Below are positions 1-64,000 of a stretch of DNA of 64,000 bases, in pieces. A program made the position numbers and the translations under genes. The DNA is taken from contig NZ_JPOJ01000001.1 in the NCBI RefSeq assembly GCF_000733855.1, positions 372,001 through 436,000 of the forward strand, in the 5' to 3' direction. This DNA is from Methylomicrobium agile (lineage in GTDB: Bacteria; Pseudomonadota; Gammaproteobacteria; Methylococcales; Methylomonadaceae). The stretch's first letter is position 1; every line of letters starts with the position of its first letter. The notes under the pieces were generated by a model. The model was not told the DNA's origin. It made no database searches and saw only the letters and a list, made by a program, of their open reading frames with translations.

Positions 1-71
1 GAAACGCACGCGGGAGGCACTGCTTGCGCATCGGTTACAAACTGCCGCAAGACTGGAGGCGACTCCTCGAA

Positions 72-281
72 TCAGTAATGGGGAGGAATCTCGTGAACCG
101 TTTCGCCGGTATTGCCGGTTTCGGCCAACAGATTCTGCATCCGCTCGTTCAAAAGGCGGCAGATGCCTTCGAGCCGGTCTATTTGCTGTTGCTGCTGACT
201 GACGACCCGATTCAAGGCCTGCAGTAAATCTTCCTGATAGGCGGCCTTGATTTCGAGTTCTATGATCCTTTCTTCGTTCAT
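72..281 (-). CDS. slyX: SlyX family protein
   Basis: This 69-residue protein is almost wholly a predicted coiled coil: an acidic and hydrophobic N-terminal heptad region (residues 1-25), a glutamine-rich stretch near residues 29-33, then leucine heptads, ending in the PPHY tail seen in SlyX proteins. Length and tail fit the SlyX family, whose molecular function is unknown. It lies just downstream of hemN on the same strand with an 11-base gap, so the two may be co-transcribed. The 71 bases between its stop codon and the window edge show no supported gene. Confidence 0.85.
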   Translation of the reverse strand: MNEERIIELEIKAAYQEDLLQALNRVVSQQQQQIDRLEGICRLLNERMQNLLAETGNTGETVHEIPPHY

Positions 282-291
282 TGCTTGCTTC

Positions 292-1674
292 TTAAATAAC
301 TTTCGAAAACTGCTGCCGGTTTTTTTGCGCCAGATAGCGGTCGAATACCATGCAGATATTGCGGATCAGCAAACGGCCCGCCGGAGAGACCGCAATTCCT
401 TCGGCCGACAATGCCAATAAGCCGTCGGCCTGCATCGGCTTCAAAACTTCGATTTCGCGAGCGAAATAGTCGGCGAAATCGATCGCAAATTTTTTTTCGA
501 TTACCGCGAAACTCAATTCGAAATGGCAGATCAATTGGGTAATCACCGCCCGGCGCAGTTTGTCGTCCTGATCGAGATCGACGCCTTTGAACACCGGCAG
601 TTTATGGTGGCGGATCAATTTGTCGTAGGTTTCGAGGTCTTTCACGTTCTGGATATACGCATCCCCCACCCGGCCGATCGACGTAATCCCGAACCCGACC
701 AGGTCGCAATCCGAATGCGTGGAATAACCCTGGAAATTACGGTACAGCTTGCCTTCGCGCTGCGCGATCGCGAGCTCGTCGTCGGGCCTTGCAAAATGGT
801 CCATGCCGATATACGCATAGCCGGCCTCGGTCAGCCGCAAGCCGACCATTTGCAGGATGGCCAGCTTCACGTCCGGGGCCGGCAAGTCGGCTTCATGGAT
901 TTGACGTTGGGTCTTGAACCGCGTCGGCAAGTGCGCATAATTGAACACCGACAGCCGGTCCGGCCGCGCGGCCAGAATCCTGTCGAGCGTTTTGGAAAAA
1001 GTTTCGACCGTTTGCAGCGGCAGGCCGTAGATCAGATCGATATTGGTCGAGCGAAAGCCGTGCCTGCGCGCAGCTTCCATCACGCTGAAGGTCTGTTCCT
1101 CACTTTGCAGCCGGTTCACCGCCCGCTGCACTTTCGGATCGAAATCCTGCACGCCCAGGCTGATCCGGTTGAAGCCCAGCCCGCGCAGCTGTTCGATGGT
1201 ACCTTCATGCGTTTCCCGGGGGTCGATCTCGATCGAATATTCGCCGCGGTCGTCGTCCCGCAGCGAAAAATGGGCGCGCGTGACCGCCATCAGCCGCTGC
1301 ATCTGGTCGTCGCTCAAAAAAGTTGGGGTTCCCCCGCCCCAGTGCAGTTGATCGACAACCCGGCTTTTATCGAACAACGCGCCCTGCATGGCGATCTCCT
1401 TGCAGAGATTATCCAGATACGGCACCGCATGCCCGCGATTTTTGGTCACGATCTTGTTGCAGGCGCAATAAAAGCAGACCGTATCGCAAAACGGCAGATG
1501 AAAATACAAGGACAACGGGCCGCCCGCCCGGTTCGATTTGGCGATATGCCAGCGGTAATCGGTATCGGTGAACCCCTCGTGCAGTTCGAGTGCGGTCGGG
1601 TAGGAGGTATAACGCGGCCCGGCCTTATCGTAGCGGTTGATCAGGTTCAGGTCGAAAATGATTGATTGATCCAT
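292..1674 (-). CDS. hemN: Oxygen-independent coproporphyrinogen III oxidase (HemN)
   Basis: HemN is a radical-SAM enzyme that decarboxylates coproporphyrinogen III to protoporphyrinogen IX without O2, in cytoplasmic haem synthesis. The radical-SAM CxxxCxxC motif is visible (C63, C67, C70) with an extra cysteine at C72, as in true HemN rather than HemW. The YTSYPTA motif near residues 22-28 and the GGGTPTFL motif are also present. The start at 1674 (MDQS) was chosen because about 460 residues is normal for the family; an in-frame start 24 bases upstream would add eight unconserved residues. The upstream neighbour is divergent. Confidence 0.95.
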   Translation of the reverse strand: MDQSIIFDLNLINRYDKAGPRYTSYPTALELHEGFTDTDYRWHIAKSNRAGGPLSLYFHLPFCDTVCFYCACNKIVTKNRGHAVPYLDNLCKEIAMQGALFDKSRVVDQLHWGGGTPTFLSDDQMQRLMAVTRAHFSLRDDDRGEYSIEIDPRETHEGTIEQLRGLGFNRISLGVQDFDPKVQRAVNRLQSEEQTFSVMEAARRHGFRSTNIDLIYGLPLQTVETFSKTLDRILAARPDRLSVFNYAHLPTRFKTQRQIHEADLPAPDVKLAILQMVGLRLTEAGYAYIGMDHFARPDDELAIAQREGKLYRNFQGYSTHSDCDLVGFGITSIGRVGDAYIQNVKDLETYDKLIRHHKLPVFKGVDLDQDDKLRRAVITQLICHFELSFAVIEKKFAIDFADYFAREIEVLKPMQADGLLALSAEGIAVSPAGRLLIRNICMVFDRYLAQKNRQQFSKVI

Positions 1675-1931
1675 GGAGAAGAAAATGGGTCCCGGCAAGG
1701 AATAAACGCTTTAAAAGTAAGCTTATTGTAGACGCAGTCGCGAGCGGGCGTCCACGATCGCAAGCAAACTCGGCCAATCCTGAATGCTGTTGTCCATCAA
1801 AAAACGAACCGGCTTCCATTTTGGCCGGTTTCGTTGAAAAATTTCGACTTTTATCGAACGCAGCGGATCCGGAAGCCAAACCGGAAATGCTCTTCGCTGA
1901 CATTTTTCCCGTTTCTCATCAGGAGAATTCC

Positions 1932-3446
1932 ATGAATACCGACCGTCCCCCTCTTGTCGTCGAAAAATTGTCGGCTTTTCTCACCACGCCGCTGGAAACG
2001 ATTTTGCGCCGCCGCATAGCCGCCGATCCATCTCGCCATGCGCTGCAACTGTTCAAAACGGCCGCCGCCGAGGTACCGGCTTACCGGCTATTTCTGCAGG
2101 AGCGCGGCATCGATCCGGACTCGATCGTCGCTGGCGGCGGATTTGCTTCGCTCCCGCTCATGGACAAAGCCAACTACATGCATAAATACCCGTTGCCGGC
2201 GCGCTGCAAAGACGGCCTGCTCGCCGCCTGCGACCGGCTCGCGGTATCTTCGGGATCGACCGGAATCCCGACTTTCTGGCCGCGCGCAATGACGGACGAA
2301 CTGGACATCGCCTCGCACTTCGAGCATGTGTTTCGCCACAGCTTCCGCGCCGACCGGCGCGCTACGCTGGCCGTCGTCTGTTTCCCGCTCGGCAATTGGG
2401 TCGGCGGCGTGTTTACGGCTTCATGCTGCTGGCATCTGGCGCAGAAAGGCTATCCGCTAACCGTCGCCACCCCGGGCAACAAGCCGGACGAAATCCTGCG
2501 CGTGGTGCGCGAACTGGGCCCCTTTTTCGAACAGACGGTGCTGCTCGGCTATCCGCCTTTCGTGAAGGACGTCATCGATACCGGCGCGGCCCAAGGGCTC
2601 GACTGGTCCACGCTCCACATCAAGTTTGTCTTCGCCGGCGAAGTGTTCAGCGAAGAATGGCGCAGCCTGATGCTGCAGCGGGTCGGATCGGCCGCGCCCT
2701 GCCACGGCTCCGCGTCGCTCTACGGCACCGCGGACGGCGGCGTGCTCGGCAACGAGACCCCGCTCAGCATCGCGATCCGGCGCTTTCTATCCGAGCACCC
2801 GGACGTCGCCCGCGAACTGTTCGGCGAATCGCGCCTGCCGACTCTGGTTCAATACGATCCGGTCAGCCGCTACTTCGAGTTGATCGACGAGAATACGCTG
2901 GCGGTAACCGGCGATAACGGCGTGCCGCTGATCCGCTACCACATCGCCGACCGGGGCGGACTGATCGGCCATGACGAGCTGATCGCTTTTCTTCAGGCGC
3001 GGGGTCTGGCTGCGCTCGAGAATTACGGCTTCCAAGGCGAAGCCTTCCCCCTGCCCTTCGTTTGGATATTCGGCCGCGCCGATTTCACCGTGTCCTTTTA
3101 CGGCGCCAATATCTACCCGGAAAACGTAGTGGTGGGCCTGGAGCAGCCGGAATTGGCGAACCGGGTCAGCGGCAAATTCGTCATGGAGGTCAAAAACGAC
3201 CGGAACGGCTCCGAATTCCTGTGCATCGCGGTCGAACTCCTGCCCGGCGTCATGGCCGACGCCGGCATAGAAGCGGCCGCGGCGTCCGCTGTGCATACGC
3301 AGTTACTCAGGCTGAACAGCGAGTTCGCCAACTATGTGCCGCCGCCCCGGCAGATGCCCCGGATCGAGCTCAGGCCGTTCGGCGATCCGGAATATTTTCC
3401 CGTCGGCGTCAAGCACCGCTATACCCGGCGCCAGACGCCTGCTTGA
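1932..3446 (+). CDS. Phenylacetate-CoA ligase-like adenylate-forming enzyme
   Basis: This 504-residue protein looks like the PaaK/CapK branch of adenylate-forming enzymes, which activate a carboxylic acid as acyl-AMP. The phosphate-binding loop SSGSTG is at residues 106-111, and a YGTADGG stretch further on fits the adenine and acyl-binding motif. The start follows an AGGAGAA ribosome binding site at 1921. The reading frame is open further upstream, but that part lacks family features. No phenylacetate pathway genes are nearby and the substrate cannot be told; a coenzyme F390 synthetase-like annotation would be equally loose. The gene stands alone, divergent from hemN. Confidence 0.75.
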   Translation: MNTDRPPLVVEKLSAFLTTPLETILRRRIAADPSRHALQLFKTAAAEVPAYRLFLQERGIDPDSIVAGGGFASLPLMDKANYMHKYPLPARCKDGLLAACDRLAVSSGSTGIPTFWPRAMTDELDIASHFEHVFRHSFRADRRATLAVVCFPLGNWVGGVFTASCCWHLAQKGYPLTVATPGNKPDEILRVVRELGPFFEQTVLLGYPPFVKDVIDTGAAQGLDWSTLHIKFVFAGEVFSEEWRSLMLQRVGSAAPCHGSASLYGTADGGVLGNETPLSIAIRRFLSEHPDVARELFGESRLPTLVQYDPVSRYFELIDENTLAVTGDNGVPLIRYHIADRGGLIGHDELIAFLQARGLAALENYGFQGEAFPLPFVWIFGRADFTVSFYGANIYPENVVVGLEQPELANRVSGKFVMEVKNDRNGSEFLCIAVELLPGVMADAGIEAAAASAVHTQLLRLNSEFANYVPPPRQMPRIELRPFGDPEYFPVGVKHRYTRRQTPA

Positions 3447-3524
3447 AGCCTTATCTCCGCGGTGTAATGCGGGAAATCGAAGAACCGATCGTCAAAGACT
3501 TGTCTAATCGGCAAGGTAAAAAGG

Positions 3525-3552
3525 TTGAATTCTGGACGGCGCCGACTATAAT
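3525..3552 (+). promoter_or_regulatory. Sigma-70-type promoter
   Basis: A TTGAAT -35 element (3525-3530) and a perfect TATAAT -10 element (3547-3552) are separated by 16 bases. They lie 37 bases upstream of the start codon at 3590, which has a good CGGAGG ribosome binding site at 3578-3583. Confidence 0.6.
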
Positions 3553-3589
3553 ATCGATTCGATACTTAAATTACTGACGGAGGCCTTTT

Positions 3590-4162
3590 ATGAAATTGCG
3601 CAAAATCCTCACCCTGCTGTCGGCGGCAGCCGGTTTATCTTTGGCAAGCGGCGCGACGATAGCCGAAACCGAAGGTTACCTATCGATCTGGAGTTCTACG
3701 GTTAAAGTCACCGGAAAAGGCGACAAAAAAACACTGGCGATGGACATCCAGACCGCAAAACCGATTCCGGTCGACGGCAAATCCGGCGCCTTCGGCTATG
3801 CGGCGCTGACCGACAACGCCAATAATCTGCTGGTGTTGGTAACCCATTTGCAGATCGACGACAGTTCGCACGAAGATGCTACCAACGGCTTTCATACCCA
3901 TGTCCTCGATCTGAAAGAGCCAACCGCCGCCTGCGCGGGCGCCAACTTCGAAGTGGACTTGGAAAATTCGGCCAAAAATGCCGCCTTCGACGCCGATTAC
4001 CCGTGGAAGGTCAAAGGCAGCAAGATTTCGGTCGAAAACGTGCCGGTCAAGGATTTAGGGGATGCGGGCGTCGATACGATCGTTTCGTTTACGTTGAAAC
4101 CGGTACTGGACGCCCAGCAAAAACCGACCAACCTGTGCGTGACCGTGGCCGACAAAGGCTAA
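3590..4162 (+). CDS. Secreted protein of unknown function
   Basis: The 190-residue product begins with a Sec signal peptide (MKLRKI, then a hydrophobic run, cleavage likely after TIA near residue 25). The mature part is probably beta-rich, with two cysteines, one mid-chain in the ACAGA context and one near the C-terminus in LCVTV, that could form a disulfide in the periplasm. I do not recognise the family. It has its own promoter and is followed by a terminator, so it is probably a monocistronic envelope or secreted protein. Confidence 0.7.
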   Translation: MKLRKILTLLSAAAGLSLASGATIAETEGYLSIWSSTVKVTGKGDKKTLAMDIQTAKPIPVDGKSGAFGYAALTDNANNLLVLVTHLQIDDSSHEDATNGFHTHVLDLKEPTAACAGANFEVDLENSAKNAAFDADYPWKVKGSKISVENVPVKDLGDAGVDTIVSFTLKPVLDAQQKPTNLCVTVADKG

Positions 4163-4257
4163 CGGAAAAAGCTGCCGCCTGCCCGGAAGCGGCATGACAG
4201 GATGATCGAGATTCGACTCAGGCAGGTGTTGAAGTAAGGTAACGCTTACTTTTCTAC

Positions 4258-4293
4258 AAAAACAGCCGGCTTTTTTCCGCTGGCTGTTTTCTT
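4258..4293 (+). terminator. Rho-independent terminator
   Basis: An AACAGCC arm (4261-4267) pairs with GGCTGTT (4282-4288) around a T-rich loop, followed by a short T run. It ends the transcript of the secreted protein at 3590-4162. Confidence 0.6.
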
Positions 4294-4336
4294 TGCCGGG
4301 CCATTTATTCCGCACCCGATTTATCTGGAGGTTTCG

Positions 4337-4552
4337 ATGTCGGTTGGAAAATTATTGACGATGCTCGGTATCGCGATCGCCATTATCGGACTTGTCCTGA
4401 CCTATCTGCCCGGCCTTTTCGGCTGGTTCGGCAAATTGCCGGGCGACATTCATATCCAGGACGACAAAAAATCCATTTTCATTCCGATCACATCGATGAT
4501 CATAATCAGCCTGCTCTTCACGCTGCTGGCCAATCTGTTCTTCCGCAAATAA
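4337..4552 (+). CDS. DUF2905 family small membrane protein
   Basis: The 71-residue protein has two transmembrane segments (about residues 6-28 and 47-68) joined by the conserved GKLPGDI motif, which is the hallmark of DUF2905 proteins. The function is unknown. A GGAGG ribosome binding site lies seven bases upstream of the ATG. It stands alone between a terminator and the rhomboid gene. Confidence 0.85.
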   Translation: MSVGKLLTMLGIAIAIIGLVLTYLPGLFGWFGKLPGDIHIQDDKKSIFIPITSMIIISLLFTLLANLFFRK

Positions 4553-4714
4553 CCCTACGCTACGCCCACGGCCGCAGTACATCCGGGAAAGCCGCGTTTT
4601 CAAAGGCATGGCCCGTCCGCTTCATCTGTTCCCCGTCAAAACAGGAACTTTCTCGCCTCGCCAAGAGCCATTTGAATTACTATATGATTCATCAGCAAAC
4701 ACGGAGCAAGCACC

Positions 4715-5434
4715 ATGATTCCCATCCGAGATACCGCGCCTTGCAATACCCGTCCCGTCATCACCTGGGGACTGATCGCAGTCTGCACAAGCATTTTTGT
4801 CGGGATGCAGTTTTTGCCTTACGAAGTCAGCAATCCCCTGATCGCCCGTTTCGGGATGGTGCCGCTGCGTTATTCGAACCCGGAATGGGCGAGTCGTGCG
4901 GGGCTGCCGTTCGATGCTTATCTTTCGTTTCTGACCAACCTGTTCCTGCACGGAAGCTGGTTCCATCTGATCATCAATATGTGGTTCCTGTGGATTTTCG
5001 GCGACAACGTCGAGGATAGAATGGGGCATCTGTCGTTTTTGGCGTTTTATCTGCTGTGCGGCCTGGTCGCGACGGCCTTGCAATGGTATTTCGATCCTTA
5101 CCTGGCGATCCCGGTCGTCGGCGCCTCCGGGCCGATTGCGGGCGTTTTGGCCGCGTATTTTTTTCTTTATCCCATGGCGCGCATCATCCTCTGGGTGCCG
5201 ATATTTTTTCTGCCGGTCGTCGTGCATGTGCCGGCGATCGCTTTCTTAGGCCTCTGGGTCATCTATCAATTGAACGAAGCGACGACGTCGATCCTATTCG
5301 AGGGCGGCGCCGCCAAAATGGCCTGGTGGGCACATCTGGGCGGTTTTATCGCCGGCTTTCTGATATACCGGTTTTTTCTTAAAAAACCGCCGCACGGAAT
5401 AAAAATGGAAGATTCCGGCAGCTTTAAGATATAA
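4715..5434 (+). CDS. Rhomboid family intramembrane serine protease
   Basis: This is a 239-residue polytopic inner-membrane protease of the rhomboid family, which cuts substrates inside the membrane. The features expected of an active enzyme are visible: the HGSWFHLIINMW region of the second helix, the catalytic serine in GASGPIAG, and the catalytic histidine in AHLGGFIAGF near the C-terminus. The C-terminal tail is short and basic. About 160 bases of non-coding DNA precede it. Substrates cannot be inferred. Confidence 0.9.
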   Translation: MIPIRDTAPCNTRPVITWGLIAVCTSIFVGMQFLPYEVSNPLIARFGMVPLRYSNPEWASRAGLPFDAYLSFLTNLFLHGSWFHLIINMWFLWIFGDNVEDRMGHLSFLAFYLLCGLVATALQWYFDPYLAIPVVGASGPIAGVLAAYFFLYPMARIILWVPIFFLPVVVHVPAIAFLGLWVIYQLNEATTSILFEGGAAKMAWWAHLGGFIAGFLIYRFFLKKPPHGIKMEDSGSFKI

Positions 5435-5529
5435 TCCGCGGTTAAAAAAAGAAAAGAGCATCAGTTTCGGGTGCGGGTTCTTTTTGACTAAAGCTCATTT
5501 AAGTTGGAATCAGGAAATTACGAAATTAT

Positions 5530-5856
5530 ATGAAAAAAATTAATGTTGCCCTGGTCAGGTTGCTCCAGTTCGTGGTGTTCGTCGTATTCATCTTCGTGGT
5601 CATCACCTATTTCGGGGCGATGATTTTACTGCCTCTGGATGCGGTGACCCTGCTGGTCAAACTGTTCGGTCTGGTCGGCCTGCATGGCTTCATCGGCGCG
5701 GCGATTGCGATTCCGGCCGTGGCTTATCTGGGATTGATCGTCTATCGGACGCCCGGCCTGTGCCCGATGATTATCGAAACCGGCGTGGATCTGGTCAAAA
5801 TCGGCAAAGCCAAGGTCGAAGCCTTCAATGCGATCGTAAATTCGGTAAAAGCCTAA
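5530..5856 (+). CDS. Small membrane protein of unknown function
   Basis: The 108-residue protein has two or three hydrophobic segments (about residues 11-35, 40-55 and 56-75) and an amphipathic C-terminus rich in Lys, Val and Ala. No family was recognised. A terminator follows directly, which supports it as a real transcription unit. Confidence 0.55.
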   Translation: MKKINVALVRLLQFVVFVVFIFVVITYFGAMILLPLDAVTLLVKLFGLVGLHGFIGAAIAIPAVAYLGLIVYRTPGLCPMIIETGVDLVKIGKAKVEAFNAIVNSVKA

Positions 5857-5881
5857 TTTTTCACCCCGCGCCCGGGGAAAT

Positions 5882-5919
5882 AAAAAGGCGTGACGGAGAA
5901 GTCCGCCACGCCTTTTTTA
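5882..5919 (+). terminator. Rho-independent terminator
   Basis: An AAAAGGCGTG arm and a CACGCCTTTT arm enclose a second short stem and are followed by a T run. It is well placed after the gene ending at 5856. Confidence 0.8.
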
Positions 5920-6019
5920 TTGGGCGCAACAAAACGGCAATATCACGCGAGCGGACGCCGTTCCCGTCCGCCCTTTCGCCCGTGTGTTTTTTTTCACTAT
6001 CTAATTAATTGGGATCGTT

Positions 6020-6754
6020 ATGTGTTTTAGTGCAAATATGTCATTGGGGTTGGGCATCGTCGGCTTCGCCGCGTCGGGCATCACGTTCATGGACAAGAGC
6101 GAAACATTGCCGGTGCGCGCCGCGCGGGCCTTCGCGATTTTCCATTTTTCGCTGATGGAGCTGATCCAGTATTTCGCCTATCCGGTCGCGGGGCAATGCG
6201 GTTACGGAACCAATCAGCTGCTCAGCGAATTGTCGACTTACCATATCGCCCTGCAGTCTTTCGCGATCATGCCGGCGCTGGCCACCTATTCGACCGATCC
6301 CGGCGCGCTGAAACGCGCCACGATCGCAGGCGCGGCGATGAGCGGTTCGTTCATCCTGTTCAGCTTTCTGCCGAAAGAGATCCAGCTGTTCAACGTCGAG
6401 CCGAACTTCATCGGCAACATGATTTCCTGCCTGTACATGGGCACCTACCATATCGCCTATGCGATTCAGAGCGCGCTTGGCCTGTTGGTGACTTGGGGAT
6501 CGTTGTTCGCGCTCGCTCTCAGCGCCTTCGTCTGGCCCAACAATTGGCGGATCGGCCTCTATCACGGCGTGATGGCGCTGCTGACCCTGTTCGTGCCGCA
6601 ATGGCTCTTCGGCGTTTCGACCGGCGAAGCGGCCGCGATTTATTGCTTTTACTCGATCCCGATCACCGGCAGTTTCATGCCGGTGTTCAAAAAATATTTC
6701 ACGCCGGGCCCTATCGAAGCCCGGGCGGCCCTCGATCTACGCGGCACGTCCTGA
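6020..6754 (+). CDS. Polytopic membrane protein, DUF6629-like
   Basis: The 244-residue protein starts with MCFSA, the N-terminal signature I associate with DUF6629 membrane proteins, and has about seven hydrophobic segments. Acidic and histidine residues in and near the membrane (for example MELIQ and TYHIA, which occurs twice) are notable but of unknown role. The assignment rests on the N-terminal signature and topology only. It is followed at about 95 bases by another small membrane protein gene on the same strand. Confidence 0.5.
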   Translation: MCFSANMSLGLGIVGFAASGITFMDKSETLPVRAARAFAIFHFSLMELIQYFAYPVAGQCGYGTNQLLSELSTYHIALQSFAIMPALATYSTDPGALKRATIAGAAMSGSFILFSFLPKEIQLFNVEPNFIGNMISCLYMGTYHIAYAIQSALGLLVTWGSLFALALSAFVWPNNWRIGLYHGVMALLTLFVPQWLFGVSTGEAAAIYCFYSIPITGSFMPVFKKYFTPGPIEARAALDLRGTS

Positions 6755-6848
6755 TCGTCCCGCTCAATTTGCAAACAGGGGCTTCGGCAACCGCGGCGAG
6801 CATACCTCCGCAGTAATGAAGTCCTCTTCAATTCGCTTGAGGATACTT

Positions 6849-7190
6849 ATGAACGAGATACGCTGGAATCCGGAAAAACCGGCCGTCATCACCGCCATCT
6901 GCGTGGTCGGACTCATCAATGCGATACAAATGATCAACCTGGTCTTCTCGCCGATGTCCAAACAGGTCGGCGCGATCTACCCGGTCTATTTTTCGTTTTC
7001 GGTCATATTAAGCCTGATCTGCATCGCCGGCCTGTGGCTGCTGAAGCGTTGGGCGGCCCTGTTTTACACGGTCCTGCTGATCGCTAATCAGCTCGTGCTG
7101 GTCGCGATGGGTTACTGGGAAATCACCGCCGCAATTATCCCGGCTGCCATCATCGTGCTGCTGTTCAAACATTTGGATAAAATGCGCTGA
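6849..7190 (+). CDS. Small membrane protein of unknown function
   Basis: The 113-residue product has four predicted membrane helices and a short basic C-terminus (KHLDKMR). The start at 6849 follows a GAGGA ribosome binding site; an in-frame ATG at 6816 has none. No family was recognised. A strong hairpin terminator follows 13 bases after the stop codon. Confidence 0.55.
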   Translation: MNEIRWNPEKPAVITAICVVGLINAIQMINLVFSPMSKQVGAIYPVYFSFSVILSLICIAGLWLLKRWAALFYTVLLIANQLVLVAMGYWEITAAIIPAAIIVLLFKHLDKMR

Positions 7191-7203
7191 TTGGATAATG
7201 TCA

Positions 7204-7238
7204 GACCTGCCAGGTTTTAAAAACCTGGCAGGTCTTTT
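7204..7238 (+). terminator. Hairpin terminator, possibly also a dispersed repeat
   Basis: A perfect GACCTGCCAGGTTTT / AAAACCTGGCAGGTC-type palindrome is followed by TTTT. I recall similar CCTGCCAGG palindromes as a dispersed intergenic repeat in other bacteria, so it may also be a repeat copy. Confidence 0.65.
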
Positions 7239-7423
7239 CGATAAGCAATGTTTGACCCAGCCCTTGCCGCCTGTTGCGCGTGGGAAGTAGGAATACTCCT
7301 TCCCGGAGCCTATCGTCGAAGGTCTCCTAACAGGGCCGGAACCAAAATCCGGCTCCAGCCCTCTACTGCACACCTTCATGTAATCCGTTATAAAATACCC
7401 GGATTGAATCCACTTTTACCGTT

Positions 7424-8314
7424 ATGAAATCTCCGATCATCGCTACTGCCGTACAACAGCCCTGCCATCTGGACAGGCAAAGCAATCTCGACTTCTCGAT
7501 CGAAAAAATTCACCAAGCCGCCGCAGCCAAGGCCGATCTGGTGGTCCTGCCCGAGCTGCATCTGGGACCTTATTTCTGCCAGAACGAAGACTACAACCAT
7601 TTCGCGCTGGCCCAGCCGATTCCCGGTCCTGCGACCGAAACGCTGTCCGCGGTTGCAAAAAAACTGGGCATCGTGATCGTCTCGACGATTTTCGAAGAAA
7701 GAGCGCCCGGCCTGTACCACAACACCGCCGTCGTGTTCGACAAGGATGGACGGATCGCCGGCAAATACCGGAAAATGCATATTCCGGACGATCCGGGGTT
7801 TTACGAAAAGTATTACTTCACGCCCGGCGACCTCGGTTTCACGCCGATCGAAACCTCGATCGGCAAACTGGGCGTCCAGGTCTGCTGGGACCAATGGTAT
7901 CCGGAAGGCGCCCGGTTGATGGCGCTGGCCGGTGCGGACATTCTGATTTACCCGACCGCGATCGGCTGGGACCCTAACGACACGCCGGAAGAACACCAGC
8001 GCCAGCTGAACGCCTGGATCACGGTCCAGCGCGCGCATGCGGTCGCCAATGGCATCCCGGTAATTTCCTGCAACCGGATCGGCTTCGAACAGGCGCCCGA
8101 TCAGGAGGCCGGCGTCGGGATCAATTTCTGGGGCAACAGTTTCATCGCGGGTCCGCAAGGCGAGATTCTGGACAATGCGGACGAGAGCGAAGTCAAAGTC
8201 CTGACCGCCGCGCTCGATCCGGCGCGCAGCAAGCGCATCCGCCAGATCTGGCCGTTCCTGCGCGACCGCCGGATCGAAGCATTCGGCGACCTGACCCGGC
8301 GTTTTATCGATTAA
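7424..8314 (+). CDS. aguB: N-carbamoylputrescine amidase
   Basis: This 296-residue cytoplasmic enzyme of the nitrilase superfamily hydrolyses N-carbamoylputrescine to putrescine, CO2 and ammonia in the agmatine route to polyamines. The Glu-Lys-Cys triad is visible: the glutamate in VLPELHLG, the lysine in KYRKMHIPDD, and the cysteine in VCWDQWYPE. The DDPGFYEKYYFTPGD stretch is typical of AguB among nitrilases. The usual partner, agmatine deiminase (AguA), is not adjacent and must be elsewhere if the route operates. Confidence 0.92.
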   Translation: MKSPIIATAVQQPCHLDRQSNLDFSIEKIHQAAAAKADLVVLPELHLGPYFCQNEDYNHFALAQPIPGPATETLSAVAKKLGIVIVSTIFEERAPGLYHNTAVVFDKDGRIAGKYRKMHIPDDPGFYEKYYFTPGDLGFTPIETSIGKLGVQVCWDQWYPEGARLMALAGADILIYPTAIGWDPNDTPEEHQRQLNAWITVQRAHAVANGIPVISCNRIGFEQAPDQEAGVGINFWGNSFIAGPQGEILDNADESEVKVLTAALDPARSKRIRQIWPFLRDRRIEAFGDLTRRFID

Positions 8315-8365
8315 GGCCGGACCTTTCCTCTAAAAGAAGGCGCGCCGCGCATCTTATTCAACTGC

Positions 8366-8449
8366 GTAGGGTACGCTGCGCGTACCGTTTCTGATGATTT
8401 CGGATCTTTCCTTTCGTTGAGTCGGCAAGGTACACGCAGCGTACCCTAC
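8366..8449. repeat. REP/BIME-like paired palindrome, family A
   Basis: Two inverted arms, each itself an imperfect palindrome, face each other: GTAGGGTACGC... at 8366-8386 and ...GCGTACCCTAC at 8429-8449. The same family occurs at 28976-29051. The GTAG ends are typical of REP sequences mobilised by RAYT (REP-associated tyrosine) transposases. The right arm contains the TAG stop codon of the thioredoxin-like gene. Confidence 0.75.
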
Positions 8450-9006
8450 GTCTTCCATTTGATATTGCAGCCCATGCTCGGAATCTGCTGCGGATCGATC
8501 GGCCGGCCCGCCAGCAGATTGTCGAGCGCGGCACGCAAATCCGACCCGGTCACCGGCACCTCGTTCTTCGGCATGGCGCCGTCGAGCCGGCCGCGGTAGA
8601 CGCAGGCCAAGCCGGCATCGAACAAATAAATATCGGGGGTGCAGGCGGCCTGGTAGGCTCTCGCGGTTTCCTGGCTTTCGTCGTATAGATAGGCCGCAAA
8701 AGGCCGGTCCCATGCTTCCATCATCGCCTTCATCTTGTCCGGCTCATCCTCCGGATAATTTTTCACGTCGTTCGAACTGATCGCGATCGTCGCGATGCCT
8801 TTGTCTTTGTATTCTTTCGCAATCGCGATCAATTGCGCCTTCACATGCAGCACATAAGGGCAATGGTTGCAGATGAACATCACGATCGTGCCTTTTTCAC
8901 CTTTCAGGTCCTGCAGGCTGAATGCCGCACCGGTCACCGTATCGGGCAATGAAAAATCCGGTGCGGTGGTGCCGAGCGGCATCATTTGGGATAAAGTTTC
9001 CGCCAT
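8446..9006 (-). CDS. Thioredoxin-fold (AhpC/TSA-like) protein with CNHC site
   Basis: The 186-residue protein has a peroxiredoxin/thioredoxin-like fold with the redox motif CNHCPYV near residue 46, in the position of a CxxC active site. This belongs to a recognised group of cytoplasmic thioredoxin-family proteins with a CNHCP motif whose physiological substrate is unclear. The start at 9006 follows an AGGAGGA ribosome binding site; the frame is open further upstream but without family similarity. Its TAG stop lies inside the family A repeat. Confidence 0.8.
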   Translation of the reverse strand: MAETLSQMMPLGTTAPDFSLPDTVTGAAFSLQDLKGEKGTIVMFICNHCPYVLHVKAQLIAIAKEYKDKGIATIAISSNDVKNYPEDEPDKMKAMMEAWDRPFAAYLYDESQETARAYQAACTPDIYLFDAGLACVYRGRLDGAMPKNEVPVTGSDLRAALDNLLAGRPIDPQQIPSMGCNIKWKT

Positions 9007-9191
9007 GGGTAAATCCTCCTTTGAACGTTGTTGGATTCTTCCGATTATAAAAGAATCCGCCGTGCCGGGAAACCGCCGTTTGCCGCCGCGGAAGCGCCGC
9101 CGGGAAGTCAATCCCTGAACCCTTTTAAACAGAATTGCGTATAATAGCAAGGTTTATGGAGCCGAACCGGACCGGATGGAGCACTTAATTT

Positions 9192-10367
9192 ATGACCTCA
9201 CCCAAACTTTTCGATTATCCGCTTTTCGCCTTGGGATTTAGAGCCTTCTTTGTCCTGGCAGGCCTTTCGGCGCTGCTGTTGATCGTGCTTTGGAATGCGA
9301 TCTATAACGGCAAACTGAGCGGAGCCAATTATTTCGGGAATGTCAATTGGCATGCGCACGAAATGCTGCTCGGTTATTCGGTCGCGGTGATTGCCGGTTT
9401 TCTGTTGACGGCGGTCAAAAACTGGACCGGCAAACAGACCCTGACAGGAGATCAACTGGCCACCTTGTGCCTGGTCTGGGTGTACGGGCGAATTGCGCCG
9501 TTTTATGCCGGATTGCTGCCCGATGCGGTAATCGCAGCCATCGATTTTGCGTTCTTGCCCATGCTGGCCTATCAGGTCGCCAAGCCCATCGTAGCCGTCC
9601 GACAATATCGAAACCTGATCTTTATCGGCATCCTGCTGATATTGGCGTGCGCCAACGGTCTGATCCACGCCGGCATTCTGGCGTCGCTTCCGCACCTGGC
9701 CTGGCTGGGCCTTCAACTGGCGGTCGCCACGATCGTACTGTTAATCCTGGTGATCGCCGGCCGCGTATTTCCGTTTTTTACCGAGCGCGGCCTGCCCGGC
9801 GTCAAAGTTCACAGCAGCCCCGCTTATGAATACGGCGCGGTCGGCAGCGCGGTGCTGGCATACGGCCTGCTGCTGGCCGGCGTCAACGGCCTGCCGCTGG
9901 CGGTGGCGTCGGGCCTCGCGGCGCTGTGCAATTTGGTGCGGGTCTGGGGCTGGTATGTGCAGCGCGTCTGGTATGTGCCCTTACTGTGGGTCTTGTACGC
10001 GGGTTACGGCTGGATCATTCTGGGTTTCGGGCTGACCGCGCTGTCGGCGTACGGCTTGGTGCAGCCGTCTCTGTCATTACATGCCTTTACGGTCGGCGGC
10101 ATCGGCGTGCTGACGCTCGGCATGATGGCGCGGGTTTCCCTGGGCCATACCGGCCGGGCGCTGCGCGCTTCCAACGCAATGGCGATCGGCTTCATTTTGC
10201 TGAATATTGCGGCCCTGATCCGCGTACTGCTGCCGATCGCTCTGCCCGACTGGTACGGCACGCTGGTTTATTTGTCGATGCTGTTCTGGCTGGCCGCCTT
10301 CGCGCTGTTCGTGTATGTCTATTCCCCAATTCTGGCGACCCCCCGCATCGACGGGCTAAAGGGTTAA
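9192..10367 (+). CDS. NnrS family protein
   Basis: This 391-residue inner-membrane protein with about twelve helices belongs to the NnrS family, haem and copper proteins linked to nitric oxide stress and denitrification. Family features include the FALGFRAFF start, WHAHEM in the first loop, an RVFPFFTERG motif mid-protein, and histidines in the MMARVSLGHTGR segment. It has no denitrification neighbours here. It is divergent from the thioredoxin-like gene. Confidence 0.88.
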   Translation: MTSPKLFDYPLFALGFRAFFVLAGLSALLLIVLWNAIYNGKLSGANYFGNVNWHAHEMLLGYSVAVIAGFLLTAVKNWTGKQTLTGDQLATLCLVWVYGRIAPFYAGLLPDAVIAAIDFAFLPMLAYQVAKPIVAVRQYRNLIFIGILLILACANGLIHAGILASLPHLAWLGLQLAVATIVLLILVIAGRVFPFFTERGLPGVKVHSSPAYEYGAVGSAVLAYGLLLAGVNGLPLAVASGLAALCNLVRVWGWYVQRVWYVPLLWVLYAGYGWIILGFGLTALSAYGLVQPSLSLHAFTVGGIGVLTLGMMARVSLGHTGRALRASNAMAIGFILLNIAALIRVLLPIALPDWYGTLVYLSMLFWLAAFALFVYVYSPILATPRIDGLKG

Positions 10368-10492
10368 CCGGCGCATGACGCAAATCATCGGCTTATCGAC
10401 GACGGCAGAGGGGATGCCGCCGGTTTTTTCCCTTATCCGGTTCCATAGCGCAGTCTTTTTCATACAAGAAGCCTGCGGCGCCCGTTAGCTCA

Positions 10493-11497
10493 ATGCCCAT
10501 GCCGTCACTGACTCGCATCCCGCGGATTGCCTTGACACCGGGAGAACCGGCCGGCATCGGTCCCGATCTTTGCATACAAATCGCCCGGCACGATCTGCCT
10601 TGCGAAGCGGTCGTGATCGCCAGCGAGGAACTCTTGCTCGAACGCGCAGAGCGTTTGGGCATCGAAATCAAGCTGAACCGTTTCGACGGCACTTTGCCGC
10701 CTTCGCCGCATCGGCACGGTGAATTATCGATCGTGCCGGTAAATCTGAACGCGCCCGCCCAGTGCGGACTGCTCAATCCGGCCAATAGCCGCTATGTGCT
10801 GAAAACCTTGAACAAGGCGGTCAAAGGCTGTATGGAGGGCGTTTTCGATGCGATGGTGACAGGCCCGGTACACAAAGGCATCATCAACGATGCGGGCCAT
10901 CCTTTTACCGGCCATACCGAATACATTGCGGCTATTACCGGCGGCACACCGGTAATGATGCTGGCGACGCCCGGCTTGCGCGTGGCGCTGGTCACCACGC
11001 ATCTACCGCTGAGCGAAGTCAGCCGGGCGATCACCCGCAGCCGCCTGCGCCAGATTCTTTCCGTACTGGACCACGATTTACGCACCCGGTTCGGCATCGA
11101 CAGACCCAGAATTCTGGTCTGCGGACTGAATCCGCATGCGGGCGAAAACGGCCACCTCGGCACCGAAGAGATCGAAGTGATCGAGCCGGTCTTGGTCAAC
11201 CTGAGGCTACAGGGCATGAATCTGCAAGGCCCTCTGCCCGCCGATACGCTGTTCACCCCGAAATACCTTGCCGATGCGGACGCGGTGCTGGCGATGTATC
11301 ACGACCAGGGACTGCCGGTCCTGAAGCACATGGGTTTCGGCCAGGCGGTCAATATCACGCTCGGCTTGCCGATCATCCGAACCTCGGTCGACCACGGCAC
11401 GGCGCTCGATTTGGCCGGCACCGGCAAGGCCGAGACCGGCAGCCTGCTTTACGCGCTGGCCATCGCGGCGCAAATGGCGCAAGGAAATCTACCATAA
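10493..11497 (+). CDS. pdxA: 4-hydroxythreonine-4-phosphate dehydrogenase
   Basis: PdxA oxidises 4-phosphohydroxy-L-threonine in the DXP-dependent route to pyridoxal phosphate. The protein (334 residues) has the [12 protein letters not shown] start, the substrate and metal-binding [16 protein letters not shown] and [14 protein letters not shown] motifs, and a normal length. An alternative ATG two codons downstream (10499) cannot be excluded. Its TAA is immediately followed by the rsmA start codon. This pdxA-rsmA linkage is common in gammaproteobacteria; surA and apaG/apaH, often part of it, are absent here. Confidence 0.95.
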
Positions 11498-12301
11498 ATG
11501 GCACATATTGCACGCAAACGCTTCGGGCAGAATTTTCTGCACGACTCGTCGGTCATCCGGCATATCATCGCTTGTCTCGACATCCGTTCCGGCCAGCACT
11601 GGGTCGAGATCGGCCCCGGCCAGGGAGCATTGACCGAACCGCTCCTCCAGGCCGGCGCACGCCTCGATGTGATCGAACTGGACCGCAATCTCGTCGCCTT
11701 ATTGAAGAAAAAATTCGCAGGCCGACCGCATCTCGGCATTCATAGCGCCGATGCGTTGAAATTCGATTTTTCGTCGCTGGCCGAACAGGGCGAACGGCTG
11801 CGCATCGTCGGCAATCTTCCCTACAATATTTCGACGCCGTTGATGTTCCATTTATTGAACAGCGCAGACTGCATCGAAGACATGCATTTCATGCTGCAAA
11901 AGGAAGTCGTCGACCGCTTGTGCGCGGAACCGGGAAACAAACAATACGGCCGGCTCAGCGTGATGATGCGATATTACTGCGAAACCGAACACCTGTTCGA
12001 CGTGCCGCCGGAAAGTTTCGATCCGGTGCCTAAGGTGATGTCCTCGATCGTTCGTCTGACGCCGCATCGCCGGCCGCCGGTTCGGATCGGCAGCACCGAC
12101 AAGCTGAACCGGATCGTCACGCAAGCCTTTTCACAGCGCCGGAAGACCCTGCGCAATTCGTTGAAAAATCTGCTTTCGGACAGCGATCTGGATGCGCTGT
12201 CGATCGATCCGAAGCTGAGAGCCGAAAATCTGACACTGCAGGACTTCGCCAAATTGAGCCATCTGCTGGGCGAAAACTCAGGCCCTGCCGAAAAGGAATA
12301 G
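11498..12301 (+). CDS. rsmA: 16S rRNA dimethyladenosine transferase
   Basis: RsmA (KsgA) dimethylates two adjacent adenines in the 3' terminal hairpin of 16S rRNA during late 30S assembly. The SAM-binding EIGPGQGALTEPLL motif and the catalytic NLPYNIS motif are both present, and 267 residues is the normal length. The start codon abuts the stop codon of pdxA, indicating translational coupling. Confidence 0.97.
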   Translation: MAHIARKRFGQNFLHDSSVIRHIIACLDIRSGQHWVEIGPGQGALTEPLLQAGARLDVIELDRNLVALLKKKFAGRPHLGIHSADALKFDFSSLAEQGERLRIVGNLPYNISTPLMFHLLNSADCIEDMHFMLQKEVVDRLCAEPGNKQYGRLSVMMRYYCETEHLFDVPPESFDPVPKVMSSIVRLTPHRRPPVRIGSTDKLNRIVTQAFSQRRKTLRNSLKNLLSDSDLDALSIDPKLRAENLTLQDFAKLSHLLGENSGPAEKE

Positions 12302-12338
12302 GCTCGGAAATGATGCGACAATATGCCACATTCCCACC

Positions 12339-12448
12339 TTGACAAATCCGGTTAGAATATATTCAACTCCTTGAGATGCATGATTCCCAAGCGGAATCGG
12401 GAGTTAGATATCCTTCTCTAATGCGGCCCGATGAGCCGCATTTTTTTT
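12339..12448 (+). ncRNA. Possible small RNA or attenuated leader (weak)
   Basis: A TTGACA box (12339-12344), an AT-rich TAGAATATATT stretch, a GATTCC/GGAATC mini-hairpin and a strong terminator at 12420-12448 lie together in about 110 bases with no credible reading frame. The spacing between the TTGACA and the best -10-like sequence is too short (13 bases), so the promoter is doubtful. The segment may simply be the 3' end of the rsmA transcript. Confidence 0.25.
12420..12448 (+). terminator. Rho-independent terminator
   Basis: AATGCGGC and GCCGCATT arms are followed by eight T residues. It could end the pdxA-rsmA transcript. From 12450 to the start codon at 12767 I see no convincing gene or motif other than the ribosome binding site of the next gene. 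Confidence 0.8.
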
Positions 12449-12766
12449 GTCCGCGATTTTTCTGCCGCCTCCTCGGCAATTGCTTTAATCCGATGCCAGC
12501 CCACCCGCCACCCGGCCATGAAGGGGAAAATGCGCCGAATGGCGGCCCAATTTCGCATCCGGACTGGCTTCAGGAACCGAACGAACCATTCGCCAACCGG
12601 AAAGAATTTATTAGAAAATCGTTTGGGTTTCTGATAAATTTCAGCCATTAAACCCTGCGACCTCATTCTCGTTGCAAAATATTTCGCCTAACTGAATTAT
12701 CCTGGGCTTTTGGCAAGAAATTGCCGAATAAGGTGACGATTTTTAATAATAAAAAGAGGAGGAGTT

Positions 12767-13759
12767 ATGGCTGTATTAGATTCGATCGCGATAGAAATTC
12801 AGGCCACGGTTGCCGGGGTGCTGATCCTGCTAATCATTACGTTACTGGAAATCATCGATTTGCGGCGTGCGCGCAGGCAGCACCGCAAGTCTTTACACGC
12901 AATCGCCCATAACGCGGAGCCGGCCCGGAACAAACGGCTGATCTCGCCTTTCAGCCTGATTTTACAGTTCATTTTCGGCTTCTCCGCTTTTGCGCTGTTC
13001 GTTTTCTGGATGAGGTATCTGATCGACAGAGAAATGCCGGTCCTGGCCGGGGTCGCAGGCGTTTCGGCCTTTATCGCGGCGATCATGCCGTTTGTCGTCT
13101 GGAGCGTCGTCTGGAAAACCCGCAAGGAGACGGCCGCAGCCATTAAACAAGCCGAACAGCACAGCCAGGAACCCGCACTTCGCCAAAAGGCCCCTGAAGA
13201 AGCAGCGCCCCCGGCGCCGGCACCTGCGGTTAAAGAAACAGTCTCCGTTGCCGACGAGCCGCCCATCCATGAACCGGCGCCGATCCTCCCGCCTGAACCG
13301 CCTGCGGAACCGGAGCCGGCAGCCAACACGGAAACCAAGCCTTCACCCTATCCGAAACCCGACCCGACGCATGTATTTCCTCAGGATTCGATGCTGCGCC
13401 GGCATTTTATGACGCATTTGGCCGCGACGGTCAAATCCTATGAACCCGTTCGGCCCACCGACTCGATGCTTCGGCGCCATTACGATGCGACAGTGGCGGC
13501 CCTGGCGTCGGCAATTTCCTCCCAACCGGAGAAAACGCCCGCTCCCGAGACGGCAAAGTCGTCATCCAAGGAAAGCCAACAGACAAAAACTCCCGAAGAC
13601 TCGATGCTCAAACGGCATTTTATAACGACATTGCAGTCGAAAATCGAGTCGCATCTGTCGCTACCTCCGCGGCCGACCGATTCGATGCTGCGCCGCCATT
13701 ATGAGACCATGAGAGAGAGCTTGGTTGCTGCGGAGCTGAAAAAATATCTGGAAGGATAA
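12767..13759 (+). CDS. Membrane protein with four DSML[RK]RH[FY] repeats
   Basis: I do not recognise this 330-residue protein. It has three predicted membrane helices (about residues 14-30, 63-82 and 93-115), a long Pro/Ala/Glu-rich linker (about 137-205), and a cytoplasmic or periplasmic tail with four near-identical octapeptides at residues 207-214, 232-239, 278-285 and 305-312. The last residue alternates Phe, Tyr, Phe, Tyr, so the tail looks like a duplicated two-repeat unit. Each repeat is followed by an amphipathic helix-like stretch. A strong AGGAGGAG ribosome binding site precedes the start. Confidence 0.8.
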   Translation: MAVLDSIAIEIQATVAGVLILLIITLLEIIDLRRARRQHRKSLHAIAHNAEPARNKRLISPFSLILQFIFGFSAFALFVFWMRYLIDREMPVLAGVAGVSAFIAAIMPFVVWSVVWKTRKETAAAIKQAEQHSQEPALRQKAPEEAAPPAPAPAVKETVSVADEPPIHEPAPILPPEPPAEPEPAANTETKPSPYPKPDPTHVFPQDSMLRRHFMTHLAATVKSYEPVRPTDSMLRRHYDATVAALASAISSQPEKTPAPETAKSSSKESQQTKTPEDSMLKRHFITTLQSKIESHLSLPPRPTDSMLRRHYETMRESLVAAELKKYLEG

Positions 13760-13810
13760 ATCCGGGTACACGGCGGAGCCAAAACCGGGCTTTTTCTGAG
13801 TAGGAAAGAA

Positions 13811-13830
13811 GACGGGGCATTAGCCCCGTC
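13811..13830. terminator. Bidirectional terminator hairpin
   Basis: GACGGGGC (13811-13818) pairs with GCCCCGTC (13823-13830) between two convergent genes. Pyrimidine-rich tracts flank it, the clearer one serving the minus-strand parvulin gene. Confidence 0.6.
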
Positions 13831-13859
13831 CTTCGAGCGGATCGGGAAAATAATCCCGC

Positions 13860-14945
13860 TTATTTCTTTTCGGGCGCTGGAGCCGGTACTACGGATCCAG
13901 CCGGCTTGGCTTCTTCCTTTGCCGGTTCGGCTGCAGGTTTTGCCGCTTCTTCCTTGACAGGTTCGGCGGGTGCAGGAGCGGCTTCGGCTGCCGGCGCTTT
14001 TTCTTCCGCAGGCGCCGCTTCTTTCGCTGCAGCACCTTCAGCCGCCGGTTTTTGTTCCGGAGCCGGTGCAGTTGCTTCAGCCTTCGGTTTTTCTTCGGTC
14101 AGCGGCACCAGAATCTCGACCTTCGCCTGCTGGCGCATCCCCTCGATCATTTTTTGGAATTTTTGACGCTGCAGATAAGGCGTCAACTGATCTTTGACGG
14201 CTTCCAGCGGAGGCGGGGTCTGCGCACGCGAGTCTTCGCGCAGAATCACGTGCCAGCCGAACTGGGTTTGCACCGGCGCCTTGGTGTATTTGCCTTTTTC
14301 GAGTTTGGCGACCGCCTCGGAGAAAGGCTTCACCATTTGATCGGCCACAAACCAGCCCAGATCGCCGCCGTTTTGCGACTCTTTCGCGTCAATGGAATAC
14401 TTATTGGCCAGCTTCGCGAAATCGCCACCTTTGTCGAGTTCGGCGATGATCTTTTTCGCTTCTTCTTCGGTCTTCACCAGAATATGGCGCGCCTTGTATT
14501 CGGTGCCGGTTTCGGCGACGATCTTGCTGTCGTACTCGGCCTTGATTTCCGCATCGGTAACTGGGTTGGTCTTGAAGAAGTTTTTCAGGGACGTCTGCGT
14601 CAGGATCGATTTTTTGGCTTCTTCGAGCTGTTCCAGATATTCCGGCGATTTGTCCAATTGTTTTTGCAGCGCATCCTGCACGAGCAATTCACGCTGAATC
14701 AGTTCCTCGACCAGCTTTTCCTTCGGGAAAGTGGCGCCGTGCGCGCGCGCCGCAATTTCTTTTTCCAGGTTTTCCAGCTGCTCCTTGCCGATGTATTTGC
14801 CATTGACGGAAGCGACCGCGTCTTCTTTTTTGACGATCGCCGTAACCGGCGCCGATGAAGCATCGGTGCTGCCGCCGGATTGAGGTTGACAGCCGGCGAC
14901 CAGTCCGGCGCCTGCAACGAGCAATGGGATGATTTTTTTATTCAT
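13860..14945 (-). CDS. Parvulin-type peptidyl-prolyl isomerase lipoprotein
   Basis: The 361-residue protein has a lipoprotein signal peptide with the lipid-modified cysteine at C19 (LVAGC), a SurA/PrsA-like chaperone region (about 35-140), and a parvulin domain (about 145-245) with the expected ARHILVKTEEEAKK and GGDLGWF motifs. The last 70 residues are a low-complexity Ala/Pro/Glu/Lys tail. It probably folds outer-membrane or periplasmic proteins. The long charged tail is unusual for the family. BolA is encoded three bases upstream, so the genes are probably co-transcribed. Confidence 0.85.
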   Translation of the reverse strand: MNKKIIPLLVAGAGLVAGCQPQSGGSTDASSAPVTAIVKKEDAVASVNGKYIGKEQLENLEKEIAARAHGATFPKEKLVEELIQRELLVQDALQKQLDKSPEYLEQLEEAKKSILTQTSLKNFFKTNPVTDAEIKAEYDSKIVAETGTEYKARHILVKTEEEAKKIIAELDKGGDFAKLANKYSIDAKESQNGGDLGWFVADQMVKPFSEAVAKLEKGKYTKAPVQTQFGWHVILREDSRAQTPPPLEAVKDQLTPYLQRQKFQKMIEGMRQQAKVEILVPLTEEKPKAEATAPAPEQKPAAEGAAAKEAAPAEEKAPAAEAAPAPAEPVKEEAAKPAAEPAKEEAKPAGSVVPAPAPEKK

Positions 14946-14948
14946 CGA

Positions 14949-15221
14949 TTAATTTCCTTTGGTTTCTTCTGAGGGGGTAAGAGCATTGATGCCCAAGGCA
15001 TGAATTTGTTGCTTCATCAGATCGCCGAGCGCCTTATAAACCAGCTGGTGCCGCTGCACCAGCGACTTGCCTTCGAACAGCGGCGAAACGATGGTGACAT
15101 GATAATGACCGCCGCCTTGATTGCCCGCGTGTCCGGCATGGGCGGCGCTGTTATCGATGATTTCGAGCTTTTCGGGATGGAGAGCTTCGGTGAGCAGTCG
15201 TTTGATCAATTGCGCTGTCAT
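14949..15221 (-). CDS. BolA family protein
   Basis: This 90-residue protein has the BolA fold: an N-terminal helix, the [24 protein letters not shown] core with the conserved His, and a C-terminal INALT segment. BolA proteins act with monothiol glutaredoxins in iron-sulfur trafficking or affect cell shape genes. Its start overlaps the stop of the YciI gene by four bases (ATGA). The order yciB, yciI, bolA, peptidyl-prolyl isomerase is a familiar gammaproteobacterial and betaproteobacterial arrangement. Confidence 0.92.
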
Positions 15222-15520
15222 TGAGGAAAAACCTTCTTGAACGGTTTGACGGTAACCCTGGCGTAAACGCCGGCTTCGATATAGGGATCGCTATCGGCCC
15301 ACTGCCGGGCCTCTTCAAGACCGGGGAATTCGGCGACAACGAGGCTGCCAGTGAAGCCGGCGTCGCCCGGATTTTCGGTATCGACGGCAGGATGCGGACC
15401 GGCCAGCACGAGCCGTCCCGCGTCCTGAAGCACCTGCAGCCTCTGCAAGTGTTTCGGACGGGCAACGGCTCTTTTGGCCAGGCTGTTTTCCACGTCTTCG
15501 CTGATGATCGCGTACAGCAC
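15218..15520 (-). CDS. YciI family protein
   Basis: The 100-residue protein matches YciI: the N-terminal MLYAIISED strand, RPKHLQRL with the conserved His, the AGPHP motif and the [11 protein letters not shown] motif that is typical of the family. YciI is a dimeric ferredoxin-like fold protein of uncertain, possibly dehydrohalogenase-like, activity. It lies three bases downstream of yciB and overlaps bolA. Confidence 0.92.
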
Positions 15521-15523
15521 GGT

Positions 15524-16060
15524 TTATTCCTCGGTTTCCGGCAAATGTTTATAAATCAGTGCGACCTGGCCGAGCAGAAAGACGACCATCAGTCCGGGCA
15601 CCACGAAGGTCTTGAAAGTGACCCAATCGTCGGTGCTGTAATGGTACATCACATACACATTGACGAAACCGACGCCGAGAAAGAAGCCCCCCCACAATGT
15701 GTTCAGGCGCCGCCAGACCGCATCGGGCAAGGTCAAATTGGCCGACAGCATCCGTTCGATCACCGGCTTTTTGCCGATAAACTGACTGCCGAGAAACACC
15801 AGGCCGAACAGCCACTCGACGATCGACAGTTTCCATTTGATGAATTGCTCGTTTTGCAGGATGATCGTCGCGCCGCCCATCACTAGGATTAAGCCTAAGG
15901 TTATCAACTGCATCGTGCTGACCTTGCGGGTCTTGAACCAGCTGTAGGCAACCTGGAGAATCGTCGCGACAATCACGACGCCGGTCGCGACATAGATATC
16001 GTAAAATTTATAGGCAATGAAAAATAAAACGATCGGAAAAAATTCGAGTATCGGATTCAT
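15524..16060 (-). CDS. yciB: Inner membrane-spanning protein YciB
   Basis: YciB (also called IspZ or septation protein A) is a five-helix inner-membrane protein involved in cell envelope and division-related functions. The 178-residue product has the family start MNPILEFFPIVLFFIAYKF and the WKLSIVEWLFG and RRLNTLWGGFF segments. It heads the yciB-yciI-bolA-parvulin transcription unit. Upstream, 16061-16453 has no supported gene; only a TATAAT-like -10 at 16374-16379 without a clear -35 was noted. Confidence 0.93.
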   Translation of the reverse strand: MNPILEFFPIVLFFIAYKFYDIYVATGVVIVATILQVAYSWFKTRKVSTMQLITLGLILVMGGATIILQNEQFIKWKLSIVEWLFGLVFLGSQFIGKKPVIERMLSANLTLPDAVWRRLNTLWGGFFLGVGFVNVYVMYHYSTDDWVTFKTFVVPGLMVVFLLGQVALIYKHLPETEE

Positions 16061-16453
16061 GCGTCTGATGCGATGGAGGGCGCAATATAATAGTTGTTAT
16101 TGTGGGTAATCTCTGATGATTCGTCCATCTCCGGACAAGCCTCCAATGGCTTTGTAATGGGGGCGCTGCCGAAAAATTCAAGCCCGGTCTCGGGATGGAT
16201 TCTCGCCGGTGTAAAACGGTTCCCTCAGCTTTCGGCTTTTTGTAGTCGTCGTATCCGCTGCCGGAAAATTGTTAAAACAGCGTAAGCCGCCGCGGCAACC
16301 TGTGCTGTTGAAGCAGGAACTTGCAGGTTCCGTTGAAGTGGACTGTTCAGTCCATCAGGAATTGTGCCGGTATTATAATGATGACTCCGTCAAATGTACA
16401 TCATTCGGCTTTTGCTTCTGATAAAATGGGAAGCGGATTTTGCGGGAACCACC

Positions 16454-16753
16454 ATGGACAAACAAATTCAGACAGAAATCGAAGCCGCCGTTTTCAGGCG
16501 CTTGCTCGACCATTTTCAACAACACACCGAAGTGCAGAATATCGAGCTGATGATTCTGGCGGACTTTTGCCGAAACTGCCTGGCCAAATGGTATGCGGCA
16601 GCCGCCCGGGAGCGCGGCGAATCGGTCGATTACGAGCAAGCGCGCCGAATCGTCTACGGCATGCCTTATCCGGAATGGCGCGAAAAATACCAGAAAGAGG
16701 CGACTCCTGAACAGTTGGCGACGTTCGAACTGAAACAGAAACCAAAAGCCTGA
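16454..16753 (+). CDS. DUF1244 family protein
   Basis: The 99-residue product matches DUF1244, small helical proteins of unknown function. The core FRRLLDHFQQHTEVQNIELM and DFCRNCLAKWY segments, and the YGMPYPEWREKYQ motif, are all present. The start at 16454 was preferred to an ATG 60 bases upstream because the family begins there. Confidence 0.85.
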   Translation: MDKQIQTEIEAAVFRRLLDHFQQHTEVQNIELMILADFCRNCLAKWYAAAARERGESVDYEQARRIVYGMPYPEWREKYQKEATPEQLATFELKQKPKA

Positions 16754-16888
16754 CATCCGTTTTTCCGAATCATACGCAGAAATCCCGGCCGAGCGGCACA
16801 TCGAAACGCCTGGGCCAGGCATGCCGGTTTTTACGCCATGCCTTGACCCGCTCGATTAAAATCGCCGAAGCATGCCACAGCACCCGTT

Positions 16889-17230
16889 ATGCACGAACTG
16901 TCCCTCCTATGGAGCGTACGGGAAACGCTCGAAGAACAAGCGCTGGAACACAAATTCAGCAAGGTCGTCCAAGTCACCTTGGAAATAGGCCGGTTAGCCT
17001 GCGTGGAAACGGCCGCCCTTCGTTTCTGTTTCGATACCGTCATGAAAGATTCGCTGGCGGAAAATGCCGAGCTGGTGATTTTGGAAATCAAGGGAGTGGG
17101 GATTTGCCGGCAGTGCGGCGAACGCTCGGAGATGGAATCACTCTACATCCCCTGCACGCATTGCGGCAGCCTGCATGTTGAACTTGTCCAAGGGATTGGC
17201 ATGAAAATCAAAGACCTAATCGTTATTTAA
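16889..17230 (+). CDS. hypA: Hydrogenase nickel incorporation protein HypA
   Basis: HypA delivers nickel to the [NiFe] active site together with HypB. The 113-residue protein begins MHE, with the nickel-binding His at position 2, and has the structural zinc site C73-x2-C76 and C89-x2-C92. It faces the hydrogenase operon and its last 15 bases overlap the 3' end of the Rieske-GGDEF-EAL gene tail to tail. HypB, C, D, E and F are not in the window, so the remaining maturation genes must be elsewhere. Confidence 0.95.
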   Translation: MHELSLLWSVRETLEEQALEHKFSKVVQVTLEIGRLACVETAALRFCFDTVMKDSLAENAELVILEIKGVGICRQCGERSEMESLYIPCTHCGSLHVELVQGIGMKIKDLIVI

Positions 17231-19864
17231 AGACGCGGTGAAATCCACCGCGTGTTTATTCGGGTCAAGCCAGAGCCTTTCGAACTCATCCGCCGAAAGC
17301 GGGGGCGAGAAATAGTAACCTTGAAACTCGTCGCAGCCGTGTGCTTTAAGCACAGCCAATTGGGATTCGTTTTCCACCCCTTCGGCAACCACCGTCATAT
17401 TCAGGCTATGCCCTAAAGCGATGATGGTCTTGATAAATATCGCCTCGCTCGAAGTCGGGTCGCCGGTATAGGCCTGAACGAACGAGCGGTCTATTTTGAG
17501 TACTTGGAGAGGCAATTTTTGCAAATAGGACAAAGACGAATAACCCGTCCCGAAATCGTCCATCGCAATACGAATGCCGCGGCTGCGAATTTGGCATAAT
17601 CGTTCGCACGCCTTATCGATGTCGTGCATGACCAGGCTTTCGGTGACTTCCAGCTCGATCCATTCGGGACTCGTGCCGGTTTCCGCCAGTATGCGGTCCA
17701 GAATCGAAACAAAGTCATCATCCAGCAATTGCCGCGGAGAGAGATTGACAGCGATCCTGAACTCCGCAATTTTGTCTTTCCATGCTTTGGCTTGAAGACA
17801 GGCCATTCTGAGTATCCAGGCTCCCAGCGGAATAATCAGTCCCGTTTCCTCTGCAATAGAAATAAAACGATCCGGAGGCATCATCCCGAAACCGGGCCGT
17901 TTCCAGCGAATTAATGCTTCCGCACCGGCAATACGTTCAAGGGAGCCTCCCACTTTAAGCTGGTAATGCAGTTGAAAATCTTCCTGTTCGATCGCCAGCC
18001 TCAACGCATTTTCCAATAGCAGCCTTTGGTGAGCCGCTTCATTCATGCCCGCTTCGAAATATTGAAATTGTCCGCGGCCTTTGGCTTTGGAAGCGTACAT
18101 GGCGGTATCCGCATGCTTGGTTAAAGTATGAAAATCATTGCCGTCATCGGGAAAAACGGCAATGCCGATACTGGTTGTGACATGTATGGCGTGTTCGGCA
18201 ATCTCTATCGGCTTTTGCACCTCGTCGTTCAAACGCTGGGCCAATTCTGTCGAATCGGCGATTCCTATCAAGCCGGGAAGAATGATGGTGAACTCATCCC
18301 CCCCCAAACGCGAGATCGTATCCGACTCCCTCAGGCAGCGTTGTATCCGGCTGGCGACAATTTTCAGCAGATAATCGCCTACCCAATGCCCAAGCGTATC
18401 GTTAACATTTTTGAAATGGTCAAGATCGAGAAAAAAAACCGCCAAACGGGTATGGCTACGCTGGGCTACCCGAATTTCATGCTCCAGCCTGTCCTTGAAT
18501 AAGGCCCGGTTGGGAAGCTGAGTCAGGGCATCGTAATAGGCGAGTTGCTGAAGCTGTTGCTCTGTCTGTTTTTGCTGGCTGATGTCGGAGCAAACCGCCA
18601 CATAATGCATGAGCTGATCCTGATCGTCATAAACGGCATTGATGCTCGCAAGCATCGGACATAATTCACCGTTTTTTCGGCGATCCCAGATTTCTCCCCT
18701 CCAGGATCCGTGATTCAATAAAGAGTGCCACAGCTGTTTGTAAAATGCCTGATCATGCATGTTCGATTTCAGCAAGCGAGTATTCTTACCCAGGACTTCT
18801 CCCCGCTCATAGCCGGTAATTTCGCAGAATGAGTCATTAACTTCCTGGATAGTACCCTGGGGATCGGTGATAAAAATCGCCTCGCTGCAATTGTCGAAAA
18901 CTTTGCTGCTCAGCCGCAGCCGCATTTCCCGCACTTTCAGCTCGGTGATATTCAGCGCGGTGATGACAGCGCCTTCCAATTTTCCTTGTTCCGAGTGCAA
19001 TACGCTGCTTTTTAGCCAATAGACGGCTTGGGCATTATCGAGATGTTTGCTCAACAGTTCATGTTCGCCGCTGTAACAGCCATTCAACCGAATGGTTTCC
19101 ATCACGACCGAATGCACCGGCCATGGCAGTATGGGAAGACGATCGGCAAGATATTGGCGATCGGCGACAGGCAGCAAATCATCGATGCAGCTCGTCACTA
19201 AATCGGCCTCGGTAAACCCCAACTCGCGCTCCACGGCCGTATTGACCCGGCGAATTCGGCCTTTTTTATCAAAAAAGAACATCAGATCGTCCATGGTATC
19301 CAGAATGCGGTTGACGAAGCGTGCAAACGCTTTCTCCTGCTCGGCCCTTTCCTTGAAGTTCAGCTTTTGCAGCTCCGATTCGCTGAGCATGGCATCCATG
19401 CTGCGGGTGATGACAAGGATTTGCCTCTCTTGCTTCAAATTGGCCATCCGCAGTTGTTCGATCTCTTCACGCATCCGTTCCAGCGCCAAGGAATGCTGGT
19501 CGCCGAAAATCTGGGCGTTTTGATCGACAGGGCCTTCCTCGATCAGGATCACCACGAACCGGCCCTCGACTTTTTCCACGTGATAGCTGTGCGTGTCATT
19601 CAGTGCTTCAATGCACAGTTGGTGCCCGGGGCAAACCAGCATTTTTTCGCCGACCAATGGGCAATGCGTCAGATTGATGCCCTGATGGGGGCAGAAAGCG
19701 GGAAAGGCCTTGAACTCCCCGAGAATCTCGAAAATAAGAATATCGACGACATGCCGGTTGCCCGGCAACTGGATTCGCCCTGTCCAGCGCGGCGGATCGG
19801 CCGAAGAGATAAAAGAGGCCGATTGAACGGGAATAATTGACAATTTCGGGCTATGAGGACTCAT
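17216..19864 (-). CDS. Rieske-PAS-PAS-GGDEF-EAL cyclic-di-GMP enzyme
   Basis: This 882-residue protein has no membrane segment. Domains in order: a Rieske [2Fe-2S] domain (about 20-112) with both ligand pairs, C58-P-H60 and C78-P-G-H81; a coiled linker (about 125-180); PAS (about 183-310); PAS (about 316-430); GGDEF (about 438-600) with intact GGDEF at 521-525 and an RxxD inhibitory-site motif at 512-515; EAL (about 615-865) with EAL at 649-651. The EAL catalytic residues are all seen (N707, E739, D769-D770, K790, E828, Q848), so both synthesis and breakdown of c-di-GMP look possible. The start codon overlaps the protease stop by four bases (ATGA), making it the fourth gene of the hydrogenase operon. 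Inference: the Rieske centre takes electrons or redox state from the hydrogenase and sets c-di-GMP output. Confidence 0.9.
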   Translation of the reverse strand: MSPHSPKLSIIPVQSASFISSADPPRWTGRIQLPGNRHVVDILIFEILGEFKAFPAFCPHQGINLTHCPLVGEKMLVCPGHQLCIEALNDTHSYHVEKVEGRFVVILIEEGPVDQNAQIFGDQHSLALERMREEIEQLRMANLKQERQILVITRSMDAMLSESELQKLNFKERAEQEKAFARFVNRILDTMDDLMFFFDKKGRIRRVNTAVERELGFTEADLVTSCIDDLLPVADRQYLADRLPILPWPVHSVVMETIRLNGCYSGEHELLSKHLDNAQAVYWLKSSVLHSEQGKLEGAVITALNITELKVREMRLRLSSKVFDNCSEAIFITDPQGTIQEVNDSFCEITGYERGEVLGKNTRLLKSNMHDQAFYKQLWHSLLNHGSWRGEIWDRRKNGELCPMLASINAVYDDQDQLMHYVAVCSDISQQKQTEQQLQQLAYYDALTQLPNRALFKDRLEHEIRVAQRSHTRLAVFFLDLDHFKNVNDTLGHWVGDYLLKIVASRIQRCLRESDTISRLGGDEFTIILPGLIGIADSTELAQRLNDEVQKPIEIAEHAIHVTTSIGIAVFPDDGNDFHTLTKHADTAMYASKAKGRGQFQYFEAGMNEAAHQRLLLENALRLAIEQEDFQLHYQLKVGGSLERIAGAEALIRWKRPGFGMMPPDRFISIAEETGLIIPLGAWILRMACLQAKAWKDKIAEFRIAVNLSPRQLLDDDFVSILDRILAETGTSPEWIELEVTESLVMHDIDKACERLCQIRSRGIRIAMDDFGTGYSSLSYLQKLPLQVLKIDRSFVQAYTGDPTSSEAIFIKTIIALGHSLNMTVVAEGVENESQLAVLKAHGCDEFQGYYFSPPLSADEFERLWLDPNKHAVDFTASLNND

Positions 19865-20313
19865 ACGATAACGAGGCCCCGTATCAACCGAACCGTTTCA
19901 ATGACGGCACGCTCGGTTTTCTCCGATAAACCGATAAAGAACGGTCTGACGCCCTCTATTTCAACCCCCACAATCCGAATATCCGGCAAAGGTTCCCGGA
20001 TCGCCTTAAGCGCCTCCAGTAAGTAGGGAATGCCTAGGCCGTGACCGCTCAGCTCCTGCCTTCCTTCAGCCAGATCTTCGGATTTTAATACATAAATTTG
20101 GCCCGGACTCCCGAAATTGGCCAATGCATCGACCAAAATCACCCGGCTGCAATTTTCCAGAAAGCGGAGCGCGTTGAGCCCGGCGACGCCGGCGTTGAAC
20201 ACCTTCACATCGTTCGGCCATACCTGACGGCAAAGCATCTCATAAACGCGCATGCCGAATCCGTCGTCCCCGTGCAATTCGTTACCGAAGCAAACAATAT
20301 GGCACATGTTCAT
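19861..20313 (-). CDS. Hydrogenase maturation protease (HyaD/HupD family)
   Basis: The 150-residue protein belongs to the M52 endopeptidases that trim the C-terminus of the [NiFe] large subunit after nickel insertion. The GNELHGDDGFG start, D62 in ILVDAL, and H91 in SGHGLG match the nickel-sensing residues, with DD in place of the usual DE near residue 16. It starts one base after the large subunit stop codon. Its presence is notable because the large subunit has only a 12-residue tail after the last metal-ligating motif. Confidence 0.88.
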   Translation of the reverse strand: MNMCHIVCFGNELHGDDGFGMRVYEMLCRQVWPNDVKVFNAGVAGLNALRFLENCSRVILVDALANFGSPGQIYVLKSEDLAEGRQELSGHGLGIPYLLEALKAIREPLPDIRIVGVEIEGVRPFFIGLSEKTERAVIETVRLIRGLVIV

Positions 20314-20314
20314 T

Positions 20315-21853
20315 TTAAGGCCATACGGTGAGGCGCTTGCCGGTGTCGAGAAGATGCACGGTACAAACCAGGCAGGGATCGTGGGAGCGAATGATATGGC
20401 CGATTTCCACAGGATCGTCCGGATCCTCGACCGTCAAACCGATCAAACTGCTTTCCCAATGCCCGTGCCGTCCTTCGCTGTCTTTCGGCGAGGCATTCCA
20501 AGCTGTCGGCGTGATGACCTGATAGCGGCTAATGACACCGTCCCTGACCTGCAGCCAATGCCCCAGTGCGCCGCGAGCGGCGGTAACCAACCCAAAGCCT
20601 TCGCCGTCGGGAATTTCTTTGTCGGCAGGCGGAAGGATATGCGGCTCGCCGGGATGCGCGGCCAACTCGTGCAATAGTTGCGACATTGCCTTGAGCAGCC
20701 GCGCCGTACGGTGCAGACGGGCGAACTGGCGCAGCCAGGCATTGCCGCCTTCGGCCCGATAGAGCGCATGAATCAGGGGTTCGCCGTCGATCAGCGCATC
20801 GGCCAGGGGCCCGGTTTGCACCACCTTGTCCCGATAGCGCGGCGCCTTGCACCAGGTATAACGATCGGAATGGGGCTGATAATCGGGGACGGTCTGCCCC
20901 TGAAACGGATGGCGCCCGCCCGGATAAGGAAGAAACCAGGAATAACGCACATGTTCGGTGATTTCGTTCTGGTCGAACGGTTCGATACTCCCGGCATCGC
21001 CATTCAGGAAACCGGCTTTAAACAAGCGTTTGCGGTAAGGAGAGAAATTTTCCACATCTTCCGGATCGTCGTAAGCCCCATAACTGATCATGTGCGGAGT
21101 TCCGCAACCCAGCCGGTGCAGGCCGATCTCGCGGCTCATCCGGGTCAGCAATCCAATGGCGCTGTCGGCATGGGCTTCTCCCGCCTCCAGCCAGTCGAAA
21201 AATTCATCGGCGGATTGCAGCGCCAGCCAATCGTCCAGGGGCGTCCCGATCACGGATTTCTCGAACCACCGCGTCAGCTTGTTGAGCAGCGACAGGCCGT
21301 CGATGAGGTGGCGGCTGCTTGCCGGCGTCGTCACGCCGCCCGGCACCATGTAAGAGGAATGCGGCCATTGGCCGCCGAACAGGGCGATGATCTCGACGAT
21401 ATGCCTCGAATGTTCCAAAGCGCCGCGGTAAATCTCTCCCTGAAACGGTAAGAATGCCGCCCGCGCCTTGTCATACAAGGGCAACGACCGGTATTTAGGA
21501 TGGCAAAAATCGGCGGTGAAAAACAAAAAGGATTGCCTAAGATCGCTTTGCACCGTCTCGGCCATCAGGCACAAATTGCGGATGCGCATGGCGGCGGGCG
21601 GAACCGGCAGGCGGGCGAGATGCTCCAGCGCGAGCACGGCGGCATTCAATTGCGCGGTGCCGCAAATACCGCAGATACGCGGAGTCATGACCAAAGCATC
21701 CATGGGTTTACGGCCCAGGAGGATCTGTTCGAATCCTCTGTAGAGGGAACCCACACAGCGGGCGTCGACAATCCGGCTACCCTCCAATTCGAGTTGGAAA
21801 TCCACGTCCCCCTCGACGCGGTTCATGTCGATTTGGATGATCTTTCTCGACAT
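20315..21853 (-). CDS. [NiFe]-hydrogenase large subunit (soluble, group 2-like)
   Basis: This 512-residue subunit carries the NiFe(CN)2CO active site. The L1 motif is RICGICGTAQ (C61, C64) and the L2 motif is DPCLVCTVH (C494, C497, H500), giving all four nickel cysteines. Where uptake enzymes usually have His at the end of L1 there is Gln (Q68), a feature I recall from sensory HupUV/HoxBC enzymes. Twelve residues follow H500. The NRVEGD start replaces the RIEGH of group 1 enzymes. It lies three bases after the small subunit gene and one base before the protease gene. Subgroup (2b, 2c or other) is inferred, not shown. Confidence 0.9.
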   Translation of the reverse strand: MSRKIIQIDMNRVEGDVDFQLELEGSRIVDARCVGSLYRGFEQILLGRKPMDALVMTPRICGICGTAQLNAAVLALEHLARLPVPPAAMRIRNLCLMAETVQSDLRQSFLFFTADFCHPKYRSLPLYDKARAAFLPFQGEIYRGALEHSRHIVEIIALFGGQWPHSSYMVPGGVTTPASSRHLIDGLSLLNKLTRWFEKSVIGTPLDDWLALQSADEFFDWLEAGEAHADSAIGLLTRMSREIGLHRLGCGTPHMISYGAYDDPEDVENFSPYRKRLFKAGFLNGDAGSIEPFDQNEITEHVRYSWFLPYPGGRHPFQGQTVPDYQPHSDRYTWCKAPRYRDKVVQTGPLADALIDGEPLIHALYRAEGGNAWLRQFARLHRTARLLKAMSQLLHELAAHPGEPHILPPADKEIPDGEGFGLVTAARGALGHWLQVRDGVISRYQVITPTAWNASPKDSEGRHGHWESSLIGLTVEDPDDPVEIGHIIRSHDPCLVCTVHLLDTGKRLTVWP

Positions 21854-21856
21854 AAC

Positions 21857-22798
21857 TTAAGGATCCATCTTTTTATTCAATACCCGCAAAGGCGCCGCTT
21901 CGTGCGCCAAGCTTTTGTACGCCATATAATTGGAGCGCGCCACATCCAACGGCAGGTGTACCGGTACCTCGCCGATTTTTTCGGTGCGGAACAAATCGTG
22001 GTCCAGAGGAAAATCGGGGGAAGTGCAGCCGAAACACGGTACGCCAGCCCGGGTCTTGCTGCTGCGGCCGTTCCAGAGTTCCGTATTGCATATCGCCACC
22101 GTCATCGGCCCCTGACAGCCCAAATTGAAAAACAGGCAGGCCTTATTGCCGAACTCGGCGTCCTCGACATCGTATTCGTGATACTCGATGCGGGTGCAGC
22201 CCTGGTGCACCATGGTATTGAAAAAAGCTTTCGGACGATTCAAATGGTCGAGTTCGACCGGCAGCCCGGAAGCCAGCATGGCCAGCGTTTTGGTCATTGC
22301 ATTGGGATGGGCGGGACAGCCCGAAATATTGATGACGGGAAGTCCCTTGCGCGACCGCCATTCGATCGGCAAAAGTCCACCGGGATTTTTCTTATCGAAT
22401 TGCAGGCCGAGGCAATCGGTAGGATTGGGCGGCGCGGCATGAACGCCGCCGTAAGCGGCGCAAGTGCCCATCGCCACCACGTATTCGGCTTTCTCGACCA
22501 ACTCCCGGACCAGGCTCATTTTGGAGCGTCCGCGATAGGGATCGTACATGCCTGAGCCGTCGGGCCCGGTTATGATGCTGCCTTCGATGCATAAAACATC
22601 CAGTGCTTGCCGATCCGCCAGAATGGCCTCGATCAAGACATCCAGTTTTTTCATCGGCTCCATGGATAAAGATGGCTGCCAGAGTACTTCGATGCCATAC
22701 TCGTCGACAAGGTCTTCCAGAGAGGGACTGTCCGCGCAGAGCATCGACATGGTGTCCCCCCCGCAAGAGCCGGTTTGCAGCCAAAGCAATGCCGTCAC
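21857..22798 (-). CDS. [NiFe]-hydrogenase small subunit with Asp in proximal motif
   Basis: The 313-residue electron-transfer subunit has no Tat signal, so the enzyme is cytoplasmic. The proximal-cluster motif is GSCGGDT, where most enzymes have CxxC, so one ligand is Asp; the other two expected cysteines are in GTCAAYGG and SGCPAHP. Distal ligands (HQGC, ACLFFNLGC) and medial ligands (ICN, PCFGC) are present, giving a complete relay. The start is GTG with a CGGAG ribosome binding site five bases upstream. A run of seven G residues encodes part of the CGGD motif. It is the first gene of the four-gene operon. The upstream gap (22799-22912) is AT-rich and no clear promoter could be assigned. 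Confidence 0.9.
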   Translation of the reverse strand: MTALLWLQTGSCGGDTMSMLCADSPSLEDLVDEYGIEVLWQPSLSMEPMKKLDVLIEAILADRQALDVLCIEGSIITGPDGSGMYDPYRGRSKMSLVRELVEKAEYVVAMGTCAAYGGVHAAPPNPTDCLGLQFDKKNPGGLLPIEWRSRKGLPVINISGCPAHPNAMTKTLAMLASGLPVELDHLNRPKAFFNTMVHQGCTRIEYHEYDVEDAEFGNKACLFFNLGCQGPMTVAICNTELWNGRSSKTRAGVPCFGCTSPDFPLDHDLFRTEKIGEVPVHLPLDVARSNYMAYKSLAHEAAPLRVLNKKMDP

Positions 22799-22912
22799 AA
22801 AAACTCCGATAACGCTTTAAAACTGTAATAATTTTAGTTCAATTGTTACAAGACTATTTACTATTTTTAAACTACCGGCTCATTGCGAGATTTTCTTGCG
22901 CATCGAACGGCT

Positions 22913-23494
22913 TCAATCCCTGACCGCTTCGATCTGAATGATCACTTTGACCTCGTCGGCCAACGCCGGCGCATATTTGTCCACGCCAAAATCGGAGCGT
23001 TCGATCGTCGCGGTCGCGTTCGCCCCGCAGACATTTTTCATCGAGATCAGATTCATTCCGCAGTGGAAGCGGTCCACGGTCAAATGCACCGGCTTGGTCA
23101 CGCCGTGCAGCGTAAGTTCTCCCTTTGCGCCGGTTAATTGTCCCTGCTTGTCGAAGATCAACTGTTTCGATTTGAACAGGATTTTCGGAAAACGCGCGAC
23201 ATCGAGGAAATCCTCTCCCCGCAGATGCTTTTCCAGTTCCGGGAGGCCTGTGCTGATCGAAGCCGCATCGATCGCGACATCGATCGAGCCGCCGGCAGGC
23301 GATGCGGGCGCGAGCGCTATTTTGCCTTCGGTCTGATTGAAACGACCCCGCTGTATCGAAAAACCGAGGTGATCGATTTCAAAGCTCGGAAAGGTATGAC
23401 GCGGATCGACAGTATAAGTGTCGGCTAGCGCCGTCGATGTAAAGCCCGATACAGCGACAGCAGCGGCAAACAACGCGAATAATAAACGGATCAT
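22913..23494 (-). CDS. YceI family periplasmic protein
   Basis: The 193-residue protein has a Sec signal peptide (cleavage near TALA|DTY, about residue 25) and the YceI lipocalin-like barrel, with the family opening DTYTVDPRHTFPSFEIDHLGFS and the C-terminal ERSDFGVDKYAP motif. YceI proteins bind isoprenoid-like or amphipathic lipids in the periplasm. The start at 23494 follows a GAGG ribosome binding site; a frame-open extension of 14 residues upstream lacks one. Confidence 0.9.
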   Translation of the reverse strand: MIRLLFALFAAAVAVSGFTSTALADTYTVDPRHTFPSFEIDHLGFSIQRGRFNQTEGKIALAPASPAGGSIDVAIDAASISTGLPELEKHLRGEDFLDVARFPKILFKSKQLIFDKQGQLTGAKGELTLHGVTKPVHLTVDRFHCGMNLISMKNVCGANATATIERSDFGVDKYAPALADEVKVIIQIEAVRD

Positions 23495-23624
23495 AGGAAT
23501 TTTCCTCAGCAAGGGGGTCAATATTTGTAAATACAATATTAGCGAGTTATCGGAAGTTTTGATTGATTATCAACATAAAAGAAACAATGAATTAATTCAA
23601 TTCCGCTTGATAGTTCGGCAAAAA

Positions 23625-23756
23625 CTAATATACTAATGCCATTGCTTTAGCAAACTCCATGCCAGGTTTTTCGAACAGCCAGTGTCCCCGAGAGGCCGGC
23701 CTCTCGCCTGCCAAGAGTTTCAGCGCGGCATAGCTTCTATTTTCAGCCTTTTTCAT
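23625..23756 (-). CDS. Possible 43-residue protein
   Basis: A short reading frame starts at an ATG with an excellent GAGGAG ribosome binding site four bases upstream. It encodes a 43-residue, basic, partly amphipathic protein beginning MKKAENRSYAALKLL, with GERPAS and HWLFEKPG in the middle and ending MALVY. I do not recognise it. A hairpin lies about 55 bases upstream. Without comparative data it could be chance, but the ribosome binding site is better than expected by accident. Confidence 0.4.
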   Translation of the reverse strand: MKKAENRSYAALKLLAGERPASRGHWLFEKPGMEFAKAMALVY

Positions 23757-23810
23757 ACACCTCCTCGAAGTGTGAAAAAATTCGGAACCTCCACAATCCG
23801 AAGCGTTTGT

Positions 23811-23848
23811 CTCCCGGCGCCCGTAGTAGGCACCGGGAGTATTTTTTT
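23811..23848 (+). terminator. Hairpin with T run (plus strand)
   Basis: CTCCCGG and CCGGGAG arms, extended by GCC/GGC with one mismatch, are followed by seven T residues at 23842-23848. It has terminator form on the plus strand, although no plus-strand gene precedes it. On the minus strand it would be a hairpin in the leader of the small frame at 23625-23756. Confidence 0.5.
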
Positions 23849-23872
23849 GCATTTCCCCCGTTGATTTTCCCG

Positions 23873-24433
23873 TTACGGCGAACCCGCCGATTCCGGCAGC
23901 CAGTCCAATACCTGTTGCCTTGCGCGCTCCGCCAGCTCGGCAAAGCCTTGTACCGCCCCCTGTGCATCGGGACTGATCTTGCCGCTGCGCAAAACGAACT
24001 CCCGCGCACCCAGCTTCTTTTTGCTATCGGCCGCAAACGCTTCGACCGAAAAGTGCATCAGTACAAAAGCACTTCCCGGCGCCTCGAATTGCTGCTCGAA
24101 ATTCACCAGGCGAATCACCAGAGAATAGTTCGGACCTAAGCGCCCCGAACTGAAATGCAGCCTGAGCAGATCCGGCGGAGGCGCAATCCACTGATCCAGA
24201 TTATAGAAACGCACCCGGGTCGGCTGGTCGTAAAGCAGCCGGTAACGGATCCGGTTATCGCTCAGCCATTTCGGCGCAATGACGCGAATTTCCGCGGTCG
24301 CGGCATTTTGCGGGCCGGCCGCCGCCGGCGGAAGCGGGCCAACGCCGAAATCGTGCAGCGCCGGTACCCGCACGGTTTCCGAACAACCCAGCAACAGAAC
24401 GCCGGCGGCATAAAGTAAGCGGTATTTTTTCAT
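23873..24433 (-). CDS. ABC transport auxiliary lipoprotein (PqiC-like)
   Basis: The 186-residue lipoprotein (lipobox LLLGC, cysteine about residue 17) matches the ABC-type auxiliary lipoproteins that partner MCE transporters, as PqiC does in the Pqi system. The motif IRYRLLYDQPTRVRFYNLDQWIAPPPDLL is typical. It is the last gene of the permease-ATPase-MCE-lipoprotein operon and overlaps the MCE gene by four bases. It probably sits on the inner leaflet of the outer membrane. Confidence 0.82.
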   Translation of the reverse strand: MKKYRLLYAAGVLLLGCSETVRVPALHDFGVGPLPPAAAGPQNAATAEIRVIAPKWLSDNRIRYRLLYDQPTRVRFYNLDQWIAPPPDLLRLHFSSGRLGPNYSLVIRLVNFEQQFEAPGSAFVLMHFSVEAFAADSKKKLGAREFVLRSGKISPDAQGAVQGFAELAERARQQVLDWLPESAGSP

Positions 24434-25344
24434 CGAGGCTCCTTATAGCCCGGCTCGCCCGGTGCGGGTTCCTGATCGGGGAGGCCAAAAATCAGCGACT
24501 GCGGGTTATTTTCGAGCAAATTCGCGATTTTGTTCACCTGCTGCGCTGCCGACTGCAACTCGCTCATCAGCTCGTTGACTTTCGGAAGCGTAGTCTGAGT
24601 GACCTGGTCGCTCACTTCGAACCCGGTCTCGGCCAGTCTCTCGGCCTTTTGCTCCAACGCTCTGACATCCTTGCTCAAGCTCTGCAAGTCGTTCGCCAGC
24701 CGATCGATATTGTCCAATGTTTTTCCGGCCCGATTCCCGAGCTTCGGCACCTCGGCCAGCGCCTTGTCCACGCCTTTTTCGAGTTGATTCAACTTATTCG
24801 AGAGGCTTTTCAGATTGTTCAGGATGTCGGTGACGTTCTTTTCGTTTTCATCGCTCAGAAATACGCTGAGCCGCACCATGATATGCTCGGCTTTTTTCAG
24901 AATATCCTCGCCGGTGTTCATCAATCGGTCGGCCAAAGACGGCTGCAGCGGTATCCGATCGGCCGGATCGCTTCCCGGCGGCAGCGGCCCGCCGGGGTGT
25001 TCGGGATCTTCGAGCTGAATTTGAGTCAGACCGGTCACGCCTTTTAACTGCAAGGTCGCGAACACGCCTTTACTCAGCACGATCTCCTTGTCGACCTCGA
25101 TCGGAACCAGGATCGCCCCGGAATCGTTCGGATCGAAATGGATGTCGAGAACTTTGCCGACCGCAATGCCGCGGTAGAACACGGTCGACTCGGGATTCAG
25201 GCCGGTCACCGACTGGCGGGTCGAAACATAGTAGACGTTGCGTTCGCGCTCGAAATGGCCGATCCAGTACACAACCACGGCGGTGGCCGCCGTCAGGACG
25301 ATCAGGAAGACGCCGGTAATCAGCGCATATTTATTTTTGCCCAT
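24430..25344 (-). CDS. MlaD/MCE domain protein
   Basis: The 304-residue protein has one N-terminal membrane anchor (about residues 7-27) followed by an MCE domain (about 38-120, with TVFYRGIAVGKVLDI and GVTGLTQIQLEDP) and a long helical region with coiled-coil character (about 160-280). Such proteins form periplasmic rings or tubes for phospholipid movement between membranes. It overlaps the ATPase gene by 14 bases. Confidence 0.9.
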   Translation of the reverse strand: MGKNKYALITGVFLIVLTAATAVVVYWIGHFERERNVYYVSTRQSVTGLNPESTVFYRGIAVGKVLDIHFDPNDSGAILVPIEVDKEIVLSKGVFATLQLKGVTGLTQIQLEDPEHPGGPLPPGSDPADRIPLQPSLADRLMNTGEDILKKAEHIMVRLSVFLSDENEKNVTDILNNLKSLSNKLNQLEKGVDKALAEVPKLGNRAGKTLDNIDRLANDLQSLSKDVRALEQKAERLAETGFEVSDQVTQTTLPKVNELMSELQSAAQQVNKIANLLENNPQSLIFGLPDQEPAPGEPGYKEPR

Positions 25345-26104
25345 GCGTCGTATCCAGATTTTGAAAAACCCGCTCGGCGCGGTTGTTGTGAAAAAAACGC
25401 TCGACGAACGGATGCGGACAGCTTAACACCGATTCGAGGGGACCGAAGGCAACCAGTTGGCCGTCCGCCAATACCGCGATCCGGGTACACAGATCGCGCA
25501 GAATGTCGAGGTCGTGCGTCACCATCACCACCGTAAACTCCAGATCGCGGTGCAATTCGGACAAAAGACTGACGAAATCCTCGCTCGAAATCGGATCGAG
25601 GCCGGAGGTCGGCTCGTCCAACAGCAACAAATCCGGTTCGAGGATCAGAGTACGCGCGAGCGCCACCCGCTTGGTCATGCCGCCCGACAAATCCGCCGGC
25701 TTCAGCCAGGCGTCGCGCACCGACAAGCCGACCCGGGACAGTTTCATGAACACCAGCCGCCTGATGATCTCCTCATCGTCGAAACCGAGCTCGCGCAACG
25801 GAAAGGCGATATTGTCGAACACATTGAGCACGCTGAACAACGCGCCTTTCTGAAACAGTACCCCGCAGTTACTCTGCAGATGCCGGCCGATTTGATGCAG
25901 CGACTGTCCCATTACGAAGATTTCGCCTTCGCTCGGCGCCTGCAGGCCGATGATTTCGCGCAGCAGCGTAGTCTTGCCGCTGCCGGAAGCACCGACCAGT
26001 CCGAGGATCTCGCCGTGCTCAAGGCTCAGATTGATGTCCCTGTGCACAATTTTGTCGCCGAAGCGGGTCCAGATATGTTCGAGACAGATCGCCGAGTCCT
26101 TCAT
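25331..26104 (-). CDS. MCE/Mla-type ABC transporter ATPase
   Basis: The 257-residue cytoplasmic ATPase has the Walker A motif GASGSGKTT, the signature LSGGMTKRVALAR and the Walker B LLLLDEPTSGLD. The GGM in place of GGQ is typical of the MlaF family. It overlaps the permease gene by four bases and the MCE gene by fourteen, in a compact lipid transport operon. Confidence 0.93.
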   Translation of the reverse strand: MKDSAICLEHIWTRFGDKIVHRDINLSLEHGEILGLVGASGSGKTTLLREIIGLQAPSEGEIFVMGQSLHQIGRHLQSNCGVLFQKGALFSVLNVFDNIAFPLRELGFDDEEIIRRLVFMKLSRVGLSVRDAWLKPADLSGGMTKRVALARTLILEPDLLLLDEPTSGLDPISSEDFVSLLSELHRDLEFTVVMVTHDLDILRDLCTRIAVLADGQLVAFGPLESVLSCPHPFVERFFHNNRAERVFQNLDTTHGQK

Positions 26105-27240
26105 ATCGGCATCCCGATGCCCATGAACAGGATCGCGAACACCGCATCGACCATGATCACGATCGTGATCGAAGAGACAACCGAATTGGTGGTTTCATTG
26201 CCCAGGCTTTCGGTATTCGGCTTGATCTTGAAGCCGAAATGGCAGGCGACCAGCGCGATCAGAAAGCCGAACACCGCGCTTTTCAACAGGCCGATAAACA
26301 CATTCAACAACGGCACCGCATCGGGCAGCTTCAAAAAGAACTGCATATAGCCGATGTCGAGCGTGTTCTGCGCCGAAAACATCCCCCCGAGCAGCGCCGA
26401 ACCGCTGGTCCACACGCCGATCAACGGCAGCACGACCGCCAGGGCCGCGACCTTCGGCAACACCAGCCGCAACGAATGCGAAATGCCCATCGCGGACAGC
26501 GCATCGAGTTCTTCGGTGACCCGCATGATGCCGATCTGCGCGGTCATCGCGGAACCGGAGCGTCCCGCGACCAGGATCGCCGCGAGCAATGGACCCAGTT
26601 CGCGAATGATACTGAGCCCCAGGATGTCGATAATGTAGATTTCCGCGCCGAACAGCTTGAGCTGCAGGGCGGACAGATAGCTCAGCACGATACCGATCAG
26701 AAAACCGACCAGCGCGGTGATTCCGAGGGCGCGTACGCCCGACTCGTAGATAGTGATCGAAATTTCGGTCCACGGCACCTGGCCCGGATGGCGCAGCAAG
26801 TAGCCCACATCCAGCAGTAACTGGCCCAGCAAGGTCACCAGATCCAATGTTTGCCGGTAAAAATCGGCTATAAAGCCGTAAAGAAAGAGCAATATCGCGC
26901 CGAGATCGCGTTTGGGCGGCGCGGTTTCGGAAACTTCCTGCGCCTGCCAGCGCTCCAGCATACGCAGATGTTCGGGACGTATCGCCAGCCCCTCGGGCAA
27001 GGTCCGGCCCCACTCCTGCCAAAGGATCAGCGCGGCCGCATTGTCGAGCACATCGATCGTCTCCAAATCCCAGTGCAGCCCGGACTTGCTTCGCGCATAC
27101 TTTCTGAGTTGGCGGCGCAGCGCCGGCATCTCGCACAGATTACGCAAATTCCATTCTCCGGACAATCTGACGCCATACAGTTTTCCGTCCCGCTCGATTG
27201 CGTCCAGCGCAGGCTCGGCTCTTTCACCTATGAAAAACAT
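26101..27240 (-). CDS. MlaE-type permease with N-terminal STAS domain
   Basis: The 379-residue protein joins an N-terminal STAS-like region (about residues 10-100, with LRQLRKYARSK and ALILWQEWG) to an MlaE permease domain of about five helices. The permease carries the conserved ELGPLLAAILVAGRSGSAMTAQIG loop. In other systems the STAS protein is a separate subunit (MlaB), so this is the natural fusion form. It is the first gene of the operon that follows with the ATPase, MCE protein and lipoprotein. Confidence 0.9.
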   Translation of the reverse strand: MFFIGERAEPALDAIERDGKLYGVRLSGEWNLRNLCEMPALRRQLRKYARSKSGLHWDLETIDVLDNAAALILWQEWGRTLPEGLAIRPEHLRMLERWQAQEVSETAPPKRDLGAILLFLYGFIADFYRQTLDLVTLLGQLLLDVGYLLRHPGQVPWTEISITIYESGVRALGITALVGFLIGIVLSYLSALQLKLFGAEIYIIDILGLSIIRELGPLLAAILVAGRSGSAMTAQIGIMRVTEELDALSAMGISHSLRLVLPKVAALAVVLPLIGVWTSGSALLGGMFSAQNTLDIGYMQFFLKLPDAVPLLNVFIGLLKSAVFGFLIALVACHFGFKIKPNTESLGNETTNSVVSSITIVIMVDAVFAILFMGIGMPI

Positions 27241-27292
27241 CGAAACGTCCGGACACTGGAGGTGTGATCAAAGAAAAACGATTGCAAACCCA

Positions 27293-28972
27293 TCATACGC
27301 TCATTGCTCGCCCCGGCCTATGCCGAACTGACGCTTTTAAATGCTCTCCGACGATCTCGAAAACCGGCCTTCCGGCCACCGGTGCCGAAACGGCCGCCCA
27401 GCCTGCGACCTTATAGCGTTTCCCGGCCTCGATCGGCTTGCCGCCCTGCAGCCGCATCGCACCGATGCGTTTGCCCCCTTCGGCCGCGGGATCGCAATCG
27501 AACCGCATGCCGCCCGTCCTGACCATGTCGCCGCCCTGCCGATAGTAAGGATCGGGATTGAACAGATTATCGGCCACGTCTTCCAGCATGTTTTTCAATT
27601 GTGCGCCCGTCATCGTGGCGGCATAGGTTTCGGGATAAGTGACCGCGGTATGATTCATCACATCTTCCATCGCGATCGTCCGGCCAGGCAATACGGCCGT
27701 ACCCCAGCGGAAACCGGGCGTCAACGCGATGTCCGCGCCGTACTCGGCCAGCAGCGCATCCAGAATCAGGCCGTCGAAAGTTCCATAAAAATTATCGCGG
27801 CGGTACAGCAGCTCGTTCGCCTCGGCCAATGGCTGCCGCAAGACAGGCAGATACGGCATTCTCAAGCTATCGATCAGACTCTGCATTTCCGGATCGGGTT
27901 CCAATAGCTCCGCAAAGACCGGCAGCAAACGATAGCGTATCGCCTGCAGCCGACCGCCTCCGGCTTGCAGGTCGATCACCGCCAGAAACTTGCCGTGGCT
28001 GCCCGCGTTGGTGACCCAGGTCCTGCCTTGCGGATTCGCGACCGGGATCGGTTCGGGAACCGCATCGTGGGTATGGCCTCCCAGGATCAGATCGATTCCG
28101 GCGACGCGCGAAGCCAGTTTCAGATCGACACCCATGCCGTTGTGGGACAGTAAAATAATCGCGTCGGGCCGTTCGGCGGCGCGTATCCGGCCGACGAGCG
28201 ACTGCAGGCGCCGTTCCTCGATCCCGAACCGCCAACCCTTGACGAAACGCGGCGGGTTCGCGATCGGCGTATAAGGATAAGCCTGGCCGATCACCGCAAT
28301 CCGGATTTTGCCGAACTGTTTGATCAGGTAAGGCTTGAACAGCTCGTCATTGTCCGTGCCAAACTCAAAAACCGCTTCCTCGGCCTGTGCCGCATTCTGC
28401 GCGAGAAAAACGCCTTTGAAGCGTTTCAGATTCTCGAAAAGCCGCTCCTTGCCGTAGGTAAACTCCCAATGCCCGGTCATCGCGTCGACGCCCAGCAGAT
28501 TGCAGGCGTCGACCATATCCTGCCCGCGCGTCCATAACGCGGTCGCCGAACCTTGCCAACTGTCGCCGCCGTCGAGCAGCAAGGTCTTGTCAGGCCCGCG
28601 TAAAGCCCTGATCGTTTTGATCAATGTCGCCAGGTGCGCGAAGCCGCCCATTTTTCCATAACGGTGCGCGGCGTTGTCAAAATCGAGATGAGTCAAGGCG
28701 TAAGCCTCGCGGCTGTGCGGACGAATGCCGAAACGGCGCAGGAACTGCTCGCCGCTCAGGTGGGGCGGCGCATTTTTGCCGGCGCCGATACCTAGATTGA
28801 CCGCCGGCTCACGGTAATACACCGGCAGCAACTGCGCATGGCAGTCGGTCATGTGCAGGATCGTGACGTCGCCGAACTCCGGCTGGCGGTAATAATCGCG
28901 GCGCGCCGCCGAACAGCCGTAAACGGCGGCAGGCGACAAAGCGAGGTATTGAAGAAAGCGGCGACGGTTCAT
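27293..28972 (-). CDS. soxB: Thiosulfohydrolase SoxB
   Basis: The 559-residue protein is a calcineurin-like phosphoesterase/5'-nucleotidase fold protein with the SoxB-specific YPETYAATMTGAQLKNMLEDV and NPDPYYRQGGDMV segments. SoxB releases sulfate from SoxY-bound thiosulfate using a dimanganese site; metal ligands are visible in MTDCHAQL, DGGDSWQG, GHWE, SHNGMG and GGHTHD. A Tat signal (NRRRFLQ) sends it to the periplasm. No other sox gene is nearby. The start codon is only three bases from a REP-like palindrome and no ribosome binding site is evident. Confidence 0.92.
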   Translation of the reverse strand: MNRRRFLQYLALSPAAVYGCSAARRDYYRQPEFGDVTILHMTDCHAQLLPVYYREPAVNLGIGAGKNAPPHLSGEQFLRRFGIRPHSREAYALTHLDFDNAAHRYGKMGGFAHLATLIKTIRALRGPDKTLLLDGGDSWQGSATALWTRGQDMVDACNLLGVDAMTGHWEFTYGKERLFENLKRFKGVFLAQNAAQAEEAVFEFGTDNDELFKPYLIKQFGKIRIAVIGQAYPYTPIANPPRFVKGWRFGIEERRLQSLVGRIRAAERPDAIILLSHNGMGVDLKLASRVAGIDLILGGHTHDAVPEPIPVANPQGRTWVTNAGSHGKFLAVIDLQAGGGRLQAIRYRLLPVFAELLEPDPEMQSLIDSLRMPYLPVLRQPLAEANELLYRRDNFYGTFDGLILDALLAEYGADIALTPGFRWGTAVLPGRTIAMEDVMNHTAVTYPETYAATMTGAQLKNMLEDVADNLFNPDPYYRQGGDMVRTGGMRFDCDPAAEGGKRIGAMRLQGGKPIEAGKRYKVAGWAAVSAPVAGRPVFEIVGEHLKASVRHRPGRAMSV

Positions 28973-28975
28973 CTC

Positions 28976-29051
28976 GTAGGGTACGCTGCGCGTACCTTGC
29001 TCGGGAGAACTCCCGGATAGCTTTGGAAAAGGTACGCGCAGCGTACCCTAC
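28976..29051. repeat. REP/BIME-like paired palindrome, family A
   Basis: The arms at 28976-28996 (GTAGGGTACGC...) and 29031-29051 (...GCGTACCCTAC) are nearly identical to those at 8366-8449. The element fills the whole gap between the GDT1 gene and soxB. Its right arm contains the TAG stop of the GDT1 gene and its left end is three bases from the soxB ATG. Confidence 0.78.
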
Positions 29052-29758
29052 GCGAGCCGGGAAGCATAAGCGCCATATGCCCGGTAAGCCGCAACGAGGG
29101 ACAAGATCAAAAAAATCGTTCCGCTGATCCGGTGCAGCAACGCCAACGGAAATTTCTGCAGGATCGTGCGTCCGGCCAGCACGCCCAGCGCCGAAGTCGT
29201 GACCAGCGCCGCGGTCGATCCGATCCAGACCGCGGCAGGCATCGAAGTGCTGCTCAGCGCCACGACCGCAAGCTGCGTTTTGTCGCCGAACTCGGCGACC
29301 GTAATCAATAAAAACGTGGTAAAGAAGATGCCGTGCCCGCTTTTTTCGCGGATTTCCTCGTCTTCATCGCCGCCTGCGCGCAGGGCGTGAATCCCGAACG
29401 CGCCGAACAGAAAGGCGACCGTCGCCGCGACGATGTACTCGGGCAGCCAGCTTGCAATCGCGGCGCCGAATACGACCGCCAGCGTGTTCAACAAGGCGAA
29501 CGCCGCGCTCGCCCCCAACACCACCGGCCAGGCTTTGTGCCTGGAAGCCAACGTCATACAGACCAGTTGGCTTTTGTCGCCGATTTCGGCAGTGACGATC
29601 AAAGCGAAACTGGTGGCGGCGGCAAGCCCGGTTTCGCGCCAATTGCCGCCGGTCAGCAAGGCAGCAAACTTGTGCAGGAAAACCTGTAAATAGGACTCGG
29701 CAGGAAGACTATGGAGCCAGGCGGTCAGGTGCGTCAGTAATTGTTCGGCTTTGTCCAT
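29048..29758 (-). CDS. TMEM165/GDT1 family cation transporter
   Basis: The 236-residue inner-membrane protein has two copies of the E-x-G-D-[KR]-[ST] motif (AEIGDKSQ and AEFGDKTQ), which define the GDT1/MneA family of Mn2+ or Ca2+ exporters. About six to seven helices are predicted. It stands in the same direction as soxB, a dimanganese enzyme, separated only by a REP-like element. That might be functional or chance. The TAG stop lies in the repeat. Confidence 0.9.
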   Translation of the reverse strand: MDKAEQLLTHLTAWLHSLPAESYLQVFLHKFAALLTGGNWRETGLAAATSFALIVTAEIGDKSQLVCMTLASRHKAWPVVLGASAAFALLNTLAVVFGAAIASWLPEYIVAATVAFLFGAFGIHALRAGGDEDEEIREKSGHGIFFTTFLLITVAEFGDKTQLAVVALSSTSMPAAVWIGSTAALVTTSALGVLAGRTILQKFPLALLHRISGTIFLILSLVAAYRAYGAYASRLA

Positions 29759-29833
29759 GCAATGGCTGAATGGAAAGATCGGTAGAGTGTAAAGCGGGAA
29801 AGAAGAGAGTTCGCGCGGCGCATGCCGTTCGGC

Positions 29834-30793
29834 TCAACCCAGCATATTGTCCAGAATCATCATCAGGATGAAGCCGAACATCAGCGCAAAGGTGGCATAG
29901 CGGGAGCGTTCGCCCGCGCCGCCATGCGTCTCCGGGATAATCTCTTCGCTGATCACGAACAGCATCGCACCGGCCGCAAAGCCCATCGCCACCGGAAGAA
30001 TCGGCTGGAAGACCGTCACCATCGTAATCCCGAGCAAGCCGCCGACCGGCTCGACCAGCCCGGTCAGGGTGGCAATCGCAACCGCACGCCATTTGTCGTA
30101 GCCCAATCCGACCAGCGGCAGCGCGACGGCCAGGCCTTCGGGAATGTTCTGCAAGCCGATCGCGATCGCCAGAACAATGCCGGTTTTCATTTCGCCGGTG
30201 CCGAAACTGACCCCGACCGACATGCCTTCCGGAAAGTTGTGAATCGTGATCGCGACGATAAACAGCCAGATTTTGCCGAAAGACGTTTTGCGCAGATCGG
30301 ACACCTGATCGAAATGCACATGCGGCAACTGACGGTCGGCATAATGCAGAAACAGCGCGCCGATCAGCATCCCGAACGAAACCAGATAAATGCCCTTGCC
30401 GGCCCAGACCGCGTTGCCGAAGCCGATGCCGGGAACCAGCAGCGAAAACGCGGTGGCGGCGAGCATCACGCCGGCTGCGGCTCCGAGCATGCCGTTGAAC
30501 AGATTGTTCGAGATATTCCGGAAAAACAGCGCCGGCAACGCGCCGACGCCGGTCGCCAATCCGGCTAGAATGCTGGCCAGGAAGCCGATCACCACGACTT
30601 TGCCGAAGATCAGGTACAAAGCGCCGAAAATGATCAACTGCGACAACAGAAACAAACCGGCGATCGTGGCCCAGCGTTCTGTCGGCGGCAACGCCATCAA
30701 TTTCCGATAATAAGGGCTGGCCATCGCCTTGACTACCTGGGCCTCCAAAAATCCTTGTATCTTTTTAAATTTCTGGTCCTGTATCGTCGTCAT
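29834..30793 (-). CDS. ZIP family metal transporter
   Basis: The 319-residue inner-membrane protein has the ZIP signature histidine helix (IHNFPEGMSVGV) and the second motif GLQNIPEGLAVALPL, which form the binuclear zinc/iron site. About eight helices are predicted, after an N-terminal cytoplasmic region of about 50 residues. The start at 30793 follows a GAGG-rich sequence; an upstream in-frame start is unlikely. It probably imports Zn2+, Fe2+ or Mn2+. Confidence 0.9.
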   Translation of the reverse strand: MTTIQDQKFKKIQGFLEAQVVKAMASPYYRKLMALPPTERWATIAGLFLLSQLIIFGALYLIFGKVVVIGFLASILAGLATGVGALPALFFRNISNNLFNGMLGAAAGVMLAATAFSLLVPGIGFGNAVWAGKGIYLVSFGMLIGALFLHYADRQLPHVHFDQVSDLRKTSFGKIWLFIVAITIHNFPEGMSVGVSFGTGEMKTGIVLAIAIGLQNIPEGLAVALPLVGLGYDKWRAVAIATLTGLVEPVGGLLGITMVTVFQPILPVAMGFAAGAMLFVISEEIIPETHGGAGERSRYATFALMFGFILMMILDNMLG

Positions 30794-30978
30794 TTCGCCC
30801 GCCTCTGCCGATGGTTCATATTGACTGCCGATTATAACTAAATACAAATAACCGATGTAAGGTTATTGCACTGAATTGATTATCCTGAACATCGCAATTT
30901 AAAAATTTAATTCATCCTAAATTCAGCTTCACACCAATATGCTATCGCTTCATTTACCCACAACTGTAAGGATTCACC

Positions 30979-31425
30979 ATGTCAAGAAAAGCGTTCTTAT
31001 TTGTCCCATTATTGGCCATCGCTGGCGCAGCCATGGCGGAGCAGAGCCTGCTCGAAAGCATTGCGAAACAGGCGGCTAAAAATACCGCGACAACGGTAGC
31101 TCCCGGCGCGGTAGAACGCGCCGAGGCAGCTAATCAGGCCTTGCAGGATGCCAAGCAAGTGAAGGAAGCCGTACAAAATGCGCCTGAAGCGGCAAAAAGC
31201 CAAGCCGTAGAAACGCTCAAAGCAACCGCGAAGGAAAAACTGGAAGCCGCGACGCCGGAACAACTGAAGCAAGGCGCCGACGCTGTCAAAAAAGGCACGG
31301 AAACCGCCAAACGACTGAAAGCACAAGCCGGCAATCTGCCGGAATCTTCAAAACAGGCGGCCAAGACGGCGAAGCACAAGGCGAAGCAAAAAATGGCGGA
31401 AAAAGCGTTGGAAATGTTGCAATAA
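30979..31425 (+). CDS. Secreted Ala/Lys-rich helical protein
   Basis: The 148-residue product has a Sec signal peptide (cleavage after AMA near residue 20). The mature part is almost entirely predicted helix, rich in Ala, Lys, Glu and Gln with an irregular 11-residue-like pattern, resembling LEA-like or apolipoprotein-like stress proteins. No specific family was recognised. A 15-base perfect inverted repeat follows it. Confidence 0.65.
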   Translation: MSRKAFLFVPLLAIAGAAMAEQSLLESIAKQAAKNTATTVAPGAVERAEAANQALQDAKQVKEAVQNAPEAAKSQAVETLKATAKEKLEAATPEQLKQGADAVKKGTETAKRLKAQAGNLPESSKQAAKTAKHKAKQKMAEKALEMLQ

Positions 31426-31436
31426 AGCCGATCCGA

Positions 31437-31482
31437 ACCGTTTCAACCGTAGTGAAACTTAAATAAATACGGTTGAAACGGT
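31437..31482. repeat. Perfect 15-base inverted repeat
   Basis: ACCGTTTCAACCGTA (31437-31451) and its exact reverse complement (31468-31482) are separated by 16 AT-rich bases. It lies just after a plus-strand gene and could act as a terminator or mRNA 3' end structure, though no T run follows. Confidence 0.7.
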
Positions 31483-31543
31483 GCTTAACTCAGGGCGGAA
31501 GAACCCAACATCTGACACTTTCTTGATTCTTCTCCTGCCGGAC

Positions 31544-31906
31544 TCACTCCTGGGTGTCGTTGACTAAATCATAAGTGACGTTGGGATTAAAGCCCATCGG
31601 CCAATAGATGGCAGCGAATGGCGGCCAGAAGATAGACACGACGCGAAATTTGGTCCGCAATCTGCCTTCCTTGACCGTTTGCCCATCTTTTTCCAATCGG
31701 TAAGGAATCCCGCCGCCCGGCGGCATACCGGCCGCGGTCCAGAAGAACGGCTTGGTCGTGACCTTGCCGCCCGCATCGACCTGCACCGGTTGCGGCCGTT
31801 CATAAATATACAACTTGGAGCCTTCCGGTACTTTGAAGGTCCCGGTCGTCGTACAACCGGTCGCCAAAATCAACGACGCCAACAGCAAACTGGTTTTTTT
31901 TATCAT
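31544..31906 (-). CDS. Small lipoprotein of unknown function
   Basis: The 120-residue protein has a lipoprotein signal (lipobox LATGC, cysteine about residue 18) and a mature part with a GMPPGGGIPYRL segment and an aromatic C-terminal part (FWPPFAAIYWPMGF). The start at 31906 has GAGGA seven bases upstream; the ATG two codons earlier would be too close to it. It lies 31 bases downstream of the polyene-type gene block and may belong to it. Confidence 0.6.
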   Translation of the reverse strand: MIKKTSLLLASLILATGCTTTGTFKVPEGSKLYIYERPQPVQVDAGGKVTTKPFFWTAAGMPPGGGIPYRLEKDGQTVKEGRLRTKFRVVSIFWPPFAAIYWPMGFNPNVTYDLVNDTQE

Positions 31907-31936
31907 GCTCATTTCCTCGGGTTGATTCGGGATCGT

Positions 31937-33160
31937 TCAATCCCAGCGTTTAAAAATCAGGGAGGTGTTGATGCCTCCGAAAGCGAAGTTGTTGCTCATC
32001 ACATAACCGCAGTCGAGCCGGCGGACCGCGCCGACAATATAATCCAGTTCCGCACAATCCGGATCGATCGTTTCCAGATTCGCGGTCGGATGAAACCAGC
32101 CTTCGCGCATCATCCGGATCGCGGTCCAGGCCTCCAGCGCGCCGCAGGCGCCGAGCGTATGCCCGGTATAGCTTTTCATCGCGCTGATCGGCGTATGGGC
32201 GCCGAAGATCGCCCGAGTGGCATGGCTCTCGGCGACGTCGCCATGCTGGGTCGCGGTGCCGTGCGCACTGATATAGCCGATCGCCCCCGGCAGCAGACCC
32301 GCGTCGTCGAGCGCGAGCCGCATCGCGACCTGCATGCTGCGGCTGTCGGGCTGGGTCACGTGCAGGCCGTCCGAATTGGTGCCGTAGCCGACCACTTCGG
32401 CGTGAATCGCCGCGCCGCGCGACCTGGCATGCTCAAGCTCTTCGAGAATCAGCGTGCCCGCCCCCTCCCCGATCACCAGTCCGTCGCGGTGCAGATCGAA
32501 CGGCCGCGGCGTGGTTTCGGGCGCGTCGTTTTTCAGGCTGGTCGCATAGAGCGTATCGAACACGGCCGCCTGGCTGGCCGAAAGCTCGTCCGCGCCGCCG
32601 GCCGCCATCAGCGTCTGCCGGCCGTACTTGATCGCTTCGTAGGCGTAGCCGATGCCCTGACTGCCCGACGTGCAGGCGCTGGACGTCGTATAAACGCGGC
32701 CGTTGATTCCGAAAAACAGGCCGATGTTGACCGCCGCGGTATGGCTCATCATCCGGATATAGGAGGTCGCATTCAGCCCGTCGGTCCGGTGGTTCAGCAG
32801 CATGTTGCCGAAATCCGCGATCGCGTCGAAACTGCCAGAACAGCTGCCGTATGCGACACCCATACGCCCGCTTTTCAGTACCGGATCGTCGATCAATCCG
32901 GCATCCTGCAGCGCCAGTTCGGTCGCATAGGCCGCCATCAGAGCGACCTTGCCCATGCTGCGCGTCTGCTTGCGGGAATAATGCGCGGGCCGCGCGAAAT
33001 CGACCGGGCCTGCGAGCCGCGTATTCAGCCCCTGGTATTTGTCCCATTCGGGCATGGCGCGAATGCCGGTCGCCTGCGTCTTTAAACGTTCCGAGACGGT
33101 CCGCCAGTCATTGCCGAGCGGAGACAGCCCGGCCATCCCGGTCACCACGACGCGCTTCAT
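31937..33160 (-). CDS. Beta-ketoacyl-ACP synthase (aryl polyene type, ApeR-like)
   Basis: The 407-residue condensing enzyme has the Cys-His-His catalytic set: the cysteine in TSSACTSG, the first histidine in SAHGTATQHGD and the second in YTGHTLGACG. Start is the ATG overlapping the reductase stop by one base (TGATG). It is the fourth of the ketosynthase-dehydratase-reductase-ketosynthase series, matching the order ApeO-ApeP-ApeQ-ApeR of aryl polyene clusters, where the second synthase extends the polyene chain. Confidence 0.85.
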   Translation of the reverse strand: MKRVVVTGMAGLSPLGNDWRTVSERLKTQATGIRAMPEWDKYQGLNTRLAGPVDFARPAHYSRKQTRSMGKVALMAAYATELALQDAGLIDDPVLKSGRMGVAYGSCSGSFDAIADFGNMLLNHRTDGLNATSYIRMMSHTAAVNIGLFFGINGRVYTTSSACTSGSQGIGYAYEAIKYGRQTLMAAGGADELSASQAAVFDTLYATSLKNDAPETTPRPFDLHRDGLVIGEGAGTLILEELEHARSRGAAIHAEVVGYGTNSDGLHVTQPDSRSMQVAMRLALDDAGLLPGAIGYISAHGTATQHGDVAESHATRAIFGAHTPISAMKSYTGHTLGACGALEAWTAIRMMREGWFHPTANLETIDPDCAELDYIVGAVRRLDCGYVMSNNFAFGGINTSLIFKRWD

Positions 33161-33888
33161 CAGCACAAGCCTCCGTTGACCGCGATCACTTGGCGGGTAA
33201 TGTAGGCGGCGTCCTTGGACAGCAGAAAAGCGACCGCTGCGGCGACCTCTTTCGGCTGCCCGACACGGCGCGCCGGAATCATCTTTTTGATCTCGTCCAG
33301 CGGCAGCGCTTCGACCATTTCGGTTTCGATCAGGCCGGGCGCGACGCAATTGACCGTGATGTCCCGCTTGGCCAGTTCCAGCGCCAGCGCCTTGGTCGCG
33401 CCGATGATGCCGGCCTTGGCGGCGCTGTAATTGACCTGGCCTCGGTTGCCGATCAGACCGGAGACGGACGACAGAGTCACGATGCGGCCCGGTTTACGCC
33501 TGCGCACCATCGGCATGATGATGGGCTGCAAGACATTATAAAAACTGTCGAGGTTGGTATGGATCACGCTGTCCCACTCTTCCCCGGTCAGCGACGGAAA
33601 CGCATTGTCGGCGGCGATGCCGGCATTGCAGACCACGCCGTAATAGGCGCCGTTCGCATCGATGTCCTCGGCCAAGTGCTGCGCGCATTGAATGCGGTCG
33701 CCGATATCGAATTGCAGGATCCGGGCGTTGCGGCCGAGTGTTTCGATTTCCGCCGCGACCTCCGCGGCTTGATCGCGCCGGCTGCGGCAATGCAACACCG
33801 GATCGTAGCCCTGGGCCGCCAGATACAAGGCGATCGCCTTGCCGATACCGCGGCTCGAGCCGGTCACTAAAACGGTCTTATTTTTCAT
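33160..33888 (-). CDS. 3-ketoacyl-ACP reductase (FabG family, ApeQ-like)
   Basis: The 242-residue short-chain dehydrogenase has the TGSSRGIG NADPH-binding loop, the Ser-Tyr-Lys catalytic set with YSAAK, and the APGLIETEM segment. It reduces 3-ketoacyl-ACP. It overlaps the dehydratase by 11 bases and the following synthase by one base. Confidence 0.9.
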   Translation of the reverse strand: MKNKTVLVTGSSRGIGKAIALYLAAQGYDPVLHCRSRRDQAAEVAAEIETLGRNARILQFDIGDRIQCAQHLAEDIDANGAYYGVVCNAGIAADNAFPSLTGEEWDSVIHTNLDSFYNVLQPIIMPMVRRRKPGRIVTLSSVSGLIGNRGQVNYSAAKAGIIGATKALALELAKRDITVNCVAPGLIETEMVEALPLDEIKKMIPARRVGQPKEVAAAVAFLLSKDAAYITRQVIAVNGGLC

Positions 33889-34327
33889 AATGCATTATCG
33901 TATCGAGGGGTGCCTGGTAGACATTCAGCACGGCGCTTACTTTAACATGATCGCCGGTTAGCCGGCAGTCGAACACCGACAAGTGCCCGTCCTGCATGAT
34001 TTTTTCGACCCGTACCGTCAATACGGAACCGATCCGGAAGCCGGGCGCGCTGCTCTCGAAACGCCGGGTGCCGAGTAAAAAGCCCAGCCTGATCGGCTCG
34101 CCGGCCCGCTTGGCATGCAGGCCGGCATACAGGCCGATCGTCTGCGCCATGTATTCGATGCCGGCCCAGGCCGGAACCGTATCGCCGCCGCCGAACAGCG
34201 GGCCGGTCCGGACGGTCAGCTCGGCAGTGGCCGTCTCCTCATCCCAGGCAAGCACTTTGTCGAGCCAGATCATCCCGCCGGTATGCGGCAGCAGTTCGGC
34301 GACCTCGAACAGCGGAAAATCGTTCAT
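33878..34327 (-). CDS. 3-hydroxyacyl-ACP dehydratase (hotdog fold, ApeP-like)
   Basis: The 149-residue protein has the hotdog-fold dehydratase start ELLPHTGGMIWLDKVL with the catalytic His, as in ApeP/FabZ-like enzymes. It introduces the double bond in each polyene extension cycle. Start overlaps the upstream synthase by four bases. Confidence 0.85.
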   Translation of the reverse strand: MNDFPLFEVAELLPHTGGMIWLDKVLAWDEETATAELTVRTGPLFGGGDTVPAWAGIEYMAQTIGLYAGLHAKRAGEPIRLGFLLGTRRFESSAPGFRIGSVLTVRVEKIMQDGHLSVFDCRLTGDHVKVSAVLNVYQAPLDTIMHYEK

Positions 34328-35505
34328 GCCCGCCCGACCACGATCGAGATGTTATTGCCGCCGAACGCGAACGAATTGCTTTGGCAGGTGTCGATCCGGC
34401 GCTTCAGTTCGTCGCCCGGACGCGCGAGATTCAATGGGGCCAGTAGCGGATCATCCGTGTCGTCGCTGACGTTCGGAATCGGCCGGCCCCTTTCGTCGCC
34501 TCTGTTCAGCAGCAGCCAGCAAAAACCGAGTTCGAGCGCGGCTGCCGCGCCCAGCGTATGGCCGGTCATGCCCTTGCTCGAACTGGCCGGCACTGCGTCG
34601 CCGAACAACGCGTTGACCGCCTTGCTTTCCATGCTGTCGTTCAGCACGGTCGCGGTGCCGTGCAGATTCAGATAATCGATTTCCTCGGAACGCTTGCCGG
34701 CATCTTCCAGAGCCAAGTGCATGGCCCGACCCACCGCCAGCCCGTCCGGATCGGGCGCGGAAAAATGGTAGGCGTCGCTGGTGGCACCGATCCCGAGCAG
34801 TTCGACAGGACCCTGCACCCTACTCAACACGAACAGACTGACCGCCTCGCCGATGTTGATCCCGTCCCGGTGCGCGCCGAACGGCTTGCACAAACCGCCG
34901 CTCAACGACTCCAGGGCCGCGAAACCGTTGACCGTCAGATTGCAGAGCGTATCGGCGCCGCCGACGATTACCGCATCGCATAGCCCTAAGCGCAGCAGGC
35001 GGCGCGCGGACGCGATCGCCCGTCCGCTCGAAGAACAGGCGGTCGACAAGGTATAGGCCGGTCCGCCGAGATTCAGGCAGGCGGCCAGAAAATCGGCGCC
35101 CGACCCCATTTGCTGCTGCTTGTAATGGAAACCGTCCGGCAAGCTGCCGTTTTGGGCCTGGTGAGCCAGCGCCAGCTCGGTGTTCCGAACCCCGGACGTA
35201 CTCGTGCCCAACACGCAACCGATACGGTCCTTCCCAAAGCAGGCGACCATTCGCTCGACCGTATCGCGGATTTGTTCCAGTGCGGCCAGCAACAGGCGGT
35301 TATTGCGGCAGCGGTAATACCCGAAACGGTCGCCGATTTCCGGCAGTTCGGCATCGATCCGGCCCACCGCGAACGGCCGGCCGGGGCTGAACCGGTCGGT
35401 AAAGACCAGGCCCGAACGGTCTCCGGCCAGCAGCCTCGCCAGTACCTCTCGCTTACCGTTTCCGGCCGCGCAAAGCATGCCGACGTCATTCAGATACAAC
35501 TTCAT
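34324..35505 (-). CDS. Beta-ketoacyl-ACP synthase (ApeO-like)
   Basis: The 393-residue ketosynthase has the catalytic cysteine in STACSSSGRA and both histidines in NLHGTATVLND and MTGHTLGAAA. The start (MKLYLNDVGMLCAAG) lies inside the 3' end of the DUF3261 gene, a 20-base overlap. An open extension upstream is not conserved. It is the first synthase of the polyene-type block. Confidence 0.85.
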   Translation of the reverse strand: MKLYLNDVGMLCAAGNGKREVLARLLAGDRSGLVFTDRFSPGRPFAVGRIDAELPEIGDRFGYYRCRNNRLLLAALEQIRDTVERMVACFGKDRIGCVLGTSTSGVRNTELALAHQAQNGSLPDGFHYKQQQMGSGADFLAACLNLGGPAYTLSTACSSSGRAIASARRLLRLGLCDAVIVGGADTLCNLTVNGFAALESLSGGLCKPFGAHRDGINIGEAVSLFVLSRVQGPVELLGIGATSDAYHFSAPDPDGLAVGRAMHLALEDAGKRSEEIDYLNLHGTATVLNDSMESKAVNALFGDAVPASSSKGMTGHTLGAAAALELGFCWLLLNRGDERGRPIPNVSDDTDDPLLAPLNLARPGDELKRRIDTCQSNSFAFGGNNISIVVGRA

Positions 35506-36085
35506 AGCTGACCGTCCGGATCGCAAGCCGGTAATGATACTGCAGGTTGACCAGTTCGGCCGCTTCCGGCCATGTGCCGTCGGTGTTCGGATAGTGTATT
35601 TCGACCAGAGGCTTGCCATCCACGGATAAGCGGCGGAAGCCCGGTCCGGCCTCCAGCGTCAAGCCTTTCGGCAACTGCTTCCGCACGCTGTCGAGCGGCC
35701 AGTAAACCAGTTGCAAATCCGCAACGATCAGCTCGGGAACGAGCGTCTCGGGAACCAGAGGATTTTTGTCCGCTTCCAGGGTCTTCCCGTCATAGGTCAA
35801 GTTGAACAGGCTCAGCCCATCCTGGGTAAGGCCGGCCATCGCGATACGCCGGCTGTCCAGTTCCAGCACGCAGAGCAGCGTTTCCTCGCTTTCCGGCCAG
35901 TGCGCGGTCAACTGCTGCACGATGCGCCGCTCCGGACCCAAAGGCGGCGCGAGCGGAAACAAAGGCTGCGGGCGCACCCCGGCTTGCCGGGCCGCTTCGG
36001 GCAGGCTTCCGTCTTGAGGATGAATCGACGCGCAACCGGCCAAACCAATGATCAAGGCAACCAAGCTTAACTGTCGTCGCGGCAT
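35486..36085 (-). CDS. DUF3261 lipoprotein
   Basis: The 199-residue protein has a lipoprotein signal peptide (LAGCAS, cysteine about residue 18) and matches DUF3261 lipoproteins found in aryl polyene clusters. They are thought to help move the lipid-linked pigment to the outer membrane. It overlaps the flavoprotein gene by 19 bases and the ApeO-like gene by 20 bases. Confidence 0.78.
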   Translation of the reverse strand: MPRRQLSLVALIIGLAGCASIHPQDGSLPEAARQAGVRPQPLFPLAPPLGPERRIVQQLTAHWPESEETLLCVLELDSRRIAMAGLTQDGLSLFNLTYDGKTLEADKNPLVPETLVPELIVADLQLVYWPLDSVRKQLPKGLTLEAGPGFRRLSVDGKPLVEIHYPNTDGTWPEAAELVNLQYHYRLAIRTVSYEVVSE

Positions 36086-37302
36086 AATTCGGCGAGCGTA
36101 TCCAGCCGCGAGCGGGCGTTCTTCACGTAAGGATTGTTTTCGTCCCAGGCGTAACCGGCCAAAATCGAGCAGATCATCGCCTTGACCTCGGGCTGCTGGT
36201 GCGAATGGAAGATCACGTCCTGAAAACGGCCGTCGTACCACGCATCGACAAATACCCGGAACGTATCGACGCCGCGTTTCAACGGCTGCGCATAATCCTG
36301 CTCCCAATCGACCGGCTCGCCCCTGAATTGCCGGTCCAGCGCCGCCGTGGCCAGCATTGCGGACTTCATCGCAATCGTCACGCCCGAGGAAAAAATCGGG
36401 TCGAGAAACTCGCCCGCGTTGCCGAGCAGCGCGTAGCTCTGACCGTAAAGGCTTTTGACGTTGGCCGAATAACCGACCAATGTATTGATCTTGTCATCGA
36501 ATACCGCGTTTTTCAAAATCCGGCCGAGCCCCTCATCCTGATGGATCAATGCCTGCAATTGCGCGCCGTAATCCTCGCCCGGCGCATAAAAAGTTCGTTC
36601 GGCCACTACGCCGACGCTGCTGCGTCCGTTGCTGAACGGGATCAGCCAGAACCAGACGTCCTTGTGCTCCGGATGCACGGTGATCCGGATTTTGTTCCGG
36701 TCGAACGCAGGATCGTCGATCCGGTCTTCGATATGCCCGAACAGGGCCTGCCGGACCGGAAATCCCGACGGAGACTCCAGACCGAGCAGGCGCGGCAGTA
36801 TCCGCCCGAAACCGCTCGCATCGAGCACGAAGTCGGCCGCGTAATCGTAAATCCGGCCGTCCGTGTCGGCGACAGTCAGACAGGCCTGATCGCCGGAAAA
36901 ATCGACCGACTTCACCTCCATCTCCCAGTGGATGTCGACGCCCATCCGCGCCGCTTCGTCGGCCAGCAGCGCGTCGAAGCGGCCGCGCTGGACCTGAAAG
37001 GTCGTGCCGATGCCGGGGGTAAACTTGTCTTCGAAATCGAATTCGGTGTAATGGTCGCCGAAGGCGAACGCGGCGCCGTCCTTGAACTGGAAGCCGGCGC
37101 CCTTGACCGCGTCGAGCATCCCGGCTTCCTTAATGAACTCCATGCACTGCGGCAGCAGGCTTTCGCCGATGCTGAAGCGGGGAAAACGCTGGCGCTCCAG
37201 GATGATCACCTGATAGCCTTGTTTTCTGAGCAAGGCCCCCGCGATACTGCCGGAAGGGCCTGCGCCGATGATGATCACTTTGCTTTGACGCGGTTTATCC
37301 AT
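36067..37302 (-). CDS. FAD-dependent oxidoreductase (halogenase-like fold)
   Basis: The 411-residue flavoprotein has the dinucleotide motif IIGAGPSGSIAG at the N-terminus and the GESLLP segment seen in the geranylgeranyl reductase and flavin-dependent halogenase superfamily. Similar flavoproteins are found within aryl polyene clusters, where their role is not settled. The start at 37302 was chosen because the Rossmann motif follows closely; an open extension of 46 residues upstream runs into the repeat at 37397-37471. It is the first gene of the block. Confidence 0.8.
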   Translation of the reverse strand: MDKPRQSKVIIIGAGPSGSIAGALLRKQGYQVIILERQRFPRFSIGESLLPQCMEFIKEAGMLDAVKGAGFQFKDGAAFAFGDHYTEFDFEDKFTPGIGTTFQVQRGRFDALLADEAARMGVDIHWEMEVKSVDFSGDQACLTVADTDGRIYDYAADFVLDASGFGRILPRLLGLESPSGFPVRQALFGHIEDRIDDPAFDRNKIRITVHPEHKDVWFWLIPFSNGRSSVGVVAERTFYAPGEDYGAQLQALIHQDEGLGRILKNAVFDDKINTLVGYSANVKSLYGQSYALLGNAGEFLDPIFSSGVTIAMKSAMLATAALDRQFRGEPVDWEQDYAQPLKRGVDTFRVFVDAWYDGRFQDVIFHSHQQPEVKAMICSILAGYAWDENNPYVKNARSRLDTLAELCRDDS

Positions 37303-37396
37303 GCGGGGGGATGTTCCTTGGCATGTGTAAGTGGAGAAAAGAAAATTATAATGCGGAGGTCGGGTTTTCGGAAAAAATGTCGGATTGATAAAACCC

Positions 37397-37471
37397 GTAG
37401 GGCGGAACGCGATAGCGGTTCCGCCAATTGGGAATTGCATATGGCGGAACCGCTATCGCGTTCCGCCCTAC
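37397..37471. repeat. REP/BIME-like paired palindrome, family B
   Basis: Two perfect 29-base inverted arms (GTAGGGCGGAACGCG... at 37397-37425, and its reverse complement at 37443-37471) enclose 17 bases. Each arm is itself an imperfect hairpin. It lies between waaA and the polyene-type block. Confidence 0.8.
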
Positions 37472-37513
37472 ATTTTCATTCCCCAGAGTAACGCCCAAAT
37501 ACATATTGCTGAA

Positions 37514-38788
37514 TTACCGGCCTTTCAGCATCGCAGCTTCTATCAGCTCGGCAATCGCCGCGATCGCGCCCCGGTTTTCGTTTAAAAACGCCCTGGCCCG
37601 ATCCGCCAGCTCCTCCCGCCGCTCCGGGTCGGCATATAACGAAAGGAGTATCGCGGTAATTTCTTCCGGAGACCGGCACTGCAGCGCGGCCTGGCGCGCC
37701 AATACGCCGGCGGCAATCTCCTTGAAGTTGGCCATGTAGGGTCCGAACATCAGCGGCACCCCGGCCGCAGCCGCTTCCAGCAGATTGTGCCCCCCGACCG
37801 GCACCAGGCTGCCGCCGATGAAAGCCACGTCAGCCGCCGCGTAAAGCATCTTGAGCTCGCCCATCGTATCGGCGATATACCCATCGGTTTCGGCCGTACA
37901 GTGACTCCCCGACGTGCGCATCACGGCTTTCAGCCCGCGTTCCTCGCACAGATTCTTGACCTCGCTGAAACGCTCGGGATGCCGGGGCACGATCGCCAGC
38001 AGCAGATTCGGGATTTTTGCCTTGATTTCAGGATAAAGGTCCAGAAACGGCGCTTCCTCGTTTTTGTGCGTGCTGGCGAGAATCCAGACGAAACGGTCGC
38101 CAAAGATCGAAGCTTTGAGCCGCCTGCCCTGCGCCAGCGTCTCTTCGGCGATCTCGATGTCGAACTTCATGTTGCCCATTACCTTGACCGAATCCGGCTT
38201 CGCGCCGATCTGCACAAACCGTTCCGCATCATCCGCGGTTTGCGCGGCGATCAGGCTGACGTGTTTCAGCGCCGGACGAATCAGCGAAGGAATCTTTCGA
38301 TAGCCGCGCGCGGATTTTTCGGACAGGCGGGCGTTGATCAAAAACAGTGGAATTTGCTGCCGGCCGCAGGCCGCGTACAGGTTCGGCCAGATCTCGGTTT
38401 CCATGATTACCGCAAAGCACGGCTTGAAGGTACTCAGAAACCGTCCGATCACGAACGGCATGTCGTAGGGTAGATACGCATGCTCCGCTTTGCCGCCGAA
38501 CACCGCCTGCACCCTGGCCGAACCGGTCGGAGTGGTGGTCGTGATCAGCAGGCGCCATTCGGGCCGCCGCGCCTGCAACACCTTCAGCAGCGGAAACAGC
38601 GCCTCGGCCTCGCCGACCGACACCGCATGGAACCAGACAACGTTTTGGGAATAGATTTTATCGTAAAAGCCGAAACGCTCGTTCCAGCGGCGGCGGTAGG
38701 CCGAAGCCTTAAGGCTGCGCCAGAGTAACCGCAGCAAAATAAACGGCGTTAAAAGATAGAACAGAACGGTATAGAGCGCACGCATCAA
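37514..38788 (-). CDS. waaA: 3-deoxy-D-manno-octulosonic acid transferase
   Basis: WaaA (KdtA) transfers Kdo to lipid A precursor on the inner membrane. The 424-residue GT-B protein has an N-terminal membrane anchor, the WFHAVSVGEAEA motif with the catalytic Glu region, ETEIWPNL, and a C-terminal GGHNLLEAAAAGVP nucleotide-sugar binding motif. The gene stands alone between the family B repeat and the integron remnant. Confidence 0.95.
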   Translation of the reverse strand: MMRALYTVLFYLLTPFILLRLLWRSLKASAYRRRWNERFGFYDKIYSQNVVWFHAVSVGEAEALFPLLKVLQARRPEWRLLITTTTPTGSARVQAVFGGKAEHAYLPYDMPFVIGRFLSTFKPCFAVIMETEIWPNLYAACGRQQIPLFLINARLSEKSARGYRKIPSLIRPALKHVSLIAAQTADDAERFVQIGAKPDSVKVMGNMKFDIEIAEETLAQGRRLKASIFGDRFVWILASTHKNEEAPFLDLYPEIKAKIPNLLLAIVPRHPERFSEVKNLCEERGLKAVMRTSGSHCTAETDGYIADTMGELKMLYAAADVAFIGGSLVPVGGHNLLEAAAAGVPLMFGPYMANFKEIAAGVLARQAALQCRSPEEITAILLSLYADPERREELADRARAFLNENRGAIAAIAELIEAAMLKGR

Positions 38789-38955
38789 AGGCTACTGTTT
38801 CGGCTACGGGAAGGGAATCGCTTTCCGATTGAAAACTCAACCGGCCCATTATAGCAACACCCGGAAGAAATCCGCTCCGGCAGTATTACGGCAAAACGGA
38901 GTTTGTAGTTCCGTCTTCAACGTTTCAGTCATTGCCTGAACTTCGGAGAAAAGAT

Positions 38956-38982
38956 CCGGACGGGTTTACCAAACCCGTCCGG
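38956..38982 (-). terminator. Terminator hairpin behind the integrase gene
   Basis: CCGGACGGGTTT (38956-38967) pairs perfectly with AAACCCGTCCGG (38971-38982). On the minus strand it is followed by ATCTTTTC, which suits termination of the integrase transcript. The rest of 38789-39022 shows no gene. Confidence 0.6.
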
Positions 38983-39022
38983 CGAAGGGCTGCATTCGAT
39001 CGTTTTTTTAGGAAAAACAGCG

Positions 39023-39523
39023 TCATAACCGATCTAATGGGCTTACAACTCCTCTTCCGCCCTTGTTGAGAACATTCACTCTGAGGCGTACACACTCCAT
39101 CAAGCGCATGCCCGTGCCGTAAAGGAGATTTGCCATCAATCCATAGACTCCGCTCATCCGCGCCAGCACGGTGCTCACCTCGGTTCGCGTCAACACACTG
39201 GGTAAACATTGCGGTTGCTTGGCACGCACGATATTATCCAGCCAGGGCAAATCGATTAAAAGGATTTCTTTGTACAAAAATAGTAAAGCGGACAATGCTT
39301 GGTTTTGTGTTGAAGCCGATACCTGGCCTTCCACTGCGAGATGCGTCAAAAAAGTTTCAATTTCCATTGCACCCATTTCTAACGGATGGCGTTTACCGTG
39401 AAACAAAATAAACCGCTTGATCCACTGCACGTAAAGCTTCTCGGTACGGATACTATAGTGCTTGACGCGAATCCGGTCACGGACTTGATCTAGGAGCTTT
39501 GGAGGTGTATTTTTCGTTAGCAT
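39023..39523 (-). pseudogene. intI: Integron integrase with catalytic domain deleted
   Basis: The 166-residue frame begins as a normal integron tyrosine recombinase: the SAM-like N-terminal domain (YSIRTEKLYVQWIKRFI, FLTHLAVEGQVSASTQNQAL) and the start of the catalytic domain to the first Arg box (TGMRLMECVRLRV). It then jumps straight to the family's extreme C-terminus (VLNKGGRGVVSPLDRL). About 130-150 codons are missing in frame. The lost part includes the His-x-x-Arg box, the IntI-specific insertion and the catalytic Tyr, so it cannot recombine. Its orientation, away from the attI site and cassettes, is canonical. Confidence 0.88.
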
Positions 39524-39614
39524 AAAGAGGTTGCTATCAATAATTAAATATTGTAGTATCCAGTTTAGCAGATTATCAGAGTGGCGTTATACACCGATAA
39601 TCGTAGATTAATAT

Positions 39615-39646
39615 ACACCTGTATAGGTGTCTACTTAACGTTGGGC
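39615..39646 (+). other. attI-like site beside the integrase
   Basis: GTTGGGC at 39640-39646 fits the GTTRRRY crossover core. It is preceded by a perfect palindrome ACACCT-GTAT-AGGTGT (39615-39630). It lies between the intI 5' end and the first cassette gene, where attI belongs. The integrase-binding sites of attI are poorly conserved, so this is by position and core only. Confidence 0.55.
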
Positions 39647-39654
39647 GGCCAAAT

Positions 39655-40008
39655 ATGAGTGATCTAGAAAACCCAAAATACCCTCCTGACAACGAGATTA
39701 AAGTTGAGTGGACAACTTTTCATAAAATGATACTCATATTCACAACATTGCTTATATGGGTTTGGTTCTTTGTTAGTCACGGATTTTCTGGCGAAACTGC
39801 ATTTAACAAATTTCTATCCTTGCTCGGTCTCAACATTGATATTGTCGGTGTTACAATCGCATCATTAAAACCGCCATACTACGGGTTGTTTTGTGACGGC
39901 GGAGCAATTGAGTTCAAGCGTCAAAAAGCTGAACATGAAAGCTTTAAGCGCGGTATGTTTTTAATTGCTCTTGGGTTATTATTTCAAGCTCTTGGTGTAC
40001 TTGTGTAA
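39655..40008 (+). CDS. Cassette 1: small membrane protein
   Basis: The 117-residue product has an N-terminal cytoplasmic part rich in charged residues, two or three membrane helices (about 25-42, 55-70 and 98-115) and no recognised family. Its composition is AT-rich compared with the flanking chromosome. The ATG is nine bases after the attI-like core, with no clear ribosome binding site. It forms the first cassette with the attC at 40230-40352. Confidence 0.6.
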   Translation: MSDLENPKYPPDNEIKVEWTTFHKMILIFTTLLIWVWFFVSHGFSGETAFNKFLSLLGLNIDIVGVTIASLKPPYYGLFCDGGAIEFKRQKAEHESFKRGMFLIALGLLFQALGVLV

Positions 40009-40181
40009 TAGTAAATCTTTTTTAATAAGGCACTACCTTCTGGTAGCATACAAACAAGCTCTTTATTTTGTGCCTTAAGTTTTTCAAGCTATTCGAGCAA
40101 GGCTAGTTTTCCGGCATCTGTGCTTATTTCAAAGTACGTTTCTGGTGTTTCAATAACATAGTTTTCAGTTTCAATAGTCAT
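39984..40181 (-). pseudogene. Antisense frame with one amber stop in cassette 1
   Basis: On the minus strand an ATG at 40181 opens a frame starting MTIETENYVIETPETYF, which stops at TAG (40089-40091) after 30 codons and continues in the same frame for 34 more codons (LEKLKAQNKELVCMLPEG...) to a TGA at 39984. Both halves look protein-like and coiled. It may be a decayed second gene of the cassette, or a 30-residue protein alone. Beyond this, 40009-40229 shows nothing else. Confidence 0.35.
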
Positions 40182-40229
40182 ATTTGTGTTTTTTGGTTAG
40201 TTACTTGTTGGTCTGGTTTTCATAATTCG

Positions 40230-40352
40230 GCCCAACAAGTCGGTCAAGGCGACGCGCCGCCCGTTGGCGGTTTTGAAGTTTGGTTTTTTATCAAGGTTCG
40301 GCGGCTTCGTTTAAGCTCTGTGAACGGCGCGCCCCTTACCGTAACGTTAGGC
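40230..40352 (+). other. attC recombination site 1
   Basis: R'' GCCCAAC (40230-40236) and R' GTTAGGC (40346-40352) enclose a 123-base imperfect palindrome. The inner pairing CGGTCAAGG/CCTTACCG leaves one unpaired base, as expected for the extrahelical base of attC. Cleavage would fall after the G at 40346. Confidence 0.88.
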
Positions 40353-40417
40353 GTTGCTAGGTTTCTTTGCATAGCAGGCGTACAATAAGCCACTAATTTC
40401 CTTACAATGGGGGCAGC

Positions 40418-40624
40418 ATGAATTTTCATATTGAGTATGAACGCGAAGCTGATGGTCGCTGGTTAGCCGAAGTGCCAGAACTTCCTGGCGTGCTTACTTA
40501 CGGTGTTTCCGCCAATGAAGCAATGGCTAAGGCGGAAACATTGGCTCTGCGAGTGCTCGCAGAACGAATTGAAATAGGGGAAAGTCAGCCTGTGCCAATC
40601 AGTATTGAGTTCGTAGCGGCATGA
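40418..40624 (+). CDS. hicB: HicB family antitoxin (cassette 2)
   Basis: The 68-residue protein has the HicB partial RNase H-like fold with YEREADGRWLAEVPELPGVLTYG and the NEAMAKAETLALRVLAERI helix. It lacks an added DNA-binding domain. It neutralises HicA. The antitoxin gene comes first, reversed from the classic hicA-hicB order, and overlaps hicA by four bases (ATGA). A GGGGGCAG ribosome binding site lies upstream. Confidence 0.9.
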   Translation: MNFHIEYEREADGRWLAEVPELPGVLTYGVSANEAMAKAETLALRVLAERIEIGESQPVPISIEFVAA

Positions 40625-40833
40625 GCCAATGGCCTTCTACAAAGGCTAAACGTGTTCTTGCTGCTCTACTTTACATTGGCTGGAGCATTAAGCGTCAATC
40701 CGGCTCTCATCGTACCTTATCCCGTGATGGTTGGCCTGATTTTGTGTTCGCCTTTCATGACGGCGAAGAAATCGGGCCTCGTATGCTGACTCGAATAGCC
40801 AAACATACTGGGCTTAATCCGAGCGATTTATGA
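40621..40833 (+). CDS. hicA: HicA family mRNA interferase toxin (cassette 2)
   Basis: The 70-residue toxin has the dsRNA-binding-like HicA fold with the catalytic histidine in KRQSGSHRTLSRDG and the C-terminal PRMLTRIAKHTGL helix. It cuts mRNA when not bound by HicB. Toxin-antitoxin cassettes are common in chromosomal integrons and are thought to stabilise the array. Confidence 0.92.
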   Translation: MSQWPSTKAKRVLAALLYIGWSIKRQSGSHRTLSRDGWPDFVFAFHDGEEIGPRMLTRIAKHTGLNPSDL

Positions 40834-40859
40834 GTTCTTGGCTTTAACCGTTCTCTACA

Positions 40860-40982
40860 GCCTAACAAAACGGTCAAAGGGACGCGCCGCCCTAAGGCGG
40901 TTTTGAAGGATTGCTTTTTAATCGGGTTCGGCGGTTTCGTTTAAGGCTTGTCCACGGCGCGCGCCTTACCTTTACGTTATCC
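40860..40982 (+). other. attC recombination site 2
   Basis: R'' GCCTAAC (40860-40866) and a degenerate R' GTTATCC (40976-40982) enclose 123 bases that are about 80 percent identical to attC 1 by eye. High likeness among attC sites is typical of chromosomal integrons. The R' departs from GTTRRRY. Confidence 0.82.
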
Positions 40983-41003
40983 TTGTTAGAAGGGAAGTTC
41001 CAC

Positions 41004-41282
41004 ATGAAGCAAGATGTAGTAATGATGCTCGCGTTGGTTGCAGTCTTGGTAGGCTGCAAGGAAGGAAATGCACAAGAGGTTGTCCAAACTGTCGAATGGT
41101 TTAAAGAGCATCCTGCTGAGCGCAAAGCTCAGCTTGCCAAATGCAACTCAAATCCTGGTGAGTTGGCAGCTAAACCCAATTGTGTAAATGCCAGTCGTGC
41201 CGACTCGTCTTCGGTTTGGAGTAAACGCGGTGGAATTAAGGCTCCAGCCCCATTAACTTTCGAGAAAAATGACAAAAAATAA
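41004..41282 (+). CDS. EexN family lipoprotein (cassette 3)
   Basis: The 92-residue lipoprotein has a short signal with lipobox LVGC (cysteine about residue 17) and the EexN motif TVEWFKEHPAERKAQLAKC, followed by NPGELAAKPNCVNASRA. In plasmids EexN-like proteins give entry exclusion; in a chromosomal cassette they might act against incoming conjugation. The start at 41004 was chosen for the lipoprotein signal; the frame is open upstream into attC 2. Confidence 0.88.
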   Translation: MKQDVVMMLALVAVLVGCKEGNAQEVVQTVEWFKEHPAERKAQLAKCNSNPGELAAKPNCVNASRADSSSVWSKRGGIKAPAPLTFEKNDKK

Positions 41283-41303
41283 AACACCACTTCGCTGTCA
41301 TCA

Positions 41304-41366
41304 GGCTAACAATTCGGTTAACCGGACCTGCCGCAAACGGCAGTCCGGTTACCTCCAACGTTAGGC
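41304..41366 (+). other. attC recombination site 3 (short)
   Basis: GGCTAAC (41304-41310, one mismatch to RYYYAAC) and GTTAGGC (41360-41366) enclose a 63-base site whose inner arms (GGTTAACCGGAC/GTCCGGTTACC) pair with one extrahelical base. It differs in size and sequence from sites 1 and 2, suggesting a different origin for this cassette. Confidence 0.82.
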
Positions 41367-41762
41367 AATAAAGCTATCAATCGTTCTAGCAATATCGGGA
41401 AACTCGTTAATAATTTTTTTATCCGCCGTGATTAGCGGAATACTTAAGAGCTTTGCCAAAGCAACAAATTCACAGTCGTATGCAGAGCAATTACTGGCGT
41501 TTACCAATTGTAAAATGTGAGCGGATGAAACCTCGTACTCATTTTCAAGCATCAAGTTTTCAGCCTGTTGGGTAATCAACAGAATTTCATCAAAAGTTAA
41601 AATGTTTTTTCGCAAATAGAGCGTTAACACGTTACGAAACTCACTTTTCCAAAGATTGGGGGCAATCCATTTCGGTTCAAGTATCAACAGTTGTTCCGCT
41701 TGAGCGGATTTCTCGCTGTTGAAGTAGAGATAGGCAATTGTGTTAGTATCGGCAACAATCAT
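41361..41762 (-). CDS. PIN-domain toxin, VapC-like (cassette 4, antisense)
   Basis: The 133-residue PIN ribonuclease has the acidic residues expected for the metal site: the Asp in MIVADTN, the Glu in WKSEFRNVL, and the Asp residues in DCEFVALA and ITADKK. It is a probable tRNA or mRNA nuclease. It overlaps its antitoxin by four bases. It is transcribed against the cassette array, and its TAA stop codon is built from the TTA of the attC 3 R' core. Confidence 0.88.
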   Translation of the reverse strand: MIVADTNTIAYLYFNSEKSAQAEQLLILEPKWIAPNLWKSEFRNVLTLYLRKNILTFDEILLITQQAENLMLENEYEVSSAHILQLVNASNCSAYDCEFVALAKLLSIPLITADKKIINEFPDIARTIDSFIA

Positions 41763-42001
41763 GGTCTGCCTTCAGACTTAGCTTTATCGATTTTTTCGTC
41801 TGTTAATAAGTAATTTGCGGTTTTAGCCCTCAACTGCTTCGCCATTGCCAAATGTTCGTTAACATTAATTTTGTGAGGGTTGATGGTGCGTTCCACGCAA
41901 TACAGAATTTCACTGTTAATGCTTCTGTGATGTAATTTGGCCGCTTCCTTTAATTGGTTATAAAGATTGTCTGGTATGTTTTTAAGTGTCAAAGTAGCCA
42001 T
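41759..42001 (-). CDS. FitA/VapB-like ribbon-helix-helix antitoxin
   Basis: The 80-residue protein starts with a ribbon-helix-helix DNA-binding domain (ATLTLKNIPDNLYNQLKEAAK, HHRSINSEI) and has a C-terminal toxin-binding part. It is the partner of the PIN toxin and likely autoregulates the pair. No attC was found on its upstream side, between 42002 and the TnpB fragment. Confidence 0.88.
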   Translation of the reverse strand: MATLTLKNIPDNLYNQLKEAAKLHHRSINSEILYCVERTINPHKINVNEHLAMAKQLRAKTANYLLTDEKIDKAKSEGRP

Positions 42002-42081
42002 ATTATAATCTCGCTGAGAACCAATAAGGTTTCATTATGGTTTCTTTTGGCATAATGTCAAGTGAAAAGCGTTGCCTTCGA

Positions 42082-42384
42082 TTAAGTTCGTTGGAAAAAC
42101 CGAGCCAGATGGCTGTTGTTCGGCGGTTTCTTGGGTGTGTGCTCGGTTGATTGGAATGATCCCTTACTTTTCCTCGGCTTGTTCCGTCCAAGGCGTCGTA
42201 AAAGTTCAACTATCCGCGGATTAACCTTCGGTTTTATAGTGCCACACAGGGCGTTACCCGCCCCTTCGGCGGCAAGGCGAAGGCCTTCCCACTCGATATT
42301 GATTGCCGCGTTCAGGTCGCGGCATTGCGTATGCCCGCAGTCATCGCAGCGAAAACCCGGTAAGGCGGATTCGCCGATAGGCAA
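42082..42384 (-). pseudogene. TnpB/OrfB C-terminal zinc-ribbon fragment
   Basis: The frame encodes FRCDDCGHTQCRDLNAAINI, which matches the C-terminal zinc ribbon and the last RuvC residue region (RDxNAAxNI) of IS200/IS605-type TnpB proteins. Everything upstream is missing and the fragment begins within a palindromic repeat. A long unrelated tail follows the ribbon. Confidence 0.65.
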
Positions 42385-42437
42385 TCCGCCATCGCTTTGA
42401 AGCCGGTTGGCGTTCTGCTATCGCGAAAACGCCCTAC
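42361..42437. repeat. Degenerate REP-like palindrome pair
   Basis: A hairpin with GGCGGATT/AATCCGCC arms (about 42363-42390) and a second, GGCGTTCTGC... to ...GCCCTAC (42409-42437), recall the GTAG/CTAC-ended elements elsewhere but do not pair well with each other. A GTTGAGC at 42453-42459 could be a decayed attC core. Confidence 0.4.
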
Positions 42438-42507
42438 GGCCCTTAGCTTGGCGTTGAGCGGCAAGAACCACAGTTCGAAGGAACAGATACGTCTATGAGC
42501 ATTACTT

Positions 42508-43254
42508 ATGAATAAAGTGCTAGTCATTACTGGCGGCAGTCGTGGAATTGGCGCTGCAACCGCACTGCTTGCGGCAGCGCGCGAATATACCGTTTGCATC
42601 AACTATCGAAAGAATCAGGCAGCCGCTGAAGCAGTCGTTGATGAGATCAAATCGAAAGGCGGCAATGCCATTGCTGTCGCGGCAGATGTTTCACTGGAAT
42701 CGGAAGTCAAAAATCTGTTTAAAGTCATAGATGAGCAACTCGGGCCAATATCGGCGCTAGTTAATAATGCCGGTATTCTTGAGAAGCAAATGCGAGTCGA
42801 GGATATCGATGCGGCGCGACTACATCGGATTTTCGCGGCGAACGTGGTCGGCTCTTTTCTATGTGCAAGGGAGGCAGTGAGGCGCATGTCAACAAAACAT
42901 GGGGGCCATGGCGGAGCCATCGTAAATGTATCGTCTGCCGCATCGAGACTCGGTTCAGCGGGCGAATATGTTGACTATGCGGCATCAAAGGGCGCGATCG
43001 ACACGCTTACTATAGGTTTGTCCCAAGAGGTTGCGGAAGAAGGAATTCGCGTTAACGCGGTACGTCCTGCATTTATCTATACGGACATGCATGCTGATGG
43101 CGGTGAGCCAGGGCGGGTAGATCGTATAAAAGAATCGTTGCCGATGAAGCGGGGCGGGCAGCCAGCCGAAGTCGCGAATGCAATCCTCTGGCTGCTATCT
43201 GAAGAGGCATCCTATACAACCGGCACATTTATCGATTTGGCGGGTGGAAAATGA
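42508..43254 (+). CDS. SDR family oxidoreductase (cassette 5)
   Basis: The 248-residue short-chain dehydrogenase has TGGSRGIG at the nucleotide-binding site, NNAG in strand 4, and the Ser-Tyr-Lys set with YAASK. Basic residues after strand 2 (NYRKNQ) point to NADP. The substrate cannot be told. The stop codon is one base before the R'' core of the following attC. Confidence 0.85.
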   Translation: MNKVLVITGGSRGIGAATALLAAAREYTVCINYRKNQAAAEAVVDEIKSKGGNAIAVAADVSLESEVKNLFKVIDEQLGPISALVNNAGILEKQMRVEDIDAARLHRIFAANVVGSFLCAREAVRRMSTKHGGHGGAIVNVSSAASRLGSAGEYVDYAASKGAIDTLTIGLSQEVAEEGIRVNAVRPAFIYTDMHADGGEPGRVDRIKESLPMKRGGQPAEVANAILWLLSEEASYTTGTFIDLAGGK

Positions 43255-43255
43255 T

Positions 43256-43336
43256 GTCTAACAAGGGAAATGCACCGGGACAGTCAAAAGCGTCGCTTCG
43301 CTGCGCTTTGTCTACCGTTGATTTGCAGCGTTAGAT
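43256..43336 (+). other. attC recombination site 4
   Basis: R'' GTCTAAC (43256-43262) and R' GTTAGAT (43330-43336) enclose 81 bases with internal AAAGCG/CGCTTT and GACA/TGTC pairing. It is the attC of the SDR cassette. Confidence 0.8.
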
Positions 43337-43337
43337 T

Positions 43338-43832
43338 ATGGATCCAAATATCTATAAAGCCAGTTTGAAAAATCTTGCTCGTATTCGGGCGTTAATTTCA
43401 AAATCAGCCCGAATACTTCAATCGCCATACTATAAACAGTCGGAGATTGAAACAGCATTGGAGTTAGTAAGCGGCATCGAAGAATTGATTTCCGCCGGCA
43501 GTTTTTTTGTCGCCGAGTATCAAAATAGCTTCATCGGCTGTGGAGGTTGGACAATCGACGCTTCCGACGCTCAGAAAGCGGAAATAAGGGGCTTTTTCGT
43601 ACATCCGGATTGTGCCCGAAGAGGTGTTGCCACGCGCCTCCTTGCGGCCTGCGAAAATGAATGTTTGCATAAAGGTATTCAGACTTTATATCTGACCGCT
43701 ACACTTTCTGGCGAGCCTTTTTACAAAAAATGCGGCTTTTCTGAATTGGAGAGATTCAGGCAGGGCTTGTCAAATGGAGAATCTTTTGAATTGGTTAAAA
43801 TGGCAAAAGAAATACAGCGGATTGAGGCATAA
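43338..43832 (+). CDS. GNAT family N-acetyltransferase (cassette 6)
   Basis: The 164-residue protein has GNAT motif A, EIRGFFVHPDCARRGVATRLL, with the acetyl-CoA pyrophosphate loop RRGVAT, and a C-terminal FYKKCGF motif B. The ATG begins one base after the attC core, so any ribosome binding site must lie in the attC itself. No attC follows it before a REP-like element, so it is probably the end of the array. The substrate is unknown. Confidence 0.85.
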   Translation: MDPNIYKASLKNLARIRALISKSARILQSPYYKQSEIETALELVSGIEELISAGSFFVAEYQNSFIGCGGWTIDASDAQKAEIRGFFVHPDCARRGVATRLLAACENECLHKGIQTLYLTATLSGEPFYKKCGFSELERFRQGLSNGESFELVKMAKEIQRIEA

Positions 43833-43854
43833 TCTCATGTTTTTCATCAGTCGC

Positions 43855-43990
43855 GTAGGTCGGGCACGCGCTTTTTGCGCCCGACATTTCCAATGCCTTG
43901 AAAGGTGGCAGGGTTTCAGACCCGCGCCATATTCCGAAGCAGGATCGCCACATGAACGTCGGGCAACGATAAAGCGGTTGCCCGACCTAC
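43855..43990. repeat. REP/BIME-like paired palindrome, family C
   Basis: The left hairpin (GTAGGTCGGGCACGC... to GCCCGAC, about 43855-43886) and the right hairpin (GTCGGGCAACG... to GACCTAC, about 43958-43990) face each other across about 70 bases. GTAG and CTAC ends match the other elements. It lies between the last cassette and dnaQ. Confidence 0.7.
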
Positions 43991-44022
43991 AGGGCTACCA
44001 GGCGGCGTGGGTTGCAATCGAA

Positions 44023-44751
44023 TCAACGGTTCCATAAACACACGCCGCCCGCTTTCTCGATCGCGGCCAGACGCTGCCGGTGCGCTTCCAGTTCCCCCGG
44101 ATCGCAGGCAATCACCTTCAAACGCGGCCGGTCGGACGCAATGCGCTGGACCAGGCCGGATTCGACCGCTACCGCCGCCTGGACCTCGGAGGCTTCATCG
44201 AGCAGCGAAAACTGCCCGCCGGTCATCAACAGATAAACGTCGGCGAGAATTTCCGCGTCGAGCAATGCGCCGTGCAGTTCGCGCTGGCTGTTGTCGACGC
44301 CGTAACGCTTGCAGAGCGCATCCAGGCTGTTACGCTGGCCCGGATGTTTCTGGCGCGCGAAGGCGAGCGTGTCGAAGACTTGGCAGTACTCGGTTATCGA
44401 CGCCAGCGGATCGTCGAGCAGAGCGAATTCGTGGTTGATGAAGCCGACATCGAACGGCGCATTGTGAATGACCAGTTCGGCGCCCTGCACAAACGCCAGA
44501 AAATCCTCCGCAACGCCGGCGAAGCGCGGCTTGTCTTCCAGAAACTCGTTGGTGATCCCGTGCACTTCGATCGCTCCGGCGTCGATCACCCGTTCCGGGT
44601 TGATGTAAACATGAAACCGGTTGCCGGTCAGGCGCCGGTTAACCAGTTCGACGCAGCCGATTTCGATGACCCGGTGGCCCTGTTCCGGGCTCAGGCCGGT
44701 CGTTTCGGTGTCGAGCACCACGATGCGGGGATTGGTCGATCGCATATTCAT
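44023..44751 (-). CDS. dnaQ: DNA polymerase III epsilon subunit
   Basis: DnaQ is the 3'-5' proofreading exonuclease of the replicative polymerase. The 242-residue protein has the DEDDh set: DTETTGLSP (ExoI), HNAPFDVGFIN (ExoII) and HGALLDAEILADVY (ExoIII), and a C-terminal part for alpha-subunit binding. The usual neighbour rnhA is not adjacent. It is the first chromosomal gene past the integron remnant. Confidence 0.93.
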   Translation of the reverse strand: MNMRSTNPRIVVLDTETTGLSPEQGHRVIEIGCVELVNRRLTGNRFHVYINPERVIDAGAIEVHGITNEFLEDKPRFAGVAEDFLAFVQGAELVIHNAPFDVGFINHEFALLDDPLASITEYCQVFDTLAFARQKHPGQRNSLDALCKRYGVDNSQRELHGALLDAEILADVYLLMTGGQFSLLDEASEVQAAVAVESGLVQRIASDRPRLKVIACDPGELEAHRQRLAAIEKAGGVCLWNR

Positions 44752-44772
44752 CAGGATGATTCCCTAGCTGCT

Positions 44773-45306
44773 CTAGCCTGCATAGCGCTCGATCATTTTC
44801 TCGGCCTGCTCGGCGAATTTCTCCAGCTCCCCTTTCTTGACCGTCTCGACCGGTATCACCAGCGCGGTATTCAGGGTAATGTAGATGTAGACATAGCGCT
44901 TGCCGTATTCGACCCGAACCAGGTCTTTCCAAAGCATTTTGTTCTTGCCGCTCGGCGATTGCTCGAACAGATAAGCCGGATTGGCCGGATCGATCGTCAA
45001 CGTATAGGTGCCGAACATCGCTTTCTTTTCCTGCGGCGTGTAATGCTTCAGAATTTGCCGGCGCATGTCGTACATCATCACTTTCGGCGACAGCAGCGCC
45101 CACAGCGCCGCGACCAGCCCGACGTAACCCGCCGACTTGGCGTCTCCGTAATAGTAATAATAAAACATGCCGATCAGCACCATGATGCTCGGCACGATCC
45201 AGCGATTTTTGTTGATTTGGTTTTGAACGTCTTTCGAATTCAGGTATTGCGCTTCGTTGAAATTGACCAGATCTTCTTCTCTGAACTCGTATTCTATTTC
45301 CAGCAT
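44773..45306 (-). CDS. YcxB-like membrane protein
   Basis: The 177-residue protein has a charged N-terminal part, two adjacent membrane helices (about residues 35-52 and 58-75) and a soluble C-terminal beta domain with WKDLVRVEYGKRYVYIYI. This layout and the WxDIxxVxxxxxxxYIYI pattern resemble the YcxB-like domain. The function is unknown. It precedes dnaQ on the same strand. Confidence 0.6.
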   Translation of the reverse strand: MLEIEYEFREEDLVNFNEAQYLNSKDVQNQINKNRWIVPSIMVLIGMFYYYYYGDAKSAGYVGLVAALWALLSPKVMMYDMRRQILKHYTPQEKKAMFGTYTLTIDPANPAYLFEQSPSGKNKMLWKDLVRVEYGKRYVYIYITLNTALVIPVETVKKGELEKFAEQAEKMIERYAG

Positions 45307-45336
45307 GTTCTTGTTTTAATAATATTGAAGAAAAAA

Positions 45337-46644
45337 TCAGTGCAGCTTGATCATCGCGTGCACCGTGCGTCTGAATAAATTGGAGAGCGTCAGCATGGCG
45401 GTCCGGAAATAGCCGTGGATCGCGACCTGGTGCATCTTGTATAAGGACAGGTACACGACCCGGGCAATGAACCCGCCGACGCTGACCGTGCCCATCAGGT
45501 TGCCCATCAGATTGCCGACGGTCGTATATTTGCCGAGCGACACCAGCGAACCGTAATCGTAGTAGACGAACTTGACCGGCGGCTTGCCGGCCAGCCGGTT
45601 ACGCAGCGTTTTGTACAATGCCGACGCCTGCTGGTGCGCGGCCTGCGCGCGCGGCGGGATATTGCCGGGATGCCCCGGCCAGGCGCAGGCCGCGCAGTCG
45701 CCCATCGCGAAGATCGACGGATCGGAGGTCTGCAGGCATTCGTCGACGACCAGCTGGTTCAGATGATTGGTTTCGAGACCGTCCACTTGCTTCAGCCAGT
45801 CCGGCCCCTTGATGCCGGCGGCCCAGACCTTCAGATCGGCCGGGATGATTTCGCCGTCGTGGGTCTTGATGTGTTCCTCGGTCACTTCGGTGACCCGGCA
45901 GCCGAGTTTAAGGTCGACGCCCAGCTTGAGCAACTGCTGCTTGGTCGCCTCGGCAAGTTTGCCCGGCAGCGCCGGCAAGAGCTGCGGCGCGGCCTCGATA
46001 ATCGTCAGCCGGACGTTGGTGGATTCGCGAAGCCCGTACACCGCCAGCAGATTGGTCACTTCGTGCAGTTGCGCGACCAGTTCCACGCCGGTTGCCCCGG
46101 CGCCGATGATCACGATCGACAGCGGCTTCTCATGGATGCGTCGCTCATCCGCAAAGGTCTTGATATAAGTCTCGACCAACTGCCGTTGAAAGCGGAAAGC
46201 CTGCTGCGTCGTGTCGAGGAACAGGCAATGCTCGGTAACGCCCCGGATATTGAAAGAATTGCTGACGCTGCCGACCGCCATCACCAGCGTGTCGTAACCG
46301 AACGTCCGCCGCGGAATCAGTTCCTCGCCACTGTCGCTCAAGGTCGGCGCGATCGTGATTTCCTTTTTGGCGCGATTCAGCCCTTCCATCCGGCCGAGCC
46401 GGAAGCGGAAACGGTTCCGATAACCCTGGGCCAGATATTCGACCTGTTCGGATTCGTCCAGCGTGCCGGCCGCGACTTCGTGCAATAAAGGCTTCCAGAT
46501 ATGGGTCGAAGCGGCGTCGAACAGCGTCACTTCCGCCAGCCCTTTTTTGCCGAGCTTGCGGCCCAGTCGGGTCGCCAACTCCAGTCCGGATGCGCCGCCG
46601 CCGACGATCACGATCTTGTGTTTTTCGTTATTCCTCTCCGCCAT
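45337..46644 (-). CDS. ndh: Type II NADH:quinone oxidoreductase (NDH-2)
   Basis: NDH-2 passes electrons from NADH to quinone at the membrane surface without ion pumping. The 435-residue protein has two dinucleotide motifs, IVGGGASGLELA (FAD) and IIGAGATGVELVAQL (NADH), and a C-terminal amphipathic region for membrane binding. It gives this organism a second NADH dehydrogenase beside the Na+-pumping Nqr encoded at the end of the window. Confidence 0.88.
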   Translation of the reverse strand: MAERNNEKHKIVIVGGGASGLELATRLGRKLGKKGLAEVTLFDAASTHIWKPLLHEVAAGTLDESEQVEYLAQGYRNRFRFRLGRMEGLNRAKKEITIAPTLSDSGEELIPRRTFGYDTLVMAVGSVSNSFNIRGVTEHCLFLDTTQQAFRFQRQLVETYIKTFADERRIHEKPLSIVIIGAGATGVELVAQLHEVTNLLAVYGLRESTNVRLTIIEAAPQLLPALPGKLAEATKQQLLKLGVDLKLGCRVTEVTEEHIKTHDGEIIPADLKVWAAGIKGPDWLKQVDGLETNHLNQLVVDECLQTSDPSIFAMGDCAACAWPGHPGNIPPRAQAAHQQASALYKTLRNRLAGKPPVKFVYYDYGSLVSLGKYTTVGNLMGNLMGTVSVGGFIARVVYLSLYKMHQVAIHGYFRTAMLTLSNLFRRTVHAMIKLH

Positions 46645-46763
46645 GGCCGCCCTTCAGCATCAGATTGATTCGAAAGGCGCCCATTATATCGAATCAGTCA
46701 GGACGAAGCGGATTTTATTGAAAAGACAGCGGCGGCGTCAGCGCGTGGTGTACGCTGCCGGCC

Positions 46764-48980
46764 TCAGGCCGTATCGATGACAGTGCCGGCTTGCCCGGGT
46801 TCTTCGAAAGGCAGCGGCGGTGCAGTCCACGACTTCACCTCTACCGAGGACAGAGGCTTGGCGACCAGATAACCCTGAATGGCGTCGCAGCCCAGTGCCT
46901 CCAGTACGCCGGCTTGCTCGAAATTTTCCACGCCCTCGGCAAGCACTTTCTTGCCGAGGGTTTTGCCGAGCGCTATCACGGCCTTGACGATGGCGATGTC
47001 GTCGTCCCGCTCAGCAACGCCGCGGATGAAGCTGCGATCGATCTTGAGTTCGTCCACGGGTAAAAGTTTGAGATAGCCCAGCGAGGAATAACCGGTACCG
47101 AAATCGTCCAGCGCCAGATAGGTGCCGCGCCGATGCATGTCGTTCAGCGTATGGCTGATGGTATCGACATTCTCAAGCAGGGTATGCTCGGTGATTTCGA
47201 TGCCGATCCTGCCCGGTTCGACGCCGTGAGCGGCTAGCGCCGCACACACATCTTCGGAAATTCGGCTGTTGCGCACATGCCGGGCGGAAATATTGACCGC
47301 TACGCGCGGCACGTAAAAATTTTCGCTGTCCCAAGCGCGTATTTGCCGGCATGCGGTGTCCAGACACCATCGCCCGAGGTTCACGATCAGGCCGGATTGT
47401 TCAGCAATCGGAATGAATTTATCCGGCATGATCAGCCCCCGCTCCGGATGCCGCCACCGGATCAATGCTTCCACGCCGATGAGACGCCGGCTCTTGAGGT
47501 CGATTTGCGGCTGGTAAAGCAGGAACAGCTCGTTCCGTTCCAGCGCCTGATGCAAACCGTTTTCGATCGACAGCCATTCGTGCGCCGCCAGATTCAGTTC
47601 GTCGGTAAAGTACTGGAAGCTGTTGCGGCCTTGTTCCTTGGCGCGGTACATGGCGAGATCCGCGTAGGAAAGCAGCATCTTCGCCTGCTGCGTATCGTCG
47701 GGATAGACGCTGAGCCCGATGCTGACCGTCACGAAAATTCGCTGTTCGCGCACCAGTATCGGCGCTTCGAATTGCTTCAGAATATCGAGCGCCACCCGGT
47801 GGGCGCCGCTGGGATATTCTTCTTCGATCAGCAGAACGAACTCGTCGCTGCCGATGCGGGCAATGGTGTCATGCTCCCGGATCGTTCGCCGAATCCGGGC
47901 CGCGATCTCCTGCAGCAACTGATCGCCGGCATCGTGTCCCAACGTGTCGTTGATGCGTTTAAAATGATCGACATCGATGAACAGCAGGCTCAGCCGGCAC
48001 ACGTTGAGCCGGGCGCGGCTCAAGGCCAGGTTCAAACACTCCCAGAAATGCGAGCGGTTCGGCAGGCCGGTCAGTTCGTCGTGAGTGGCGAGATATTCGA
48101 TTTGATGGATCAGCGCGACCGTTTCGGTCATGTCGCGGCCCACGCCGCGGTAGCCTTGAAATTCGCCGTGACTGTCATAATACGGTTTTCCCGAAAAACG
48201 GATGGTCAGCAAGCGCTGATTGCTGCCTTCGAATTCCAGGATCACATCCTGAAACGCTTTCTTCTGCCGCAAGGACTCCAGATAGCCCTGATGGGGATCG
48301 TCGACCGGGTCCGTAGCGCATTCGATCCGCTTCGCCAGTCCGGACAATCCGAAAAACAAAAGCTCCGGCGGGCCGCTGGTTATCTTGGTGATCACCATAT
48401 CGCGATCCGACTCCCAAAACCAGTCCGAAGAGGCTTCCGCATAATCGCGGAAGCGTTGTTCGCTCTCCAGCAGGCGCTTGCGCTCGCTATCCAGTTCGGC
48501 CAGTTTATTATTGAGTTTGGACTGCAACCGTTCGTTATGCATCTGTTCGAGTTGCTCGTCCGGCAGCTGGGGCTCGCGCACCGACGCTTTGCCTTTGGAA
48601 GAAGATTCGATCGTTTCTTCCATGATCCGGAGCAGTTCCTGCATTTCGACCGGTTTTACGATAAACCGGTCGGCTCCCAGCGACAGCGCCAGGACTTCGT
48701 CTTCGCGATCCGTATAAGTGGCCGTATAGAAAATGAACGGCACCTGTTTGAGGGCCTCATCCTTTTTGATGCAACGGCAAAGCGCGTAGCCGTCCATGAC
48801 CGGCATCAGAATGTCGGACACGATAATGTCGGGCGTGCAGGTTTTCGCCAGAGCGATCGCCTCTTGCCCATTCGACGCGGAAAGCACCCGATAACCGACC
48901 GCCGACAGGGTATTCTCCAGCAATACGCGGGAGTTCTCCTCGTCTTCCGCGATCAATACAATCGATTCATGATTTATCAT
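46764..48980 (-). CDS. REC-PAS-GGDEF-EAL response regulator
   Basis: The 738-residue protein has a receiver domain (about 5-125; phospho-acceptor D56 in VSDILMPVMDGY), a helical linker (about 135-175), a PAS domain (about 176-290), a GGDEF domain and an EAL domain. The GGDEF motif is changed to GSDEF (377-381), so diguanylate cyclase activity is doubtful. The EAL motif (504-506) and its downstream motifs (VNISARH, EITEH, DDFGTGYSSL, KIDRSF, AEGVE, QGYL) look intact, pointing to c-di-GMP breakdown. The ATG at 48980 overlaps the preceding response regulator gene by 14 bases; a TTG five codons upstream is an alternative start. Confidence 0.9.
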   Translation of the reverse strand: MINHESIVLIAEDEENSRVLLENTLSAVGYRVLSASNGQEAIALAKTCTPDIIVSDILMPVMDGYALCRCIKKDEALKQVPFIFYTATYTDREDEVLALSLGADRFIVKPVEMQELLRIMEETIESSSKGKASVREPQLPDEQLEQMHNERLQSKLNNKLAELDSERKRLLESEQRFRDYAEASSDWFWESDRDMVITKITSGPPELLFFGLSGLAKRIECATDPVDDPHQGYLESLRQKKAFQDVILEFEGSNQRLLTIRFSGKPYYDSHGEFQGYRGVGRDMTETVALIHQIEYLATHDELTGLPNRSHFWECLNLALSRARLNVCRLSLLFIDVDHFKRINDTLGHDAGDQLLQEIAARIRRTIREHDTIARIGSDEFVLLIEEEYPSGAHRVALDILKQFEAPILVREQRIFVTVSIGLSVYPDDTQQAKMLLSYADLAMYRAKEQGRNSFQYFTDELNLAAHEWLSIENGLHQALERNELFLLYQPQIDLKSRRLIGVEALIRWRHPERGLIMPDKFIPIAEQSGLIVNLGRWCLDTACRQIRAWDSENFYVPRVAVNISARHVRNSRISEDVCAALAAHGVEPGRIGIEITEHTLLENVDTISHTLNDMHRRGTYLALDDFGTGYSSLGYLKLLPVDELKIDRSFIRGVAERDDDIAIVKAVIALGKTLGKKVLAEGVENFEQAGVLEALGCDAIQGYLVAKPLSSVEVKSWTAPPLPFEEPGQAGTVIDTA

Positions 48981-49347
48981 AGGACTGGCTAACAACCATC
49001 ATGATCTGCCCGATGATCGTATAAGGATCGATGGGTTTCTCGATATAACCGTTGCATCCGGCCGCCAGCAAACGTTCCCGGTCGCCGGACATGGCATAGG
49101 AAGTCACCGCGATGATCGGAATGTGCCGGCCGGCCTCCTGCTCGCGAATGCGCCTGAGCACTTCCTCGCCGTCGATGTCGGGAAGCTGAATATCGAGCAG
49201 AATGAAGTCTGGAATCAGCGTCAACGCGCGTGCAACGCCTTCAAGGCCGGAAGCGGCATGGTCGACACGGTAACCGTGCGCCTCAAGAATGAACCGGATC
49301 AATTCCAGATTATCTTCATTGTCCTCAATAACCAGAACCGAGGCCAT
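48967..49347 (-). CDS. Single-domain response regulator
   Basis: The 126-residue stand-alone receiver (CheY/DivK-like) has D52 in LLDIQLPDIDG, the acidic pocket near residue 9, and the lysine in EKPID. The start at 49347 has GGGAG six bases upstream. It is co-transcribed with the REC-PAS-GGDEF-EAL gene and divergent from a histidine kinase gene, so the three probably form one phosphorelay. Confidence 0.88.
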   Translation of the reverse strand: MASVLVIEDNEDNLELIRFILEAHGYRVDHAASGLEGVARALTLIPDFILLDIQLPDIDGEEVLRRIREQEAGRHIPIIAVTSYAMSGDRERLLAAGCNGYIEKPIDPYTIIGQIMMVVSQSYDKS

Positions 49348-49614
49348 TCCCATCTCCCGCCGCCGCAATACTGAATATGCGGCAAGTGTAGCACCTGCCC
49401 TCAAAAATTGCGAATTAACCGGAAGGATAGTGGTTTATCCGCCTCGTCTTGTCGGATTATGCCTTATTATCGCCCGATTCCCGCCTTGTAGTTTTGCCGA
49501 TTCAAGAATAGAATCCAGCAGGGTTTGTTCAAGGCTTCGGAGAAACCCGCTTTCCTGTCGAGGCATTTGCTTTCAACGTGCCCCCTTTCCGCCGGAACCC
49601 GCTAAAAGCCGATC

Positions 49615-52578
49615 ATGTTGTCTCTTCGCAAAGTTTTGCCGACCCAGCCTTTAGTCAGAGAGACGGGCGCCATTTTGCTGATGGCGCTGGTTTATTATCT
49701 GGCCGCCCGGCTTGCCGCTTTCAATGCCTCCGAATTTGCCGGCAACGCGATGGCTATTTGGCCGGCGTCGGGAATTTCGCTTGCCGCCGTGCTGGTTTGC
49801 GGTTACCGGCTCGTCATCGGCGCAGGGCTCGGATCGTTCGCCTATAACCTGCTCTATTTAAGCCAGCAGGGCGGCATGGCGATGCCGGCCGTTTCGGGAG
49901 CGGCCATCATGGCGTTCGGCTCGATGCTTGAATTCGCCCTTGCCGGCTATCTGTTCAAACTCAGCTTTTCCGGACTGGCGCCGGAAACGTTGCGGGATAT
50001 CAAACGTTTTACTCTGATCTGCTTCGGCTCCGGGACCGTCGGCGCCGCCGCCGGTTGCCTCGGCCTGTTGCTGTCGCGGCAAATGGACTTCGGGCATTAT
50101 TCCGAAGCGGCGTTCACCTGGTGGGTTGGGGATGCGGCGGGCATGCTTGTCATGACGCCGCTGCTGCTGGTCTGGAACCGGAAGGAAAGCCGCAGAGGAC
50201 TGCTGTTTCCGCTCGTCGCGCCCTGCATCGGCCTGACAATGTGCGGATTTTTTATCGTCCATCAATTCGAAACCCGCCTGACGCAGAGCCATTCCGCGCC
50301 GGTCAAGGCATCCGTTGCGGCTTATTCCGGGCTGTCCCGCAACTGGTTGTCCTGGAACGTATTGCTGGCAGGAATAACGCTGACGTTGATTCTGGCCGAC
50401 TATCTGGAAGTGCACCGCCGCGAGCAAAATGCCCTGCGGAGCAACGAAAAACGGCTGAAAAGGCAAAATCTCGCACTGTCCCGCATCGCGCTCGGCGATT
50501 CGATCAGTTCCGGCGATCTTTACGCCACGCTGAAAATCATGACCGAAACGTCCGCGGCGACGCTGGAAGTCGAACGGGCGAGCATCTGGCTGTTCAACGA
50601 CGACCGTACCGCGCTTTGCTGCGCCGACCTTTACGAACTGGGCAGCAACCGCCACCTTTCCGGCGGGAAGCTGTCGACCGCCGACTATCCTTCCTATTTC
50701 GCCGCCTTGCTGGGCGCCCGCAATATCGCGGTCGACGATACGTTCGCAGATCCGGTCACGCAGGAGTTCCGCGACCATTACCTGCCTCAATTCAGCATTA
50801 CCTCCCTGCTGGACGCCCCCATCCAGTTCGGCAACGAAATGATCGGCGTCATCTGTCATGAGCATGTAGGGACAAAAAGGCATTGGACGCTGGACGAACA
50901 AAACTTCGCCGGTTCGATTGCCGACCTCGCCTCCCTCGCCTTCGAAGTCGTCAAAAGAAAAGAAGCCGAAGACAAACTGCGCGCCGCCAATCTGGAACTG
51001 GAAGCCAAGGTCAGGGAACGCACTGTCGAACTGATCAAATTGAACGCCGAGTTGCTTGCGGAAGCGGCCGACCGCCGGCAGGCCGAAGCCACTTTGAGGG
51101 AAAGCGAACTGCGTTTGCGCCTGGCGACGAAAGCGGCGGATATCGGCGTATGGGACTGGAATATCGTGGATGACAGCGTCATGTTTACTCCCGAATACAA
51201 ACGCCAGATCGGCTACGAAGACCATGAAATAGCAGGGCATTATCTGGAATGGGAAAGCCGGCTGCACCCGGAGGACAAGGATCGCGCCATTGCGGACAAC
51301 TTCGAATATATCGAAAGGAAAAAATCCGCCTATGAATCGGAATTCCGTTTACGGCACAAAAACGGTTCCTATCTCTGGATCCGTTCGCGCGGCGAAGCGG
51401 TCGCCTGGGATCAGGAGGGGCGGCCCACCCGCATTCTGGGCTGCCATGTCGACATTACCCAACTGAAACAAACCGAAGAAACGCTGCGGGCATTCCGCTG
51501 GTTTTCGGAAAGCGCCGGCCAGGGCATGGGGATGGCCAAAATGCAGGGCGAAGTCATCTATATGAATCCTGCCCTGAAAAAAACGCTGGCTTCGCTCGGG
51601 ATTCCTTTCGATCCTTCCAAAGTATTGACCGACTATTACACCGAAGAGGCCGCCCGCAGGCTCAGCTCCGAAGTCCTGCCGAAACTGCTCGGCCACGGCC
51701 AATGGATCGGCGAACTCGAACTGGGCAAGAGCCACGGAAAACGCATCCCGACGCTCGACAACTTCTTTGCGGTATGCGATGAAGGCGGCAACCCACAATA
51801 CGTCGCCAATATCGTTACCGACATGTCCCAGCAAAAGGAAATAGAAAGGCAACTGCTTCAAGCCAAGGAAGCCGCCGTATCGGCCGACCGCACCAAATCG
51901 ATGTTCATCGCCACCATGTCGCATGAACTGCGCACGCCGCTCAATGCGATCATCGGCTTCACCGGCATTTTATTGCAAGGCTTGTCCGGCGACCTGAACG
52001 AACGCCAGCGCGATCAATTGAGCCGCGTCGCCCGGTCTGCACGGCATCTGCTCGACCTGATCACCGACATCATCGATATTTCCAAGATCGAAGCCGGACG
52101 CATCGATGTCTTTCCGAGCGATTTCGACCTGCACGCCCTCGTCTCCCAGGCAACCGATACGGTAAAGGCTCAGGCGCAGGAAAAAGGCTTAGTGCTGACG
52201 ATGGATGCCGAGCCTTTTCCTGTCCATTCCGACCAAAAACGGGTGCTGCAGTGCGTCATCAACTTGTTGAGCAACGCGATCAAATACACCGAACAAGGCA
52301 GTGTCGCGATTTCCGCGCGCGCGGCCGACGGAAAGGTATCGATCGAGATCAGGGATACCGGCATCGGCATCGAAACGGAGCAGATGCAGAAGCTATTCAT
52401 TCCTTTCGAGCGCCTGGACTCTTTTTTGCGCTTAAGAACCTCGGGTACCGGCTTGGGATTGTATCTGACGCGAAAAATTGCGGTCGATTTGCTCTCGGGA
52501 GATGTCAGCGTCGTCAGCACGCCGGGGACCGGAAGCTGTTTCACCCTGAAGATTTCCGACCATCTGGGAGCGAAATAA
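49615..52578 (+). CDS. MASE1-GAF-PAS-PAS sensor histidine kinase
   Basis: The 987-residue inner-membrane kinase starts with a MASE1 sensor of about eight helices (1-270), then GAF (about 300-440), coil, PAS (about 495-620), a second PAS-like domain (about 625-745), a HisKA domain with phospho-acceptor H770 in MSHELRTPLN, and a HATPase domain with DTGIGIE and GTGLGLYL. It ends after the ATPase domain without a receiver, so the separate divergent receivers at 46764-49347 are likely partners. The gap 49348-49614 shows no gene and probably holds both promoters. Confidence 0.9.
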   Translation: MLSLRKVLPTQPLVRETGAILLMALVYYLAARLAAFNASEFAGNAMAIWPASGISLAAVLVCGYRLVIGAGLGSFAYNLLYLSQQGGMAMPAVSGAAIMAFGSMLEFALAGYLFKLSFSGLAPETLRDIKRFTLICFGSGTVGAAAGCLGLLLSRQMDFGHYSEAAFTWWVGDAAGMLVMTPLLLVWNRKESRRGLLFPLVAPCIGLTMCGFFIVHQFETRLTQSHSAPVKASVAAYSGLSRNWLSWNVLLAGITLTLILADYLEVHRREQNALRSNEKRLKRQNLALSRIALGDSISSGDLYATLKIMTETSAATLEVERASIWLFNDDRTALCCADLYELGSNRHLSGGKLSTADYPSYFAALLGARNIAVDDTFADPVTQEFRDHYLPQFSITSLLDAPIQFGNEMIGVICHEHVGTKRHWTLDEQNFAGSIADLASLAFEVVKRKEAEDKLRAANLELEAKVRERTVELIKLNAELLAEAADRRQAEATLRESELRLRLATKAADIGVWDWNIVDDSVMFTPEYKRQIGYEDHEIAGHYLEWESRLHPEDKDRAIADNFEYIERKKSAYESEFRLRHKNGSYLWIRSRGEAVAWDQEGRPTRILGCHVDITQLKQTEETLRAFRWFSESAGQGMGMAKMQGEVIYMNPALKKTLASLGIPFDPSKVLTDYYTEEAARRLSSEVLPKLLGHGQWIGELELGKSHGKRIPTLDNFFAVCDEGGNPQYVANIVTDMSQQKEIERQLLQAKEAAVSADRTKSMFIATMSHELRTPLNAIIGFTGILLQGLSGDLNERQRDQLSRVARSARHLLDLITDIIDISKIEAGRIDVFPSDFDLHALVSQATDTVKAQAQEKGLVLTMDAEPFPVHSDQKRVLQCVINLLSNAIKYTEQGSVAISARAADGKVSIEIRDTGIGIETEQMQKLFIPFERLDSFLRLRTSGTGLGLYLTRKIAVDLLSGDVSVVSTPGTGSCFTLKISDHLGAK

Positions 52579-52708
52579 CGGCCGAGGCATTCTCGAAGCG
52601 AAAAAATCGCAGTCACGACCAATCCGCCGGAACGCCCCTCGTCAGCCTATTTTGCGCTTAAGGAAACTCCGAATAAGTCCCCCTCTTGCCGTCAAGTCAA
52701 GATATCTC

Positions 52709-52774
52709 GTAGGCCGGATAAGCGAAGCGCATCCACTCTATGATCGCCGGATGCGCTTCGCTTATCCGGCCTAC
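52709..52774. repeat. REP/BIME-like paired palindrome, family D
   Basis: GTAGGCCGGATAAGC... (from 52709) and its inverted partner ending ...TATCCGGCCTAC (52746-52774) flank a short spacer. The GCCGGAT core and GTAG/CTAC ends strongly recall enterobacterial REP sequences. It lies between convergent genes. Confidence 0.8.
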
Positions 52775-52817
52775 GAGCCAGCATGGAGGAATCCAGGCCC
52801 CGGCTTGCAAACCGCCG

Positions 52818-53993
52818 TCAATCGCGCCCCGGCAACAGCAGCTGCTTCCGCAGCGCCGCCAGAATCTCCGGATGGGAGCCGAGATAAGAAATTCTGTTGT
52901 CAAGATAGCTTCGGTAAACCCGCGAGATATTCCCTGAGGTGATCCGGCTGCCGAGATGATCCTCGTCCCGATGCTTATAAATCGCATCGAAAATCCGATT
53001 CCCGAACTCGTAATTGAAATGTTCGGGATCCTGCCAATAAACGGCGCTGTTTTGAGTGATTGGCTCGCCGGTAATCCCGTTGTAGCGGCTAAACTCCCAC
53101 AGCGCCGCACGGCCGCCCTCCTCTTCGAGAAGCGCGGCGACCGCGGTGAGCCCCGACCAATAAGCTTTGTAGGCGCCGCACACCGCGTCGAACTCCAGCC
53201 AAAGCGCATGTTTTGGGTAGGCGAGCAAAGTCAGTTCGATGCCTTTCCGTTTTGCGAGGCGGACGATATGCCGCAAGCCTTCCAGATCGAGTCCCGGATC
53301 GGCACCGGGCAAGGCCGCGTCCAGTATGGGCGGCGCGGGCACGGACTGTTGCAAGGAGGTCAGGTCGCAATGCTGTTTTTTCAGCCGCTCGCCGAAAAAC
53401 TGGCGGAATTGGCCTTCCACGCCCGGCAAGCCCCGGATGTAATAATACATGCCTTCGCGGGTATGGCTCGGGCTGTTCTTGCGCTGCTCCCTGATCGTGC
53501 CGATCGAGGCGGAGACCGCTTTCAGGGACAACAGCAATTTGCTTTCCGAAAACCCGTCGATTTCGGGCAACCGGCCTTTGCAGTCGACGCGCGGCATGGC
53601 GCCCGGCGTGATTCCGATGAAGGCCCGCTTCATTCCGGTCGCAGCAACCGCATAATCGAAATAGCAAAGCACCCGCCCCCAATCCGCGCCGGCAATCCCG
53701 AAATTGTAGCCGGCCAATTTGCCGCCGCCGGTAAATCCGGCATGGGTCGGGTCGAAACCGATTTCCGCGAACGAACTGCCGAAAATCAACGCCTCCGGCT
53801 GCTCCCGCGCGACGACCATCGGCTTCACATGGCGTTCGAAACGCCGCATTTTGGTTTTGACCTTGTTCAGGCCGTCGATCTCGAAATCGCGGTAATACCA
53901 GAAAGGATCCACCATCCGGTTGAGTGCGGCGACCGCGGCGAGAATCAGGCCGATGCCGATCAGCAGCGACAGGGCAAAACGTTTCGGCCGCAT
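52818..53993 (-). CDS. SGNH-like protein paired with MBOAT
   Basis: The 391-residue protein has one N-terminal membrane helix (about 6-25) and a periplasmic domain with ALIFGSSFAEIGFDP near residue 66, a GSS block typical of DltD/AlgJ-like SGNH acyltransfer proteins, and YWQDPEHFNYEFGNRI near the C-terminus, fitting a catalytic Asp-His pair. The start at 53993 was chosen at the membrane helix; open frame upstream overlaps the MBOAT gene in another frame. It probably completes acyl transfer to an envelope polymer. Confidence 0.75.
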   Translation of the reverse strand: MRPKRFALSLLIGIGLILAAVAALNRMVDPFWYYRDFEIDGLNKVKTKMRRFERHVKPMVVAREQPEALIFGSSFAEIGFDPTHAGFTGGGKLAGYNFGIAGADWGRVLCYFDYAVAATGMKRAFIGITPGAMPRVDCKGRLPEIDGFSESKLLLSLKAVSASIGTIREQRKNSPSHTREGMYYYIRGLPGVEGQFRQFFGERLKKQHCDLTSLQQSVPAPPILDAALPGADPGLDLEGLRHIVRLAKRKGIELTLLAYPKHALWLEFDAVCGAYKAYWSGLTAVAALLEEEGGRAALWEFSRYNGITGEPITQNSAVYWQDPEHFNYEFGNRIFDAIYKHRDEDHLGSRITSGNISRVYRSYLDNRISYLGSHPEILAALRKQLLLPGRD

Positions 53994-53995
53994 TA

Positions 53996-55555
53996 TCAGA
54001 ATTGGAAATAGATGAACTCGCTGATCTCGTTCAGCGACAGGATGCCGAGCGTCGCGGCGGTCACGGCGAAGCCCAGCCATGCGCCGCTGGGCCGCCAATG
54101 CCACCAGACTTGCGGGATTTCGCCGGGAACGTCCAGGCCCAGCGCGGGACGATAGCGCGCCATGATTTGCTGGGTATTCGGAAGAAACCAGACGATGCCC
54201 AGGCAAATCAGAATCCGGACCGGCGCCTTGGCGGCGTTGAAGGTGTCGGTGTTGCGGAACTCGATGCCGTGCCGAGCCAGGATTTCGGCCGCTCCCCCCA
54301 TCCCCTGCCGCCATTTCAAAGGCAGTGCGACGCCGTGCTGTCCGGCCATGCCTTCCAGCAGGAGCCGCGCCGCATCGACATTCTCGGCGCGGAAAAACAC
54401 CCACGCCACCACGACGGCGAGAAAAGTCGTCAGCAATGCGATTTTGTGGTACACCGGCGCGGGCACGCAAGCCGTCACCCACCGGCGCAAGACGCTGCTC
54501 TGCCACTGGTGGTTGACGACCAGGTACAGGCCGTGCAGAGCGCCCCACAGAATGTAGGTCCAGTTCGCCCCATGCCAAGCGCCGCCGAGCACCATCGTGA
54601 CCAACAGGTTCAGATACCGTCGGAACGGCCCGCGCCGGTTTCCGCCCAGCGGAATGTAAAGGTAATCGCGCAGGAAGCGCGACAGGGTCATATGCCAGCG
54701 CCGCCAGAAATCGATGATGCTGGCGGCCTTGTACGGCGAATCGAAATTCAGCGGCAGCTTGATCCCGAACAGGAGCGAGATGCCGATCGCCATGTCCGAA
54801 TAGGCGGAAAAATCGAAATAAAGCTGGAAACTGTACGCCAAGGCCCCGCCCCAGGCGTCGAGCATTCCCAATGCCTCTCCTTCGGCCGCCGCATCGAACG
54901 CGGGCCGGGCATACTGCGCCATCTCGTCCGCAAGCAACATCTTCTTGAACAGGCCGATGAAAAAAACCGACAAGCCGACCGCCAGATTTTCCCAATCGAT
55001 CCGGTAGATGGCGGGCTTGGCGAATTGCGACATCATCTCCTTGTGGTGCAGCACCGGCCCGGCGATCAAATGCGGGAAATAAGTCACGAACAAAGCGTAA
55101 TGCACAGGGCGGAATTCTTTCGCATGGCCCTGGTAAGCGTCGGCGAGAAAAGCCAACTGGGTGAACGTGAAGAACGAGATGCCGAGCGGCAGCACGATCT
55201 CGGGAACCGGCAACGACCGCTCGACGAAATGATTCAGGTTGCCGATCAGAAACCCAAGATATTTATAGTAGCCGAGCAAGCCGAGGTTAACCGCAACGCC
55301 GAGTATGAAGACCGCTTTGGTCCATCTGGAAGAACGGAGTTTCATCAGGGCGATCTGTTTGCCGATCCGGAAGTTGAAGCCGATCGAAAGCAACAACAGC
55401 AAAAGGTAGTTCGGGTTCCACCAGCCGTAAAACGCCAGGGAAGCGAGCGTCAGCCAGGCGGCGGCCAGAAATTGACTGCGCTTTCCGATCAGGAAAAATA
55501 AAATCAACGTGATCGGAAGAAATCCGAAAATAAACGCATAGGAATTGAAAAGCAC
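53996..55555 (-). CDS. MBOAT family O-acyltransferase (AlgI-like)
   Basis: The 519-residue polytopic membrane protein has MBOAT family features: the YSDMAIGISLLFGIKLPLNF segment, WHMTLSRFLRDYLYIPLGG, and the catalytic histidine in GGAWHGANWTYILWG. It moves acetyl or other acyl groups across the membrane to polysaccharide. The start is a GTG (LFNSYAFIFGF follows), the standard family beginning; the open frame continues upstream without similarity. It precedes its SGNH-like partner by two bases. Confidence 0.88.
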   Translation of the reverse strand: MLFNSYAFIFGFLPITLILFFLIGKRSQFLAAAWLTLASLAFYGWWNPNYLLLLLLSIGFNFRIGKQIALMKLRSSRWTKAVFILGVAVNLGLLGYYKYLGFLIGNLNHFVERSLPVPEIVLPLGISFFTFTQLAFLADAYQGHAKEFRPVHYALFVTYFPHLIAGPVLHHKEMMSQFAKPAIYRIDWENLAVGLSVFFIGLFKKMLLADEMAQYARPAFDAAAEGEALGMLDAWGGALAYSFQLYFDFSAYSDMAIGISLLFGIKLPLNFDSPYKAASIIDFWRRWHMTLSRFLRDYLYIPLGGNRRGPFRRYLNLLVTMVLGGAWHGANWTYILWGALHGLYLVVNHQWQSSVLRRWVTACVPAPVYHKIALLTTFLAVVVAWVFFRAENVDAARLLLEGMAGQHGVALPLKWRQGMGGAAEILARHGIEFRNTDTFNAAKAPVRILICLGIVWFLPNTQQIMARYRPALGLDVPGEIPQVWWHWRPSGAWLGFAVTAATLGILSLNEISEFIYFQF

Positions 55556-55586
55556 GCTGTAAACTCTTCGGCAAACCGGCGGACCG

Positions 55587-57068
55587 CTAAACCGGCAAAG
55601 CGGCCGGCAGATCGGCCCGACTGCGCTCGATGCCCAAACGCCGCATTTTTTGAAGCGCATAGGATTGGAGGGCGGCGACGATCGATCGATCGGCCGACAC
55701 GTCATTTCTCAGCGCTTCGAGACGGGCAAAATACCGGTCGAACGTGATCCCGGCGCCCGGTATGCGGCCGCTCAGGCGGTCGGCGCAGAACTGCTGCCAG
55801 CGCGCCGTTTCTTCGGCGTTCAGCGAGTCCGGATAATTTCTCGCGCGGTAACGGAACAGCATTTCGGAGAGGCGCCTGTCGGTAAACGTCAATGTCGTCT
55901 CGGCGAGTTGGCCGGGCGACATCGAACGAAGCTTGGCCATTTTGCGCTTGTCTTCATCCGTAAAAAAACCGCCCTGGTAAATCGCCAGATCGGGGTCGGT
56001 CTCGGTCTCGAAATCGTTCTCCGCATCGAACACCTGCACGATTTTTTCCGCCAGCCCGGCGGCGGCTTTGATTTTGGCAATATGCGCTCGGCACGCGGCC
56101 AGATCGATCGCCAAGCGCTCGGCGTCCTGCCCGCGAATGACCGACACCGGCGCCAGCACCGGACATTTGTTCAAATGAACGGTCTTGAGCGGAATTCTTG
56201 TCTCCCCTTCGGGTAAATCTTCCGCCGCGGTAAAAATACGCCGGCGGATTTCCGCGGCAGACAATTCGAGCATCGGTCCGGGATCGATCGATACGTCGTA
56301 AACGATCACACCGTTGCCGTTAGAGGGGTGCCAGGCAACCGGCAGCACGACCGCCAGACAATGGCGAGAAGCAGGATATTTCCCCGAAACATGGACGACC
56401 GGCTCGAAGCTGCCGATTTGCAGCAGTTTCAGCGCTTCGGCCTTGACGCGATGCCGAAACAGGAACGGGTACAGTTTCGGCTGCGCCCGGCTGAGCAGCT
56501 GCGCGAGCGCAATCGTCGCCTTGACATCGGACAAGGCGTCGTGCGCAGCTTCATGCACAAGCCCGTTGGCTACGGTCAGGCGGTCGAGGCGCAACGTCGG
56601 CGTGCCGTCGTCATTGAACGGCCATGCGAGCCCGTCCGGACGCAACGCGCGCGCCGCCCTGACCACATCGATCAGATCCCAGCGGCTGTTCCCGTGTTGC
56701 CACTCGCGCGCATAGGGATCGTAAAAATTGCGGTAAAGGCAATTGCGCGTGACCTCGTCATCGAAGCGCAGCGTGTTGTAGCCCAAGGCGCAGGTGTTCG
56801 GCGTCGAGATTTCCCGATGAATCAAACGAATGAATTCGGCTTCGCAGACGCCTTTCTGTTCGGCCAGTTGCGGGGTGATGCCGGTAATCAAGCAGGCATC
56901 GGGGTGCGGCAGGCAATCGTCCGCCGGCTTCAGATAAACGACCAGCGGCTCGCCGATCGGATTGAATTGCAGATCGGTACGGACGCCCGCAAACTGGACG
57001 GGACGGTCCCGACGCGCGTCCGTACCGAACGTTTCGTAGTCGTGCCAATAAAGCGAGTGATCCGTCAC
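55587..57068 (-). CDS. sbcB: Exodeoxyribonuclease I
   Basis: Exonuclease I degrades single-stranded DNA 3'-5' in repair and recombination. The 493-residue protein has the DEDDh exonuclease opening WHDYETFGTDARRDRPVQFAG and the HDALSDVKATIALAQL motif, followed by the SH3-like and C-terminal helical domains (FRYRARNYPDSLN). Length is normal. Confidence 0.95.
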   Translation of the reverse strand: MTDHSLYWHDYETFGTDARRDRPVQFAGVRTDLQFNPIGEPLVVYLKPADDCLPHPDACLITGITPQLAEQKGVCEAEFIRLIHREISTPNTCALGYNTLRFDDEVTRNCLYRNFYDPYAREWQHGNSRWDLIDVVRAARALRPDGLAWPFNDDGTPTLRLDRLTVANGLVHEAAHDALSDVKATIALAQLLSRAQPKLYPFLFRHRVKAEALKLLQIGSFEPVVHVSGKYPASRHCLAVVLPVAWHPSNGNGVIVYDVSIDPGPMLELSAAEIRRRIFTAAEDLPEGETRIPLKTVHLNKCPVLAPVSVIRGQDAERLAIDLAACRAHIAKIKAAAGLAEKIVQVFDAENDFETETDPDLAIYQGGFFTDEDKRKMAKLRSMSPGQLAETTLTFTDRRLSEMLFRYRARNYPDSLNAEETARWQQFCADRLSGRIPGAGITFDRYFARLEALRNDVSADRSIVAALQSYALQKMRRLGIERSRADLPAALPV

Positions 57069-57082
57069 AACCTACGACTGGG

Positions 57083-57478
57083 TTATTGCGTCGCGGCAAG
57101 CGCTTTGAACAGATCGGTCCGGCTGATGATCCCGACCAGTTCGCCGTCTTCGTACACGGGAAAACTTCTGACCGACAATTTCATGAATTTCTCGGCCAGA
57201 TCGACGATACTGATATCGGCATTCACGGTAATCGGGTTTCTGGTCATGTAATCGCAGACTTTACCGCTCATGCCCTGATTATAGACCGTGTCCAGAAACG
57301 CCTTCATGCCGTCCATTTCGGAAAACATGCCCAGCAGTTGGCCTTTATCATCGAGAACGGGCGCACACGTGATCTTATGGCCGAGCATGATCTTTATCGC
57401 ATCGATGACACTGTGATCCTGCGTCAATGTGACTAAGTGTTTGGTCATATAGTCTGCTGTTGATATTTTATTCAGCAT
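57083..57478 (-). CDS. Two-CBS-domain protein
   Basis: The 131-residue cytoplasmic protein is a tandem CBS pair (about 10-65 and 75-130), with ADYMTKHLVTLTQDHSV and CDYMTRNPITVNADISI as the two openings. Such proteins bind adenosine nucleotides as energy sensors. No effector domain is attached. It lies 14 bases from the exonuclease I gene on the same strand. Confidence 0.85.
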   Translation of the reverse strand: MLNKISTADYMTKHLVTLTQDHSVIDAIKIMLGHKITCAPVLDDKGQLLGMFSEMDGMKAFLDTVYNQGMSGKVCDYMTRNPITVNADISIVDLAEKFMKLSVRSFPVYEDGELVGIISRTDLFKALAATQ

Positions 57479-57564
57479 AACAAACTCCTTAACGCATTAA
57501 ATTGTTATCAATTAAAGCAGTTACCGAACCGAGACCAATACCGACGCTTTGTATAAATTAAGAG

Positions 57565-57756
57565 TTAAGGCTGCTGCAGCGACGCTTGTTCGGCCTCGAG
57601 TTTTTTTCTTTTATCGCATTTCTCAACACAGACGCATGAGCCGGAATTCAATCCGCCGCACGAACCTTTAATCGCGCGCCGTCCGAACATCACGCCGATC
57701 GCCATCAAGACGATTACTGCGAGCATGATCGCAAATGTCACTAAAAAATAAGTCAT
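57565..57756 (-). CDS. nqrM: Na+-Nqr maturation protein NqrM
   Basis: The 63-residue protein has one N-terminal membrane helix (about 3-25) and the GRRAIKGSCGGL motif followed by cysteines C33, C41, C43 and C47. This is the DUF539/NqrM family, needed to build the iron centre between NqrD and NqrE. It lies close to the nqr operon but is separated from nqrF by a DUF2845 gene and a terminator. Confidence 0.9.
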   Translation of the reverse strand: MTYFLVTFAIMLAVIVLMAIGVMFGRRAIKGSCGGLNSGSCVCVEKCDKRKKLEAEQASLQQP

Positions 57757-57951
57757 GATAAATCTCTAAGAAAGAAAAAAATCCCGTTTTTCAGGAACGG
57801 ACAATCTCAAGATTGTATTGGACGAATAATACCCTTTACCGGAGTTTGCCGCCATCAAAATAAATCGGTCAATCAAAGGACCGGTAACAAGCCCAAAAGT
57901 TTATTCTCGGCGGAGATTTTCGAAAGCGGTCGAAAGCTTCTCCTTCATTTT

Positions 57952-58338
57952 TTATCGCCCCCGCTGCAGATCCGATATTTCTACCAGTATCCCATTCTCG
58001 AAACGAAGTAATTGTTTGATCCGGTTTCTCCCGAAATTATAGACCCATTCTTCGACCTGGACCTCCTCGAACTGTTGAATATCGAGAGTACGGCGGGGAT
58101 GGTGCAGGATACTGCCGACAATCTTGGTCCGGTAGGAGATGTATTCCGGCTCGCCGCAGATTTCCAGCACAGTGTATTTATCGTCCTGAAGCTCGATCAG
58201 ATTGTGGCCGCAGCGCATCGTGGAAATGCCGAATGCGGTACCGGCATACGTCAGCAAGATCATCAAGAGCAGATTCAAACGCAATCGCTTCCGTTTTGCT
58301 TGAGATGATTCATTTGCAGAGGAAAGCCAATCAGTCAT
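57952..58338 (-). CDS. DUF2845 domain protein
   Basis: The protein (128 residues from the ATG at 58338; another ATG is two codons upstream) has a hydrophobic helix at about 22-38, then the DUF2845 pattern: STMRCGHNLIELQDDKYTVLEICGEPEYI and a C-terminal WVYNFGRNRIKQLLRFENGIL. It is probably periplasmic with two cysteines able to pair. Function is unknown. The gap 57757-57951 shows no gene. Confidence 0.8.
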   Translation of the reverse strand: MTDWLSSANESSQAKRKRLRLNLLLMILLTYAGTAFGISTMRCGHNLIELQDDKYTVLEICGEPEYISYRTKIVGSILHHPRRTLDIQQFEEVQVEEWVYNFGRNRIKQLLRFENGILVEISDLQRGR

Positions 58339-58426
58339 GAACATAGCACCAAACGACTCCGATAAGGATAAAAGGAATGAGCGGCTGACGCATACATTCT
58401 TGTAGCGATGGTTTTCGGGAAAGCGT

Positions 58427-58476
58427 TAAAAACAGCGAAGCCCTCCTCCGCAAGACAGGTCGTGCGCGGAAGAGGG
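58427..58476 (-). terminator. nqr operon terminator
   Basis: On the minus strand, a long near-perfect hairpin (arms at 58441-58451 and 58466-58476) is followed by a T run at about 58428-58432. It lies just after the nqrF stop codon. Confidence 0.75.
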
Positions 58477-58487
58477 CCGGCAGGTCT

Positions 58488-59708
58488 TTAGCCGCCGAAA
58501 TCGTCGAGCATGATGTTTTCCGGCTCGACACCGATATCGAGCAGCATCTTGATCACCGCTGCGTTCATCATCGGCGGACCGCACATATAGAACTCGCAGT
58601 CTTCCGGTGCCGGATGATTTTTCAGATAGTTTTCATACAGCACGTTATGAATGAAGCCGGTATAACCGGTCCAGTTGTCTTCCGGCAATGGATCGGACAA
58701 GGCGACATGCCAGGTGAAATTGGGATTTTCTCTCGCGAGCATGTCGAAATCTTCCACATAGAACATTTCGCGCTTGCTGCGCGCGCCGTACCAGAACGTC
58801 ATCTTGCGTTTCGATTTCAGCCGGCGCAATTGGTCGAAGATGTGCGAACGCATCGGCGCCATCCCCGCGCCGCCGCCGACGAAGACCATGTCGGCATCGG
58901 TATCCTTCGCGAAGAATTCGCCATAAGGTCCCGATATGATACATTTGTCGCCCGGTTCCAAACTGAAGATGTACGAAGACATCTTGCCCGGGGGCACGCT
59001 TTCGTCCGCTCTTGGCGGAGGGGTCGCGATACGCACGTTCAGCATGATTTCTTTTTCTTCCGGGTAGCTCGCCATTGAATAGGCGCGCAGGACCGGCTCC
59101 TTCACGTCGGAGACATAGCGCCACAGATTATATTTATCCCAATCTTCATGGAAACGTTCTTCGATATCGTAGTCCTTATAATTGACCACATGCGGCGGAC
59201 ATTCGATCTGAATATAACCGCCGGCGCGATAATTGATCGATTCACCGGGCGGCAACTCCAGCACCAGTTCCTTAATGAAAGTCGCAACGTTATCGTTCGA
59301 TTTGACCGTACACTCCCATTTTTTGACACCAAAAACCGAATCTTCGACTTCGATGTCCATGTCGTGCTTGACGCTGACCTGGCAGGAGAGACGTTCGCCG
59401 CAGGCCGCTTCGCGCTTGGTGATATGGGTCAATTCGGTCGGCAGGATTTCGCCGCCACCGGATTTGACTATGACCTTGCACTGACCGCAGGTTCCGCCGC
59501 CGCCGCAGGCCGAGGACACGAACAAACCATTGTCCGCCAGCGCGGTCAGTAATTTGGCGCCGACCGGCACATGAATTTTCTTTTCATCATTGATCAGGAT
59601 CTCAACATCGCCTTCGGCCACCAGTTTTCGTTTTGCGCCGAGAATCATGAATACGAGCGCAATCACCAGCGCCGTAAAGATGAAAATCCCTAATAAAATA
59701 TCCAGCAT
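58488..59708 (-). CDS. nqrF: Na+-translocating NADH:quinone reductase subunit F
   Basis: NqrF is the NADH entry subunit. The 406-residue protein has an N-terminal membrane helix (about 3-24), a 2Fe-2S domain with C68, C74, C77 and C109, an FAD domain with RAYSMASYP, and an NADH domain with [13 protein letters not shown]. All cofactor motifs are intact. It is the last gene of the operon. Confidence 0.97.
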
Positions 59709-59718
59709 TCGATTACCC

Positions 59719-60327
59719 TTACAGTTGGATTCCGGAGAAAGCCATGAAGCCGAGAGACATCAGACCCGCAGTAATGAAAGTGATGCCCAGGCCCTGCAAA
59801 CCGGCGGGAATATCACTGTATTTGAGCTTTTCGCGCACGCCGGCCATGACCGTAATCGCCAATGCCCAGCCCAGACCGCTACCGACACCGTAGGTCACGC
59901 TTTCGCCGAAGTTGTAGTCGCGCTCGATCATGAACAAACTGCCGCCCAGAATCGCGCAGTTGACCGTAATCAACGGCAAAAACACGCCCAGCGCATGGTA
60001 AAGGGCCGGAAAAAACTTATCCAGAATCATTTCGAGAATCTGTACCAGGCCCGCGATGATTCCAATACAGCTCAATAAGGCCAAAAAGCTCAGATCAACG
60101 CCGTTGATTCCGATGGAAGCCAAGGCGTTTTCCTTCAATACCGCATGATAAACCAGGTTGTTGGCCGGCACGGTGATCGCCTGTACGATCATCACCGCGA
60201 CGCCGAGACCTATCGCAGTCGAAATTTTCTTCGACACCGCGATAAAGGTGCACATACCCAGAAAGAAGGACAGCGCCAGGTTTTCAATGAAAACCGATTT
60301 GATAAATAAACTGATATACGCTTCCAT
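59719..60327 (-). CDS. nqrE: Na+-translocating NADH:quinone reductase subunit E
   Basis: The 202-residue subunit has six membrane helices and the two conserved cysteines ([13 protein letters not shown] and [10 protein letters not shown]) that bind, with NqrD, the iron centre in the membrane. Its start overlaps the nqrD stop by one base. Confidence 0.97.
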
Positions 60328-61022
60328 TAGTGGTGCCCTCCTTCACCGTGAGCTATCGACATGATTTTGTAATCGACCGTTTCGCGCTGGTTCGGCTTCG
60401 CTTGGCGCACGCCCCAGATGATCAGGCCGATGATGAAGAACGCGCTGGGCGGCAGCAGCATGAGGCCGTTTGGATCGTACCAGCCGCCGTCTTTGGTCAA
60501 TTTGAGCACTTCAAAACCGAGCAGCTTGCCGGAACCCAGGGTTTCGCGGAAAAACGCGACGGTGACCAGGATCAGGCTATAGCCCAGGCCGTTGCCGATG
60601 CCGTCCCAAAAGCTTTCGAGCGGCGGATTCTTCATCGCATAACCTTCGGCACGGCCCATCACGATACAGTTCGTGATGATCAGGCCGACGAAAACCGACA
60701 GCTGCTTGCTGACATCGAACGCAAACGCTTTCAATAACTGATCGACCACGATCACGAGCGATGCGATGATCGTCATTTGCACGATGATCCGGATGCTGCT
60801 CGGAATATGGTTCCGGATCGCGCTGATCGCCGCGCTCGAAAACGCGGTGACCAGCGTCAAGGCCAGCGCCATGATCAGCGAGGTCGACATTTTCGAAGTG
60901 ACCGCCAGCGCCGAACAGATCCCCAGGACCTGTAAAGTGATCGGGTTGTTTTCGACCAGCGGCGTGGTCACCACTTTTTGAGTTTCGGAATTGAGTCCGA
61001 CTTTATCTAATACTGCACTCAT
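60327..61022 (-). CDS. nqrD: Na+-translocating NADH:quinone reductase subunit D
   Basis: The 231-residue subunit has six membrane helices and the conserved cysteines in [10 protein letters not shown] and [11 protein letters not shown]. It pairs with NqrE around the membrane iron centre. It overlaps nqrC by four bases and nqrE by one. Confidence 0.97.
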
Positions 61023-61954
61023 GATTTTGCCCCTTGATTCACTCTCACTTTGCTCAGGTACTTCGCAAAGCCTTCTTGGCTCATCCAGTACCTGACCAGA
61101 TTGGTCACGCCGGTACTTGTCAGGGTCGCCCCCGCCAAACCGTCAACCTGATATTCGGAACCCGGCTTGCTCGGATCGACGGTGCCTTTGATCAGGCTCA
61201 ACGCCGGCTCGCCGACATCGGCTTCGGCAATCAGACCTTTTTCCATCGACGGCTGATTGGTCACCGCATAGACCTTTTTGCCTTTCCACAGTGCGCGCCA
61301 ATTCGGGTTCACCACTTCGCCGCCCAGGCCCGGCGTTTCTGCCTGGTCATAAAAGTTGATGCTTTGCACCGTTTGGCCGTCCGGATCCAACGACAAGAAG
61401 CCGTACAGGGTCGACCACAAACCATAACCGCTGACCGGCAGGATGACCGATTTCAGCGTACCGCCTTCCTTGACCAAAAAGACTTTGGCCAGTTTTGCCT
61501 TGACGCGGATATGCGCAATATCTTTCTCCTTCGGAATCGCGACGCTTTGCGCCGGATCTTTCGCAGCCTTGCGTTGATCGTAAGCATTCGCGTCGATGTT
61601 TTCGACATAATCGCCGGTTTCCAGGTCGACGACTTTCGCTTCGATCTTATCCGCGAATGCCTTGTCGATATCCATGCCCTCTTCGAGCAGGCCGGCGACG
61701 TCGAGGATGTTTTTCTTCATGTCCAGATCCTTGTTATAGATCTGGAACGGCTTCAGCGCGACCGCCGAGAACGACACTAAAATCGCGCAGACAAAGCACA
61801 GCGACAGTGCGATCGCGATAGTCTTCTCCAGACTATCGTTGCCCATCGCCAGAATTTTATCTTTATAAATTAAAAACTTACGATAAGACTCGTATTCATT
61901 CAGCTTATTGCAAACCTTTTCCAGATGTTTGCATGGCTTTTGTTGATTAGGCAT
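61019..61954 (-). CDS. nqrC: Na+-translocating NADH:quinone reductase subunit C, extended
   Basis: NqrC carries covalent FMN on a threonine. The FMN motif [10 protein letters not shown] near residues 271-280 is present, with T277 the likely attachment site. The protein is 311 residues, while the family is usually about 250-270; the excess is partly a 36-residue hydrophilic N-terminal extension with C8 and C15 before the canonical start region. The upstream ATG at 61954 has an AAGGA ribosome binding site and overlaps nqrB by eight bases. The internal ATG at 61846 has no clear ribosome binding site, so the extended form is preferred. Confidence 0.92.
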
Positions 61955-63148
61955 GGCGTTTGATCCTTCTTCTGATATTGGCCTGAATTACGAAATAGTC
62001 GATCGTCGGCGCAAACATGTTCGAGAACAGAATCGCCAGCATGATGCCTTCCGGAAAAGCCGGATTGATGACACGCACCACTACGGTCATGAAGCCGACC
62101 AATACGCCGAAAATCCAGCGGCCGGCGTCGGTCATCGCCGCGGAAACCGGATCGGTCGCCATATACACCATGCCGAAAGCGAAGCCGCCGGTGGTCAAAT
62201 GCCAGTACCAGGGCATAGTAAACATCGGATTGGTGTTGCTGCCGATAAAATTGAGCAGAGACGAGGTCGCCACCATGCCCAGGAATACGCCGGCCATGAT
62301 CCTGTAGGATGCGACGCGCGTCCACAGCAGGAAGGCTGCGCCGATCAGGATCGCCAACGTCGAGGTCTCGCCAAGACAACCCGGCTCAAAGCCGAAGAAC
62401 GTTTGCATCCAGGTATAATTGGCTTTATAGACCGCTTCCATACCGCCGTTCGCAGCCAGACCCAGCGGGGTCGCGGCGGTATAACCGTCGACCGCAACCC
62501 AGACCGAATCGCCCGAGATCGAAGCCGGATACGCGAAATACAGGAAGGCGCGACCGGTCAATGCAGGATTCAGAAAATTCTTGCCGGTACCGCCGAACAC
62601 TTCCTTGCCGATTACGATACCGAACGAAATGCCGAGCGCGACTTGCCACAACGGCATGTCGGGCGGCAGGATCAGGGCATACAGCATCGAGGAAACCAAA
62701 AAGCCTTCGTTGACTTCATGGCCGCGCACGGTCGCGAACAAAACTTCCCACACACCGCCGACCGCCAGGGTCACGATGTAGATCGGAAAGAAATACAAGG
62801 CGCCGTGCAGCAGATTGGACAGCGGATTCATCGTGTTATAGCCGAACAGGCTCATGATTACGCCGCGCCAGCCTTCGGCGCCCTCTCTTCCCAGCGCATT
62901 GATCGCCAAGTTCGCCTGATAGCCGGTGTTGTACAATGCCATCAGGATACAGAAAGCGGTGGCGATGACGACGAAGGTCATCGTGCGTTTCAAGTCGTTG
63001 CCGTCGCGAACATGGGTCGTGCCGCGCGTTACTGTCGGTGGCGTGTAAATGAAAGTATCGACCATCTCGTAGAGGCCGTAATACTTTTCAAACCTGCCGC
63101 CTTTTGTAAAATGTGGCTCTAACTTATCTAAAAACTCTCTAGCCGACA

Positions 63149-63149
<1 letters not shown>
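61947..63149 (-). CDS. nqrB: Na+-translocating NADH:quinone reductase subunit B
   Basis: The 400-residue subunit has about ten membrane helices and binds covalent FMN at the threonine in [10 protein letters not shown], where the family usually has SGAT; riboflavin and the Na+ path also lie in this subunit. Start overlaps the nqrA stop by one base and the end overlaps nqrC by eight bases. Confidence 0.96.

Positions 63150-64000
<851 letters not shown>

Follow-up and report, generated by a model that had tools for sequence, protein, structure and literature searches.

The window, a 64,000-nucleotide stretch of the genome of the methanotroph Methylomicrobium agile, carries on its minus strand a four-gene operon encoding the small and large subunits of a [NiFe]-hydrogenase, a maturation protease, and a c-di-GMP effector. 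The genes and their features are as follows.

21857 to 22798, minus strand: small subunit, 313 aa, GTG start
20315 to 21853, minus strand: large subunit, 512 aa, [NiFe]-hydrogenase of the group 2c type as judged by sequence
20318 to 20374, minus strand: L2 motif of the large subunit (CLVCTVH, with SHDP just ahead of it) and C-terminal extension, read from the sequence
19861 to 20313, minus strand: maturation protease of the HycI/HyaD superfamily, 150 aa (PF01750, 60 bits; TIGR00072, 107.7 bits against a cut-off of 47)
17216 to 19864, minus strand: effector, 882 aa, Rieske-coiled coil-PAS-PAS-GGDEF-EAL
19535 to 19843, minus strand: Rieske [2Fe-2S] domain (residues ~8 to 110), matched by PF00355, the AlphaFold model, and PDB profiles
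19622 to 19693, minus strand: Rieske ligand stretch CPH-x17-CPGH (C58, H60, C78, and H81), ligands invariant in three alignments
19292 to 19501, minus strand: coiled coil LRxEIxxLRxAN... (residues 122 to 191), also present in Rieske-less effectors and in kinase effectors from operons of this type
18950 to 19312, minus strand: PAS1 (residues ~185 to 305), weakly FixL-like
18575 to 18904, minus strand: PAS2 (residues 321 to 430), nearest in the PDB to the FAD-PAS domains of MmoS and NifL
18071 to 18541, minus strand: GGDEF domain (5e-52), RxxD I-site R512 and D515, GGDEF at 521 to 525
17300 to 18010, minus strand: EAL domain (3e-69), catalytic residues intact

The head-to-tail packing given in the preliminary description was confirmed base for base: the two subunit genes are separated by 3 bases, the large-subunit and protease genes by 1 base, and the protease and effector genes overlap by 4 bases (ATGA). 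A scan for promoters and terminators gave no signal above chance. The flanks vary while the four genes remain linked, with YceI, IspA, BolA, and other neighbors common to the sister species only, and because the four-gene unit is conserved, chance is excluded as an explanation for it. A Hox-like hydrogenase, distinct from this one and accompanied by hyp genes, is encoded in the same genome.

In Pfam/NCBIfam searches, the small subunit matched Oxidored_q6 and NiFe_hyd_SSU_C and the large subunit matched NiFeSe_Hases (1e-80). No signal peptide was found ahead of the small subunit, and we therefore take the hydrogenase to be cytosolic. By analogy with standard small subunits, the positions expected to ligate the distal cluster (H198, C201, C221, and C228) and the medial cluster (C237, C255, and C258) are all present; in the proximal-cluster motif, C12-G-G-D15, Asp replaces Cys. 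The closest PDB relative of the small subunit is that of Huc (7uur; 1.6e-82), which is also the closest solved hydrogenase relative. A 12-residue extension, LLDTGKRLTVWP, follows H500 of the large subunit and is of the type that the protease removes during maturation.

The L2 motif reads SHDPCLVCTVH here and SFDPCLVCTVH or a near variant in the sister clade, and PMC4853749 gives SFDxCLVCTVH as the group 2c consensus and SHDaCLVCTVH for Thiomargarita. A comparison of the large subunit with classified groups had been recommended, and in the resulting tree, whose outgroup comprised only six sequences assigned via neighborhood and annotation, it was split from the Huc-type (2a) and HupV-type (2b) sequences (98/93). 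A diguanylate cyclase/phosphodiesterase gene, the further mark of group 2c, lies adjacent. Judged by motif, tree, and adjacent gene, then, the enzyme belongs at the sequence level to the HydDB group 2c type and to a subclade whose L2 motif has SHD. HydDB labels this group “Diguanylate cyclase-linked (putative)” and lists its c-di-GMP role as undetermined (PMC5037454), and PMC4853749 places the Methylobacter tundripaludum hupSL in 2c and proposes a c-di-GMP role for it; Methylobacter genomes have also been reported to carry 2c hydrogenases (PMC12810054). Because the hydrogenase is of the group 2c type, H2-to-c-di-GMP signaling has already been proposed for its kind, Methylobacter included.

The known H2 sensors of group 2b, HupUV/HoxBC with their histidine kinase, resemble the present system in their H2-sensor logic, in the placement of the hydrogenase beside its regulator, and in being cytosolic. 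Their large subunit, however, has no C-terminal extension and no protease gene of its own, whereas both are present here; the proximal motif is CGGC in three 2b sequences and CGGD here; and the large subunit here falls in a separate clade. A different parallel is offered by the mycobacterial Huc (2a), where HucE, a Rieske-motif protein, is required for H2 oxidation by the hydrogenase (PMC6883350). HucE is a separate NifU-Rieske protein with a C-terminal Rieske domain that serves respiration, whereas here the Rieske domain is N-terminal on a signaling enzyme, in which a domain search found no match to NifU. The parallel raises the idea of a metabolic uptake hydrogenase, for which the Rieske domain would be a route to an electron sink, as HucE is, and the c-di-GMP enzyme would merely report electron flux. 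Its closest solved relative being an uptake enzyme, and its relay ligands and processed large-subunit C terminus being intact, the hydrogenase would suit such a role, but we consider it quite improbable: the Rieske domain is covalently joined to a signaling enzyme, a regulator would hardly carry a catalytic sink at its tip, the conserved four-gene unit includes no quinone-reactive or cytochrome partner, and the genome has its Hox-like enzyme besides.

A residue check of the effector found the GGDEF motif, the RxxD I-site, and the EAL catalytic residues (E649, N707, E739, D769/D770, K790, and E828) intact as claimed, and the overall picture is supported, in which the operon encodes a cytosolic hydrogenase of sensory type together with a c-di-GMP enzyme that is intact. 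The PAS2 domain lies nearest in the PDB to the FAD-PAS sensors MmoS, NifL, and Aer (3ewk, 2gj3, and 8dik), with MmoS the closest (1.3e-26). In Aer and MmoS, an Asn contacts FAD O4/N3, a His stacks on the flavin, and an Arg lies at N5, whereas PAS2 here lacks the His and the Arg and has an Asp, which may still bond, in place of the Asn. With Asp in place of this Asn in 14 of 16 sequences and neither the His nor the Arg contact retained, flavin binding by PAS2 is doubtful. The FAD potential of Aer and MmoS, near -290 mV, is below that of a typical Rieske cluster, and this and the missing contacts weaken the candidacy of an FAD in PAS2 as the next acceptor after the Rieske cluster. An AlphaFold model of residues 1 to 440 (pLDDT 54) was usable only for the Rieske domain and one long helix.

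As a single sequence, the N-terminal domain scores only 22.5 bits against a Pfam cut-off of 20.3. A Pfam artifact was nevertheless ruled out, in that PF00355 also matched 16/16 relatives, a profile search of the PDB retrieved Rieske proteins, the ligands are invariant, and the AlphaFold model of residues 1 to 151 (pLDDT ~83 to 93 across the domain) has the fold: Rieske ferredoxins and Rieske oxygenases head both the Foldseek and the VIA fold lists, the best match being 2qpz (Z 7.6, middling when taken alone, over 91 residues at 3.3 A). The ligands are those named in the preliminary description, and their spacing satisfies the Rieske pattern CxH-x(about 15 to 18)-CxxH. Of 31 copies, 29 keep all four ligands, comprising 28 fusions and the single separate gene, even though the domains that keep them diverge to ~21 to 30% identity; the two losses are at loci L175, where the last His is changed to Tyr, and L187. 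These two copies, which retain the domain, and the Pfam score barely over the cut-off are what might be expected of a Rieske fold retained solely for structure or docking, with no cluster, but near-invariance of the ligands at such divergence makes this highly improbable, and the domain here probably binds a [2Fe-2S] cluster.

Among 237 Methylomonadaceae genomes, we found 20 proteins in total with a Rieske domain followed by this coil, all 20 of which retain CxH/CxxH and are encoded directly behind the hydrogenase and protease genes. The prospect that Rieske-GGDEF-EAL homologues might mostly occur without a hydrogenase was thus not borne out, and neither the 237 family genomes nor the class and phylum samples yielded a Rieske-coil effector without one. 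One extra match (G424) is a stand-alone 110-aa ferredoxin on a 4-kb contig with neither effector nor hydrogenase adjacent, and a class-wide search with a single sequence as the query gave only weak partial matches. Outside the family, the same Rieske lineage is fused either to GGDEF-EAL proteins or to histidine kinases (loci L173, L179, L180, L189, and L192), and at locus L170, it is a separate 114-aa gene between those for the protease and the kinase. The Rieske head therefore follows the hydrogenase and not one output type, and the tie to c-di-GMP output implied in the preliminary description does not hold. In a tree, the operon Rieske domains form one side against ordinary stand-alone Rieske ferredoxins (96/92), and their branching order is much like that of the hydrogenase tree. 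We concluded that the Rieske head and the hydrogenase are co-inherited in many bacteria.

The available portions of the group 2c papers (PMC5037454 and PMC4853749) describe the cytosolic hupSL, the L2 motif S-[F/H]-D-x-CLVCTVH, the co-encoded c-di-GMP enzyme, the proposed H2-to-c-di-GMP role, and the occurrence in Methylobacter, all shared with the operon here, but mention no Rieske input, whereas the effector here has a co-inherited Rieske head. In the literature searched, no paper brought a Rieske domain together with GGDEF plus either a hydrogenase or a kinase in the present sense. The earlier statement that no described example of such a fusion was known thus appears to stand for the Rieske tip on a hydrogenase-linked effector; it does not extend to the H2-to-c-di-GMP link, which had been proposed for group 2c in those two papers.

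The same operon also occurs with a coil-PAS-GGDEF-EAL effector that lacks the Rieske domain, in nine Methylomonadaceae relatives (Methylomonas and related genera) and in several Burkholderiales/Sedimenticola relatives, and so the hydrogenase evidently can work with a Rieske-less effector. Small-subunit relay ligands were identical in Rieske and Rieske-less operons, and the idea of a distinct relay in the former was rejected. H2 might instead be signaled through protein contact, with the hydrogenase docking on the coil and PAS as in RH-kinase complexes, and the Rieske domain would then be a second, independent input (e.g., a gate responding to O2 or redox state, or a docking element that depends on the cluster) in a two-input AND/OR device. 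Such contact would fit the survival of the operon through several losses or degradations of the Rieske domain, the presence of the coil and first PAS in Rieske, Rieske-less, kinase, and cyclase effectors alike, and the tight connection of group 2b RH heterodimers to their kinase (PMC5665086). An unrelated Rieske input, however, predicts coil-Rieske effectors without a hydrogenase, of which the family, class, and phylum samples held none, and it sits poorly with the resemblance of the Rieske tree to the hydrogenase tree; we regard signaling by contact as a serious but rather unlikely alternative.

Since it is inherited with the hydrogenase and also found on kinases, the Rieske tip is a good candidate for the wire between H2 sensor and output, and the “direct electron inlet” of the preliminary description is its best-supported reading. 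H2 would be split at the [NiFe] site of the cytosolic group 2c-type hydrogenase, and electrons would pass along the small-subunit relay, from the proximal cluster, with Asp for one Cys, through the medial to the distal, and would enter the effector at its N-terminal Rieske cluster, which probably receives them from the hydrogenase of its own operon. The redox state of this cluster, adjoining the dimerizing coiled coil and PAS, may then shift the coil and PAS and so alter the balance of GGDEF and EAL activities. That electron transfer to the cluster is the signal is something we infer, as is the sign of the c-di-GMP change. Rieske potentials lie above about -150 mV (PMC6883350), so the cluster should be easily reduced by H2, and a Nernst estimate at pH 7 gives ~1e-9 atm H2 as enough to reduce it. 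Taken as a whole, an H2 sensor that sets c-di-GMP, with H2 electrons entering via the Rieske cluster, is to our minds slightly favored. Somewhat more tentatively, and at a little under an even chance, we propose that the Rieske module, inherited along with a subclade of group 2c-type hydrogenases, is the electron acceptor of an H2 sensor and couples the oxidation of H2 directly to second-messenger enzymes and to kinases, with electron transfer itself as the signal and the Rieske potential setting an H2 threshold possibly low enough for atmospheric H2. Points against an essential role for the Rieske domain are the Rieske-less operons, including those of Methylomonas, and the two copies with lost ligands (L175 and L187); the unchanged relay ligands in operons without it and the lack of key FAD contacts in PAS2, the nearest candidate acceptor behind it, also count against the Rieske route.

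The cytoplasmic electron acceptor of the best-studied sensor, of group 2b, is called “yet unknown” in PMC5665086. The operon bears on how H2-sensing hydrogenases relay their signal and offers a compact example: the likely acceptor forms one protein with the output enzyme and can be removed by point mutation. If the proposal is true, it would also connect trace H2 with the decisions that methanotrophs make about biofilm or motility. Nitrogenase was considered as a source of H2 and set aside, there being no NifH and only weak ParA-like matches. The Rieske-less and separate-gene versions of the operon constitute natural controls, and a strain in culture, Methylobacter tundripaludum SV96, carries the operon.

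The preliminary description had claimed four genes packed head to tail, and this arrangement was confirmed: the genes span 22798 to 17216 on the minus strand of the window, the first two junctions being gaps of 3 and 1 bases, the third a 4-base ATGA overlap.

First gene (window 21857-22798), minus strand: hydrogenase small subunit, without a signal peptide
Second gene, minus strand: hydrogenase large subunit, bearing a C-terminal extension
Third gene, minus strand: maturation protease
Fourth gene, minus strand: effector of 882 residues with Rieske, two PAS, GGDEF and EAL domains

All of the residues named earlier in these proteins are present, the GGDEF/EAL catalytic motifs are intact, as had been stated, and both domains look competent from their sequence. 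The Methylomicrobium agile genome (4.5 Mb, with the window on its main contig) carries two pmoA genes, and the host is therefore a methanotroph.

As a single sequence, the M. agile effector scores low against PF00355 (22.5 bits versus a cut-off of 20.3). The domain is matched in 16 of 16 aligned effector relatives, a profile of the effector N terminus picks up Rieske proteins in a PDB search, and an AlphaFold model of residues 1-151 has a pLDDT of ~83-93 over most of the Rieske domain, its top Foldseek and VIA matches being Rieske ferredoxins and Rieske oxygenases (best Z 7.6, which is middling alone). The four Rieske ligands are invariant in three alignments, one reaching ~21-30% identity. 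The N-terminal Rieske domain proposed earlier is thus real.

When 237 Methylomonadaceae genomes were searched with a Rieske-plus-coil profile, the full-length matches numbered exactly 20 and scored 120-262 bits, the next-best being stand-alone ferredoxins of ~110 residues at 45 bits. The small-subunit, large-subunit and protease genes lie directly upstream in all 20, and the operon's flanking genes are conserved no further than the sister species. We also sampled the class (369 genomes) and the phylum (398 genomes) evenly, scoring ~10 candidates per genome, a depth at which rare exceptions could escape; this yielded no Rieske-coil effector lacking a hydrogenase. One extra match was a free-standing ferredoxin encoded on a short contig. 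A predominance of hydrogenase-less Rieske-GGDEF-EAL homologs, which had been named as evidence against the proposal, was thus not found, and the comparison indicates that the operon is a conserved unit whose Rieske head accompanies the hydrogenase.

We scanned named genomes and read gene neighborhoods, and found Rieske-GGDEF-EAL effectors also in Methylocaldum sp. 14B (locus L196), a Sulfuricella MAG (L168) and one genome outside the class (L107). In Dechloromonas (L173), Zoogloea (L180) and Rhodocyclaceae (L179, L189, L192), the Rieske head is carried by histidine kinases; at L170 it is encoded on its own, by a 114-residue gene located between those for the protease and a PAS-kinase. In L175, where it is likewise a separate gene, and in L187 it has lost ligands. 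It is absent from nine Methylomonas-type relatives, Ideonella (L153) and others, and because these effectors begin at the same coiled coil, coil and first PAS are the common core of the effectors and the Rieske a head added or lost. Three genomes have the protease and effector joined in one open frame:

L181:8172-11627, plus strand: protease-effector fusion
L183:8247-10823, plus strand: protease-effector fusion
L184:8181-11630, plus strand: protease-effector fusion

The order is protease-coil-PAS, with a kinase motif seen in L183, and the hosts are a Thiorhodococcus, a betaproteobacterial MAG and a proteobacterial MAG.

In the large-subunit tree, all these operons form a single clade (100/100), apart from the Huc-type 2a and HupV-type 2b rows, and its sister clade has Rieske-less kinase or GGDEF effectors. 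Rieske presence requires 5-6 changes on this tree. Since the deepest rows (L107, L170) have the domain and some copies are degenerate, the pattern fits a single early gain and several later losses; as L107 is a long branch, this stays a reading, not proof. A Rieske-domain tree with only 13 ordinary Rieske rows and mostly weak inner branches places the operon Rieskes, separate and degenerate ones included, on one side of a supported branch (96/92) with ordinary ferredoxins opposite, in a branching order much like that of the hydrogenase tree. The operon type is also found in marine Vibrionaceae (Enterovibrio, Vibrio penaeicida; L182, L185, L186, L193), there with a Rieske-less histidine-kinase effector. 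Ideonella dechloratans carries it, with a Rieske-less GGDEF-EAL effector (L153:11035-16736), on a 709-kb plasmid, which may have allowed it to spread horizontally. In a Methylobacter MAG (L082/L158), the effector frame is broken into two overlapping frames by a frameshift or an assembly error.

Ligand positions for all three small-subunit clusters are present, with the proximal motif CGGD as opposed to CGGC. Across the small subunits compared, including that of the window, this motif is C-[GS]-G-[DE] in all group 2c-type rows, C-S-G-N in Huc-type 2a rows and C-G-G-C in 2b rows; its last residue thereby marks the subgroup in the aligned sequences, and the group 2c-type proximal cluster is likely unusual (Asp/Glu or three-Cys). 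Our best reading is that H2 would be split at the [NiFe] site and its electrons would pass through the three small-subunit clusters to the Rieske cluster at the effector tip, the change there being relayed by coil and PAS to GGDEF/EAL. For a group 2 hydrogenase working with a Rieske-motif partner there is a precedent in Huc, the nearest solved relative of both hydrogenase subunits: its H2 oxidation requires HucE (PMC6883350). With a Rieske potential above -150 mV (PMC6883350), very little H2 could reduce such a center: by our own calculation at pH 7, where E = -414 mV - 29.5 mV x log10(pH2/atm), -150 mV corresponds to ~1e-9 atm, although -150 mV may not be the effector's value. The main rival is that the H2 signal may pass by hydrogenase contact with coil or PAS, the Rieske being a second redox input; such contact is possible because Rieske-less effectors serve the same hydrogenase type in close relatives, with relay ligands identical in Rieske and Rieske-less operons, and contact signaling is likewise thinkable for the RH and its kinase. 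PAS2 of the effector, a candidate reader of the Rieske state, resembles the FAD-PAS of MmoS and NifL, but the Asn, His and Arg that contact FAD in Aer/MmoS are missing (D394, T362 and C425 stand there), and with Aer/MmoS-type flavins at about -290 mV, electrons from a typical Rieske would have to go uphill.

Of the proposed H2-to-c-di-GMP operon, the gene arrangement and Rieske fusion therefore hold, but the signaling idea is not new. HydDB describes group 2c as 'Diguanylate cyclase-linked (putative)', which 'may sense H2 and regulate processes through cyclic di-GMP production' (PMC5037454), and hupSL of Methylobacter tundripaludum is assigned to group 2c, a cyclase/phosphodiesterase being its possible partner (PMC4853749); Methylobacter genomes carry 2c hydrogenases (PMC12810054). 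The literature searched, which did not extend to the original Greening paper, contained no mention of a Rieske head on group 2c-type effectors, and for the group 2b sensor, the electron acceptor is described as 'yet unknown' (PMC5665086). What is new is the Rieske module, the fact that it is co-inherited with the hydrogenase, its use on two kinds of output and its separate-gene form; the comparative case as a whole is strong.

M. agile has a second [NiFe]-hydrogenase in a Hox-like cluster (L241; G000:C1:2755700-2766000) encoding a HoxEF fusion, HoxU-, HoxY- and HoxH-like proteins, a protease, HypB, HypF and HypD. Its gene content points to group 3d, and its protease, HypB, HypF and HypD presumably also mature the group 2c-type hydrogenase. 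One further protein in the window matched nothing in Pfam or NCBIfam:

12767-13759, plus strand: 330-aa protein

Its N terminus is hydrophobic, and its Pro/Glu-rich tail carries the motif [PE]xDSMLRRH[FY].. four times.
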